Part shown: positions 1 to 64,000 of the stretch, one piece after another | Numbering within the stretch: the stretch's first letter is position 1 | Layout: each line of letters begins with the position of its first letter | Source of the DNA: Canna indica | Taxonomy: Eukaryota; Streptophyta; Magnoliopsida; Zingiberales; Cannaceae | Reading direction: 5' to 3' | Assembly (NCBI GenBank): GCA_034359265.1 | Contig: CP136890.1 | Span: 40,336,501 to 40,400,500 of the forward strand | Length of the DNA: 64,000 nt | Program-made: the position numbers and the translations under genes | Notes under the pieces: generated by a model | What the model was told of the DNA's origin: nothing | Seen by the model: the letters and a program-made list of their open reading frames with translations, nothing else | The model's database searches: none

Positions 1-562
1 AAGATACTTATAACTTGCAAGTAAGCTACACTAATATTAGAGAAAATATAGCTACTTAGCAAGCTATCCAAACCAAAAAACAAAAAGAAGCATTAAATAT
101 CATTATAAAAGTTCACTTTGCTAAATAGTTTGACATCCGTTTTAAAGATGAAATCGAGTCATACCAAAATGAATTTTTAAAGATCACAAATGAAGTATAA
201 ATAAAAATATGATCTCCAACTCTTCCTATTGGTTGAAAACCGAAAGGCCACAATGAGCCTATGATTTAAAACCACAAGGCTGCTTAGCCCCATTATAGGC
301 CACATAGGTCTCCGAGGAGACCGAAGATCAAAAAATCAAAAATCATTCAAAATATATTAAGAGCGGGGAAAATCAATCAATTTTAAGCATGTATCATGAA
401 CTCCAACTATTAATGGATCAATTAAAGTTAAGAGATGATACCAAAACTTTTTAGATGTCAACTTTCATTTCCATAGGCATCATGATAGCTTGAAGTTGCA
501 ACCTCTTGAAGATTTCTCATTTGGATCCAAGGTCAACTTCAATTCTTCAATTTCCTTTACCC

Positions 563-2056
563 TTATGTGGTTGCTCCCCCTACAAAAGAAGATGAGATCT
601 TTGGTACCCAAATGGCTTTGGATCCTTGGGGGTTAGATGGCCTAGGGATCCAAAGTGTCTTAGCAACACTTGAATTTCTTTTAAATGCACAATCATGAAT
701 GGCATGGCCATATATACCACAACAAAAGCAATGTTCATTAAATTTCTTTTTATTTTTGCTATGGACATGAGCTTTATTATTTGAATGCTTGTCATGTGAA
801 ACATGATGAGTATGAGCATTCTTGGAAACATCATTCCTCTTCCTATGGTCATGAGGTTTAAAAGTGGAATGTTTAACATGAGATTTAACATTAGCATGAA
901 CATTCCTTTTTGAAAAATCATTTCTATTAAAATTCTTAAATGAGGAAATATTTTTCAATTCTTTCATTTTCTTGTTTAGGTTTAGAACCTCATTTTTTAA
1001 ATCAATCATGGAGTTGTGTAAAGCATGCATTTGAGATTTCAACATATAATTTTCTTTTTTGATTTTTGAGTTTTCATTTTTCAAAATCTCATTCTCAATT
1101 TTGAAATCATTCTTCAAGTTTTCATTTCTCAAAATCTCATTCTCAATTTTGAAATCATTCTCCAAGTTTTCATTTTCAAGCTTTAAGTCCTTAAGCTCAA
1201 AATTCAATCTATCATGGCAAGGATCCAATGAGCTAGATTTTAATTTCTCATTTTCTAATTCTAGAGCATGCACATGTGAACTAAGTCTAGAATTCTCATT
1301 TCTAAGCATTTTGTTTTCCTTATCTTTTTTCAAGAGCAAGGCATACATGATTTTATACTCATCCATCAATTCATCAAAATCATGAGAACTAGATAAGTTA
1401 ATACTATCATTATTATTAACATGACTAGAAGAAGTGGAGTGTACCTCATTGTTATCATTCATGAAGCATTCTTTTGAGATGGCTTCATAGTCATGAAAGG
1501 AGGATGCTTCACTTGAGTAGGATGATGTGGAAGCATTTGACCTCCTCTTTGCCTTGTTCTTCATGGAAGGGTAATTTTTCCTCACATGCCCTTTTTCTTT
1601 GCACACATGGCAAATCACCTTCTTTTATCGACTTTTAGTACTCCTATGACTGGAGGCACTATGGGCTTCAAAAACCATATTAGTATTGGGTGGATGACAA
1701 TTGTCATCACTCCCCTCATCAAACGTTTTGAATTCTTCAATTTTTGCATAATTATAAAGCATATTTAAAGTGGCTCAAATATCGAATGCGGAAGTGCAAT
1801 GCATGATCTTTTCAAAGACATTATTTTCCAAAGAACAAAAGATGCAGTTTGTAGCTTTAGCATTTAATTCAAACATATCAATTTGTTCTTGGGTCCATGC
1901 ATTCATATTTTTCTTAGGTTCTATGTATTTTGACTTTACCATATTAAAAACACCTAAACCTTGAGTCTTTAGGAAAGTGTACATTCTACCCTTCCAAAGA
2001 CCAAAGTTAGACTCATCGAACCTAGGAGGTGTAGACGCTACCAACTCTAGAGCCAT
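563..2056 (-). pseudogene. Retrotransposon gag polyprotein, disabled by two stop codons
   Basis: The reading frame starts at ATG 2056 with the copia-type gag start MALELVASTPPRFDESNFGL. It continues through a gag core, a CCHC knuckle, a long charged coiled coil of repeated ENE/LKNEN segments, and a second CCHC knuckle, and ends near 563. Two in-frame stops interrupt it: one near 1774, after the residues AFDI, and one near 1621, just before KKVICHVC. In the first knuckle (CHVCKEKGHVRKNY) the last Cys is replaced by Tyr. The second (CFCCGIYGHAIHDC) is intact. Gag would package the element RNA in virus-like particles. This copy cannot make the full protein. Confidence 0.85.
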
Positions 2057-2109
2057 TTCAAGATCGAGACTAGATGTAGAGGAGACGGTAAAATCTCAAT
2101 CTACGACCT

Positions 2110-2121
2110 GCTCTGATACCA
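2110..2121 (-). other. Primer-binding site (tRNA-Met type)
   Basis: The minus strand reads TGGTATCAGAGC, two bases inside the LTR end. This is the standard initiator-tRNA-Met primer site of plant copia-type retrotransposons. Confidence 0.85.
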
Positions 2122-2123
2122 AT

Positions 2124-3632
2124 TGAAAGCGAAATGGCAACACTAGAGGGGGGGTGAATAGTATGTTTACTAAATCAATTAGCCTAAATTTCAATTTTAG
2201 TCGTTTCTCAAATCGGTTTAGGCAATTTGCGATTGAATGATTAGATGCGGAAGCGATAAATAGTAAAGCAATAAATACACACACAAAATCACTGCAAACA
2301 CAGGATTTATAGTGGTTCAGCCTCAATGCCTACTCCACTACCTAAGCACCCCGCTTGGGATTTTCAAACTAATTTTACTAGATTAATTTTCGTTTCCCTT
2401 ACACAGAGGACTTTGACTCGAAGAGTCTCACTCTCGACCTAAGGTACTTCCACACCCGGAAGTCTCCACCTTCTTATCGAGAGCACTCTTCCACCTCAAT
2501 CCTAAGGGACAACTAAACTAATCCTAGTAAACACTAAGTTTACACAAGTGGCTTTACACCTAACACCAGGTAACCACTTCCACACAAGAAGACCTAACAC
2601 CCTATGTCTTACAAACTAACAAATCAAATAAATATGTGTTCAAATAAATAGTTAAAATATAATCAAAAGAGCTAAAAGATTAAACCAAAGATTAATGCTC
2701 CTTTGCAAGCCTTTGGCGCCTTCAACTTGTCAAGAGGTAGAGCTTGATCAAAACCCGAGTTGAGCCCAGCTTGTGCGCTTGAAGAAGACGTCCGCAGAAA
2801 GAAACAGAGCGCACGCAATTTTTCTTTTGGAAGGCTCAAATCTTCCTTTAGAATACTCAATCAAAACTGTAAGAGAGGGAGAAGAAGGTTAAATGAGATA
2901 TGTGAGGGTGTATTTATACTCTCACGAAGAAACGATAGCTCAACGGATAGAAAACTATACATTACAGACGCCGGTCGATTGGTCGGTCGACCGACCGATC
3001 GACCAATCATTCGATCGCTGCTTTCTCTCTGTGTGCGATCGACCAACGGGTCGATGGGTCGACCGCCCAGACGCGAATCCCTTGATCCCGCATTCAGTCG
3101 ACCAGTCGGTCGACCGACGCGAGTTGTGCCTTCGGCTATCCGCAGGTCGGTCGACCAGTTGGTTTACCAACAGAGCTACTGCCCATTTTGGGCTTCGATC
3201 GATTGACCGCCCGGTCGATCGACCGGTCGACCAAAATGGCTAGTGTCATTTTCCTTACCCTATTCGGTCGACCGCCCGGTCGACCGAACTTAGGCTGAGT
3301 TTGATTTCTCCAGCCTTTTTCTTCCGCGCTTCATTTCCGAGTTCCGGCTTTCAACAAGCATCAACTTGGAGAGCTTTCATGTGACCTTTGAGCCCGTCCA
3401 ATACGACTTTGGTGCACACGTCGATCTTCGAGAAGTTTCCGCGATGAACCCGAGCGTGACGATCAATGTCCTTTCGATTTTCCGATTTCTTCTGATTTAT
3501 CCATTCGAGGACATCGAATGCTAATTGATATAGAACCTGAAAGATTTCTCAATGAAATATTAGTTCCATGTTTGTTATCATCAAAACCGAGATTAAGAGA
3601 TTAAGACCAAGGTTGCAAACCTAAAGCCAACA
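2124..3632 (-). repeat. 5' LTR of the minus-strand gag-only element
   Basis: This LTR of about 1.5 kb starts (minus strand) TGTTGGCTTTAGG and ends next to the primer-binding site. It aligns along its length with the LTRs at 51668-53509, 57838-59623 and 27512-29159. It has a TATAAATA box at 2918-2911 (minus) and a palindrome-rich block upstream of it. The inner terminus (TGAAAGCG instead of TGTTGAG) has diverged. Confidence 0.85.
2966..3290 (-). promoter_or_regulatory. Cluster of GTCGAC/GATCGA palindromes in LTR U3
   Basis: The block is packed with overlapping GGTCGACCG, TCGATCGA and GATCGACC motifs. In the sense direction of the element it lies about 50 bp upstream of the TATAAATA box at 2918-2911. 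The same arrangement recurs in the three other LTRs of the family. A U3 enhancer role is inferred from position only. Confidence 0.5.
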
Positions 3633-3639
3633 AGGGTTG

Positions 3640-5995
3640 TTCCGGCCTTTCTGGCTTTGGGATCATCGTCTTTTCTAGGGCGGCGGGTGCTGGAGATTTC
3701 GTCACGAAGAGCAATAATCAGCTACTTCTTTGTTATGACCAAAATTTTAATTATTTTATTTTATCCTTCAGTAGGGGATCGTAGGCTCGAGTTAGCGCAG
3801 GCTAGCAAAAAGTTTCAAGATTAATTCCAGGTAAGCAATTAATTTAGAAAAAAAATTATTTGTCATATTTCTATGATTTAGCATTCTATGATGATAGAGG
3901 GCCTCGAGTCGAGTCTAGTGGTTCAATCGGAACTCGAACCGGAGTTAGAACGAGTTAGATATAGAATTTATAAGTCGATTCACTAAAGAGGGGCATTTTG
4001 GTCATTTGGGCCCAACTAGGGCCCATAAAAATACAACCTGGGGCGCACGGCTAAATGTTTAGTTGAACGCCACCCGAGGCAAGAGAGGAGAGAGAGAGGG
4101 CGACGCCGAGAGGGGAGGTGCCAATTCGGAGGCCGAAATTCGCGAGTTCATCGACGTTCATCGTATGAAGAAACCTAGCTTCTTCTTCCTTTCCGTTTTC
4201 TCCAAAAAGGTGAGTGGATTAAGCCCTCTTTCCCCGTTTTCTTCATCAAGCCACCGCCCCTATGAGAGGGGTTTCTCTTGGATTTTTGGATGATTTTTCT
4301 GGTATCGGATTCGATGAATGAATTAAGGGATTTCGCGTTGTCGTCGTTCATTTCTCGGTCTGGATTTTTGAAGCTTTGGCCGTGTGCCTCATGTGGAATC
4401 TTTGAGGGGCCGCCGCCCCCTTTTCTTCTTGATCTTGTTTCTTCTTTGATCTTGATGGCTCTTGATCTTGTTGATTCTTGATTCTTGGTAGAGAAGGAAA
4501 CATGGGGATTAAGGGTGTGCGGCCCTCCACAAGAGCTTCCTTAGGAATCCTAAGGGGTGACCGGCCTTAATAAATTAATTATATAATTTTGACACGAGTT
4601 ACACATAGGGACTGCACTTTAGGGAAATTATCATACGTTATTAGATTTTATGTAAAAGTGTAGGGACCTATAATTGGGAAAAACAAGGACTTAGGGACAC
4701 CTACAGACATAGGGACCTTAAGATAGCACTTGGTTGAGATGACCTATGAAAAACCCATAGGGGCCAAACCCCTCTTGCCCTTAGAGTGAACGGGTAAGGG
4801 GTAGGCTGGCCCTAGGGTATGCAGCTAGGGGTCAAGGATTGGGTTACTGTCCTTTAGGCTCGCTATGATGTAACACCTTATTTGAGATTATTCGTGCTAC
4901 TATTTTAATTGCTTACATGTGTTGTTACATTGATGCGTGCTTATGTCGATATTTGTGACGATATGCAAGTTAGAATATAATTAATTCATTTGGCATGTTT
5001 CATGTGATGCTCGGATATGATGTATTTATATTCTTGGCTTGCGTTGTTATGTTTAATAATTATGAGGCATGAGTACCATTAATTATAAACATGTGAGATG
5101 CGATGTATGGCATGAAGGTATGGAGGCCGAGGTATGTCCTTAGCATATCTGTGATGTAGATGTGTTACTTCCTTTATATATGCTATTATGTGTATGTGAT
5201 GTGATTGGTGCATTTTCCCAGAAGCCTCGCCGATGAGGGGAGAGTATGCCCCAAAGAGACGGTGTTGGCATTATTTCGAAAGTCCGATCGGTGAGGGGAG
5301 ATCATACCCCAAAGAGATAATCCGGAGAACCGACCAACGAGGAGAACGTATGCCCCCAAAGAGACGGTTTGAAAGTGCCCGTGTTGGTGAGGGGAGGACA
5401 TGCCCTAAAGATATGGCATTGGGTTGGGTGGTAGCTCGGAGGCCACACCGCCTACCTACCCTATGTTGCTATGTGGGACCGACGGGTCCGGAGGCATTCA
5501 TGTGATTGAGCTAGTGCATTGGACTTGCATTTACTTTCTTGATTATATATATCTGTGGACGGTTACTCTATTATGCACAGGAGAGTAGATATGCATGGTG
5601 GCATTCATTCCTATGAGTTATGCTTAGTATTATATGTCTGCTTTTATGTTGGTTTTCATGATTTTGATTATGGTTGATTGAGGACTGATCTGCTCACTAA
5701 GTCCTAGTTGGACTTACCCTCTTATGATGTTATTTTTTAGCACCTGAGTGAGATCAGAGAGGTACCGGGGTGCAATAGCGCGACTGGTGGCGGTAGGACG
5801 GCGGGTCTCGTGACATGTCATGATCGAGGGGAATACCTGAGTCGAGTCGTGTTTTCCTTTTGAGTCGTTTGAGTCATGTAGACTCGGGTTCTTATGTTTC
5901 CGCATTTTCTTATGTTGAGATGTCATTTGATTAGTGATTTATATTTTTGAAAGTAATTTAAACATTTAAGCATTTATTTGAGTTCAATGTTCGGA
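3640..5995 (+). mobile_element. Ty3/gypsy (Tekay/Del-like) LTR, degenerate
   Basis: This stretch has the features of a long chromovirus-type plant LTR in plus orientation. There is a likely TATA region (CCCATAAAAATACAA, about 4022), a GA-rich transcribed leader with a GTGAGT donor-like site near 4210, an internal tandem repeat at 5225-5415, and the segment 'GCTCACTAAGTCCTAG...ACTTACC' near 5692. The last is matched by 'GCTCACTAAGTTC' in another gypsy LTR at 48632. No gag or pol reading frame is attached. Ends are approximate. It could also be two joined LTR pieces. Confidence 0.5.
5225..5415 (+). repeat. Tandem repeat, about 55 bp unit, four diverged copies
   Basis: The motif GAGGGGAGAGTATGCCCCAA followed by AGAGA recurs four times (near 5235, 5293, 5338 and 5390) with spacings of about 45-60 bp. 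It lies inside a gypsy LTR, comparable in placement to the tandem repeat at 60590-60860. Confidence 0.7.
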
Positions 5996-5999
5996 GGAT

Positions 6000-6760
6000 T
6001 GAGTATAATTATCTTTTCTTGGTTTTTGGAAATGTTTATAAATGTTCAGGTTTATCATATTTTATTTGTGGACTATTTGCCGCTGATTCTCAGCCTCCAA
6101 ATCGTCTATTCGTCACTGAGGGTCTTTGGGGGGACGGGGGGGGATTGGTCGGTACTAGAGCGTTGCTCCTTGTTGTCTCAATGTTACCAGGTTGCGGTCG
6201 ATGTCACCGTCGGGTCATTGCCGTTAGCGTGCGACAGCGGTAGCTTGGCTCCATATTCTAACCATTATAGGGGGGTTAATTTTACTTGGCCCTACGGTGG
6301 GCACCAAATGTTCATGCCTAAGAGTTGGGACCTTCTGGTTCGACACCATCGGGTGGGACCTGCAAAAGACACTCTGGCGCTCATTATCAAAGGTGCATCG
6401 TGTATATATTTATTGCAAGCGTTGATTATGACGTCGTCCTAAAATCTTACGGTGAGGTTGCCCAAAATGGGTCGAGGTCGAACCTAGAGATGGCGAACTT
6501 TTAATGACGTATCTCCTTTGGTAAGGTAGGATGTGGATATCCTCGTGTGGCCAGATGGGGTCCCTAGGCAGAGCCGCTTAATTTGGCTTGGGTCTGACTC
6601 AGGGGAGTAGTTAGGCGAGACCCCCTGAATGGAGCCATGCAATTTGGTCCAGCAATGAAGGAGCACTATTGGGTCTAATCCGATCGAGTCCAATAATCCT
6701 AGTCCAATCCAGAAGTCTATATATGTAAACGAGACCGTGGTTACCTTTACCTCTTTAAAA
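6000..6760 (-). mobile_element. Gypsy (Tat-like) LTR/leader fragment
   Basis: The minus strand contains AACATTTGGTGCCCACCGTA around 6310-6291, the LTR-end and primer-site region also seen as AACATTTGGCGCCCACCATG at 22522 (plus). The surrounding 700 bp match 32930-33600 in the same orientation, including 'AATGGGTCGAGG' and 'GGGGTCCC...GCAGAGCC' segments. No coding sequence is preserved. Confidence 0.55.
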
Positions 6761-6891
6761 AAGAAAAAAATATATTAGAGCACCAACAAATGCATTCATA
6801 TATTTATATTCCAATAAAGTTGGCTAGTCGATAACGACATAAATAACAATAAAATTTAAGAGAATGTGTTATGGACTTTACTTCTCCACAT

Positions 6892-7220
6892 TGTTGACCT
6901 AAGATTTTCAACATTGGTCTTAATCTCAATTTTGATGATAACAAACATGAAACTAATGTTTGGGCAAAAAATATTTTTAGGTTCTATATCAGTTTGCACA
7001 TGATGTCCCCAATCAAAAAAATTAGAGAAATCGCAAAAATCGACAACGACGCTCAAGATTCAACATGAAGTTTGAGTCTAGGTCTAGATTATATGTATAT
7101 TCTCTATTTGATGCATAAAAACTCAAAAGTTGAAATTCGAACTCCAAAAACTTGAAAACCAAAAGATTAAAAAGCATACCAGAAACTTTCTAAGTTTAGG
7201 GAGCTCCTTGGCAAGCTACA
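6892..7220 (+). mobile_element. Truncated LTR start of the gag-only family
   Basis: It begins TGTTGACCTAAGATTTTCAA and follows the LTR start of the 51668 element ('TTGGTCTTAATCTC', 'GATGATAACAAACATG', 'GAGCTCCTTGG') for about 330 bp, then loses similarity. The palindrome cluster and TATA box are missing. Confidence 0.7.
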
Positions 7221-7438
7221 TAGACATATTCTCGACACAAAAAATTCTCGTAATTCTTAAAGGACTACATGATTTAAACATTTTCTTGGACAAAAAAATC
7301 AAATTAACTTTCTCATCTTAGCACATATATAGACATATTCTCGACACAAAAAATTCTCGTAATTCTTAAAGGACTACATGATTTAAATATTTTCTTAGAC
7401 AAAAAAATCAAATTAACTTTCTCATCTTAGCACAATAA
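7221..7438 (+). repeat. Two-copy tandem duplication, 109 bp unit
   Basis: The segment starting TAGACATATTCTCGACAC at 7221 repeats at 7330 with about two mismatches. It lies at the broken end of the LTR fragment. Confidence 0.85.
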
Positions 7439-7439
7439 A

Positions 7440-8600
7440 TTGATGAGATTTTATATTGATGAATAAAATAAGAAAGCTTATATATAATATTTTAGGTTAT
7501 TAAAATATACATTATTCTTTTTTGGTAAAAAAATATATACATTTTTTTCCTCTAATCTCTTAAAATATTTTTTTTTTCTTTTTAATCTCTTATTTTGCCT
7601 TTAATTCATGTCAGCATTGTCATAACTTAAAAGCAAAAATTAACAAATGAACCAAACAAAAACAAAAAAAATTGACTAAACGAAAAAAAAGCATTTTGAG
7701 AAACAAAAAATATAATTAAGCCTTATTAATATCTTCATACAAAATGTAGATGAAGCTGGCAAAATATTCACAAAATTCAAAAAAGCAATCCCATCTGAAA
7801 ATTCATAATTTTTTTCAACGGCATCACTGGATGAAACTGGCATATTTATGATAAAGAAGCATTATGAAATGTATAGATATAGATAAGCTTAATCACCTAA
7901 ATGATCCTTAAAGTATATTTAAAAGGCAATTTACATGTAGATTTAATTCAAAAACTCAGGCAGTTTGGATCAAATCCTGTTCTGTGCTTTCACCTGCAAA
8001 AGTGGCAATATATAAATCTAATGGGTATTTTACTCAAACGCTATTGCCTTTTGGATTACAAACAAATATTAATTACTCAAAAGCATACGTTCTAGTCAAC
8101 ATTCAAAAAATCATCTAAATGACAATTTACATGAAACAAACTAAAAACCGACGTAATTAAATGACCTGGAAATGGCCTCTTCTATTAATTGCACTGAACT
8201 TAGGGACTTGATTTAAATATTTTGATAGTTTAGAGAAGAAATTGATATTAACAAAAAAGAGGCACAAGAACCGAACTAGTATAAGAGTGACAGTTATAGA
8301 CAATTAACGTAATTAATCCTATGATAAAACCACCACTCTAATTTACAGAATCCGATAGCAATTTTTCACAGGGATCGAGGAAAATTGAGTTAAAGAAAAT
8401 TTCATAAACTATAATTATCGAATAGAGCAAAATGTGAGACTAAAATTGAAAACGTGCAGAACTGAGACAAATATAACACACAATGAAAACATTTTCCTTT
8501 TGATATGAGACATGCAGTTAGTATTCGGCACAGCAGTTTGGCCTTCGATTTCTTCCCCTTCTAACCTACTGGAGCATCCCATTGTGGTTTTGACGGGGAA
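7440..8600. other. AT-rich intergenic DNA
   Basis: No gene, RNA or clear repeat is visible. It probably includes the 3' flank of the kinase gene ending at 8989. The 8600-8988 part may be 3' UTR, but I see no decisive polyadenylation signal. Confidence 0.4.
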
Positions 8601-8988
8601 GAATCTTACAATTATAACCTAAAAGTTAGCCAAGTATTACCCCGCTAATTGCGACCAGCAACAAATCAACAGCAGCAACGAGGGACACTACCAAAGAAAT
8701 CATGAAACAAACATATAAACAATGGAATTGGATTGATCTGATTTCTCGACAACTATGGATGTGGAAGACAAACAAGTAGCAGACCTTTTGTAGTGGAGAA
8801 CCCTTTTTCTTCAAGAACGTGTAGTCATCGGCTATCTGCACAACATTCCAAGAGCACTTCTACCAGAATAATTTGGCAGTTGCATATATAAATGGAGCAA
8901 ATGTTTCGACAGCTACTCATCCATCCAATCCAAACTAATATCACAGATCAATCGATCAAACCGAGAAAAGAGGGGGCATAAACAACAT

Positions 8989-11900
8989 CTATCGTACTTT
9001 TGCAAGGGATTGGGCTGCTCGACTAGAAACGCCATGCAATAGCTTTACAAACCCTAGGAAGCTCAGCTTCCCATCCGTGTGTCTTACCCAATCATGTAAA
9101 ACAGCATGTACAGGTACAGAAGGGCTGAGGCCTAATTCCTGCAATTGAGAAAATAAAAGAAAGGGGGATTCTGATTATGGTGTCTCCTGCAAAATAAATC
9201 TATAACGCAGAAGATTAACATCAAGCTAATAGCATTTAGATACAGGAACTAAAGATGTTACTTTAAATATAATTATGCAGTGAAAGTATTCAGGCATGGC
9301 ATATAACATTTAAGTACTTTAGACTAATACAAACGCCCACAAATCATTCATCTTTATACTTTCTGGAAGTAAAGATGAGTTGTGGCTTCATATGGATATG
9401 TATGCAGAATCCTTCTATAAATGCTTTAACTTTACACATTGTTCAACCTAAACTTCAATGACAAGAATTTTAGCCTATCATCATGGCACACCCCTGAGGT
9501 CAGGGGTGAGTATGATACATGCTTTCAGCACAAGCCTGCTTGCCATGCTGATTCTGCATCAACATGGGCAAACTGACAGCACAAAATGTGAATGGCCTAT
9601 TTCTGCCAGTATAAATGCCTCGGGCATTTTTACACTGGATCAGCTATTCTAGGCATACAATGAGAACAGTACATACCGAAGCAAGTTCCTCAATCATAAT
9701 AGCTCGGTTGCCATCTTTCTCAAAGAGCTCATATGCACAACGGGCGTGCTGCTCCCATCTATCTAGACCTTCAAGCTGATGCACACTTAATGTAGCTGCA
9801 CAAAACTCGTCAAAATCCATTCTTCTATATTGTAGCGCGCTGAGCTGGCAGAACCATATATAGATTTCCATGATCTACTCAATCAATAAGTCAATGTAAC
9901 ATAAGGGGAAACCCCAAGCGAAAATCTGCACATACCGCAAGAAGAAAATCTTGAACGCGTGATTCCTTCATTGCATCCGTTGCATTCTTCATCATGACCT
10001 GGTTAAGAAATACAAGTAAATATATAATAGCAACTACCAATTAATCCAAATCTTCTTCAGCTACTACTCTTAAGATATTGCAAGTATACATAACTAACCA
10101 ATTTGATATTTTCAAGAGTTATGCACCCATTTTTGTTGGGTTCCAATAAAGCAAATTGCCCCTTGAGATAAAATAGTTCATCCACAGTCAATGTCTTTGA
10201 CAAAGCCTGCAACATTATCAAAAAGGTTCTGATCATTAACACAAATCATTTCCACCAAAATAGGTACTAGCCATTGAATGATTGAATCATTCACTAGATG
10301 CTAACTACGCAAAACAGGTACTGCATCAATTGTTACAAACTAACTAATCTGTCCTGACTATAGCCATATGTTAAAGCAAATTGCTTTACAGAATTAATAA
10401 GAAATAAATTTCCAAGCGTTGATGCTGTTCTACGACATTGGCTATCCAAACAATAAATAAAGTAAAATCCATCACAGAAAATTTTGACTATGTTTGATGG
10501 CTATTAACAAGCCATCACAGAAAATTGGCCTTGGAATTAAATCAGTCAACTCCGAGCACTTGGACTTTTCTTGAATGCTATAGAGCAATTCAAATCACAT
10601 CAAAACTGAACAGTGAGACACAGATGGAGAACCATATATAGGGGGGAATATAAATGGGCATCATGAGTTCATGACAGTATCCTTCAGCACCCACCCTTAA
10701 AGCAGCCTTGCGCAGAGATGATGACCGCAAATAAACTTTAATTTGTCGGAAGACAAGGATATCTAGCGGAACTTTGATATCATTGTAATTTCTAATCCAT
10801 GGATGACCTGCAAAAAGGAAATAATTCATTATTCGAAGAAACAACATAACTAACTCAGAAACTACGGAATCCATGAGGTCACTCACACAATGCTTGAGCA
10901 GCAGTCATTCTTCTTCGTGGATCCTTACTCAGCAAGCGCTTAACAAAATCTCTGGCTTCAGGAGACAGAGAAGGCCAAGGTGGCTCTGTGAAACTTGGAT
11001 CAGCTTTTAAGACTGCTTTAAAGATACCAGACTCTGTTCGGGCCCAAAATGGGCGACTGCCACAGAGAAGAATGTACGCAATTACTCCAATACTCCACAC
11101 ATCAGCTTCTGTACTATAAGATCTATGGAGAACTTCAGGTGCAACATAATATGCACTACCAACAATGTCGTTCAACCTTTCATCTGCAAAGCACATATTG
11201 CAAGTATTGTAAGAATCTATTCAATATCAAGTCTAGGTAGGCAATTGAGATATAACTAACATGTAAAACTGCTAAACGGAGAATATTTTAAAAGACAACA
11301 TTAGCTAACCTGGCTTTACAAAATCTGACAAGCCAAAATCTATAGCCTTCAGCTGGGAGTTCTCATCCTTGGAACTGAAGAGAAAATTCTGATAAAAGAA
11401 TGCAAATTTAACTAAAGAATTAATAAGACACCTATTTAGTCAAAAATAAACAAATATAAACCAGGATCAAACTGAGGACAGAAATGGTGATACTAATCAT
11501 TTTGATAGACTGCCAGGCAAACAAGGAACAGATATAAAACCACAAGAAGCAAAATTATAAAACCGTCAGAAAACAAAATTGCTGTTGTAATATAGAAAAT
11601 ACCAAAATAAGCTTCCAACTAGAAAGCATTGTCATGGCAAGAATCTGAACTCTGAAGTCAAACCAGATTGCAGAATTTAGGTTTTTCAGAACTAAGGACG
11701 AAAAATAATCCAATACAGAGCAACTTGGTACAAGTTAATTTTTAGACCCTAGATGGCCTTATTCTAACAATTATTCTAAATAAAGCAATATGCAAAACTG
11801 CTACATGAGAAAATCAAGCTGGTAGCAATCAGATGGGTTACTTTCAACATCATCATTTAAGTTATTTTCTATTTAGAAAAGGCAGCTGAAAGAACATAGG

Positions 11901-14557
11901 GTAGGGGAATTTCCTTTATAATTATTCACAGAAGGAAGATCCATTAAGAACAACTTGATATAAGAAATAATTTTGGACCTTGATTGTCAATTTCAATAAT
12001 TTTTCTAAAACAATTCAATATACAATCTGCAACATGAGCAAATTAAGATGGGATCAACAATTACAACAATGCTTTATCTAAGTGTTTTGCTATTAGAAGG
12101 GATGTTTGGACTTGCAGGAAGACTGGAAATGTCCCCACGAGAGTTTATAAATATTCAACTGTTTCACGACAAAAATACAAAATCATTTATAGGGATTCTC
12201 AATTGGTCTAGTCCAGATCAAACTGGACAAAACTAGACTATTGTTTCTGTCATTTTTATATACTGAAATGGAAAGAGATTTTTTTATTTAAGTTACCTCG
12301 GGTTTAAGATCTCTATGAACCACTCCTTGAATATGGCAAAATGAAACTACATTCAGTATCTGTACCATCACAGCTTTTGCATCATCTTCTGTGTATTTTC
12401 CACCCCTGCATAAGGAAAAAAACAAATATAAGTTCTCATAGAACTCAAAGCAAAAAAAGAAAATGAATACATACACAAACATTTATTAGGTGTAGGTGAT
12501 ATACAAATAATTTGAATCAAACAACCAGCACATTAAGTACCTTGAAAGAATTCTATCTAGAAGCTCTCCTCCTTCACATAACCTGGAATAAGACATAGAT
12601 AAGAGACCAAGATCCTTGATCAATGGTAATCTCATAATGGTTAGAATTAAGACAAATTTTTAGCAATTATCAAACCAAACAATATTAACTAATAAATAAA
12701 ATAGTGTGAGAAGCTTTAATGAGAAACTAGAGGTAATGGAAAGATAAAGACAAATTTTTGGTTCAATGATAATCAATTAGACCTTTATTCTTAATAAATG
12801 ATGCCACTAGAGAGAAAATTCTAGTGAGGGTCCAAGGTCATGTTTGGCAAAGCTCTTTGATTTCATAGTTGACAGTCATAAGCATTTGTTCGTTTTGTTC
12901 AAAAGTTAGGTTGGAGTAATTGTTGCTTTTGACGATAATAAATGGCATTCGGTAAAGTGGTGATACCTCAGCAAACACACTTTTAGTTGTGGCTTATTCA
13001 AAATGAAATAAAATTGTACTTCTAACCACTTGCCAAGCATATTGCTCATGATGAAAGTAAAGGCAAAAGCCAAAAGCCAAAATCCAAAAGAAAGGGCATG
13101 AGATTACCTAAAAACTAGAGTGTGGTGTTATAACACCAATATTTCAATGGGTGGTAGCAAAGTATGCATCAGAAACTAATATACTAAGAAAATGCACCTA
13201 TTTAGAAATAATTTTAAAATCATTAGTTCCCCCACTTTTACCCAAATGACATTACTAATAAATACCAAACGTTCTATAACCATACATATAACAGCAGAAA
13301 GTAACAATTACTTGATAGTTGATAACAGGCCATAAATTGCAATCTCAATATACAATGTACTAGAAGCTTACTCCATTATTATGTAAACATTGTCATTATC
13401 TTCATAAGCATCATAAAAATGGACAAGGTTGTTATGTCCCGTTAAGGCTCTCAAAATCTTCACCTCTCTTCTTACGTCCTCAATCGCTATGGCAGTAGTC
13501 ATCTGTCAAAAGACAAGTGTGAAATAGAATACAAGATAAAGATATCAATTGTAGGATCTTTACATACGATATAAATGTTCATTATAATTAGAACTTAATT
13601 TCTTGTGGGAATGGGCGGTCAAGAGAAGTACTGTAGGCTGCAGTTTGATTTATATGCACCAAAAGGTGGCTTGTAGTTGTGAAGTCATAACAAGTTGAAC
13701 AACAATGAAACTAATGCAATATTGGTCGACTCTTCAGGAAAAGTATTTAGAATGAAACAAATATATGTCAAGAAAGTAAACTATGACACCAGACATACAT
13801 TGCAATAAAATAGAATGACCCTCATTTATGTGCAAAGATCAAACTGTGATAAGTAGTAGTGACACTGACACATATATCTGCTGTATGTAATAATAGAACA
13901 TAATAACAGCAAGAACCAGCAACCCAGAGTAGCCATTTTCTACATGCACTTCTATAAAAGGAAAATTGTACAAACCATAAGGTGGCATTGGGATTTTGGT
14001 GATCTCTCAGTATTCCTAGGAATGTGAGGAACGTGAGGGTGGTAATATTGCATTACTTTGTTCAGTGAATATACTTGGGCATTTAACTTTACCTTGGGAA
14101 TCACACCTTACCAAGAACCATGGTAAAATGGTTCTCACCAAGGGAGGTGGCAATCTAAAACTACCACCACATACAAATCTTTAACTAAAGTCATAAGTCA
14201 TTGATCACAATATCCTTACATATAATATTTTCATATCATTATTTAAGTAAATGAAAAGATAATATAATAAATATCAATACAATATAAAATATTTAAATAT
14301 CAATAAAGCATTGATAATCATTTTTTAATTATAAATATACTACATAAAAGGAAACAGTATAACATTTGTAAATGTAAAAAAATATAAATATAGTAATGAA
14401 AAAAACTATTTTTCAGAAAATAATATGTTTTCCATACTATATATTAAATAATGAAATTAAAATATTATTATATAATTTCTAATAATTTATTATTGTTTAT
14501 TATATTTTATTATGATGATACTGTTTATGTTGATTTATTTTTTTATTTTTTTTATTT

Positions 14558-14589
<32 letters not shown>

Positions 14590-16655
14590 TTTTTTTATTT
14601 TTTTATTTTTTTATTTTTTTATTTTTTTATTTTTTTATTTTTTTATTTTTTTATTTTTTTATTTTTTTATTTTTTTATTTTTTTATTTTTTTATTTTTTT
14701 ATTTTTTTATTTTTTTATTTTTAAATGTATGTTGTATTTGTGATAAATTATCAACATTAGAGAAATATTAAAAAGTAAACAATATTAACATTAGAATTGC
14801 CAATAATGAGACTAGATGAACCAAATGTGGTAAACATAGATGCGTGACAATTTAGTTATACATTTCCATGTGAATCAAACCGTAAGTGATCGATGGAAAT
14901 AGCATGCTTGGAAACATGACCCTATGTGATTGATAGATCATATAAATACAACAAAGATTCTTCTAAATTTAAACACATATAGAAAGAAGTAACATATAGG
15001 CACTAGAATTGGCCTCAAGAATTTATTTTGAACTATTTATTAGCTTCACAAAGTTTACCAGTCAATCAAACAGAACAAACCATGAAATGCACATAAGCCG
15101 CTATAGTAAGCATGAACAACATAGAGTGTTCTACACATAAGTCAGGTCCCCGATGGAAGCAAATACTAACATCAACTAAGAAATGAAACAATTTGGTCAA
15201 CTTTAGAATCATAATATTTTTCTCAGAAACATATATTTGGATAAGCTACACCAAACCGTGTGTTAGGATCCAGTAATATGCAGCAGCTGAGCAGCAATAG
15301 ATATATAAATCTAGCTAAGCAACTTGGTAAGAAGATACTCTTTTGGGAATTCAACCTTTAGAGAAAAATATAGATTAAAGGGAGTAGACATATCAGCGAA
15401 GAAGATAAGCCTCAAACGATCTTATCAAAAAATTTAACTAAACGCCAAGTAGTTTGTGTTTTTAAGAATCTGAATAGAATGCAATCCACAAAGTCATGCT
15501 GCAAATAGAAACCTTTACATATAAACTATGGTCCGTCATCATGATAAACTAGTCCTGATCTAGTATATCACTATATCTCAAGGAAAATCAAATAATCTCC
15601 ATGATTCCAACCATAAAAAACATCCACGCCACTACGAACCAAGCAACACCCAACTCTGAAAATATTTATTATTTGTTAATAAAGGTACTATTATCAACTA
15701 CGACAAACAAATCGCTAAGAAAATATTATCTTACACTCTGAGGAAACCAGATTATCTTACCCCAAAAAATTACAAGTACACTACCGTTAGACAACCTGGC
15801 CACATCCCTTATCAATGGTCCCAAAGATAAAAATCAAGATGAAAAAAGAGAAATCAGCAGTTGATTCACAGAAGAAAGAATTCTGCAAAGATAACAACTG
15901 ATCCAGCAGGACGCAATAAGACACAGCCAACTGACAAAGTTTCTGCATTCGTAATGCATCTAATGGTGCATTTATTTGAGAAAACTAAAATTAGAGTTGG
16001 ATCTAGTTAACCAAGCATCTGACGAGAAAACAAAAATCAATGCAGTAAAGTTGGCAATTAGGAAGCAATAAACGGGAAGATCTTGCAAAAAGGACAGAAT
16101 TTGCTTGACCTTGGCCTTTGGTATGACCTTGACCGCTACCGGCTGATCCTTGCCATCACCTTTCTTAATCTTGGCAGTGCAAGTGTACCCGAAATGCCCA
16201 CGCCCGACCTCCTCTCCGATCTCGTACTTGCTAGCAAACCCCTTCAAGAAGCCGAAGTTCTTATCCAGCCCGGCCCCGCCGCGCCCTTCCTCCCCCTCGT
16301 CCTCGGGGATGGCAGCCTCGTTTGGCTTCACTGACCCGTGCCGCCGAGCGAGGACAGCTCTTATGTGCTTCGCCGGCGACGGTGGCGGGAACGGCAGCTT
16401 GAAGAACCTCCTTGGGGTGGCCGTCGCCGACCCACCCCCTTCGGATGCTACGGAGGGTGATTTCTTGGAGGAGAAAAGGCTGTGCGCGGGGCTGGGGCTA
16501 TAGAAAGGGAAGAAAGGGGACGCCCAGGGTTTAGATTTCCTCTCCTCTGCAGTTGTTACATCCGCTTCCGCCTCGGGTTTCTTCTTCTCGGTCGGCGGAG
16601 ACGTGGTAGGCTCCCGGACCTCCGGCAACTCCGGCCTCCCGTAGCAAATACCCAT
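8989..16655 (-). CDS. CRK: CDPK-related protein kinase (CRK), complete, 11 exons
   Basis: A Ser/Thr kinase of the plant CRK group, likely membrane-anchored and calmodulin-regulated. Exons (minus): 16655-16110, 13502-13372, 12582-12541, 12405-12297, 11388-11310, 11183-10887, 10807-10695, 10206-10099, 9998-9936, 9844-9677, 9138-8989. All introns are GT-AG and phases match, giving 1806 nt and 601 aa, normal for the family. The start MGIC at 16655 gives Gly2 for N-myristoylation and Cys4 for possible palmitoylation. The Pro/Ser-rich N-terminus runs to about 140. The kinase domain is about 144-405: glycine loop GRGHFG 151-156, Lys176, HRDLKPE 270-276, DFG 293-295, APE 317-319. Next comes a basic segment ([16 protein letters not shown]), the expected autoinhibitory/calmodulin-binding region, then degenerate EF-hand-like segments to the end. 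Which CRK paralogue this is cannot be decided. Intron 1 is unusually long (2.6 kb). Confidence 0.95.
14530..14722. repeat. (TTTTTTA)n minisatellite in CRK intron 1
   Basis: About 190 bp of almost uninterrupted TTTTTTA units lie in the 2.6-kb first intron of the kinase gene. The reading frames crossing it (FFYFFIFLF repeats) are artefacts. Confidence 0.95.
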
Positions 16656-16733
16656 CTTTTCCTTCAAAACCAAGGTCCGAGATCCACCGAAAGTCAGAAG
16701 AGGAACGGTTTCAGAACCCTAGATCGCCATTGC

Positions 16734-16737
<4 letters not shown>

Positions 16738-16774
<37 letters not shown>
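16738..16774. repeat. (CT)n/(GA)n microsatellite in the CRK 5' leader
   Basis: About 18 CT units lie about 80 bp upstream of the CRK start codon. They read as (GA)n on the gene strand. GA-rich 5' leaders can be GAGA-type regulatory tracts in plants; a role here is only possible. Confidence 0.8.
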
Positions 16775-16776
<2 letters not shown>

Positions 16777-16789
16777 CTCTGTAGTGCCC

Positions 16790-18470
16790 AGGAGGCAGTA
16801 GAAGTAGTAATAAAGGTGGAGATGGGGGGTTACAGTAAAATTTATAAATTTGAAGGGTACATATGGAAACAACTTAATAAGATCACAATACCACGCGCCC
16901 AGCCCAGTGACAGTGGCAGTAAAGCTGGAGGGGTTTACCGTAAAATTGTGATAAATAGGGGTATTTATGGAAAATGTTCGTAATTTCCCAACATCGCCAG
17001 TGAGCAATCGCTAGTTTTCATACGCGAGTTTGGGACCAAATTGTTCCCATATACACATGTAACACTCTGTCATCACAAACCTTCACTATTCTGCATTATT
17101 GAGCGTTACAAATTTGCACTGTGCCTTCGATTTGAGCAAGAAATTAAACATTATTTATTTTCTACTTGAGTTGGACTCATGGACATGCCAAATTATTGCA
17201 ATATATACCGATGGCAAATATTTATATCGTAGCAAATTTTGCTGCCATTTTCCCGTTCCTGTCTTACTCATGCATGTCATAAAGGAGAAGACGTGAAAGC
17301 CATAAAGGAGTTCGTATATATCAAATTAGCTTGGTTTACCTTCTGGTGCAAAGCAAGTTTTGCAGGCAAAGTACGCAAATGCACCCACGCGCTCACCAGA
17401 TGGATGAGCGGTGAGACCCACTTTCTGCTTCCAATTACGAGAAGGGTAAATTTTGAAAAGAGTCCTTTATTGTGCGCGGATCGCGTCCACGGATGGGTGG
17501 AAAAGCAGCAAGCTCGGGCGCGGATGACGCCGCGTGGCTTCTGTTCACTGTATATGATCTGATGAGTTGGGAAAGAAAGAGGAGGATGACACGTGGCTCT
17601 ATCCAAATGTTCACATGGATAAAGGGTATTCTACAAAGAGGAAGTTAGAGAGAGAGATTCATTATTAATTTGTTTTTGTCGAGGAAAATAAGTTTTTAAG
17701 AAATATTTTTCTCACTTTCTGATATTTAATAATTAGTAGGGGTAAGATTGGGTCGGATCAAATCCGAATTTGGCCCCGATCCAATATGATCTAAAATTTT
17801 TAAGTCGGGATGGATTTTGACTTTTGAGTATAAAAAATGATAAACTAGAATTTGAGTTGAATCAAATCAATTTTATTAAATCAAAATTTTTCAGATGGTT
17901 AATAAATTAAAAATTGTAAATATATTAACTTGTATAAAATAATTACAATATATTTATAATATCACATTACAATATTTTATATTTTTTATTATTCAAAAAT
18001 TATCTACAATATCTTAAAGTAAAAAAACATTAAATTTTATATATTGTAAAATATTTTATGATATCAAACATTATCTATAATATAATATTTTTATTTCATC
18101 AAAAAAAATTATATTTTAAAATATATATTATTTTTATTTATAAAATATATAGATATATCATGTAATCTGGATGATGCCCGAGAGAATTAATCAAAAATTA
18201 ACTGATCGATTCAATTAAATTAAATCTTTAAAAAAAATTGAATTAGTTGAAATGCAAAGTGCATTGAATGATATGTGTGTGAGAATGTAACATCAGAAAC
18301 GGATGTGCAAATTGTGGCATTTATTCCAGCTGCAGTGGGTAATTTAAATGCTTTAATTTGGTCAAAATATATATGGTACAAAAATGTCCGCACATTTTCT
18401 CGCGGGTACTAAAATATCCCTAATATTTTTTTGGGATCAAAAATATCCCTCATGTTATGAATTGGATATA
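16790..18470. other. CRK upstream region and AT-rich intergenic DNA
   Basis: The first few hundred bases should hold the kinase promoter, but I cannot fix a TATA box. GACACGTGGCTC near 17588 is a G-box-like ACGTG motif, about 930 bp upstream of the start codon. From 17740 the sequence is very AT-rich with no gene. Confidence 0.4.
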
Positions 18471-18736
18471 AAAATGTCACTATAGGTCAACAATGTTAGT
18501 TGAGAGATAACGGAGCTGACGTGATTGATGACTGAGACTGATGACGTGGCCGAGACGTTTTCTCACAGGTACTATAATACCCCTGATGTTTTCTCACGGG
18601 TACAAAAATGCCCCTAACGTTTTCTCACGAGTACAAAAATATTTCTAACATTTTCTCAATGATACAAAAATACCTCTAACGTTTGTTTTGGACTTAAAAT
18701 ACCCATGAGGTTATTGAAAATGGTACAAAAATAACA

Positions 18737-19325
18737 ACGGGCTGCAAAATTCGTGCTCGGCCTGACCCAAAAAAATCGTGCCCAGTCCGACTTTCGTGTC
18801 CGGCCCAGCCCGAAAAAAATTCATGCCCAGCCCAGCCTGAAAAAATTCGTGCACGACCCTGTTCGGCCCAACCCGAAAAAAAATTATGTCCGACTCGGCC
18901 CGAAAAAATTTGTGCCCGGCCCAGCCCAAAAATTCATACCCGGCCAGGCCCGGAAAATTCGTGCACGGAATGGCCCGGGTTGAAAAATTCGTACACGGAT
19001 CGGCCCAGCCCGGTTTGAAAAAAATTCGTGCCCAGCCTAGCCCGGCCCGGCTTGAAAAAAAAATCATGCACGGCCTTGTTCGACCCAACCCGAAAAAAAA
19101 TCGTGCCCGACTCGGCCCGAAAAAATTCATGCCCTGCTCGGCCCGGGAAAATTCGTACACGAACCGACCCGGCCTGGTCCGAAAAAAATTCGTGCCCAGC
19201 TCTGCCCGGCTTGAAAAAATTCATGCACGGCCCGATCTGAAAAAAATCGTGCTCGACTCGGCCCAAAAAAATTTGTGTCCGGCCCGGCCCGAAAAATTTG
19301 TGCTCGGCCCAGCCTAAAAAAATTC
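18737..19325. repeat. GC-rich irregular repeat array (GGCCCGGCCCGAAAAAATTCGTGC-type)
   Basis: About 590 bp built of units such as 'GGCCCGAAAAAATTCGTGC' and 'CAGCCCGAAAAAAATTCATG', spaced 20-45 bp, alternating GC blocks with A-runs. It sits between the arms of the 18.5-19.7 kb element. Long reading frames in several frames (FFxPGRA/KKIRA repeats) are by-products of the repetition. Confidence 0.75.
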
Positions 19326-19525
19326 GTAAGATGCAAGTTACAAGTTGCAAGTGTAATTGCAACTTCAATTTGCGGGCAACCAAATGCTTGCAAATAGAAG
19401 TTGGAACTCTACTTGCGGGCAACCAAACGGTATGGTGCAAAATCTATTTGCGGGCATTTGCTTTTGCATGCAAATAGATTTTGCAGCATTTGCACTTGCA
19501 GATAACCAAACGCCCCCTAAGTCTC
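19326..19525. other. MITE-like remnant (CAAATG/TTGCA-rich)
   Basis: This 200-bp stretch ends ACCAAACGCCCCCTAAG, a 'not-in-my-gene' MITE-style terminus, and contains repeated 'TTGCGGGCAACCAAA' and 'TGCAAATAGA' words. No clear partner terminus or target duplication was found. Confidence 0.35.
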
Positions 19526-19714
19526 ATCTAACAAAAGTTAATCTAATAATATTTTTGTATCATTTTCAATAACCTCAAGGGTATTTTAGGTCCAAAACAA
19601 ACGTTAGGGGTATTTTTGTACCCGTGAGAAAATATCTTGGTCATGTCATCAGTCACAATCATCAGACACGTCAGCTCCGTTATCTCTCAACTAACACTGT
19701 TTACCTATAGGGGC

Positions 19715-21025
19715 AATTATTCTCACCATAATAGTTACTAACACTATATGCAATTGGCGACAACCAATCTTGCATTCTGTAATCTAATTTGATCTCATCC
19801 TCGTGCAATAATTTCTTAACGTCTATTTATATCCACACAATTCAAAGATAAATACAAAATATTCTTAAAATTAAAATTAACTTATTATAAATATTTAACT
19901 TAAATGACAAGAAAAAAAAAAGTCCGAGAATTTTAATTCTCAACCCCTCTGGGAGGATATATATATCCTATTAGAATTGAATTTGAATCGGATCATATCC
20001 AACTTAAATGATATCCGAAGCTCATAGCAAATGACGAATAAAATTTGATAAATTTTATTTACCAGTTATATCCCGTGAAACAAACGTGCTATAATAGTAT
20101 TATTATATATGAAAATCCTTCGTTCATCCATAAACCATTAAAATTTTACAAATGATTTAATTTCAATCTGATTCCATATAATTTAAAATTAATGAACAAT
20201 ATTAATTATGTATCTAATATCATATTTGTGACGACCGTTGATACCGTTGAGAAAAAAGAAATTAAGATATTAAAATAATTAAAATAAATTTAAAAATTAT
20301 TAAAAATATAGTAGGGTAGAGTTTCAATCCAAAAAGTTATGTCACATTTCTTAGTATCCGAATTCTATTCCTGACCCGATGTTAAAATTTTAATATGCTT
20401 TCTTTTTGGGGAGGTTTTAAGTAGTGCTGTGAGTAAATATTCAATTGGGGTTCATCCTAGTTTTCTGCTGCACTTTTGTTCTTATTTCCAAGTTTAACAT
20501 TTTCTAGTGTTCTTTCACATAAGAAGAGTCTTGTTATATCATTCCAAAAATCAATTTAATAATTCTTTTAATCACTCATAATGACATCAATAATAATTTT
20601 ATCAACCATAATAAATACTTTATTATATATAAGTATTAGAAAGATTATTAAGTATATGAATTAAGAGAATTCAGTATTTCTCTTCATAGAATATGGAGGG
20701 AATCTTTTGGCCCACCATATTTATAATAAATTTAACTCTAAACTATTATTTTTAGCCGTTTACCATAAAATTATTGCTACTTTAGCTCCTTTTTAATATT
20801 TAATGTTAGATAAAGATTCTATGAACCCTAAAAAGATTAGGAAAAAAAGAGTAAAAAAAAAGGTGATGAATCTATTTTTAATTATAGACCAATTAACAAT
20901 AATATATCACACCTTTTTTTTTTACCAAAACAAACTTTATTATAAATTAAAAAATTACGAGATCACCTATTCCGAACTAAAATTGCCTCCAACTCAGGAG
21001 GTCTAATTGTGGACCAAATGGAACT
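19715..21025. other. AT-rich intergenic DNA
   Basis: No gene or confident element is visible. Short reading frames here have no recognisable domain. Confidence 0.4.
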
Positions 21026-21029
21026 AGCT

Positions 21030-21350
21030 CTAAAGGAACCTAGCTTTTATATCTGAAATGATAGCATTAATTCTCCAAGGAGTATCACTGCCATGCTCCA
21101 GGACATCCACCAAAGTTTGAGAGTCAATCTCGACATAAAAATGTTGAAGGTCATGTTCAATTGCAAGCTTGGGTCCTTCTTTAATTGCCAAAACCTCCAT
21201 TTGTAAAATATCATCACCTTTCAAGAAAATCGAACAAGCCAAAGAGCAAAAACCAATAGCATCCCTTAGAATTAGACCAATACCACATGCATTATGCGAT
21301 AGAGAAGCATTACAATTCAATTTTAATAATTCATGTTCAGGAATAATTCA
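21030..21350 (-). pseudogene. RNase H-like (RVT_3-type) domain fragment
   Basis: The minus-strand protein has the plant RNase H-like pattern: LKLNCNASLS...GIGLILRD at the N-terminus, then MEVLAIKEG and VEIDSQTLVD. The usual first acidic residue (NCDAS) is Asn here, and a stop codon precedes the domain at about 21340. The end is truncated soon after DIKARFL. This domain is usual at the end of plant LINE reverse transcriptases and in stand-alone RNase H-like proteins. No reverse transcriptase is adjacent, so it is most likely a dead LINE piece. Confidence 0.65.
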
Positions 21351-21550
21351 TTTAACATCTCTTATATGTTAAATGACCGGTATAAGACATGATTTTCAGT
21401 ATGAGACTCTTAGGGTAGGCTGTCTGACCTCGTAAAGCAAGAAATTTTTAGCGTGTCAAATGAATTAACATGATGTGACAATAAGGGCTTTGAAGTATAT
21501 ATTACATTTTTTTTATTTACATCTAATATATATAAATTTTTGGAACTTGC

Positions 21551-21556
<6 letters not shown>

Positions 21557-21584
<28 letters not shown>
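21557..21584. repeat. (TA)n microsatellite
   Basis: About 14 TA units. Confidence 0.9.
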
Positions 21585-21588
<4 letters not shown>

Positions 21589-21826
21589 TATCTTTAGTGG
21601 ACTGGACTAGTAAACGTCCACACTCATGGATCAAATTCAAGTCAAGCCAAATGGCTAGGCCCTGGGGCTCCACCCGGCCGTACAAGAACACCCACGTCCT
21701 CATTAATTATGAGGGATTACACGATTGCAAGCCCAACACATTCCGAATCAGCCCCGATCCATTCTGAGCAATATTCCTACGAGATTACCAAGCGACATCA
21801 TCGCCAATCAACCCTTATCCTGGAAT

Positions 21827-22349
21827 TGTTATAACTCGCTTAATGAGATAGCTAACCCATCAACTTCATAAGCCAACCTATGGCCTAATTAAAATGCTTA
21901 AACTGAAGTTGATGGTAGCACACTCATCAAGCCTTATAAGCCAACATAACATCCAATATTCTTCCTATGTGGGACTAAAGTGGGGTATTACAATCTCCCC
22001 TACTTATGTCTTGACGTCCTCGTCAAGACCCAACTCAAGTCTAACACATAGCCCAAACTCACACCCAAGTTGGTGGTATATGAGGCCTAGCCTAGTAGTG
22101 GCTCCACCCCATCACCCAGACAACCATTTCTCACATAGGCTCCCTCACCATGCTTAGGACTAGGTTCTGCTCTGATACCATTTGTTATAACTCGCTTAAT
22201 GAGAAAACTAACTCATAAACTTCATAAGCCAATCTATGGCAATAATTAAAATGCTTAAGCCGAAGTTGATGATAACACACCCATCAAGCCTTATAAGCCA
22301 ACATAACATCCAATATTCTCCCTATATGGGACTAAAGTGGGGTATTACA
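21827..22349 (-). mobile_element. TRIM retrotransposon (523 bp, two 166-167 bp LTRs)
   Basis: Two direct repeats, 21827-21992 and 22183-22349, both run TGTTATAACTCGC...GGGGTATTACA. Beside the second is GCTCTGATACCA (22169-22180), a tRNA-Met primer site on the minus strand. Beside the first is a purine tract on the minus strand (AGTAGGGGAGAT). These are all the parts of a terminal-repeat retrotransposon in miniature. The LTRs differ by only a few bases. The flanking 5-mers (GGAAT and AAAAT) match at three of five positions. Confidence 0.88.
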
Positions 22350-22379
22350 AAAATATATACATACGTCATGGTCCTCAGG

Positions 22380-23480
22380 TACCCTAAATTTTAATTTCCA
22401 TTACACTCATCTTGAACACATTCTTACTTGAGCGTCGAAGTATCTTTTTGCAGGTCCCCTGGAGTTGCACTTGACCAAGAGACGCACCGGATCGGACTGC
22501 ATCACTCTAACTTCAAGCAAGAACATTTGGCGCCCACCATGGGCCGAGTAAATCTTACCAGTCCCGTAATGATTGGTACCCGAAGTCAAGCAAACGCCGC
22601 CACATGCAGGCAGCACCCTAGCGATAGCGTCCCCCCACTACCTGGAGACATTGAAACAGTGAGGCGTGACACTCCGGCACCAGCCAACCCCTCACCATAA
22701 AAATCGCAATGTTTGATAAACGACCTTTAGGCAGAGAACCGATAGTTAGCTGTCTAGGTTGAGATCCCGATGCGGTCCTGGGAGGCGGGAATAACTCCTA
22801 GCCGAACACGAGTGCCATCGTTTAGAGCATGAAGAAGACAACCACTCGAAAAGAAGAAGACTAGTTTTCATTCTTCATGACGACGTCTCCCGCACGCATC
22901 ATCAGAGAGAAGAGAAGGACACCAGAGCCACGAAGGCTACCCCTCCACCAACCAGTTCTCCTCGTCACGAATCTACTCCAAAACCAAAGATGTCCTCCAC
23001 TACATCGAGCAAGGACAACACGAGTCTCTAAGAGACTACATAAAGAGGTTTCAGGCCACGACCATGGAGATTCCAAATCTCGACCCACGCATCGAGCTAT
23101 TTTCTATCAAGTATGAGTTGAAACCTGGGCACTTCGCAGACCAGATCGCTCTTGTGAAGCTGAAGGACATGATCCAGTTCCAAGAGAAGGCTGCATACCG
23201 TATAGAGATGGAGAAACTCCAAGATGCCAAAAAAATCGAAAGGCGGAATGCTAAAGAAGCCACTAAGGACAAAAAGGGCAAGAAGCCCGACAGAAAAGAC
23301 GAAGACAGAGACCGTCGCAACCAAGATCATGGCAGGAGAGGGAGGTCGCCCTGTAGGCCTATTATCAGGTTCGACGAGTACACTCTTCTCAACACTAGAC
23401 GAGAGATCATCTTTTAGGAGATTTATCATTTACAGTTGCTCAGACCTTCTAGCAGTTCAGAGAGACCAAAACCGTCGTGA
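22380..23480 (+). mobile_element. Ty3/gypsy (Tat-like) 5' end: LTR tail, PBS and gag remnant
   Basis: The segment AACATTTGGCGCCCACCATG (from 22522) has the form of an LTR end followed by a gypsy primer site. The same junction occurs reversed at 6291-6310 and 33070-33095. A decayed gag follows (see 22980-23417). No protease or reverse transcriptase is present downstream. Confidence 0.6.
22980..23417 (+). pseudogene. Gypsy gag (retrotrans_gag) fragment
   Basis: The frame reads KDVLHYIEQGQHESLRDYIK, then RFQATTMEIPNLDP and FADQIAL. This is the conserved C-terminal part of the Ty3/gypsy gag domain (ESLRDYxxRF plus a following hydrophobic helix). A Lys/Arg/Asp-rich tail follows to a stop at about 23417. 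The N-terminal half and everything after gag are missing. Confidence 0.7.
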
Positions 23481-23489
23481 CAGATAAAC

Positions 23490-24650
23490 TGCATGTTGAA
23501 TTCCCCTTTTCCAACTAGTTTCTAAAGCTCACAAGATATGATGGGCACATCCAACCAGCATCATGATCAAACTCAAGTAGCTTCCACTGGTTGACTAATC
23601 CACCCAAGTTGACCAACTTTTGTGAGGAATAAAAGGTCAATTTTATGCATATCAGAAACAACATCATGGATTCCATCAATCATCTTTATCACATAATTAG
23701 CATCATCATTTTGTTTGGTAGTAGGTCAAAGGAGGGTAATCAGACATCAAACATAATTATGAGATCTGATGCACTCAAGCATGCTCACCCACCAAGTGAC
23801 AGTGGAACCCTACATTGCAACTAAAAGGTCAAACTTAGATGCTAACGGGTTCAGTGAATGATGGAGATGTCAGGGTTAATTTCATAGGGAGGATCTGAAT
23901 GAGTGAGATGTTATTCAAAAATTAAAAGTAGAAAAAGAAAAGTAGGAAGACAGCAATTATTTGGTGCAAGTTTTTCTCAGGGCAATATAAATCATTAATC
24001 AACGCTAGATAGTTGATGCCAAATGAAGCTGAATGCATCTAAAAAGTAGTGAAACAGAATTCAGACCCACATGAATTTGTAGGATTTGGAGGCGGCAAAT
24101 GCTGGTGACACCATTGACCTTCATAAGGGAAGGGCTCTTGAGTGGGCTCTCCACTTAAAATCTTGTTATTATTGTGGTGAAAGGAAATGTTTTTTTATAT
24201 ATACTCAGTACTAGAAATAATTTTTATTTTGAATTAATTAATTAATATCCGGATCATATATTGATATAGTTGGACTATTAGTTCATTAAATTGATTGATT
24301 CAACCAGTTAAAGCTTCAACACTATTTTGAAATTTGATTAATTGCCAATTTCGAATTAAATATACTATATATTTTTTAAATAAAGATTGAAAGTCACAAT
24401 AAATAATTATACTAGAAATCGAACCTTAAATCTCTAGACAATATGCAATATATTACCACTAACTGTGCTACTCACAGTTGACAATTAAATGTACTATTTG
24501 ATTAAGTAATTCAATGAGTTTGAATAAAAGATAAATAAAAAAATAAAAAAAACACGAAAGTTCGAATTCACTGAATTCTTTTTTTCGTTAGATCCTATAA
24601 TGATATTTATTTCATAGGATAAAAAAATAAAATAAGGTATATATTTTAAT
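23490..24650. other. Intergenic DNA, no gene seen
   Basis: There are no sustained reading frames or recognisable repeats, apart from AT-rich tracts after 24190. Confidence 0.4.
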
Positions 24651-24809
24651 ATCTTTTATTTAAGAACAATTACCCCAATTCATAATTTGGACATGAGATT
24701 TTCTCAGATCCATAATATGAATTTGGATTTTCCCAGATCTATAACTAAATGATCAAAGTTTTAAATTTGTCATTCATTTCAAAATATAGTTTTCTTTTAC
24801 TAATTAAAG

Positions 24810-25480
24810 ATTTTTCTAAATGTCTTTAAGTGGCTCAAAATAAATATTTTTTTTATTGTTCATAATATTTTTTTGACAATTCATATTAATATTATAGTAG
24901 ATAAAAAATTATTTTAGTGGCTAATAATAATATTTTTTATTTTTGAAACATTTAAAATATTTTTCAAAAATATTTAAATACTTAAATTTGTTAAGTAAAA
25001 TGCAACGTAAATAAATTTTTTTAATGATCATTGCAGTATTTATTTTAGTGTCTAAATAATTTATTAGTAGCTAAAATTTTTAGTTTTTTATTTTTTTATT
25101 GCAAAAGTCTTTAGGTGCATAAATTATATATACTATTTTTATTTATAATAATTTTTCACTAAAAAAAATAAAAAAATAAAAATTTTGGCTACTAATAAAT
25201 TATTTAGGCACTGAGTTCTAGTAGCTAACAAAAAAAATTTATTTAGACACTAAAAATACTACAAGAATTGTTGAAAAATTAATTTATGTTGCATTTTACT
25301 TAACAAGTATATAATTTAAGTATTTAAATATTTTTGAAAAATATTTTAAAAATAAAAAAATATTATTAGCTACTAAAATAAATTTTTATCTACTATAACA
25401 TTAATATGAATTGTTGAAAAAAATATTATGAATAAAAAAATATATTTATTTTGAGTCACTTAAAGACTTTTAGAAAAGTT
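24810..25480. repeat. Inner foldback palindrome, about 670 bp
   Basis: The left half (AAATGTCTTTAAGTGGCTCA..., from about 24816) is mirrored by the right half (...TGAGTCACTTAAAGACTTTT, to about 25475), with the centre near 25135. Confidence 0.8.
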
Positions 25481-25494
25481 TTAAATTTATAAAA

Positions 25495-26690
25495 GGGTTA
25501 ACTACTGTATATATTTTAACTTTTACTCTCTCTCCCTAATATATTCCATCTTTTTATTTGTATCAAATGAGATTTTTAATTTTTATTTCGTTTTAAATCT
25601 ATCACGTTATTAACTATCTGTTAATTATCCCGCTGAATGCTAACGTGGACATGATGACTGAGATTAGCAGTCCACATCAACATTGCAGTCAGTATGTCAA
25701 CATATCCACGTCAACATGTTGACTGTTATTATCTTGTTATTAAGTAGGATAATTACAAAATATAACCCCACTTTTCATGTTTTCCCCTAATCTATCACAA
25801 CTTTTTAATTTTCTCAACTATATACCTCAGCTTTCATTTTGATTCAAATTTATTCTACCGTGATCCCAACGTTAAAATTGTCGTCTGAATACTGACCTGG
25901 CACGTACTCCTGGCGTGGGGTAGCAGTCTAGTCAGCATTCTTATTAAGTTTTTAATTACAAATATTAAGCAAAGCTTTATTTGTAATTAACCCTAGATTA
26001 AACCTAGATGTAAGCATTGCCTAGTCAACAAAGATGGTTTTAATTTTTTAACTCGCCCAAAATAAAAACTTATAGCTTTGCTGACAACATAATGCTTATA
26101 TCTAGGGTTAATAATAAATAAAACTTATATATGAGATTAATTACAAATAAAAATTTGCTTAATATTAGTAATTAAAAACTTGATAAGAATGTTGAGTAGG
26201 CTGCTGACCCACATCAGCAGTGCCAGGTCAGCATTTAGACGAAAATTTTGACGCGGGGATCACAGTGGGATAAATTTAAAATAAATCGAAAGCTGGTGTA
26301 TATAATTAGGAAAATTAAAAAGTGGAAATAGATTAGGGAAAAACATGAAAAATGAGGATATATTTTTGTAACTAACATACTTAATAACAAGATAATAACA
26401 ATTAGTATGCAGACGTGGACATGCTGATAGGGATGCTGATGTGGACTACTAATCCCAATCAGCATGTCCACGTCAGCATTCAAATAGGATAATTAACGAG
26501 TAGTTAACATCAGAATAGATTTGAAACGAAATAAAAATTAGAGATCTCATTTGATACAAATGAAAAGATATAATATATTAGGAAGAGAGAGTAAAAGATA
26601 TGGTATATTAGGAAGAGAGAGTAAAAGATGTGATATATTAGGAAGAGAGAGTAAAAGTTGAGATATATACAGTAATTAACCCAAATAAAA
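25495..26690. repeat. Second nested inverted-repeat element, itself containing a third
   Basis: The outer arms (GGGTTAACTACTGTATATAT... and ...ATATATACAGTAATTAACCC) are mirrored over about 200 bp. Within them 25740-26400 forms another inverted repeat (ACTTTTCATGTTTTCCC and GGAAAAACATGAAAAATG). The right outer arm has a 34-bp unit (ATATATTAGGAAGAGAGAGT) in three to four tandem copies at 26570-26660. Confidence 0.75.
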
Positions 26691-26830
26691 GAAAACTATA
26701 TTTTGAAATGAATGACAAGTTCAGAACTTTTGCCATTTAGTTATGGATTTGAGAAAATTCATATCCATATTATGAATCTAGGAAAATCCCATGTCCAAGT
26801 TATGGATCAGGGTAATTTCTCTTTATTTAA

Positions 26831-27506
26831 ATACTTAGATTAGAATAAATATATAATTAATATTATATTCGATGTACATCAAATAAAAAATTCCGCTTAA
26901 CTCTCTCTTTGATTTGTTATTCCATCGTATCTTATTATATCGATCATAAATATAAGTAGATAAGTTAATCTTAAAAATTGGACAAAATTAAAAAAATTTA
27001 TTTAATTATTACTAGTATTATCAAATATAAAAAAAAATTAAAAAAAAATTCTTTTAGGTTATGGCAATGTTGATCCCTATTGCAGTAGTAGAGTTATGAC
27101 TTGTTAATTTCTAGCGAGGATTTATGTGAATTAGTCACATGCTTGCACTTTCAGGATCATAAATATATATATATATATATATATATGAAAAAATATATAA
27201 TTATACATTTAAATATGAAAAAGAGTTCATATGTCAAATATGAAATATATTTTTATATCGTATGGAATTAATAAATTGTGAAGTTTTTTAAACATTTAAA
27301 GTAGATGTTAAACTTTAATACTTCGAATCAAGAGGATAATAACAATTAATATGGCGAATGGAGTCTCTTGCGACTCCATCGACAATCGTTGAATTCCCTG
27401 ATGGTGATCTTGGTGATCTCTCCTTTGATGATCTTCTCCCCTCAACACAACAGCCCCTCGACCCTCATCTCTCGAGGATTGACTATAACCTTCGATGATA
27501 TTCCTA
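26831..27506. other. AT-rich intergenic DNA with (AT)n at 27166-27186
   Basis: No gene or clear element is visible. Confidence 0.4.
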
Positions 27507-27511
27507 AAGAG

Positions 27512-29159
27512 TGTTGACGTAAGATTTTTAACTTTGGTTTTAATCTCGGTTTTGATGATAAGAAATATGAACTAGTATTTTCATAGAAAAATATTTTCAG
27601 ATTTCAAGTCGGTTAGCGCACGACGTCCCCGATCGAAAAAATTAGAGAAATCGAAGAAATCGGGAAGGACACTCGTCGTCGCTCGGGATTCTTCGAGAAG
27701 ATGAAGTTTATGCTTAGGGTGTTTAGCAAGTGTTGTAAATCCTCTATTTGATGCATAAGAACCCAAAAACCAAACCCGAACATCAAAATATGAAAAATCA
27801 AAAAATCAAAAAACGACCATGAAATTTACTAAGCCTAGGGAGCTCATTGGAGGGCTATATGACCTAGATATTTTCTTGGCACCAAAAGTCCTGACAATTG
27901 TTCCTTAGTTAAAAACTAGTTAACGACACATTTTTAATGAATTTTTGGAATCCTTTAACCGATTCATATTTGACCCGGGAGATTACAAAATTTTCGGTTT
28001 TCGGAAATTTGTACTAGACCCCAAAAGTTAGATTTTGATTCTTAAGGATTTTAATTTTTTAAATATTTTTATTGAATCCAAATTGGGGGTAATCCTTATA
28101 TAACATTTATGTTTTAAAGTTATTAACTTTAAGTTAAGAAATATTATATAAGAATACTTAGCGAAGACGAAACCCAGAAATGAACAACGATAAAAAAAAA
28201 AATCAAAATCAGGCTAATTTTTGGGTGTCGGTCGATGGGCGATCGACCGACAATTGGTGGTTGACTGAGCTCCAAAACGGGCAGTGAGCTATAGTCACTC
28301 GACCAGTCAACCAGCCATCAGTCGACCGCCGACCGGGCAATGCCAACGGGCAAAAATCTGCCAGCTGGATGAGCTATTTTGGCTCCCTTCCTTCATGGCT
28401 TATAAATACAAAGCCCTTGACTACCTTCCATGATCATCCTACACTTCCTTGAGCCATTTTTTTAGCAATCCTAAAATTTCATTGAGCCATCCTTTGCAAG
28501 AACCCTAGCTTTGATCTTCACATCCTTGATCTTGTCTTTAAGCTTTAATCGATTCATCTTCAAGGCATCAAGAGGAGCTAGGATTTGTGTTTGGAGCTAA
28601 GTATTTATTATAGTGTTTATTTGCTCCATTGTTTATGTATTTTATTATTTATTTACATTGTATTTGAGCTTGTGTAAACCTAGATTGCTAGGTTTGTTAG
28701 ATTGGGTGGTAGCCTTTGTATTTGAGGCATAAGTCCACCGGGTAGATTAATTTACTAGGATTAATGATTGTTGTACCTTAGGGTTTGAGGTGGAAGAGTG
28801 CTCTCAGTAGGAAGACAGAGACTTTTGGGTGTGAAAGTGCCTTAGGTTGAGAGCGGAGACTCTTCGATTTAAATTCCTCATTGTAACGAAACACCCATAA
28901 TCTAGTAAAGTCAAGTTTGAAAATTCTAAGCGGGGTGCTTAGGTAGTGAAGTAGGCATTTGGGCCGAACCACTATAAATCTCATTGTGTTAGCATTACTT
29001 ATTTTTGTTTGTGTAAATTGCTTTATTAATCGCTTCCGCATTTAGTCGATAAATTGTAATTTGCCTAAGTAATCAAAGAAACATTTTAAAACCAGAATTA
29101 TGCTAAAATATTAGTTAATATACTATTTACCCTCCCTAATGTAGGCCATTTCATCAATA
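27512..29159 (+). mobile_element. Solo LTR of the gag-only family, with 5-bp TSD AAGAG
   Basis: This 1648-bp LTR runs TGTTGACGTAAG...CATCAATA and is flanked by AAGAG at 27507-27511 and 29160-29164. It matches the LTRs at 51668 and 57838 throughout, including the GTCGACC palindromes (28221-28345) and TATAAATA at 28401-28408. The last bases read CAATA rather than CAACA, a single change. The interior was presumably lost by LTR-LTR recombination. Confidence 0.9.
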
Positions 29160-29164
29160 AAGAG

Positions 29165-29850
29165 TACCCTTCTTCCTTTCCAACACCCCTGGTCGAAATG
29201 GGCAAACCCTAAAAGATCTTCCCCTCTTTCCCAATCAGGAGATCCAAAGTCCTCGGGTCAAGCGATCACTCCTCTTCAACCTACTCCGACTCAATCCTAG
29301 AAGACTTCTCATGATCTGCCTCTATCTAGGGCCCAAATCTTGCGTGGTTGTAACCCTAAAAACCCTACTTTGGCGGCTTCAGTGATATTATCCAAGATCT
29401 AATCACAGGTATCTGATAAGGTTTCTTTTACCACTGAACAATAAATTTCTGACAAGGTATTCAACACCCTTGGAATGCTAGTCCGATCAGTAAATTTTTG
29501 GGTAAATCTCCCCCTCTTCAAGTAGTTTCTCATTGGGCTTTGCGTCTATGGTATGATTATGACCTTCATAATATTTTGAATGTCTTTCTTTTCATTGTAG
29601 CATATTTATCATTGCTATGTCATCTTCACTGTCGTGTAGCATTCTCAATGCTAATAAATTAATTGGACCAAATTACATCAATTGGTTGTGAAACTTGAGG
29701 ATTGTCCTTGCTTAGGAGAAACTCTTCCATATTCTTGATTCTCCGGGACCGGTACAACCCCTTGGGGAAGGGGATTACACCAATAAAGAGATGATAACTT
29801 ATCAGAACCTGTAAGAAAATTGGAAAGAAGATAGCATCATTGTTAAATTC
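29165..29850. other. Intergenic DNA leading into a decayed copia element
   Basis: No intact frame. The last 200 bp may be the leader of the copia gag that follows, since 'TTAATTGGACCAAATTACATC' near 29656 resembles the usual start of copia gag (LNGPNY). Confidence 0.35.
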
Positions 29851-29857
29851 ATAATGC

Positions 29858-30492
29858 TTGCATCCCATGTTAGATGAATTACAGAAGCAACATGAACATA
29901 TGGACACTGAAGCTATCCTGGTCCACCTCAAGGAGTTGTATGGTGAGCAAATCAGGACTGTTAGGTATGAGTTGTCTAAGCGACTCTTCCGTGCCAAGAT
30001 GGAGAAAGGCACTCCAGTCGAGACCCATGTCCTCAAACAAATCAATTTAATTGAGGAGTTAGAGAGGTTAACTTCGCCATGGACGAGGAACTGAGTCAGG
30101 ACTTAATACTCCAATACCTCCTGGATTTGTTTTCACAGTTTATTGTAAACTTCCACATGAACAAGCTGGATGTCTCGCTTCCCGAGCTCCTTAATATGCT
30201 GAAGAATGCTGAGTTCCACCTTGTAAAGGTTAAGGGCAGAGTCTTGTTAGTGGGAGATGCCTCTGAGGTAAATAAATGCTCTATTGAGGACAAAACGAAG
30301 GATAAAGCTGTGAAACCTAAAAAATATATCAAGAAGAAAGGGAAGGTGGTTCTCATGGGCACATGCTTTCATTGTGGTAAAGATGATCATTGGAAGCGTA
30401 ATTGCAAGGAGGATATTGTAGAGATAAAGCAAAAGAGGGCTTTTGAAGCCACATCTACAAGTGCATACGTTATTGAAATCAATTTATCTTAA
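29858..30492 (+). pseudogene. Copia gag with CCHC zinc knuckle, frameshifted
   Basis: Two overlapping frames (29858-30094 and 30079-30492) together give a UBN2-type copia gag: 'ILVHLKELYGEQIRTVRYEL', 'VETHVLKQINLIEELERL', then 'LSQDLILQYLLDLFSQFIVN'. A Lys-rich stretch and the knuckle CFHCGKDDHWKRNC (CX2CX4HX4C) follow. One frameshift near 30085 separates the halves. Confidence 0.8.
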
Positions 30493-31487
30493 CTAACTCC
30501 ACTTCATGGGTACTTGTTGTAGTTATCACATCTACAAGGTGTTGTAGGAACCGAGAAGAAGTAGATGACCGGATAAAAGGCAACTACAACATCCGGGTAG
30601 GCAATGGTACAAGAGTTGCAATTTTAGCCATAGGAACATATTGTTTAAGTATGTTGTCTGGCAAGACCATTGAAATGAATAATTGTTATTTCGTTGCAGT
30701 GTTAATTAAGAACATTATTTTTGTTCCTTTGTTGCTTGAACAAAGTTATGTGTTTAAAAAGGAAATAGTTGCCGCATATACCATTTTGATGAGTTGTATG
30801 CTACTAGACGCATTTCAAATGGTTTAATGATTTCAGATGTTAATGATTATATTTTTCATATCAAACAAATGTACAAAGAGATGAAAAGAACTTCACCCAT
30901 CCCTGGCTTTTAAAGACTTAGACATAAAATGAGTACTTTGACCCATGCGATTATGAATCATTGTCAACTTGAGAATTGTGTCTCAAGGACAAAGTGATTG
31001 AGTCTCTGTTCATCAGACCTGGTGAAAGGGTCGTTAAATTGTTAGAGTTGGCTCACATAGGTGTATGTAGGCCGATGACAACTCAAGTCTGAGGAGGATA
31101 GTCCTACGATATGACGAGGCACGAGTATGTCCATCTGATGCGACACAAACCCGATACCTTCGAATAGCTCAAGGAATGTAAAGGTGAAGTTAAGAAACAA
31201 ATTGGAAAAAATATTATAGGCCTTTTATCGGATCAAGGTAGGGAATACTTATACACTGGGTTTTTGAATTATCTAAAAGACGATGGGATTGTCTTTGTAT
31301 GGAACCCTCTTGGCACACTGCTGAATAATGGAGTGCCTGAAAGAAGGAACCACACCTTATTGGATATGATGTGATCCATACTCTGCTTTACCGATCTTTC
31401 GATCTCCTTTTGGGGGATATGCGCTTGAAACAATCATCTACTTTTTAAATAAGGCACCCACAAAGTCTGTCTCTTGTACATCATATG

Positions 31488-32015
31488 TAGGGGTGGCAAT
31501 TTTATCCGCATCCGCTAACTAAAAACCGCATCCGCACCGTATTCGATCCATATCCGCAAGTAAAAATGGATATGGATACAGATACGAATTTAGAAAACTT
31601 ATATCCGTGCGGATATGGTGCGGATACGGATATGGCTGTGGATCCGTACCGTATCCGCACCGCCTATTCGCGTCTCTGAATTACTATTTTGCCCATATAA
31701 GTTATTAATATATATAAGAGCTCTATGATAATTTCATGTCATGAATTTTGAAGTATATTATATATTTATTTTGGATCAATAAATTGGTAATTTATTGATT
31801 TTTTAAATTAAATATATAATTTTAATATTTTTTTTATTAAATACGGTGTGGATACGGATGCGGTGCGGATATCCGTATTTGAAGTGGTGCGGATATGGAT
31901 ATCCATATTCACATCCGTAGCGGATACGGTGCGGATACAGATGGGCAGATATGGGGTGCGGTGCGGATACGAATAATCCAGTATCCGCACCGTATCCGCT
32001 CCGTTGCCAGCCCTA
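31488..32015. mobile_element. hAT-type MITE, 528 bp, TSD ATCATATG
   Basis: The termini TAGGGGTGGCAA and, reversed, TAGGGCTGGCAAC are flanked by the perfect 8-bp duplication ATCATATG (31480-31487 and 32016-32023). The body is rich in 'CGGATATGG' and 'TATCCGCACCG' words in both orientations. It lies inside the decayed copia pol, so it is the younger insertion. Confidence 0.92.
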
Positions 32016-32929
32016 ATCATATGAGATATGTAGTGACAAAAAACTAAATCAGAGACATCTCAAGATTTGGGACTGCCCAACGTATGTCAAGAAATTGGAG
32101 TCAGACAAGCTTCATGCTAAAACTACCAGGTGTAAGTTTGTGGGGTATCCTAAAGAGAATTTAGAGTATTGGTTCTAATCACCAACTGAACAAAAGGAGT
32201 TTGTCAGTAGGCACATCATTTTCTTAGAAAAAGAGTTTATCGAGGAAAGTGGGAGTGGGAGAAATGTTGAACTTGATGAAACCACAACCAAATTTGCATC
32301 AATTGGTGGACAATCCACAGGTTGAACTGATCCAAGAAATACTATCTCCCACCACTCTTTATAGATCAAGTAGACTGTGTAGATCGCCTGAGAAATTGTA
32401 TCTAGCCATTGGGAATGACTTAGATTCAGGCGATCCACAATCTTTGATGAAGTGGTCAAGGGTGTTGACTGCAAGCAATGACAAAAATTCGAATCGGACT
32501 TGGTATATACCAACCAAGTATGGACTTTGGTTAACCTGCTCAAAAAGGTAACTCCTATAGGTTGCAGGCGATGATTCGGCGGTACAATAATCAGGAAAGA
32601 GTTCCTAGCTGGGTACTGTAGTCGACAGGGTGACAAAAGCTTTATGCTTTACTACTTGCGAAGCCACCAAGGATAACGTTTGGATAAATGAGTTTATCAT
32701 TTAGTGGGAGTTGTTCCTAATGTTGTCGGTTTAATGCCTGTATTGTGTGACAATACTAGGGCTATTGCTCAAGGTAAAGGAACCGAGATCCCATGAATAA
32801 TCATTGCTTTTCTTGAAGGCGGTGTTGCCTTGTCGTTGGAAAGAGGTGATAACTAAAAGACATTGTTGCTGATCAAACTAATTACCACAGTAGCAGATTC
32901 AATCGCCACTGAAAATATGATGGACTGGT

Positions 32930-33606
32930 GCCGGAGCATCGCTCCTCACTGTTTCAGCATTACGAGGCTACGGCGATCGTCGTCGGGGGTCGTTGCCACT
33001 GGCGTGCGGTGGCAGTTGCTTGGCTTCGGGTTTCAACTATTGTGTGGGAGATAAGTTTTACTCAACCCTATGGTGGGCGCCAAATGTTCCTATTCGAGGA
33101 TCGGAGTAATTTGGTTTGGTTCGGTGTCTCTAGCTCCTGGTCAGGTTCAATGCCGACAAGTGGGGGGGCTGCAAAAGACACTCAGACGCTCAAGTTGGTG
33201 GGACTTTAAGGTAGAGGTAATAAAATTGGAACTTAGGGTTACCTGAAGCATCCCATGTTCGTATTTATTGCAGGTGGAGGTGATGACGCCACCCGATAAT
33301 CTCAAGGGAATGTTGCTCAGAATGGGTCGAGGCTAATCCCAAAGATGGCGGACTGGTAATTGTGTATCTCTCATGATGGGGAAGGACGTAGATGTCTATG
33401 TATGACCGGGTGGGGTCCCCAGGCGGAGCCATTTGGTTCGGCTCAAGGTAAGTTGTGGGGTGTTGCTGGGTCTAATGTGATCGGACCCAATACTTCTTGT
33501 CCAATCCAGCAGCGGATGTGGATAATACAATATTTGCACTATATCTGGTCTGTTGCCATCCTTAGGTATGAGTAATGGTGTAATCGAACCAAGCTGAGTC
33601 ATATAG
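32930..33606 (-). mobile_element. Gypsy (Tat-like) LTR/leader fragment
   Basis: It resembles 6000-6720 in the same orientation. It contains the reversed junction CCTATGGTGGGCGCCAAATG at 33070-33090, matching the primer-site region at 22522. It ends directly beside the CACTA element at 33610. Confidence 0.55.
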
Positions 33607-33609
33607 TGA

Positions 33610-33645
33610 CACTACAAGAGAACAAGGCTTCACCGACGGATGTAT
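33610..33645 (+). repeat. CACTA left terminal inverted repeat
   Basis: Starts CACTACAAGAGAACAAGGCT and continues TTCACCGACGGA. Confidence 0.9.
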
Positions 33646-33894
33646 TACCAACCGATATTTTTTGTTGGTATTACCAACAAAGTCACCAACAGATACATAT
33701 ATCTGTTGGTAAAATTTAGAACACCCTAAATTTTTTTATTCCCTCTTATTTTTTCAGCCGACCAGCTTTTCCCTCTCCCCCAGTCGACAAAAAATCGCGC
33801 CCTTATTTTCTTATCAACCCGACAAAAGCTTGCAGGTGCGCGACAAAAGTTTCCCTCTCCCACTTTGTGTCGTGCGATTCTTCTCTAGCCGCGA

Positions 33895-33978
33895 CGCTTC
33901 TTCCCTGCCACCCGCGATCTCCCCTGCCACCCGCAACGCTTCTTCCCTGCCACCCGCGATCTCCCCTGCCACCCGCAA
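33895..33978 (+). repeat. Perfect 42-bp tandem duplication
   Basis: The unit CGCTTCTTCCCTGCCACCCG... occurs twice in a row in the GC-rich leader ahead of the MADS-box fragment. Confidence 0.9.
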
Positions 33979-34065
33979 CAAGCTCTCGCAGAGGCCTGTC
34001 TGTCGTGCGATTCTTCTCCAGCCGCGGCGATGCTTCTTCATCCTTTGTCTTTTATTGCATCTCGC

Positions 34066-34069
<4 letters not shown>

Positions 34070-34111
<42 letters not shown>
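34070..34111. repeat. (GA)n microsatellite at the broken MADS start
   Basis: About 20 GA units run directly into the third codon of the MADS domain. Confidence 0.95.
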
Positions 34112-34114
<3 letters not shown>

Positions 34115-35371
34115 GGGAAGATTGAGATAAAGAAGATAGAGAACCCGACCAATCGGCAGGTCACTTATTCCAAGAGGCGGTCGGGGATCATGAAGAAGGC
34201 GAGGGAGCTCACGGTGCTTTACGATGCTGAGGTCTCTATCGTCATGTTTTCCAGCACCGGCAAGTTCTCCGATTAGTGCAGCCCCTCCACTGAGTAAGTG
34301 TTGGTTCCTTCCTTCTTCGATCTGCCTTGTTCTCTTTAATTTAGGGTTTCTTAGTGCTTACTGCCGTGGCCAGAACAAAGAAGATTTTTTATCGATATCA
34401 GCAAGCGACCGGAATCAACTTGAGGAGTGCCCAATATGAGGCAAGCACCCGCTTCATCGATCCATCTCTGAACTCCATTTTTTTTTCTGTGCTTAAGTTT
34501 TCGTTTCTGATGTGTGCCTTTGTTTTGTTTTTTTTTCTCATTTTTTTTGGGAATGTGATTGAGTAGAGAATGCAAAACAGTCTGAACCATCTGAAGGAGA
34601 TCAACAGGTGGCCGATGCCTTCTCCTTAATTTATTTGCTTCATTAATTTAAACCTTCTTTTGTCCAAAGGAATCTTAGGTTCTTTTACGAAGAGGTTGTT
34701 TGTTTGGTGCTGTAAATATATAGGCAAAGGATGGGCGAAGATCTGGATGGAATGGACATCAAGGAACTGCATGGTCTTGAGCAAAATTTGGATGGAGCTT
34801 TGAAGGTTGTTCGCAATCGAAAAGTGAGTCAACTCCTTCTTCTTCTTCTTCTTATTCTTCTTCTTGAAAGATATATATTTTACATTACATTTTCGAAGAT
34901 ATTTTGATATATTAGTTTTGGAATAATTAAAACCAGAAGTTTGGAAATTATGATATCATTATTTGCTGGTGAAGTCTTATATACTTGCTTTATATCTCTT
35001 TCTGGAGTTTGGAGCACCTGAGGTTTCATAAGTTGGGAAGAATTAAAATATATCAATATATGGTATTATTTTGCTGTTGTGGTATCTCTTCACCAAGTTA
35101 GGTCTTTGTTCTTCTCCACTTTAGCTATTTAATTTATTTGAGAAAAAAAAAGAAATCAATCATTTCCTCAATAATTTTTTTTCAAAAAAAAAGCATATAT
35201 AAACCTCTCATTTATATTCACGCATGCAGTATAATTTGATCAAATTCCTCTATCTTATTCCAGATCGAAAATAATAGAGAATTAAACTACAGTGTAATAT
35301 ATATTTGCATGATTTCGATTTGGTTGCAGTATCATGTGATCTCTACACAAACAGATACCTACAAGAAGAAG
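34112..35371 (+). pseudogene. AP3/DEF-like B-class MADS-box gene fragment captured by CACTA
   Basis: Five exon-like blocks follow the MIKC gene plan: 34112-34293 (MADS domain from residue 3: [32 protein letters not shown]), 34374-34440 (67 bp, IFYRYQQATGINL), 34567 to about 34607 (RMQNSLNHLKEINR), 34724-34823 (100 bp, RMGEDLDGMDIKEL) and 35330-35371 (42 bp, YHVISTQTDTYKKK). These match the AP3/OsMADS16 type; AP3 proteins specify petal and stamen identity as partners of PI. Introns are kept, so capture was from DNA. Damage: the ATG and codon 2 are replaced by the GA tract, codon 57 is TAG in place of Tyr, the MADS Cys is Tyr (TVLYDAE), exon 2 ends in a GC donor, the end of exon 3 is lost, and everything after the K-box start is absent. 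Confidence 0.9.
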
Positions 35372-36433
35372 GTATGCATGTTGCTTTAGAATTAATGTTG
35401 GATATTGTATGGTTAATTAACTCATGACTCATCAATTATTTATTAAAGCAATTATCAATACATACACCTTGATGGAAATATCTCATTTTACTGTAATTTA
35501 AATTTCCCCACAAACTATATATTTGCAAATTCCACTAGGGTTTTTGTTCTCTAATACGCGTGCCAGCTTGCATAAATTAATTGCGTGGATAAAATAATTC
35601 TCGCTTCAATGTTGAATCCGTTTGATGAATTAAATGACTACACTACAAGTTTAATTCTCTTTTACGTATATATAAAAGTGTTTGAATCTTAATTTAAAAA
35701 GGGATTTAGTGGCTCATTCTTTTCATATTTTGTCTCTCATATTTTTTTACCTACAACACTTCCTTTAATTTTCTTCTTCAGTTTTATTTTTGTTTACCTA
35801 TATTGTATGTATAAAACACTGACGAATGTCTTTTTCAGGAGTAGAAGTTGACCACCGAGGATTTTCTCTTATTATTACCATCTATCTTAAGTATTTGCAT
35901 GCATTTTCATATCTTACTTAATTTCTCAATTAAGTGAGATTTACAACTCATTATATATATATAATCTTGCTTGGTTAACTTCTAGTAATTAATTTGAACC
36001 TAACTACCACAATATGTTTATATAATTCTAATAGTTTTAGCTAGTTTTTGTATCATTCTACTATTTTTTTCAAAAATTTCATTCATATATAAATATCTGT
36101 CAACTGAAGATGATATCATCTATCTGTTATCTATCCATGGTGTTGTATGAATCCTTAACTACATAATTAATGACATTATCTTGGAGGTATATTTTGAATT
36201 GTTCTTTTATATGGTTTAAAAATTAGTAGGATGCAAATGAAAAATTTCTAAATGGCTTGCTTCCTTGGTGTAGTTTTCATCTTCTTTTCATCTTCACCAC
36301 TTTATTCAGTGAATTGAGTAGCTACAGCTTCACTTGACATCATAACATGTGTTTTATGTGTGTTACTCTATCCTGATATACAAGCCATTTATGTTCCTCT
36401 GCATGTATTATACATTTGATAGATTCCTTCTAG

Positions 36434-36755
36434 GTTTGATGTGTGAATTACTTTGGAGTGACCCGCAACCTCAACAAGGAAGAGGCCCCAGTAAGCGGGG
36501 TGTTGGGCTTTCCTTTGGTGAAGACGTAACTAGGAGATTTCTACAAGAAAATAATCTTGGTAACATTGAGTTCTTATCAAGAAAATAGTGAAATGGTTTA
36601 GTTTGATTCTTAAAATGTGAAAATATTGTTGTGCTTAAACTTTATTTTCCGCAGATCTTGTTGTTCGGTCTCATGAAGTTAAGGATGAGGGTTATGAGAT
36701 TGAACATGGTGGAAAGCTTATTACCGTATTTTTTGCTCCAAATTATTGTGATCAG
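36434..36755 (+). pseudogene. PP5-type Ser/Thr phosphatase fragment captured by CACTA (two exons)
   Basis: Exon 36434-36559 encodes [12 protein letters not shown]...[14 protein letters not shown] and FLQENN. A GT-AG intron follows, then exon 36655-36755 encoding [20 protein letters not shown]...[13 protein letters not shown]. These are the late catalytic-domain exons of protein phosphatase 5 (PAPP5 in plants), with the [11 protein letters not shown] and APNYCD motifs. The usual VFSAPNYCD Ser is Phe. The TPR domain, the first catalytic motifs and the exon after CDQ are all missing, so this cannot be an active phosphatase. Confidence 0.88.
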
Positions 36756-36934
36756 GTAATTATGATACTATTTGTCAGTCACATGAAGTTAAGGCAATTA
36801 TGTTGACTAACTATAGTGTAATTAGAAAAAAATCGATGCATTGATTTAGCAAGAGAGAAAAGCCAAAAGCATGATGCTTCCAGGTTGTTGACAAAATAGA
36901 TAGTAGAGGGGTGGTTTTTTGTTTGAATATGCAG

Positions 36935-38610
36935 GTTCGTTTATTGAAAATAAACCATAGCTATCAAAGTGTCAACAAAAACGTCTTGTATGCATGTGAG
37001 CCCTCAAGCCTGCCAAAGTATCCTCCAAGTAAGGAGATGGATGCTAAACTGAGGGATGAGGAAGCAAGAGGAATACAATCATATTCCTAGTGTTTTATTT
37101 TTTAGGGATATTTATTTTATAATTTTTTAATTACATTCTTGTTGTTTAAGAATATATAATAGGATCTAGTTTTTGACAATGCTACAGAAAATAGTTTGAT
37201 TTTAAAGAGTTCCATGTACTCCTATAATAGCTTTTGAACTGTATATTTATCCTGAGATAATTTCATGTTGTTAATGTTTAGTTTCTAGCTCATTAATCCT
37301 ATAATACTATAATCATGTGATCGATATCCATGGCAAGATTTTTAAGTACCCAATACATATTATGATTTCTTGTGTTACTATAAATTTGAATGGTTTAGTT
37401 ATCAAGTCTGTACTGCATCAGATTTCTAATTTCTATTTCATTATATATCCTTTGTGTAATCATATTATAGATTGCCATTTAGAGTCTTCTCCAAGAACCA
37501 ATGAGATGTGAATAATGAACTTGGAGATCTTTTACCATCCAAGTATGACCTGAAGGGAAAATACCATCTCCTTTCACTAATAATGAACTTGGAGATCTGT
37601 CCGGAATATGGAGTTCACATGATTACATGGCTCACGTAGACTGAGTGAGATTTGGAATTATTTGTTGTTCAGATTCATAAACTCGATTGATCCCTCCCTC
37701 CTTGTGGATATCTCAACTTTTGCCCCTTGCATCTCCCTTTCTGCCACAGCCTAAAAATAGATAAAATACAATGAGAAGTTAGCATTTTTTTTCATCATTC
37801 TTATCATGCCTTTTTTAAAATTGTTTACTACATAATGGAAGAATTCTATATTTTCCACATCAGTGTTAACCTAAAGGCTCTATGGAGCCACATAACTCAA
37901 CTTAGTTGTTCCAACACCTTTTTTCAACATTCTATTCTGGCTTAGACTTGGATGTGCTTAAGGATGATCTTTGACCAGTACTATTTCTAGCTCTTGGGAG
38001 AAAGACATGCTCTAACATGATTCTATAATAGGTCTAGGGTAAACAAATGAGAATCTTGATCCAAAACCATCGACATAGGTCTCCAGTCAGCTACTAAGTT
38101 GGTGGAGACAAATCTGTTTGAGTGAAGTCCTGGCTTGGTTCCTCACGGGTGTAGTTGCACATGTCTACAACCATGTGGCTCTCAAAAAAGTTTCAAAAAT
38201 TGAAACATTGAACTTGTTAATGTACACTGGCAAGTTGCAGCATCTATGCCATAAATTTCCACAGTCGCAACTCTCTTACTCAAAGGTTTATATGTTTTGT
38301 TGAATTTTCCATTCTCGTATTGAATAATTTGAACAATTAGAGTTGCAAGAATAGTATGCTAAAATTCACTTGACATATTGCTTTGAACCTTGAAAATTCA
38401 GCTTTACATAATACTGCAATGCAAGTATATTAACTTAGCAAGATTCTTTTATCCACGAGATATATTTTCAGATACTATTATTGTATAAAATTTACATCAA
38501 GAAGATGATTTTATCATATCTTTTTAACATTAGCCGCTGAAAAGAAACGTCGGGCTGAGGAGGCACAACAATCTGGATCTGGTGCAAATGCTCAAAATAA
38601 TGGAGTATCT
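36935..38610 (+). pseudogene. Unidentified captured gene fragment (two exon-like blocks)
   Basis: After a GCAG acceptor at 36934, a frame of about 50 codons reads ...INHSYQSVNKNVLYACEPSS, then LPKYPPSKEMDAKLRDEEAR, and stops at about 37090. A second block, 38534-38610, between TAG acceptor and GTAAG donor, reads AAEKKRRAEEAQQSGSGANA and QNNGVS. The charged DEEAR/AAEKKRR ends look as if they join, so both probably come from one host gene with a 1.4-kb intron. I do not recognise the family. The first block lies where the next PP5 exon would be but is not PP5. Confidence 0.5.
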
Positions 38611-38619
38611 GTAAGTTTA

Positions 38620-40100
38620 TTGATCTTTCTCTAAGTTTAATTTCATTTCTGTTGGTCAATTGTTTGCTAATTAACATGCCTTTAAGTTTTCAAGCTACAT
38701 CTACTCTTTGGGCAATATAGATTATAGAGCATATAACAGGTAGAATGTTACCTTACTGGTCCAATGTTCATTTACTAAGTTTCCTCTATGATTTCATTCA
38801 TTTTAACTCGTAATGCGATGTTTGTCATGGTTATCAAACTATGCCAGAACAAATTCTTCATTGTTTTTTTAGTTGGGCTATTAGCTTAATTTTTTATTTT
38901 CATTTTTTAAGTACAGTGAGGATCGCAATAGATATCATAGAAAGTTCTGTTAGTAGGAGTAACATGTATGAGCAAAATTTCTGATCTTGTTATGAGTCTT
39001 ATGACCTACTTAGGCTATATTGTAATCCCAACATATGAGCTGTGCTGGTTGGCTCTACCTCTGTTACTATGGAGATGCTCTTGGCACTGAACTGCACTTT
39101 ATGCAATTACTTTGTTGACACATAATGTGCCAACAGCCCAGTTTATACTGTTGGTACTAACTCATGCTCTATTCTGAAGATAAATATCAGTACCTTCTTT
39201 TTGGGTCATCATTCTGGCATGCTTATCATCGCTATGGAACAATAGGTCATCTTCACGCAACCCTTCTGGTTGTACTCTTATATATAAATTTTCAAACTTC
39301 AAAATTTGGCCTTGATTTTTGTTTGTCTTCAAAAGATCTCTAATTCAGATGCTATAAATATGCTCCTGAGTGATACTTGTCTAAACCAAGTTACTAAGCT
39401 TTTAGATTCTTTTAGGAGCATTTGTTCTGAGTCTTTAGATAACATGAACTATGCTTAACTCTACTTTTCTTTAGAATATATTCTGGTTGAAGGAAATTGA
39501 AGAATGAAATTATATCTTTACTATCAAGTATCTTAAATATTGAACAATACTTGTGATGAGTAAATACTAAAATATAGAGCTTCATTTGTTAGGCATATTG
39601 ATAGTTCAGTTTGATCTTCTTGTGTAAATTTCTATCATATCATATATTTTACTGTAAATAAAGTTTCATCAGTGAGCTTTGATTAGAAACAATGCTTGTT
39701 ATCTAGAATTCTAAGCAGTGGTCAATACTCCAAGTCTCCAACAGTGAGAAACTGGGAATTATATCTAGGTTATAAATTGAACGGGTGAGGTTGTAATCAG
39801 TGGCTGTTATGACCATGGATTTGGTGTATACTTCTTTGACGGTGTTTTCATCTGATAATCCAGATAGAACTAACATACGTTCAACCAGTAAGAAATCAAG
39901 ATGATTAGTTTGTATGCAAAAATAAATACAAAAATGAAATCCCAAAAGATATCTCTGCCAGATGGCATACTAATAAAGACTTGTCATTTCTTCAGAACTC
40001 ACGAATCTACATTTACAAGCTGGATAAAGTTGATGTGAAGCTACTCTACATGATGCCTTCCTCTGTTTGGGTGTCATGCTTCATAGATGGCTGATTGTTT
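38620..40100. other. CACTA interior, no coding signal recognised
   Basis: AT-rich, intron-like sequence. It may be further captured intronic DNA. No transposase motif was found in either strand. Confidence 0.4.
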
Positions 40101-40111
40101 GGTATATTAAC

Positions 40112-40531
40112 TGGGGGTGTAACCAAGCCAAGCCGAGCTTGCATGTGCTTGAGCTCGGCTCGTTTAAGAAATGTTGAGCTTGAGCACGAGCTCGAGCTTG
40201 ATCGAGCTTTGATCTCTAGGCTCGAGTTATATTCGAGCAACTCGAGCTCGGCTCATTTAGGCTTGTTTATTTTTCTCGAGCTTGACCAAGCTCGATTAAG
40301 TTCGGCTCGACTCGGGTTTGTGGGTTCTAAAAGCCCGACTCGACATATCAATATTTATATAATTATATATAAATATATGAAGCTGGATTAGGCTCGCAAG
40401 CGGCTCGAGCCGAGTATTGGTTAGCTCAAGCTTAGCTCGCTTATATGTAAAGCTCGACTCGAGCTCAATAAGATCGGAGTCAAGTTTGAGTTTTCATCAA
40501 GTTGATCTCGAGTAGCTCACTTGCACCCCTA
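40112..40531. mobile_element. hAT-type MITE, 420 bp, nested in CACTA, TSD ATATTAAC
   Basis: The termini TGGGGGTGTAAC and, reversed, TAGGGGTGCAAG are flanked by the perfect 8-bp duplication ATATTAAC (40104-40111 and 40532-40539). The body is full of GAGCTCGAGC-type palindromes. It inserted after the CACTA element was assembled, or came in with captured DNA. Confidence 0.92.
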
Positions 40532-41259
40532 ATATTAACTAGAAGAAATATGCATCTTAGTCATATCCTTGATTGATTTATACTCCTTTGACAAACTTGG
40601 AAACGGCCCCCCCACATCCCCAGTGTTTTCTGTTTTGTTTGTTTGATATTTTCCAGTTGGCAACCATCAAATTGAAAACTGCATTCTTTCATCTTAATGC
40701 CACAAGCTCAAAAGAGATTCTCCAAGCATGCACTATGTTTTATGTTTGATAATTAGGGAAAGTCACGTAGATAATCTGTCAGCTCTGCTAACAACTTACA
40801 TAACCTTCTAGGCTTCTGGGATAAGAATTTAATAGGTAAATCCCGACATTTCAATCAGAAGAACAAAGACATGACATTATTGCTGTATTCTTCATGTTTA
40901 TTGCTGCTTGTACTTTTCTTTTGTTTTTACATGCAGGTATAAAATTTTCTTTTGTTTTTGCATGCAGGTATAAAAAGGATGAAATGCAAGGATCTACTTT
41001 TTGAAAAAGACTCTCATTGATATGTATTTTTGAAATAATCTTAATGTATTTGAAACTCCGAAACAATGTATTTGCTTGACTAGCACAATCTTAATGTATA
41101 CAATGGTTTCCTTAAGTTATTTATGGTTGTGTGAATTTCTGTGTGTGAATTTAGAAATATAATGGTTCATATGTGGTTTCAAATTTTATTTTATGGTTTT
41201 GTGTAAATGTGATATGTTTTAGGTGTTCAGGATTGATTTAGGTATTAGCCAATAAAATA

Positions 41260-41523
41260 TATTACCGACGAATATATTTTGTTGGTATTACCAACATAAA
41301 TATATCTGTTGGTATTACCAACGGAATAATTACCAACGAAAATACTTCCGTTGGTATTACCAACGGAAAAACATGTGTTGGTAATACCAACAAACGAAAA
41401 AATTTGTTGGTAATACCGACGGATTTTAGCAACGGAGCGTCTGTCGGTAATAGTATTACCGACGGATTTTGGAGTATCACCGACGAATTTCGTCCGTTGG
41501 TGAAACCCTATTTTCTTGTAGTG
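41260..41523 (+). repeat. CACTA right subterminal repeats and terminal inverted repeat
   Basis: There are at least six copies of TTGGTATTACCAACGG-like words in both orientations, then ATTTTCTTGTAGTG at the end. These words match the left subterminal region (33630-33715) and are the expected transposase-binding repeats. Confidence 0.85.
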
Positions 41524-41573
41524 TGAGTATACTGCGTTGAATGGATTAACATACTGGAGATGTGTGAATAATA

Positions 41574-42509
41574 TGTTGAAATGACAAATTTACCCTCTTT
41601 TCGATTGTATCAATTCTTAAACAATTTTAGGATTATCGCACAATTGTGAAGCATTAGCTAATTAAGATACACAATATAATCAAGTAATAAAATTGGTGAT
41701 GCAAATATGCAATTTATAGTGGTTGAGCTCAACCCAAGTCTACATCCACTATCTAAGCTTTTAGTTTAGGATTTCAATCGAATCCACTAAACAAATACGA
41801 GTACACACTTGGATTTATGCCAAAACGACAAACTACCATACAAAATACGATCTACCCAGTCTCTACAAAAGTACAATAAGAAAATAACCAAATAAAAACA
41901 AACAATAACAAGAGTAGAGGAAGTGTTTATTATCAAGTGAAGCTCAAACTCCTCTTCTTGTCACCTAGCATCGCTTGAGGGGCCCTTCGAGGATGATGCA
42001 CTTTGTTCTAAAGGGGTTCCAAGTGGCTAGGTTGTGAAAGATCACTCAAGTAAGGCTTAAATCTAGATTTTCTTAGATCTCAAGTTGATGTAAGATAGGA
42101 TCTCAATAATAGTCTAGAGCATCAAGAAACTTCTTGAGGAAGGATGGGAATAAAGTTTATAAAAGTTTCCTAGGGTAAGAGGTCAAGTAAGAAGTTAAGT
42201 CAATGGCTAAAAATCTAGTTACAGAGCCAATCGAAATGTGGATGCATATCGGGGGCCCAAACATCGATCAAACATCAACTAAAATGTTACTAGAAATTTT
42301 CAAAACCTAGTTAGTCGAAGTTCTACCGACCTTCGGCCATGGATAAACCAAAATTCAAGTTCAAGGTTTTTTTTTTTGCTGATTTTTTGAATTTTGAATT
42401 TCAATGTCATTTGTTGTTTTAAAGTGCATCCAAAAGACCTATCCAAATAACTTACATAAGTGTATACATAAAATTACACAACTAAACAAAATATTATGTG
42501 TTTCCAACA
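41574..42509 (-). mobile_element. Diverged solo LTR, gag-only-like family
   Basis: The stretch runs TGTTGAAATGACAAATTTACC...TTTCCAACA. It shares the 'ATTTATAGTGGTT...CACTATCTAAGC' block with the minus-strand LTR at 2290-2345. It is 936 bp, shorter than the others, and lacks the palindrome cluster. Flanking 5-mers (TAATA and AGTAT) do not match, so the ends are uncertain. Confidence 0.5.
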
Positions 42510-42810
42510 AGTATTGCAATAGCTTGAAAGTATTAGTTCCACATTGAATGTGCTTTTTGATCCTGAAATAATATTCTTGAAAACATCGTTAGAGCATTAT
42601 TGTTATCATCAAAATATTTATGATGAATGTTTTAACAGTAGAGTAAAACCTTGGCCAACGTACTGAAATTCCACTTGAGAACTGGAAACTCAAACTCAAG
42701 TTCAAACTTGACCAAGCTCTAATTTTTAGCTCGAGCTCCATTGTATAAATATTTGAACTTATTGAGTTTCACTCTATTATTTTTTGAGTCAAAGTCGAGC
42801 TCGGTTTGTG

Positions 42811-43760
42811 CCTAGGAAGCACGGACACTTCCAAGAACTACCGTGTCTGTGTGTCCGACACACCGCAGACACCGACACATGAAGACACTCGTCTGACACA
42901 CGTGTCCGACGTGTCCAAAAGTATCTTGACCAGTCAATTTTTTTCTTTGCCCAGACACGACTCAAACACGCGTGTCGGACTAGTCAATTTTTTTTTGCCC
43001 GCTCCTCCCCCAGAATCACTGCTTTGCCACTCCTTTGCGAGAATCACCGCTCCGCCGCTCCTCCGAATACCATACAAGTTGGAGAACTTGTACTCGTGCC
43101 GCCACCCTTGCCAATAAACCCTCGCCGAGTGGAAACAATCTCCGGAGAGGCGGAGACAGTATGCTTTCTGAATAATACTAGATTGCTCTATATATTTTTA
43201 TTGGATTAGCTCTATTTTTATTTCATGTGATACATTTGATTGCTCTATTTCTCTTGATGAGTTTTCATCGATTAATGAAGATAATGAAATCCTTGAAGTT
43301 GCCAATCTTTCTCTTGATGAACCAGAGTTGGAGAGAGTAATATTTTTCAATGAAGAAGATAACAGTAATGATTGATGAAGAAGATAATGAGACTCTACTT
43401 AACTTTTTGTTTATCTATGATTGTACATGACTATTTCTACTAAAACATGCTAACCAAGCAATTTTTTTTGGAGATGTCAATACTATGTCTAGGAATTTTT
43501 GTTTACATATGGTTGTGCTCATTCTTTTGGAAATGTTTAGAAATAGTAAGTATTTATTTATACTGAAAATTTAAAGTTTGACATCAATGAAAATATCATG
43601 ATATATATTGATATGAATTGTGATTTTTTTTTATTTTTCTTTTAAATTTTTATATTTAATTATCTATATATATTGTGTCTGTGTTCTCTAAAATTCTGAA
43701 GTTAGTATATCCTCGTGTTCATGTTCGTATCGTGTCCCGTGTCGATGTCTGTGCATCCTA
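42811..43760. mobile_element. MITE-like element, about 950 bp, TSD GGTTTGTG
   Basis: The left end CCTAGGAAGCACGGACAC and the right end, reversed, TAGGATGCACAGACA are similar. The 8-bp repeat GGTTTGTG flanks both (42803-42810 and 43761-43768), which points to the hAT group. The subterminal part is rich in 'GTGTCCGACA' words. The exact first base is ambiguous by two positions. Confidence 0.75.
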
Positions 43761-43768
43761 GGTTTGTG

Positions 43769-45640
43769 CTCGTGACCTATAATATTCAAAAGTTAACTTA
43801 TAGCTTTATACATGGAATAATCACTAAACTCGATGGAATAATCACTAAACTCGATGAGACTTGATTATACTATATATATTTTCAAAATATATATTAAAAA
43901 TGCCTTAAGTAATTGATACTTGAACTCGGTTGAGTGGCTACTCAATCTATTCCAACTCTAGCTATGACTTGACACACGTCTAATTAAATTTGAATATTCG
44001 ATGCCTTAAGTTTGGCACTACTTACCAATAGATTGACCGACCTACGAACCTAATATTAAGTAGGCCAATTTATGTAATTTTAATCCATATTTCTCTTGAA
44101 TTTAAGAATAATAATTTAGCAAATTTACTTCATATTCAATATCTTTGGATAAACACAATACCTTGAATCTATTTGATAAGATATTATAGGATCTAATAAA
44201 CTTATAATATTAAGAACTTAAAACGTCTATTTGGGCCATCATATTGTATTATATAACTTATACAATGTTAAGATCTTATACAATTATTGACATATAATCT
44301 TACAAGGAATGAAAAATAATATAACTGATTAAGAAGCTACGTACCAACACACCCTAATAAAAAAATTAAATCTATTCTTTTTTGCTTTTGAACATGAAGT
44401 ATAGAATAATTTGGTAATTACTTCTATGATATATATATGTTTTTCTTATATGTAAGATATTAAAATCAAAAATAATTTTTTGTAGTAGTAATAAAAAGTA
44501 CATGAAATTTCATCTATATAATGGTGAAAAAATTAATTTCAACAGAAAATAAAAAAAATGCTTAAGAGCATTTTTTAATCCAAAAGTAAGTACTAAAATA
44601 TTTTCCTAAGAATACTTTGTCCAAGATTAAATCTTATACCTGACCAAACACGTAATAATCCCTATTCTATCAAAGCGCATCAAATAGAGCATAAGCTCGG
44701 ATGCCTCGTACTGCCACAAGTTATGCATTAGAATTTCACAACTTGCTAAGAAAATAAAGTGTTCATGGAACAAAAGAAGTTCTGCCTAACTAAAATCAGT
44801 GGCAGCTTGCATTTTGCATTAATCCTGTAATACTAAAGAAGTACGTTCCAGAGGATATGGAAGAGCAGAAGACCATTATTACTCAATACTCATAGTAACT
44901 GTTGGAGTAACAATTACAAGATATTTTTATGTTACTAGCAAGTAATTGGTTGTCCTCACTAAGTGACATATCTTCCAATGATCTGTATGCTATGTGCTAA
45001 TAGTTGTCAGACTCATATACAAGGAACAATGATTGCCATAAAAGAACACTAAACACAAGTATAGTATAAATAATTGACCATGATTAGTAAATAGGAAACT
45101 TTAGATGACAATACAATTACCAAAAACTGTCACTATGACCATTTGTGTGCTCAGTATGATAAAAACCTCTGAGCTATTGTAATAACAATTGTCAGATATA
45201 AGGAACTATTGTCATTAAAGAACACTAAACAACAAGCTTAATAGATATAACTGAACATGGTTAATAAACAGAATGGTTTAGATGGCAACAGAATTACCAT
45301 AGACATACTCACAATGAGATTCCATGTCATGAAACATGGTACTCTGTGCTATAAATATGTTGACAATCACTCATTAGCCCAGGCAAGCAGTAACGCCTGA
45401 TATCAATGATCATGAGAAATTTATACAAGTCAAAATGGATTTCAAATATCCTACCAAAATGCACATTCTAAAGGAAGTTAAGGATAAGTCTCCACTAGAG
45501 CCATGCTAAACCTACAGAAGCTGCTACCTTCTTGTTGTAATATGCTCTTCTAGGACTTTTCATTTTATAACTACAAGTCTAACTGGTCGATTTAATCCTC
45601 CAGCTTACCCTCAAAAGAAACTACAAGTCTACAGCACTAA
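43769..45640. other. Intergenic DNA, 3' flank of the DnaJ gene
   Basis: AT-rich, with no sustained frames. The last few hundred bases probably hold the DnaJ 3' UTR. Confidence 0.4.
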
Positions 45641-45649
45641 TACATCATC

Positions 45650-46855
45650 CTAGAAGGGAAGGTTGTGCAGATTGCCCAGAATGTCATCAGTAGCATCAAC
45701 ATCTAAATGAAAGTTCAATGAGACAGGATCTTCCTCGAGACCATGGTCGAAACTCTTGTATTCTTCATTGATGTTTATACCTCTAACAAATTCTTCTTCT
45801 GCGTCATTTGCTTTTTCTTCAAGATTGATAGGCTTCATTCCACTTTCCAAATCTGATACAGAGCCATCGGTGGGTACTGCAATCCATTCTGTGTCCCTTC
45901 CATTGTTTCCACCCCCCAAAGGTCTCTTCTTTAGGCATCCCCCAACCTTCTTCCGTGCCACTGGCTTCTTACGCCTCGAGGTCGGCACCGACTGGGGTTT
46001 ACCGACATTGTCCTTCCTCCCACCATTATGACACTCGCGATGCTCCGGTGGGTGCACCGAGACTCCTGGCTGGTCGGTGTTGTTGGACCAGTTGGGAAAC
46101 ATTGGGTAGAACGGCTTCCATTCGCTATCAACATCAGGAGCAATGCCGCCACTGGTCGAGAAGCGCGGCCCTCCGGGAAATCCTAGAGGGAAGAATCCCC
46201 ACGAGCAGTAGTACATGTCGGTGCCGGGGACGACGGGCGGCGGAGAGGGAATCTCGGAGGCTGAAAACGACCTGCGGCAGGTGGGGCAGCGAAGTGAGAG
46301 GTTCAGGTACTCCCTATCGTACAAGTGCACATGGAAGCAGTTGGGACATGTCGTCCAGAAAGGCTCAGCCGCGTCGGATGGCGGAGAAGGGGAAGGCTTT
46401 GGAGTGGCTTCAGCAGTGGCGGCGATGTGGATCTCCGCGTCGAAAAGGGACTTCTTGGTGGGGTCGGAGAGGATAGCGAAGGCGTCTAGAACGAGACTAA
46501 AAGCCACGTCCGCGCAGGGGCACTTGTTGCGGTCGGGGTGGAGTAGGAGGGCAAGGCGGCGGTACTGACGCTTGACTTCGGCGGCGTCATCGCCGGAGGA
46601 AGAGCCGGAAGGTGGTGGGAGCTGGAGGACAGCGTACCAGTCGACTTGGTTGTTCACGAGTCTCTTTCCAGCGAGAAGAACTTGGACGACGGCGAGGACC
46701 TGGTCGACGCCGTCGAGGAGGGGATCCGCCTCCATGGCCCGCTCCGCAAACCGCTTGCTTCCGACAAGGTCCCGAGCTCCAAGAAGACTTTCAGCTATCT
46801 CCAGCCACCTTTTCGCCTCCTCCCCTCCCCCTACGTAGCGTCCGCCTGCGTCCAT
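45650..46855 (-). CDS. Plant DnaJ / J-domain protein (Hsp40 co-chaperone-like), single exon
   Basis: An intact 401-aa frame from ATG 46855 to TAG 45650. Residues 1-70 form the helical N-terminal region of the plant 'DnaJ N-terminal domain' group (EAKRWLEIAESLLGARDLVG, then FAERAMEADPLLDGVDQVL). The J domain spans about 71-140: WYAVLQL, then YRRLALLLHPDRNK with the HPD triad at 106-108 that stimulates Hsp70 ATPase. A CxxC pair (CPNC 170-173, CPTC 190-193) forms a small zinc-ribbon-like module typical of this group. Basic clusters at about 290-330 (RRKKPVARKKVGG, LKKRP) could be a nuclear localisation signal. The tail is acidic. The 5' half is GC-rich, unlike the surrounding AT-rich DNA, as expected for a real exon. 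The client and Hsp70 partner are unknown. Confidence 0.93.
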   Translation of the reverse strand: MDAGGRYVGGGEEAKRWLEIAESLLGARDLVGSKRFAERAMEADPLLDGVDQVLAVVQVLLAGKRLVNNQVDWYAVLQLPPPSGSSSGDDAAEVKRQYRRLALLLHPDRNKCPCADVAFSLVLDAFAILSDPTKKSLFDAEIHIAATAEATPKPSPSPPSDAAEPFWTTCPNCFHVHLYDREYLNLSLRCPTCRRSFSASEIPSPPPVVPGTDMYYCSWGFFPLGFPGGPRFSTSGGIAPDVDSEWKPFYPMFPNWSNNTDQPGVSVHPPEHRECHNGGRKDNVGKPQSVPTSRRKKPVARKKVGGCLKKRPLGGGNNGRDTEWIAVPTDGSVSDLESGMKPINLEEKANDAEEEFVRGININEEYKSFDHGLEEDPVSLNFHLDVDATDDILGNLHNLPF

Positions 46856-47004
46856 TTGCGAACTCCCGGTGATCTCTGGTGATGGCGGAGAAAACAGAGT
46901 GAAGCGCAGTGCCCTAAAGCTGTACGGGGATGCTAAATGTCGAATGAAAAATATAAAATATGTTGAAATGAAATTAGCTATATAAAATTAAGCCTAATTT
47001 GGAG

Positions 47005-47230
47005 GATCAGGTGTTCTGATCATTACAGAACCGATTATTATAGGCAAATACAAAGGTGCCACGATTGCATCCGTTGTGGACCCAATGTTTTGCAAGACGA
47101 CAGCCCCAGTATAGCGATCAGGTGTTCAGATCATTACAGAACCGATTGTTATAGGCAACTATAGAAGTGCCACGATCGCCCTTTGCATCTCTTGTGGTCC
47201 CAGTGTTTCGTAGGACGAAAGCCACTATAG
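47005..47230. repeat. Two-copy tandem duplication, about 111 bp
   Basis: GATCAGGTGTTCTGATCATTACAG at 47005 recurs at 47116 as GATCAGGTGTTCAGATCATT. Both copies continue through 'GGTGCCACGATTGC'-like and 'CCAGTGTTT' segments with moderate divergence. Confidence 0.8.
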
Positions 47231-47539
47231 ATTGCGTCTGGTTTATGCATAATGGATGGCAATGGACCGTACCTGTATTGGCCCGGACCATCTTGAGCAG
47301 GCCTATTGCCCGGATCGTGCTAAGCATGACCCTGATTCCTGAAGGGGAGGCCTAGCACGACACGCGACCCACTCCTTCGGGCTTGGGGCGAGCTTAGATC
47401 GACCCAAATGAATGATCAACTCCTGTACTGGGCGCAGGCCGCACAACTATGCACCTTCCTAACAATATTGGGAAGGCACGCCATCCCAATGCAACGACGC
47501 ACCTTCCCAATGTTATTGGGAAGGCGCAGCTAACTAGGC

Positions 47540-48180
47540 CTACGCCAAAACATGATCAGGCTTGCGGGCGATGCCAGCATTAGCCTATCGTGCTCGGCAT
47601 TCGATCTTCCAATTGCAGGGTCATGCTTCACATGGTGTAATCATCAACAACAATCGGCTTGGGCCAAGTTCGAACACATCCTAATCAACAAGGAGTTATT
47701 CCATTGGGGCATGTACCGCTTCTGTTTCGAGAATTTCTAATTTCTAATTTCATGAGCCTAGCTTTGTGGACATAATCGTTGTGGCATTGATAGCTCACCC
47801 CATGTCTGAGGACACAATGCTCTCTCCACTGGATTGATGGTTAGCAAACAATAGAACCTTGACAAGATCACTACTAAAGTGGAGTAGGTGACTCAAATCC
47901 AACAGGAGAAGTCGCATTCAAAACATTAAGAGAGAAATCGATAAGCTGCTTGAGCCTGAGTCAGAGGACATCCTATAGGAGATAGACCTAGCGTTTATAA
48001 GTTTTAAGGCGGGAGCTGGAATACAACCTTAATGCTGAAAACATATACTGGTGGCAACATGCAAAAAAACATTGGCTGAAGGACGAGGACCGAAACACTA
48101 AATTCTTTCACTGGGTGGCCTTCGGTCAACATCAGAGGAACTAGGTACAGTTCATAAGCATAAATGGTTAGACCAGTGCA
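47540..48180 (+). mobile_element. LINE (L1-type) endonuclease-to-RT linker fragment
   Basis: The frame 47552-47740 reads SAFDLPIAGSCFTWCNHQQQ, then WAKFEHILINKELF, the end of the plant LINE endonuclease domain (usual form DLPLxGxxFTWxN...KLDRxLVN). Further on, with stops and shifts, 'LKDEDRNTKFFHWVAFGQHQ' (48070-48135) matches the conserved WLKEGDxNTKFFH linker before the reverse transcriptase. The reverse transcriptase itself is missing. Confidence 0.75.
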
Positions 48181-48590
48181 ACTAGGGGCGGAGCCAATGT
48201 AGTCTCATGGGGGGGCAATTGCCCCCTTTGAGAAGTGAGAAATAATACTATGTTTGCCCCTGATGACCGTACTAATATTTTAAGTGTTTCAATGTTCCAT
48301 GTTGATCTTCCATCACAGAAATTGAAACGTCTCAATAGAGAAGAAGAAGAAGAGGTTGACAACAATCTCACTAGAGCAATCGACATTTGACAGTGTCAAA
48401 GTCTAAAATTCTTACTCATGATTAGCTGCATCAGGACTCAGGAGATTTGATTGACAGTGTCAAAGTCTCAAAGACTAAGGTCTCGTTTGGTTGACATGGG
48501 AAGAAACTTTATGTAGAAAATTGTATCCTTCCAGATCTAAGGGCTCCAACCCCTGTATGAGTTAGGGGCATTTTATTCTTTTTCTTCGTG
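48180..48590. other. Repeat-derived DNA, possible MITE ends
   Basis: ACTAGGGGCGGAGCCAATG at 48180 has the look of a hAT-type terminus, and 'TTTGACAGTGTCAAAGTCT' occurs twice (48387 and 48452). No matched terminus was found. Confidence 0.3.
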
Positions 48591-48594
48591 CTTG

Positions 48595-49075
48595 ATTTTT
48601 TTTATGGTGGGGGTTGGTAGAACCGCTCACTAAGTTCTTTTGAACTCACCCGTTGTTTTTTTCTATTTTTTTTGCAGAGCTTGACCAGTGAGGTGGGCTA
48701 GTGCACTCGGTGCGGCTGGAGAGCAGAGGAGTCGCATTGATCTCATAGCAGTCCTAGTTAGAGATCGTAGTTGAGTCTTTGGTAGTTTGTCATGCAATTG
48801 TATTTTTGGTATTTGGAACTGTAGTCTCTTGGGAACATTTATGTCTTGTCTTCAGATTTCATTTGTTATGAACAAGTTGTTGAACTTTGAGTTATTTATT
48901 TTCACACTTTAAATACTTTGTTAAAAGACTTTACTCCTCAAAAGAAAATCTATTTTGTTTTCTCGTTCAAAATGAAAAATACTATTCTTTCGTTATTTTT
49001 ATTTACGAGTTGGCATGTGAACGGGTTAGGCTGTGGAGTATAGTCATGTGACCCTGAGTTGGGGCGTGACATTGT
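48595..49075 (+). mobile_element. Ty3/gypsy LTR 3' end
   Basis: It contains the 'ACCGCTCACTAAGTTC...' segment and ends GTTGGGGCGTGACA, the usual end of Tekay-like LTRs (TGTNACRCCC inverted ends). From about 48692 it matches 61050-61415 closely. The next five bases, TTGTA, begin a copia integrase sequence. Confidence 0.7.
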
Positions 49076-49189
49076 AAGGTTCTATTCTTCCACACAATCA
49101 CCACATTTTGTTGAGGGGTTCTAGGGGAAGAAAAAGTATGCTCAATACGTAATTCATCACAAATTTAGGAAAACTTTTCATTTTTAAAT

Positions 49190-49683
49190 GGGTAATTACC
49201 AAAATATATCATTAACTATGCATTTTTTCTCATTTGTGACTAATTTCAAAATGTTATCAAATTATATCCCGAACTTTGACATTTATCTCAATTGCATCTT
49301 CTTGTTAACTCTCTGTCAGCAGTCCCGTTAAGACGATGACGTGGCTTTATGACATAGATTAAAATAATATTTTTTTATTAAAAAATAACTCCAAGCCATG
49401 TTAAGGGTGAACATGGTATGATTTTAATATAAAATAAATAAAACATATTATTAAATATAAATTGGTGTGATTTTTTTTTTTTTATATTTTTAAATTTAAA
49501 AATATTATTTTAATCCACGTTAAAACGCCATATTATCGCATTAATAATACTGCCGGCGGAGAGTTGACGGGAGGATGTAATTGAAACAAATGTCAAATTT
49601 CGGGATACAATTTGGTAATATTTTGGAATTGACCACAAATGAAAAAAAGATGCATAGTTCATGATATATTTAGATAATTACCC
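49190..49683. mobile_element. Mutator-type MITE, 494 bp, TSD TTTTTAAAT
   Basis: The arms GGGTAATTACCAAAATATAT and, reversed, GGGTAATTATCTAAATATAT continue for more than 50 bp. The perfect 9-bp duplication TTTTTAAAT flanks it (49181-49189 and 49684-49692). It interrupts copia integrase. Confidence 0.9.
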
Positions 49684-50854
49684 TTTTTAAATTCTCCTCC
49701 ATTGTCATTTTTAATTTTCAAAATTGAAATTCATTTTTCATTTATAACTCTCCTAAGAAACTTTTTAAAGAAATCAAAAGTTTAATTTTTCTTAGCTAGG
49801 AAGAAAACCCATATAAATTTCGAGAAATCATCAATCAAAACATAGCAATATAATTTTTCCAACTAGACTTGCAACATCATAAGGACCAAAGAGATCAATG
49901 TGCATTACAAAGTTCTAGAATTCTAGATGTACTAACTTGATTAATGCTATGAAATGAGTACTTAACTTGTTTTCCATGTTAATAGGCATTACAAAGTTTG
50001 TCTTTTTCAAATTTTTTCTTATGTATTCCTTTAACTAAAGCCATTTTTGTTTTTTCTTGGATGAGGCTCATGTTAGCAAGTCCCAGCCTTCTATGTCACA
50101 ACCAAGAATCATTTTCTATGGCTGCTAAGCATCTAACATGAGGATTAGGCAAAATATTTAAAACTAGTGTGTAAATATTTTCTTGCCTATTTCCAATAAA
50201 CACAATATCATTAGATGGTACACTTCTAATGATACATTTAGATGCTTAAAAAATAACTACATAATCATTATCACATAGTTGAGATATACTAATCAAGTTA
50301 TGCTTTAACCCATCAACTAGTAAGATATTTTTTAATGTATGGGTAGGAAAGTATACCTATATCTCCAAATGTCACATGTCCACCATCCTTGCTTGATAGG
50401 GTTGCAAAAACATTGATATCACCGTCATGTATTTTTTGCAACCGCTATCCAAAATCCATGTGCTTCTACTTGCTTGAGAATGTTTCTCCATCTACAAAAG
50501 AAGAAGAGACAATTTTAGGTACCCAAATCTTCTTGGGTCCTTGAGTGTTAGTCATCTTGGGAACCCAAATCTTTTTTCCTTAATGTTATCTACTTCTTTT
50601 TTTAAGGCATTGCATGAAAGTAACAAGTTGTTATTATCAATTTCTAAAGATTTATTGTCCTTTTTAAATTCTTTAAATTTCTTTCTAATAGCATTTAATT
50701 CATCATGCATTTGATCAAATTCATTTTCTAGTTCTTCTTGCGTAAATGAAAGCTCGTCAAAAATAAATTTTATCTCATTGTCATTTGCTATGAGGCAAAG
50801 ATTTGCCTTCTCACTTTTGGAGTCTTCTTCACTTGACGAAGATTCGCTCTCATC

Positions 50855-51228
50855 TCAAGAAGCCACCATCTTCTTCTTCTTCTTCTTCTTCTTCTTCTTC
50901 TTCTTGTACTTATCTTTCTTGTGACGGTTGGAGGTAGAAGCCATCTTGAGAAGTGGGCAATCCTTCCTTAGGTGCCCGGTTTTGTTGCATTTGAAACATG
51001 TGTAGCCTCCTTTGCCTTTTCTCATACCGCCCCTCATGAAGTTCATGAACCTCTTTGCCATCATCGTCACTTCTTCAAAATCGTCCATCTCCTCCTCGGA
51101 TGATGGAGGTTCTTCAACCCGGTGTGATGCTTTTAATGCAATGGTCTGGCATTTGGGGGCATCTTTCTCCTTGTATTGTTTCATATGGGTGTCAAATGTC
51201 ATGAGAGACCCAATGAGCTCGATGAGCC
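50855..51228 (-). pseudogene. Copia gag C-terminal part, copy A
   Basis: From about 51228 the frame reads ELIGSLMTFDTHMKQYKEKD, then a Glu-rich stretch, FMNFMRGGMRKGKGG and the knuckle CFKCNKTGHLRKDC, ending in a run of Lys (TTC repeat) at 50870-50905. Upstream of 51228 the frame continues into unrelated GC-rich gypsy sequence (RERERR...), so the reading-frame start there is not real. Confidence 0.8.
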
Positions 51229-51662
51229 GAGTAGAAGAGAGGAGCTGCACCAGTTGAGTAGAAGAGAGGACCCACGCCAGCCGAGAAGAAGAGAGGAGCC
51301 GCCCAGCCAAGCTGAGCCCCCCCCTCTCTTGGAGCCGCAACCTCCAAGGAAGCCGAGTCGACCCTCTCCTCTCCCTCTCTCTCTCCCCCCCCCCCCTCTC
51401 TTGAAGCCAAGCCGCCGGCTTGGATTTGAGCCTCCCCCCCTTTTCCTTTGTTCTTGGAGCCGAGTGCTTGTGGCCGGATCCGGAGGCCGCCAATCGAGGG
51501 TTTTTTGATTTTTCCTCTTCCTAAATCATGTGAGTGGATCTTCCCTCCCCCTTTTCTTGGATTTCTTGTGTTCTTGAGCCGTTCTTGAAATTGAGGTATT
51601 TTTGTGAGTTTTTTTTTCCGTCGACTCTTGAGTTCTTGTCGTTTTCTTTTGTTGCCATGGAA
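51229..51662 (+). mobile_element. Gypsy LTR leader fragment, left part (continues at 59629)
   Basis: A GC- and CT-rich leader with a donor-like GTGAGTGGAT at 51530, also present in the gypsy LTR at 4211. The gag-only retrotransposon at 51668 splits it from its continuation at 59629-61415. The junction with copia gag at 51228/51229 is abrupt. Confidence 0.55.
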
Positions 51663-51667
51663 GAGGA

Positions 51668-53509
51668 TGTTGGCTTAAGGTTTTCAACCTTGGTCTTAAT
51701 CTCGGTTTTGATGATAACAAACATGGAACTAATATTTTATTGAGAAATCTTTCAGGTTCCAAGTCGGTTAGCGCACGACATCCTCGATCAGAAATATCGA
51801 AGAAATCGGGAAATCAAATGGACATTGGTCGACGCGCTCGGATTCATCGGGAAGATAGAGTCTAGGTTTAGGGTGTCTAGTTTATGTTGTAAATCCTCAT
51901 GATGATCCATAAGAACCCAAAAACCATCCCCGAATCCCAAAACATGAAAACTCGGAAACCGCCTTGAAACTCACTAAGCCTAGGGCGATTTTCCTGACAT
52001 GAAAATACCTCTTTGGAGGGCTATATGACTTAGATATTTTCCTGACACAAAAAATGGCGGTGATTGTTCCTTGGGTAGAAATTAGATAACGAGATATTTT
52101 TAAGGATTTTTCGAAAGCCTTTAGCCTACCCATTCTTGACTCGAAGGATTAGAAAATTTCAATTTTCCGAAAATTTGTACTCGACCCCAAAAACTAGATT
52201 TTGATTCATAATAATTTTGATTTTTTAGATATTTTTATTGAATCCAAATGGGGGGTAATTCTTATATAACAATTATGTTTTAAAGTTATTAACTTATGTT
52301 ATATAAGTAGACTTAGAGAAGACGAAACCAGAAAACGAACAAGCAAAGCCCAACCAAACTGCCCTGCCCAGGTTCAGTCGACAGAATGATGTTAAAAATT
52401 GGTAGTAGCCAATTCGGTCTACCGGTCGGTCGACCGAAGATGGTTAAAAATTGACAGTGGCTATTTCGATCGACCGAGCGATCGACCGAACGAGGCCAAA
52501 AATTGGCAGTGTCTGCTTCGGTCGATTGAGCGATCGACCGGATAGTAGAGGAGCTAAAATGTGACTCATTCGGTCGACCCTCCAGTCGACCGAATAGAGC
52601 GGCAGAAGCGCATAATGCCAACGGTCATTGGGCGGTCGATCCATCGATCGACCGACGATCGATCGGCAATCGACCGAATGGCGAAAAATGACTAGATTTG
52701 TTGCTGTTGAGCGCTGCTTCACACGAGCTTTTTTCTTGGCTCTATAAATACCTAAGCCTAATCCTTCCTTTGATACTTTTGATCACTCCTATACTTCATT
52801 GAGCCATCCTTAATCAATTCCAAGCTTTCATTGAGCCATTATTTGGAGAAATCCTAGTTTGATCTCTCATTCCTTGATATAGCCTTCATAGCTTCATCGA
52901 TTCATCACCTTGAGGTATCAAGAGGACTAGGGAGTTTGTTATGGAGCTAAGTATCTTATTGTACTATTTATTGCTCCATTTAGTGTTGTATTTTCTTATT
53001 TATTTCTTTGTATTTGAGTTAGAGAAAAACCTAGAGTGTGGGTCTTGAAATTGGGTGGTAACCTTGGTTTTTAAAGTTTAAATCCACCGGTGTAAATATA
53101 GTTTGCTAGGATTAGTTCTTGTTGTCCTTAGGTTTGAGGTGGGAGTGTGCTCTTGGTAGGAAGGCAAAGACTTCAAGGTGTGGAAGTGCCTTCGGTGTGA
53201 GAGCGGAGACTCTCCGGTGGAAACGTCCTCGTTGTAAAGGAAACAAGATAATCGAGTAAAACTAGTTTGGAAATCCTAAGCGGGGTGCTTAGATAGTGGA
53301 GTAGGCATTGGGGCCGAACCACTATAAATAATTGTGTTTGCATTGATTCTACTTGTGTTTATTTCATTATCGCATTTACTTTGCTTTCGCTTGCTACTCA
53401 ACTTGTAATTTGCCTAATTAACCAAAGAAATGATTAAAACCGGATTTAGGTTAATTAATTAGTAAACACACTATTCACCCCCCGTCTAGTGTGGTCATTT
53501 CACTCAACA
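51668..53509 (+). repeat. 5' LTR, 1842 bp
   Basis: TGTTGGCTTAAGG...CACTCAACA with short inverted ends TGTTG/CAACA. It carries the palindrome cluster (52375-52680) and TATAAATA at 52743-52750. Confidence 0.95.
52375..52680 (+). promoter_or_regulatory. GTCGACCG/TCGATCGA palindrome cluster upstream of the LTR TATA box
   Basis: Repeated GGTCGACCGA, CGATCGACCG and CCATCGATCG words end about 60 bp before TATAAATA (52743-52750). The 3' LTR has the same layout (58518-58800; TATAAATA at 58858-58865). Confidence 0.55.
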
Positions 53510-53511
53510 AT

Positions 53512-53523
53512 TGGTATCAAAGC
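53512..53523 (+). other. Primer-binding site (tRNA-Met type)
   Basis: TGGTATCAAAGC, two bases after the LTR end. It has one change from the usual TGGTATCAGAGC. Confidence 0.9.
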
Positions 53524-53577
53524 GGGTCGTAGATTGAGATTTCACCATCTCCTCTACATCGTCTCTTGATCCAAAAA

Positions 53578-55468
53578 ATGGCACTAGAGTGTTTAGCGTC
53601 TTTACCTCCTAGGTTCGATGCGTCGAACTTTGGTCTTTGGAAATATAGGATGTACACATTTTTAAAGACTAATAGTTTATTTGGTACACCGTATAGTAGT
53701 AGCCTATATAGTACTAGTCTGTATTGTACTATTATTATACAGTGTTTGGTGCACACATGTACTAGCTTGTATAGTACTAGTATGTATTGACTAACCTGTA
53801 TAATATAATATAATGTAATATATATATATATATATATTATATAATATATATAATATATATAATATATATAATATTATATTATATTATGTAATATAGTATA
53901 ATATAATATATAATAATATACACTATAATATTATATAATGTATTTTATTATTAAAAATATTTCATAAATTAAAATTATTTTTATAATATATTTTTTAATA
54001 TTTTTAAATTTTTGATCGGAGGTAAAATGAGTATCCAAAATATTGAAAATTCTAGTGCAGGCTAATGAAGAGCTTTGAGAGTGTATTACTAATACACCTT
54101 ATGACAGCTTTTGGGTTACTATTTTTAGTGCAGGTATTATGTAATACCCTTCCCAAACACTGTATAGTATTATCCTAATACTATACAGGATGCTTATACA
54201 GGGTACCAAACATGCCCTAAAAGTTTTGATGTCCTTAACATGTTAAGACTAGAATTCATTGAGCCTAAGGTTGACATGCATGCTTGGAGTGAATTAGATA
54301 AGAAAATGTTTAAGTATAATGGAGATGCCATGAATTGTATTCTTTGCACCTTACCAAATGACATTCTTGAAAAAGTCATCATTGCTCTACGGCTTTTGAT
54401 TTATGGGCTAGTTTGAATATTTTATACGATCATGCTAAGACCGAAGAAATTGGTACATTTAATAAAGGTAGTGATGACAATGGTCATTCACCTACCCCTA
54501 ATCTTGGTTTTGATGCCCATAGCTCTTCTAGTCAAAGAAGCAACTCCAAGAGCCGAAAAAGAAAGGTAATTTGCCATGCTTGCAAAAATAAGGGGCATGT
54601 GAAGAAAAATTGCCCAAGCATGAAGAACAGAGCAAGGAAGAGGTCAAGTGCTTCCACCTCCACCTCTCACTCACTCGAAGCACCCTCTAGCTATGACTAT
54701 GAAGCCACATCTAAAGTTAGCCTCATGAATGCTATTGATGAGGTACACTCTTCTTCACCTAGTCATGCTAATGAAAATGATGATGCTAGCTCTACTAGTT
54801 CTCATAACATGTCATATGATGAGTTAGTAGATGAGTGTAGGAAAATGTATGCATTGCTTGTTAGAAAAGATAAGGAAAATAAAATGTTGAAAAAGGAAAA
54901 TGTGATGCTTAATTCTCAATTGCATGAATCCAAACTAGAAAATGAAAAATTGAAATCTAGGTTATTTGATTCATGCCATGATAATGTAGAACTTGAGCTT
55001 AAGGATTTGAAGCTTAAAAATTACAATTTAGAAAATGAGAATTGCCTGTTAAAATCTCAATTACATGCATTGCATAAATCTATGAATGAGTTGAAAAATA
55101 AGATGTTGATTTTAAGTAGGAAAGTTAATGCTTCTTCTTTCAATTCTAAAAATCAAAATGTCTCATTTAGGAAACCTCAAAAGAAGAATGTTACCCTTAA
55201 GAATGCTCATGCCCATCATCCTTCTTATGTCAAGCATTCTAACATTAAATCTCATGTCCATGTTAAAAATGAAAAGAAAAAGTTTCATGAACATTATTTT
55301 TGTTGTGGTGTATATAGTCATGCTATCCATGATTGTTCATTGAAGAGAAATCCAAGTGTGGCTAGAACACTTTGGATTCCTAGGCCAACTAACCCCCAAG
55401 GACCCAAAGCCATTTGGGTACCAAAGATTTCATGTTCTTTTATAGGGGGAGCAACCACACAAGGATGA
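53578..55468 (+). pseudogene. Retrotransposon gag, interrupted by a MITE and a frameshift
   Basis: ATG 53578 starts MALECLASLPPRFDASNFGL, homologous to the gag at 2056. An insertion (53672-54219) follows MYTFLKT. The frame resumes as LNMLRLEFIEPKVDMHAW, and a one-base loss near 54384 shifts it. From 54413 the frame is open for 351 codons: CCHC knuckle CHACKNKGHVKKNC, a coiled coil rich in Lys/Glu/Asn, and a second knuckle (FCCGVYSHAIHDC) whose first Cys is Tyr. It ends in WVPKISCSFIGGATTQG. Both the MITE and the shift prevent a complete product. Confidence 0.88.
53672..54219. mobile_element. MITE-like insertion in gag, about 548 bp
   Basis: The ends ATTTGGTACACCGTATA and, reversed, GTTTGGTACCCTGTATA are inverted repeats. 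The interior is extremely AT-rich with TA/ATATAA runs (53816-53950). Comparison with the gag at 1775-2056 shows foreign DNA here. The left end has decayed, and I could not settle the target duplication. Confidence 0.8.
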
Positions 55469-55479
55469 GTTGATGATGG

Positions 55480-57837
55480 TTGATGGGAGTTGCATGAGGA
55501 CTTAGAGCTTCACCAAATCCAAGTTGCAACTTCACATCTTTTGGATGCCTTCGGTATGAAGAATCAGCATCTAGTTAATTTGGTATCATCTCCTTGTTTC
55601 GTCTAGTCTGAAAATTGGAGTTTATGATACATGAATGATTTTGGTTAATTCTTACCACTCTTGATTTGTTTTATGTAATGATTTTTTATTTTTTATTTTT
55701 GGTCTTTTCGGAGACCTATGTGGCTTGTAATAGGCCTAAGCAACCTTGCGGTTCTAAATCATAGGCTCATTGTGGCCTTTCGGTTTTCAACCAATAGAAA
55801 GGGTTGGAGATCATGTTTTCATATTTATTATTCTTGTGATATCTTATAATGATACTTGATGCTTTTCTTTGCCTTTTGGTTTGGTTAGCTTGCTAAGTAG
55901 CTATATTTTCTCTAAAAAATTAGTGTAGCTTACTTGCAAGTTATGAGTATTTTAAAAAGGGTAAGTTTGGCAAATCATCATGAACAAGGTATAACTTTGA
56001 TTAATTCAAAATCTTAGTATTATACCTAAATGTTTAAGCTTAAATTATGTCTCTCATGATTAGAATTGCATGTTAAATCCTTAAATTCTCATGAGTATGT
56101 AGAATTTTAGCACTTAGGCAAATTTCATTAAATGAAACTTGGTCTAGGTTGATACTAGAGATCTTCTTTTATGTCCAAACTAGTTAAACATGCTTAAAGA
56201 TCTTATTCTTCAAATATTTCATATCTTAAAATCTCTTTGATTCATTTTAATATCATGATAACTTCTTTAAAATGAATCTATACTATCTAGCATAGGTTAA
56301 GATTTTTAAATGAAACTTTGCATTAAATCTTTGCTATTTAGTAAGTTAGCTTGCTAGCTGGTATATTATTTCATTATGATACTAATGAAGTCTACTTGCA
56401 AGTTGAGAAAGTGGTAAATTTGGAATGCTAAAGGAAAATAGAAAGAAAGTGAAAATTTTGGAATTTTTCAAGAAATGAGGTATGAGTTTCATTTTGGCAA
56501 AATTCTTGCATAACACATCTATTTTCTTGGTAAAATGACTTCTCTATGCTCATGAATGATTTTGCATGATAATTGATTGAAATCTCATGAGTAGATAAAA
56601 TTTTGATACTTGAGCAATTTCATGAAACCTTGTTTGAATGAAATGAGCTCTAGGTAGAATTTCATCTTAGAGACTTCATTTTAAGTTGAAACTTGATAAA
56701 CATGTTTGAGCTTACTCATGATTTACATCCATGTGGTTAAAATTGAAAAATCATATGTAAATGGATAAAATGAAAATTAGCTCACCTTAGGAGACTCAAA
56801 ATTAAAAAAATTTGACCTAAATCAACAATTTGACTTAGAATTTTCTTTTTGAGCTCAAACTTCACAAACATATTTAGATTTACTCATGTTAGGTGTTCAT
56901 GTGTCTATGTTAGAAAAACCATGAGTATAGGTTAAAGATTGATACTTAGCAATTTCATGATACAATGCTTGTTTTATAATGAAATCTTGCAAAGGTAAAA
57001 TTTTGACCAAATAACATTATTTTTATTTCAAACTTTATAAGCATGCTTTAAATGATTATATCTTGTTATTTGGAAAGTTTGAATGAAAACTAAAAATATT
57101 TGAAAAAATCCAGTTATTTACGAAAATACCACTAGAACTCAATGAATTTTAGAAAAATGCATAAAAATGAATTTTTGTTGATTCTTGAATCTGCATCTTT
57201 CTTGAAAAATCTAGTTTGTGGAATAAAAATTTCAAAAATCTTGAGTATGAATGTGATTTGATTTGGATTTTGAAACTTTAAAGTATCGTTCTTCCCAAAT
57301 GCTCATTTCTCGATACTTTGAATTTTTGCGAAATCTTTGAATGAGACTTCAAGTATGATGTTAAATTCATGCTTTTGGTATCGTTCTCATTTTGACTCGT
57401 GAAAAAAAAAAATCATTTCTAAAATGGTTTTTGATATGTTGACCGATACATAAAAATATCATTACTTGAGCTTGATACATTATTTCTAGTTTTAGATTAT
57501 GGTTAGCATTCTATGATTTCATGTATTGATTAGTCTCACTTGTATATTTGTTTTTCATCCATTTGTTTGAGATTTTCATGTTTCATGAAAAATATTTTTG
57601 GAGTCTCAACTTTGACTATAGGTTGACTTTTCTTGCTCTTTTTGATTGATGTCAAAAGGGGGAGAAAAATATAAGTAAATGGGAAGAAAATATAGGAAAA
57701 CCATGCATATAGATAGGTGGAGTTTATTTCCATACATATGCATGTTGATAGGGGGAGAAATCTCTTAGTTGATATCTTTTGTGCTTTAATATATATATTT
57801 TATTAAGGATGTTTGTCATCATAAAAAAGGGGAACAT
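55480..57837 (+). other. Non-coding interior of the gag-only retrotransposon
   Basis: About 2.4 kb with no pol domain in any frame. Repeated phrases such as 'TTGCTAAGTAGC', 'CTTACTTGCAAGTT' and 'GAAACTTG...' recur at about 450-bp spacing (55885, 56345, 56930), which suggests old internal duplication. The 55480-55950 part matches 1-560 reversed. Several AGGGGGAGA purine tracts occur near 57655, 57750 and 57825. Confidence 0.7.
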
Positions 57838-59623
57838 TGCTGCTTAAGGTTCTCAACCTTGGTCTTAATCTCGGTTTTGATGATAACAAACATGGAACTA
57901 ATGTTTCATTGAGAAATTTTTCAGGTTCCAAGTCGGTTAGCGCATGACGTCCTCGATTGGAAATATTGAAGAAATCTGGAAATCGGAAGGACGTTGGTCG
58001 ACGCGCTCGGATTCGTCGGGAAGATAGAGTCTAGGTTTAGAGTGTCTAGTTTATGTTGTAAATCCTCATGATGATGCATAAGAACCCAAAAACCATCCCC
58101 GAATCCCAAAACATGAAAACCTGGAAATCGCCTTGAAACTCACTAAGCCTAGGGAGCTCCTTGGAGGGCTATATGACCTAGATATTTTTTTGACACAAAA
58201 AATGGCGGTGATTATTCCTTGGGTAGAAATTAGATAATGAGGTATTTTTTAAAAAAAATTGGAAGCCTTTAGCCTACCCATTCTTGACTCGAAAGATTAG
58301 AAAATTTTTGTTTTTCGAAAATTTGTACTAGACCCCAAAAACTAGATTTTGATTCTTAAGGATTTTGATTTTTTAGATATTTTTATTGAATCCAAATGGG
58401 GGTAATCCTTATATAACATTTATGTTTTAAAGTTATTAACTTATGTTATATAAGTAGACTTAGCGAAGACGGAACCAGAAAACGAACAAGTAAAGCCCAA
58501 CCAAATTGCCCTGCCCAGGTTCGGTCGACCGGTTGGTCGACCTAATGATGTTAAAAATTGGTAGTAGCAAATTTGGACGACCGAAGATGGTTAAAAATTG
58601 GCAGTGGCTATTTCGATCGATCGAGCGATAGACCGAACGAGACCAAAAACGACCGAATAGCAGAGGAGCTAAAACGTGACTCATTCGATCGACCCTCCGG
58701 TCGACCGAATAGAGCGGCAGAAGTGCAGAATGCCAGCGATCGCTGGGCGATCGATCGGTTGGTCGATCGACGATCGACCGACAATCGACCGAATGGCGGA
58801 AAATGGCTAGATTTCTTGCCGTTGAGCTCTACTTCACCCGAGCTTTTTTCTTAGCTCTATAAATACCTAAGCCTAAGCCTTCCTTTGACACTTTTGATCA
58901 CTCCTATACTTCATTGAGCCATCCTTGATCAATTCCAAGCTTTCATTGAGCCATTACTTGGAAAAACCCTAGTTTGATCTCTCATTCCTTGATATAGCCT
59001 TTAAAGCTTCATTGGTTCATCACCTTGAGGCATCAAGAGGACTAGGGAGTTTATTGTGGAGCTAAGTATTTTATTGTACTATTTATTGCTCCATTTAGTG
59101 TTGTATTTTCTTGTTTATTTCTTTGTATTTGAGTTAGAGAAAGTCCTAGAGTGTGGGTCTTGAAATTGGGTGATAACCTTGGTGTTTAAGGTTTGAATCC
59201 ACTGGTGTAAACATAGTTTGATAGGATTAGTTCTTGTTGTCCTTAGGTTTGGGGTGGGAGAGTGCTCTTGGTAGGAAGGCGAAGACTTCCGGGTGTGGAA
59301 GTACCTTCAGTGTGAGAGCGGAGACTCTCCAGTGAAAACGTCCTCGTTGTAAAGGAATCAAGATAATCTAGTAAAACTAGTTTGGAAATCCTAAGCGGGG
59401 TGCTTAGGTAGTGGAGTAGGCATTGGGGCCGAATCAATATAAATAATTGTGTTTGCTTTGATTCTACTTGTGTTTATTTCATTATCGCATTTACTTTGCT
59501 TCCACTTGCTACTCAACTTGTAATATGCCTAATTAACCAAAGAAACCATTAAAACCATATTTAAGCTAATTGATTAGTAAACACACTATTCACCCCCCTC
59601 TAGTGTGGTCATTTTACTCAACA
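57838..59623 (+). repeat. 3' LTR, 1786 bp
   Basis: TGCTGCTTAAGGTTCTCAAC...TTACTCAACA. It aligns with the 5' LTR, with small deletions in the palindrome cluster and many substitutions, so the insertion is not recent. Confidence 0.95.
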
Positions 59624-59628
59624 GAGGA

Positions 59629-61415
59629 GGCCCGAAAACCCCCCTATGGGGCTCGGCAGCCGTAGGATGACCCTAGGGGTGCTCGGCCAAGGAGGGGCTT
59701 GGGTCACCCTCAAAGTGTTCAATGAAATGTCTAAGAGAAGTCCTTGATGTTTTTTTTAAGATCTAGGCTTTGGATTAATTTCTTTAATTAAATTCCTTTG
59801 GTGCCAATGCATGTCTTGTATCTAGATATGTAAATTTCAGCTTATGAATATCTGTTTGCATGTGGAAAGAGTAATCATGATGCTATTATGTATGAATTCT
59901 TGATTTAAAGCCCGAGTCTTGATCTTAAGATGATGTAGATGCATGCTAGATCTTGATTAGAAATTATGAATTAATTTTTATATGATGGACTTGATCTTAC
60001 AAATCTATGGTGATGGTAATTTAGGATTTATTTGTTGAGATTTTTGGGTTAATTACCTTAATATGCTGAAAACTCAACTTGCTGAAATTTCATGATGAAT
60101 TGTTGATTTCATGCTGATTTTGTAATCTCTGTTGTGGTGCGTATGATTTACTGAATATAGTTGTGTAACCTATTATTTTGACCAGAAAATATAGTCTGGA
60201 TCCAATAATACAATTAGGAAGTTAGATTCGACTTAGGTGCACCCGTTTTGGACTCAGCAGTAAACTGAAAATAAAATCCTAAAACAAAATCCTAATTTTG
60301 GCAAATAGAAATTTTAATTGTATAATTAAAATGCAATGGGTAACATAATCTGTTAAGATCCAACAAATTAAATTATGTGCTTGAAATAAAACCTCATGGG
60401 TTTATGATATTACGTGTTTAGGAGTTTGGATCGGGCATTGAGTGTTGCGGTGTTTCTCAATAAAGACACCTCTAAGACATCATAGGAGACACTTGACTTA
60501 GGTCTTGTTAGCGTCATATCTTTATGAATGGCGGAGAGGCTCGGATAGGAGCCAGATTGTGGGCTTGTCCCGGAAGGTTGGACGGTTAATTCCCAACCTA
60601 TGTTTAAGGACCAAGTTCAGATGGGCGAATCCCGATTGTTGCTGCGTTTCTTGTGGAATAAGTTCGTACGGGCAAATCCCGATTGTTCCCAAGTTTCTTA
60701 TTTTAAGGAATAAGTTCGGATGGGTGAATCCCTATTATTCCTGCGTTTCTCATGGAATAAGTTTGGATGAGCAAATCTCGATTATTCCCGATTTGCTTTA
60801 TTTAAGGAATAAGTTCAGATGAGCGAATCTCGATTATTCGTGCGTTTTATCTAAGGGTTCTATTATAGGATAAGCTTGAATGAGTCAATTCCAATTATCC
60901 TCGTAACCCTTGAGTGTGATGTGTGCCTTAGGCCACGGGTAGGCTGAGGTCTATTGTACTTCATTGTTTAGTGAATTGGTTGGCCTTTGGGCATGTAATG
61001 TCCAGTTGGCCAGTTAGCTAGTTATACCACTTGATGGGCATGTGAGGGCAGAGGAGTCGCATTGATCTCATAGCAGTCCTAGTTAGGGGTCGTAGTCGAG
61101 TCTTTGGTAGTTTATCATGCACTTGTATTTTTGGTATTTGGAACTGTAGTCCCTTGGGGACATTTATGACTTGTCTTCAGATTTTGTTTGTTATGAACAA
61201 ACTGTTGAACTTTGATTTATTTATTTCTGCACTTTAAATACTTTGTTAAAAGACTTTACTCCTCAAATGAAAATCTATTTTGTTTTCTCGATCAAAATAA
61301 AAAATACTATTTTTTCGCTATGTTTATTTACGAGTTGGCATGTGCACAAGTTAGGCTGCGGGGTATAGGCACATATACCCTGGCCGGTCACGTAACCCTG
61401 AGTTGGGGCGTGACA
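59629..61415 (+). mobile_element. Gypsy LTR, right part (continuation of 51229-51662)
   Basis: It resumes after the GAGGA duplication with a GC-rich 'GGCCCGAAAACCCCCCTATG' stretch and contains a tandem repeat (60590-60860). From 61050 it is nearly the same as 48692-49075, and it ends GGGGCGTGACA at 61415 followed by TTGTA and copia integrase. The part just before 61050 differs from copy A, so one of the two has a deletion. Confidence 0.65.
60590..60860 (+). repeat. Tandem repeat in gypsy LTR, about 60 bp unit, four to five copies
   Basis: Units of the form 'AAGTTCGGATGGGCGAATCCCGATTGTTCC' followed by a 'GTTTCTT...GGAAT' spacer repeat from 60605 to about 60840. Confidence 0.8.
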
Positions 61416-61533
61416 TTGTAAGGTTCTATTCTTCCTCTCAACCATCTCATTTTGTTGAGGGGTTCTAGGGGAAGAAAAGGTATGCTCAATATCTAATTCA
61501 TCCCAAATTTCGAAAAAAAATTCATTTTTAAAT

Positions 61534-62084
61534 GGGTAATTACCTAAATATATCATGAACTATGCACTTTTTCTCATTTGTGATCAATTTCAAAATATTA
61601 CCAAATTATATCCTGAACTTTGACATTTGTCTCAATTGCATCCTCCCGTTAACTCTCCGTCAGCAGTCCCATTAAGACGATGACATGGCTTTCTGACATG
61701 GATTAAAATAATATTTTTTATTTAAAAAATAAAAATTACTTCAATTTATATTAAATAATATAAAATAATATTTTTTATTTTTTATTAAAGTATAACTCCA
61801 AGCCATGTTTAGGGTGAACATGGTGTGATTTTTTAATATAAAATAAAAAAATATTATTTAATATAAATTGGTGTGATTTTTTTTTTTTTTTAAAAAATTA
61901 AAAATATTATTTTAATCCACATTAAAACGTCATGTTATCGTCTTAATAGTGCTGGCGACAGAGAGTTGATGAGAGGATGTAATTGAGACAAATATCAAAG
62001 TTCGGGATACAATTTGATAATATTTTGAAATTGGCCACAAATGAAAAAAGATACATAGTTCATGATATATTTAAATAATTACCC
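61534..62084. mobile_element. Mutator-type MITE, 551 bp, same family and site as 49190-49683
   Basis: The arms are the same as in copy A. The flanking duplication is TTTTTAAAT (61525-61533) and CTTTTAAAT (62085-62093), one base changed. It is about 57 bp longer than copy A through extra AT-rich sequence in the middle. Confidence 0.9.
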
Positions 62085-62111
62085 CTTTTAAATTCTCCTC
62101 CATTGTCACTT

Positions 62112-62306
62112 TTAACTTTCGAAATTGAAATTCTTTTTTTTATTTATAACTCTCGTAAGAAACTTTTTAAAGAAATCAAAATTTTCATTTTTCTTAGCTA
62201 TGAAGAAAACCCATATAAATCTCGAGAAATCATCAACCAAAACATAGCAATATAATTTTCCACCTAGACTTGTAACATCACAATGAGCAAAGAGATCAAT
62301 GTGCAC
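62112..62306 (-). pseudogene. Copia integrase core fragment
   Basis: HIDLFAHCDVTSLGGKLYCY, then VLVDDFSRFIWVFFIAKKNE is the start of the DDE integrase core of copia elements (HIDLFGP...SLGGKRY...VDDFSRFTWV). The first catalytic Asp is present. The MITE at 61534-62084 breaks the domain. Confidence 0.8.
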
Positions 62307-62707
62307 AAGTTCTAGAATTCAAGATGTACTAACTTGATTAATGCTATGAAATGAGGACTTAACTTTTTTTTCATGTTGACATGAATGACAAAATTTATCT
62401 TTTTAAAATTTTATCGTAGGTATTCCTTTAACTAAGTCCATTTTTGTTATTTCTTGGATGAGGATCATGCTAGCATGTCCCTGTCTTTTATGTCACAACC
62501 AAGAATCATTTTCTATGGCTACTAAGCATCTAACATGAGGATTAGACAAAATATTTAAAACTAGTGTGTAAATATTTTCTTGTCTATTTCCAATAAACAC
62601 AATATCATTAGATTGTACACTTCTAATGATGCATTTAGATGCTTAAAAAATAACTATAACCATTATCACATAGTTGAGATATACTAATCGAGTTATGTTT
62701 TAACCCA

Positions 62708-62920
62708 TCAACTAGTAAGATATTTTTTAATGTATGAGTAGGGAAGTATACCTATATCACCAATGCCAACAATCTTACCTTTGGCATTGTCTCCAAACGT
62801 CACATGTCCATCATCCTTGCTTGTTAGGGTTGCAAAAAAATTGATATCACTCGTCATGTATTTTGAGCAACCGCTATCCAAAATCCATGTGCTTCTACTT
62901 GCTTGAGGATGCTTCTCCAT
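62708..62920 (-). pseudogene. Copia aspartic protease region fragment
   Basis: STWILDSGCSKYMTSD carries the catalytic DSG of copia proteases (usual form WxLDSGCSRHMTG), followed by VTFGDNAKGKIVGIGDIG. The frame ends early in GAG-pre-integrase sequence. Confidence 0.8.
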
Positions 62921-63263
62921 CTACAAAAGGAGAAGAGACAATTTTAGGTACCCAAATCTTTTTGGGTCCTTGAGTGTTAGTCATCTTAAGAACCCAAGTG
63001 AATCTAGCATGGGGGTTCCTCTTAAGTTTACAATCTCTAGCCATATGGCCAAAAATACCACGTGAAAAACAACTTCCATTAAATTTTCTTGAGCTATGCG
63101 TGTGAGCATGGAAGTGTGCATAAGCATGGTTGTTTGTGGTTTTTCTAGCATTTACAACCTTAGGCATGATATTTTGTAAGATTGTCATTTTCTCATTTAG
63201 CATGCATATTTCCTTTTTTAAGTTAAGCATGCTATCATTCAAATGCTCTACTTGATCATTCAA
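62895..63263 (-). pseudogene. Copia gag C-terminal part with damaged second knuckle
   Basis: A coiled-coil stretch (LNDSMLNLKKEICMLNEKM) is followed by CFSRGIFGHMARDC, a CCHC knuckle whose second Cys is Arg/Ser-shifted. The tail FTWVLKMTNTQGPKKIWVPK leads to the protease. A frameshift near 63310 separates it from the gag at 63500. Confidence 0.75.
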
Positions 63264-63499
63264 GAACTTGTTCTCATTTTCTAACTTTTTATTGTCATTT
63301 TCTAATTTTTTTTAACAATTTCAAAGGCATGTTTTTCTTCTTTAATGTTATCTACTTCTTTTCTTAAGGCATTGCATGAAAGTAACAAGTTGTTATTCTC
63401 AATTTCAAAAGATTTATTGTCCTTTTTAAGTTCTTTAAATTTTTTTCTAATAGAATTTAATTCATCATGCATTTGATCAAATTCATTTTCTAGTTCTTC

Positions 63500-63994
63500 T
63501 TACGTAAATAAAAGCTCGTCAAAAATAAATGTTATCTCACTGTCATTTGCTATGAGGCAAAGATTTGTCTTCTCACTTTTGAAGTCTTCTTCACTTGACG
63601 AAGATTCGCTCTCATCCCAAGAAGCCATCATCTCCTTCTTCTTCTTCTTCTTCTTCTTGTACTTGTCTTTCTTGTGAGGGTTGGAGGTAGAAGCCATCTT
63701 GAGAAGTGGGCAATCCTTCCTTAGGTGCCCGATTTTGTTGCAATTGAAGCATGTGTAGCCTCCTTTGCCTTTTCTCATACCGCCCCTCATGAAGTTCATG
63801 AACCTCTTTGCCATCATCGTCATTTCTTCAAAATGGTCCATCTCCTCCTCGGATGATGGAGGTTCTTCAATCTGGTGTGATGCTTTTAAGGCAATGGTCT
63901 TGCCTTCGGGGGCATCCTCCGCCTTGTATTGCTTCATATGGGTCTCATGTGTCATGAGAGACCCAATGAGCTCGGTGAGCTTCAACGTCTCCAA
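63500..63994 (-). pseudogene. Copia (SIRE-like) gag, partial, with intact CCHC knuckle
   Basis: The frame reads LKLTELIGSLMTHETHMKQY, a Glu-rich linker, FMNFMRGGMRKGKGG, the knuckle CFNCNKIGHLRKDC, a Lys run coded by TTC repeats (63633-63658) and an acidic Ser-rich tail. The gag N-terminus lies beyond the window edge, so the apparent start at 63994 is internal. Confidence 0.85.
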
Positions 63995-64000
63995 ATCCTT

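What the first reader, a model, noticed from the sequence alone, without database searches (positions are those of the whole stretch)
33610..41523. Pack-CACTA: a CACTA transposon carrying pieces of at least two, probably three, host genes
Both termini start CACTACAAGA, agree over about 31 bp, and are flanked by the 3-bp duplication TGA. The subterminal repeats match at the two ends. Inside, all in one orientation, are an AP3-like MADS-box piece, a PP5 phosphatase piece and an unidentified exon pair, with no transposase seen. Gene-carrying CACTA elements are known in soybean, sorghum and wheat. A B-class floral gene next to a phosphatase in one element is, as far as I know, not a standard example.
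Basis: partly seen in the sequence, partly recalled or inferred. Interest (0 to 1): 0.88.

Follow-up and report, generated by a model that had tools for sequence, protein, structure and literature searches.

The report
Jumping gene carrying floral-gene pieces
In a genome that is very likely Canna indica, a cut-and-paste transposon of the CACTA type carries broken pieces of a flower-identity gene (APETALA3), a phosphatase gene and a protein-kinase gene, and copies of it sit at several places in the genome; it is a clear but otherwise ordinary case of a known kind, likely moved by a transposase made elsewhere.

Summary
Window 33610-41523 is a 7,914-bp CACTA element: both ends begin CACTACAAGA, 26 of 31 terminal bases agree, TGA is duplicated, and no transposase was found. 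Five further insertion sites of the family each carry their own 3-bp duplication.

The cargo is host genomic DNA. Three pieces are identified: APETALA3 exons 1-5, two PP5 phosphatase exons, and one exon of a CDK12/13-like kinase. Two further exon-like stretches match only other copies. A sister subfamily also carries an isochorismatase piece.

The AP3 source was located: a gene on contig 8 with intact exons 1-5 and a placed last exon. The element matches it colinearly from its 5' leader into intron 5. Seven copies form nearly a star, read as one capture followed by a burst (two captures close in time are not excluded). Between copies exons diverge more than introns, and 6 of 7 carry stops: no sign that the cargo is kept as protein.

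The left end also occurs on elements with other genes (an FtsH-like piece). Fourteen copies on contig 2 look, where tested, like segmental duplicates of one insertion. Verdict: Pack-CACTA, new member of a known kind.

The parts
33607..33609 (.). target-site duplication TGA, left copy
   Evidence: sequence
33610..33640 (+). left terminal inverted repeat (CACTACAAGAGAACAAGGCTTCACCGACGGA)
   Evidence: 26 of 31 agree with the right end; the end occurs at 164 places in the genome within 2 mismatches, 0 for the reversed control
33610..34045 (+). left terminal module shared with loci that do not carry this cargo
   Evidence: 85.8-87.9% over 436 bp with L004-L008; L006 carries an FtsH-like AAA piece
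34042..36185 (+). captured AP3 genomic segment (5' leader to intron 5); overlaps the left module by 4 bp (34042-34045)
   Evidence: colinear with C8:71956199-71958409 (L013 1415-3625), 91.8 and 94.5% by BLAST
34106..34293 (+). AP3 exon 1 (MADS box); start codon lost beside a (GA)n run, TAG stop at 34274-34276
   Evidence: Pfam SRF-TF
34374..34440 (+). AP3 exon 2
34567..34607 (+). AP3 exon 3, with 21 bp of the donor exon deleted
   Evidence: 21 exon bases deleted in the window copy
34724..34823 (+). AP3 exon 4 (K-box)
35330..35371 (+). AP3 exon 5
36442..36558 (+). PP5 phosphatase exon a
36654..36755 (+). PP5 phosphatase exon b
36989..37069 (+). CDK-like kinase exon, 91% to C4:3024614-3024694
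   Evidence: the relative's locus matches CDK12/13
38536..38610 (+). unidentified exon-like stretch, open in 4 of 4 copies in which it was found
   Evidence: only family copies found by the protein search of the genome
39996..40091 (+). unidentified exon-like stretch followed by TGA
   Evidence: only family copies found by the protein search of the genome
40114..40519 (.). dispersed repeat, also beside the contig-1 AP3 gene and elsewhere
40914..40975 (+). 31-bp tandem duplication at the cargo / right-module junction
   Evidence: (D9)
40946..41523 (+). right terminal module with subterminal repeats, shared with loci that lack this cargo in the flank held
   Evidence: L047, L048, L051
41493..41523 (-). 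right terminal inverted repeat
41524..41526 (.). target-site duplication TGA, right copy
   Evidence: sequence

Best explanation
The element is a CACTA transposon in which no transposase was found and which carries genomic pieces of an APETALA3, a PP5 and a CDK-like kinase gene between family-wide CACTA ends, likely moved in trans by transposase from other CACTA elements. Shown: ends, 3-bp duplications at six sites, intron-containing AP3 and PP5 cargo, a matching AP3 gene elsewhere in the genome, and no sign of protein constraint on the AP3 copies. Inferred: that this gene is the donor; that there was one AP3 capture followed by a burst; that the mobiliser is a CACTA transposase (the genome holds thousands of candidates); that capture ran at DNA level, either by two nearby elements mobilised as one unit or by gap repair; that ends were exchanged around the same cargo in one subfamily. 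Most likely effect on the host: none beyond insertion. Transcription, splicing and small RNAs are untested.
For: Ends and duplication. Six sites with duplications TGA, ATG, AGT, ATT, ATA, AAA. No transposase found. AP3 gene: C8:71956271 encodes MGRGKIEIKK... with exons 1-5 free of stops, last exon at C8:71961181-71961282 (E 8.6e-6) and probably exon 6 at 71960929-71960973 (E 5.8, weak). Near-star: of 1,811 columns with letters in all 8 rows, 56 set all 7 copies apart from the donor, 160 are private to one copy, 39 are shared by 2-6 copies, 19 are multi-state; only 3 columns separate the five window-type copies from the two sister copies. No constraint: copy-to-copy exon divergence 5.5%, intron 3.9% over 21 pairs; 6 of 7 copies have stops in exons 1-5. 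Transposase candidates: 9,638 in the genome, of which 150 were scored and listed, all over the cut-off. Same left end with another gene.
Against: No autonomous partner with these ends was identified: 12 transposase loci with 1.5 kb of flank showed neither end. The 56 fixed differences do not prove one capture: of the 3 that lie in exons, 2 are changes on the donor's own branch by comparison with two other AP3 genes, 1 is unresolved and 0 is clearly a change of the copies; left and right limits of the AP3 piece differ between the two subfamilies, so two captures close in time are possible. A CACTACAAGAAAA-type terminus lies 0.8 kb upstream of the contig-8 AP3 gene and a CACTACAAGG one in its intron 5; both would close elements lying to their left and no facing left end was seen in the 4.3 kb held, but the locus was not read further. 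The junction of AP3 with PP5 differs from that in the sister subfamily and is unresolved. A simple dN/dS between copies is 0.49, which alone would hint at constraint. The PP5 relative (C7:60995160) is only about 79% alike. Movement was not observed.
Confidence: 0.93

Rival explanations
1. The fused AP3-PP5-kinase cargo is a working chimeric gene kept by selection, with the ends incidental.
For: In the window copy the splice sites of AP3 exons 1-5 read like those of the donor (by eye); one copy of seven (C1:51447002-51454512) has no stop in exons 1-5; pooled copy-to-copy dN/dS 0.49.
Against: Exons diverge more than introns between copies (5.5 v 3.9%); 6 of 7 have stops; the window copy has lost the start codon and 21 exon bases; no AP3 exons 6-7 were found in the element.
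Confidence: 0.03
2. The element is a source of small RNAs that act on the intact AP3 gene.
For: Perfect 21-mers from 7 copies cover 426 of 459 bases of donor exons 1-5, while the two other AP3 loci share only 5 and 10 21-mers with the copies over 5.0 and 4.0 kb.
Against: No expression data were available. Any young duplicate would give the same coverage. An inverted pair of AP3 pieces, which would give a hairpin, was not searched for beyond the window element.
Confidence: 0.05
3. The copies were spread by ordinary segmental duplication of a gene cluster, not by transposition.
For: 14 places on C2 (59.95-60.71 Mb) hold the AP3 piece; flanks beyond the element ends match at 97.4-97.8% in three of the comparisons made.
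Against: The dispersed copies on C1, C4, C8 and C9 have different flanking letters and different 3-bp duplications; the C2 copy read in full is itself a CACTA insertion (duplication ATA).
Confidence: 0.02

Closest known systems
Pack-CACTA elements (Arabidopsis, rice, maize; PMC8903248, passages seen)
   Same: CACTA ends, 3-bp duplication, host coding DNA inside, no transposase, cargo from more than one locus (reported as frequent in maize, most of all in Pack-CACTA)
   Different: Cargo here is AP3 + PP5 + kinase, in a Zingiberales genome; a matching AP3 gene, two kinds of left end and a segmental array are described
Tgm-Express1 of soybean (PMC1947982, passages seen)
   Same: CACTA ends around exon-intron pieces of five genes, one of them a CDC2 kinase
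   Different: Sits in a pigment gene with a visible phenotype and spliced chimeric transcripts; no such data exist here for the Canna element
Chenopodium CACTA-like elements with captured AP2 fragments (PMC8978399, abstract and passages seen)
   Same: CACTA carrying a piece of a floral-development gene
   Different: 80-bp AP2 fragments lying upstream of the element's own coding part; here 2.1 kb of AP3 in an element in which no transposase was found

Membership tests
CACTA (En/Spm) superfamily | terminal inverted repeats beginning CACTA | tested here: met
CACTA (En/Spm) superfamily | 3-bp target-site duplication | tested here: met
   six insertion sites, six different triplets
CACTA (En/Spm) superfamily | subterminal direct and inverted repeats at both ends | tested here: met
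CACTA (En/Spm) superfamily | autonomous partner with the same ends and a TnpD-type transposase | tested here: inconclusive
   Transposase_21 is abundant in the genome, but none of 12 loci with 1.5 kb of flank showed these ends
Pack-CACTA | no transposase in the element | tested here: met
   10 of 20 frames; 12 transposase frames, no hit
Pack-CACTA | fragment of a host gene with a separate genomic relative | tested here: met
   AP3 gene at C8:71956271; PP5 relative L055 and kinase relative L073
Pack-CACTA | several copies with the same ends at unrelated sites | tested here: met
Pack-CACTA | mobility | not testable with these tools
   needs populations or hypomethylated plants
AP3/DEF lineage of MADS-box genes (captured piece) | closest named proteins are AP3/DEF-type and the matching gene has an AP3-type tail | tested here: met
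   in the 120 of 1,013 rows listed the informative names are mostly AP3, DEF or MADS16-like, with a few TM6 and SPW1; others are numbered or unspecific. The tail of a turmeric AP3 protein finds the end of the contig-8 gene. The tree has 3 starred forks of 18; a second Zingiberales AP3 group (90/96) leaves the captured piece out

The most novel reading that the evidence does not exclude
A burst of CACTA elements has spread near-identical pieces of one particular Canna APETALA3 gene over the genome, and these copies feed small RNAs that tune that one AP3 gene (not the other two), in a plant famous for petal-like stamens.
Probability: 0.04. Interest if true: 0.8.

Novelty: new member of a known kind. 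Interest (0 to 1): 0.36.

Why it matters
It gives a nearly complete case of gene capture by a CACTA transposon: a matching gene in the same genome, a left junction at base level, a burst of copies, a later segmental array, and the same left end on elements with other genes. That makes the capture mechanism testable at base level in a non-model monocot. The captured gene is a B-class floral gene in a genus whose flowers have petaloid stamens, so the question whether the copies affect the intact gene can be asked directly with small-RNA data.

Tried and rejected
Lost-donor idea: the two AP3 genes first found (C1:96919817, C9:6577260) fall in a different Zingiberales AP3 group, and for a while the captured piece looked like the fossil of a lost gene. 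Rejected: a gene of the right kind is at C8:71956271-71961282.

Proof of a single capture: I first took the 56 fixed differences as proof. The check shows that they may be changes of the donor itself, so one capture is now given as the simplest reading only.

Protein constraint: looked for, not found, with the dN/dS of 0.49 told as a result the other way. Empty site inside the genome: none among the 40 of 508 candidates scored; the left flank holds a dispersed repeat, so its partial hits mean nothing. Donor of the stretch 37320-40110: none recognised among 26 of 26 candidates; several small matching places there were not read. The protein search with the two exon-like stretches scored 12 of 12 candidates and gave 10 matches at 5 loci, all family copies.

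Kinase relative: Pfam gave nothing for the piece; the solved-structure search named it. The coiled-coil frame in L005 had no Pfam match; I recall it as WEB-like, from no call. Literature: no AP3 or other B-class piece in a CACTA was seen in the listings (titles and starts of abstracts only); Catoni 2019 is not held and is known here only through the passages.
Full report
WHAT WAS CHECKED. The window lies at 40,336,501-40,400,500 of contig 1 in a 752.9-Mb plant genome of 9 contigs. Protein P0035, 'MADS-box transcription factor 16-like [Canna indica]', comes from a contig of 103,567,332 bases, exactly the length of contig 1, and locus L053 on contig 1 encodes it (its last 57 residues at 100%; upstream identical apart from introns and exon borders). 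I therefore take the genome to be Canna indica. A chromosome-level assembly of this species with nine chromosomes is published (PMC9371203, passages seen; the words CACTA and MADS do not occur in its main text; its k-mer estimate of 836.88 Mb is larger than the sequence held here).

THE ELEMENT. CACTACAAGA occurs twice in 64 kb, once at each end. The terminal repeats agree at 26 of 31 positions and TGA is duplicated. Subterminal repeats of the ACCAAC/GTTGGT type stand at both ends. No transposase was found: Pfam on 10 of the 20 frames of at least 70 aa gave only the MADS domain, and 12 transposase frames of this genome gave no hit in the element or the window.

COPIES. Four complete copies have ends at 40370110/40378023 (C1, this window), 59264315/59272344 (C4), 25510185/25521308 (C8) and 46735371/46743337 (C9), with duplications TGA, ATG, AGT and ATT. 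Two further ones belong to a sister subfamily: C2:60520677-60526835 (ATA) and C1:51447002-51454512 (AAA). Another, C1:37349151-37364816, has matches to both ends but its middle and right end were not read. With 40 of 70 candidates scored, the AP3 stretch matched 21 places with a piece of at least 350 bp at 86% or more, counting window and donor; 14 of the 21 are on C2 between 59.95 and 60.71 Mb. Beyond the ends of the C2 copy read in full, the left flank matches 2 of 3 loci compared (97.8 and 97.4% over 735 and 808 bp; L016 gave nothing) and the right flank matches L014 (97.6% over 1,120 bp); L027 gave 93% over 380 bp at a place that does not fit a complete copy, and L023, L025, L026 and L028, which by their coordinates end before the expected flank, gave nothing. 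So the C2 set is, as far as tested, one insertion multiplied by segmental duplication. The left end as such occurs at 164 places within two mismatches, none for the reversed control.

THE CARGO. (a) AP3: the translated exons match SRF-TF and K-box, and the best proteins are MADS16-like (AP3-type) proteins of ginger (86%), banana and turmeric (85% each). (b) PP5: two exons, 138.9 bits to a solved PP5. (c) Kinase: an 81-bp exon, 91% to C4:3024614-3024694; that exon joined with a frame of the same locus matches CDK12/13, while Pfam gave nothing. (d) Two exon-like stretches at 38536-38610 and 39996-40091 for which the protein search found only family copies. (e) In the sister subfamily only, about 700 bp between AP3 and PP5 hold an isochorismatase-domain piece (Pfam 3.6e-10 and a solved isochorismatase-family protein 4.5e-11); the peptide used mixes two copies, each of which has a stop. 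AP3 and PP5 keep introns, so the capture was of genomic DNA, not of a processed transcript.

THE AP3 SOURCE. C8:71956271 starts with an intact ATG and gives exons 1-5 without stops. A search with the turmeric AP3 tail places the last exon at C8:71961181-71961282 (E 8.6e-6) and, weakly, exon 6 at 71960929-71960973 (E 5.8). No PP5 piece was listed near it (40 of 44 candidates scored). In the 4.3 kb held there is no CACTAC facing the gene from the left; two termini of the opposite direction are there, 0.8 kb upstream of the ATG and in intron 5. The element matches this gene in order from the 5' leader (window 34042) to intron 5 (window 36185). The left terminal module that other loci share ends at window 34045, so the junction overlaps by 4 bp. 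The two other AP3 genes of the genome fall in another Zingiberales AP3 group (support 90/96) that leaves the captured piece out; 12 of 18 forks of that tree are open.

CAPTURE AND BURST. I aligned 7 copies (one of them standing for the 14 on C2) with the donor. Of 1,811 columns with letters in all rows, 56 separate all copies from the donor, 160 are private to one copy, 39 are shared by 2-6 copies, 19 are multi-state. That is close to a star. The 56 do not by themselves show one capture: of the 3 in exons, 2 are changes of the donor and 1 is unresolved. But only 3 columns separate the five window-type copies from the two sister copies, although the AP3 piece of the sister type starts 159 bp further upstream (donor 1256 instead of 1415) and ends about 60-70 bp earlier, behind a left end only 77-80% like that of the window type. 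The simplest reading is one capture, with ends exchanged around the cargo soon after; two captures close in time remain possible. End exchange fits the published model in which two neighbouring elements move as one (PMC8903248 and PMC13317346, passages seen); gap repair is not excluded.

IS THE CARGO USED? Between copies the exons differ by 5.5% and the introns by 3.9% (21 pairs). Against the donor the exons differ less than the introns (3.3-4.4% v 6.2-7.4%), as expected if only the donor is constrained. Stops occur in 6 of 7 copies; four of them, among them the window copy, share one at the same tyrosine codon, and two others share one at a glutamine codon. Results against this: a simple pooled dN/dS between copies is 0.49, and one copy has no stop in exons 1-5. 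I give these less weight because the count ignores the excess of transitions and the copies are few. Perfect 21-mers of the 7 copies cover 426 of 459 bases of donor exons 1-5, so small RNAs from the copies, if made, would match the donor; nothing shows that they are made.

SAME LEFT END, OTHER GENES. Of five further loci that share the left 436 bp (L004-L008), L006 carries an FtsH-like AAA piece (Pfam AAA 2.1e-16; FtsH is my reading) and L007 is 94% identical to L006 over 1.9 kb; L005 holds a 260-aa open coiled-coil frame without a Pfam match. For L004 and L008 I identified no cargo. So at least part of this CACTA lineage carries host genes.

PLACE IN WHAT IS KNOWN. Pack-CACTA elements with cargo from several loci are known, notably in maize; soybean Tgm-Express1 carries pieces of five genes, a CDC2 kinase among them; a floral AP2 fragment in a CACTA is reported for Chenopodium. 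The Canna element meets the Pack-CACTA features that I could test; the autonomous partner was inconclusive and mobility not testable. New are the combination, the host, the located B-class gene and the reconstructed history. It is a new member of a known kind.

Noticed in passing
L006 (C2:55280612-55284022) and L007 (C9:14698388-14701797): Loci with the same left end: L006 carries an FtsH-like AAA piece, antisense to the left end; the two are 94% identical over 1.9 kb.
   Followed up: partly
L005 (C5:36654943-36658360): A locus with the same left end holds a 260-aa open frame of coiled-coil type without a Pfam match (recalled as WEB-like, from no call).
   Followed up: partly
C2:60520677-60526835 and C1:51447002-51454512: Sister subfamily with an isochorismatase-domain piece between AP3 and PP5 and a different left end.
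   Followed up: partly
C2:59.95-60.71 Mb: 14 places with the AP3 piece, all on the minus strand: a large, young segmental array (about 97.5% in the flanks that could be compared).
   Followed up: partly
   Followed up: no
L056 (C6:67141000-67144000): A decayed AP3 piece (80.7% over 523 columns, exon 1 to exon 3 region) outside the family's high-identity set.
   Followed up: no
L074 (C6:41277000-41279000) and L075 (C8:72435000-72436800): Two loci 93% identical to each other over 1.5 kb carry another PP5 piece about 85% like that in the element, with a stop in L074.
   Followed up: no
C1:37353370-37361491: An insert of about 8.1 kb splits one copy of the element, with a 3-bp overlap in the matched query coordinates; possibly a nested CACTA.
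   Followed up: no
window 35909-35918, 37099-37100, 37505-37508, 37854-37855: The window copy lacks about 45, 41, 71 and 64 bp at four points where the C4, C8 and C9 copies have extra sequence, each at a short direct repeat (computed from the coordinates): small deletions, apparently private to this copy.
   Followed up: no
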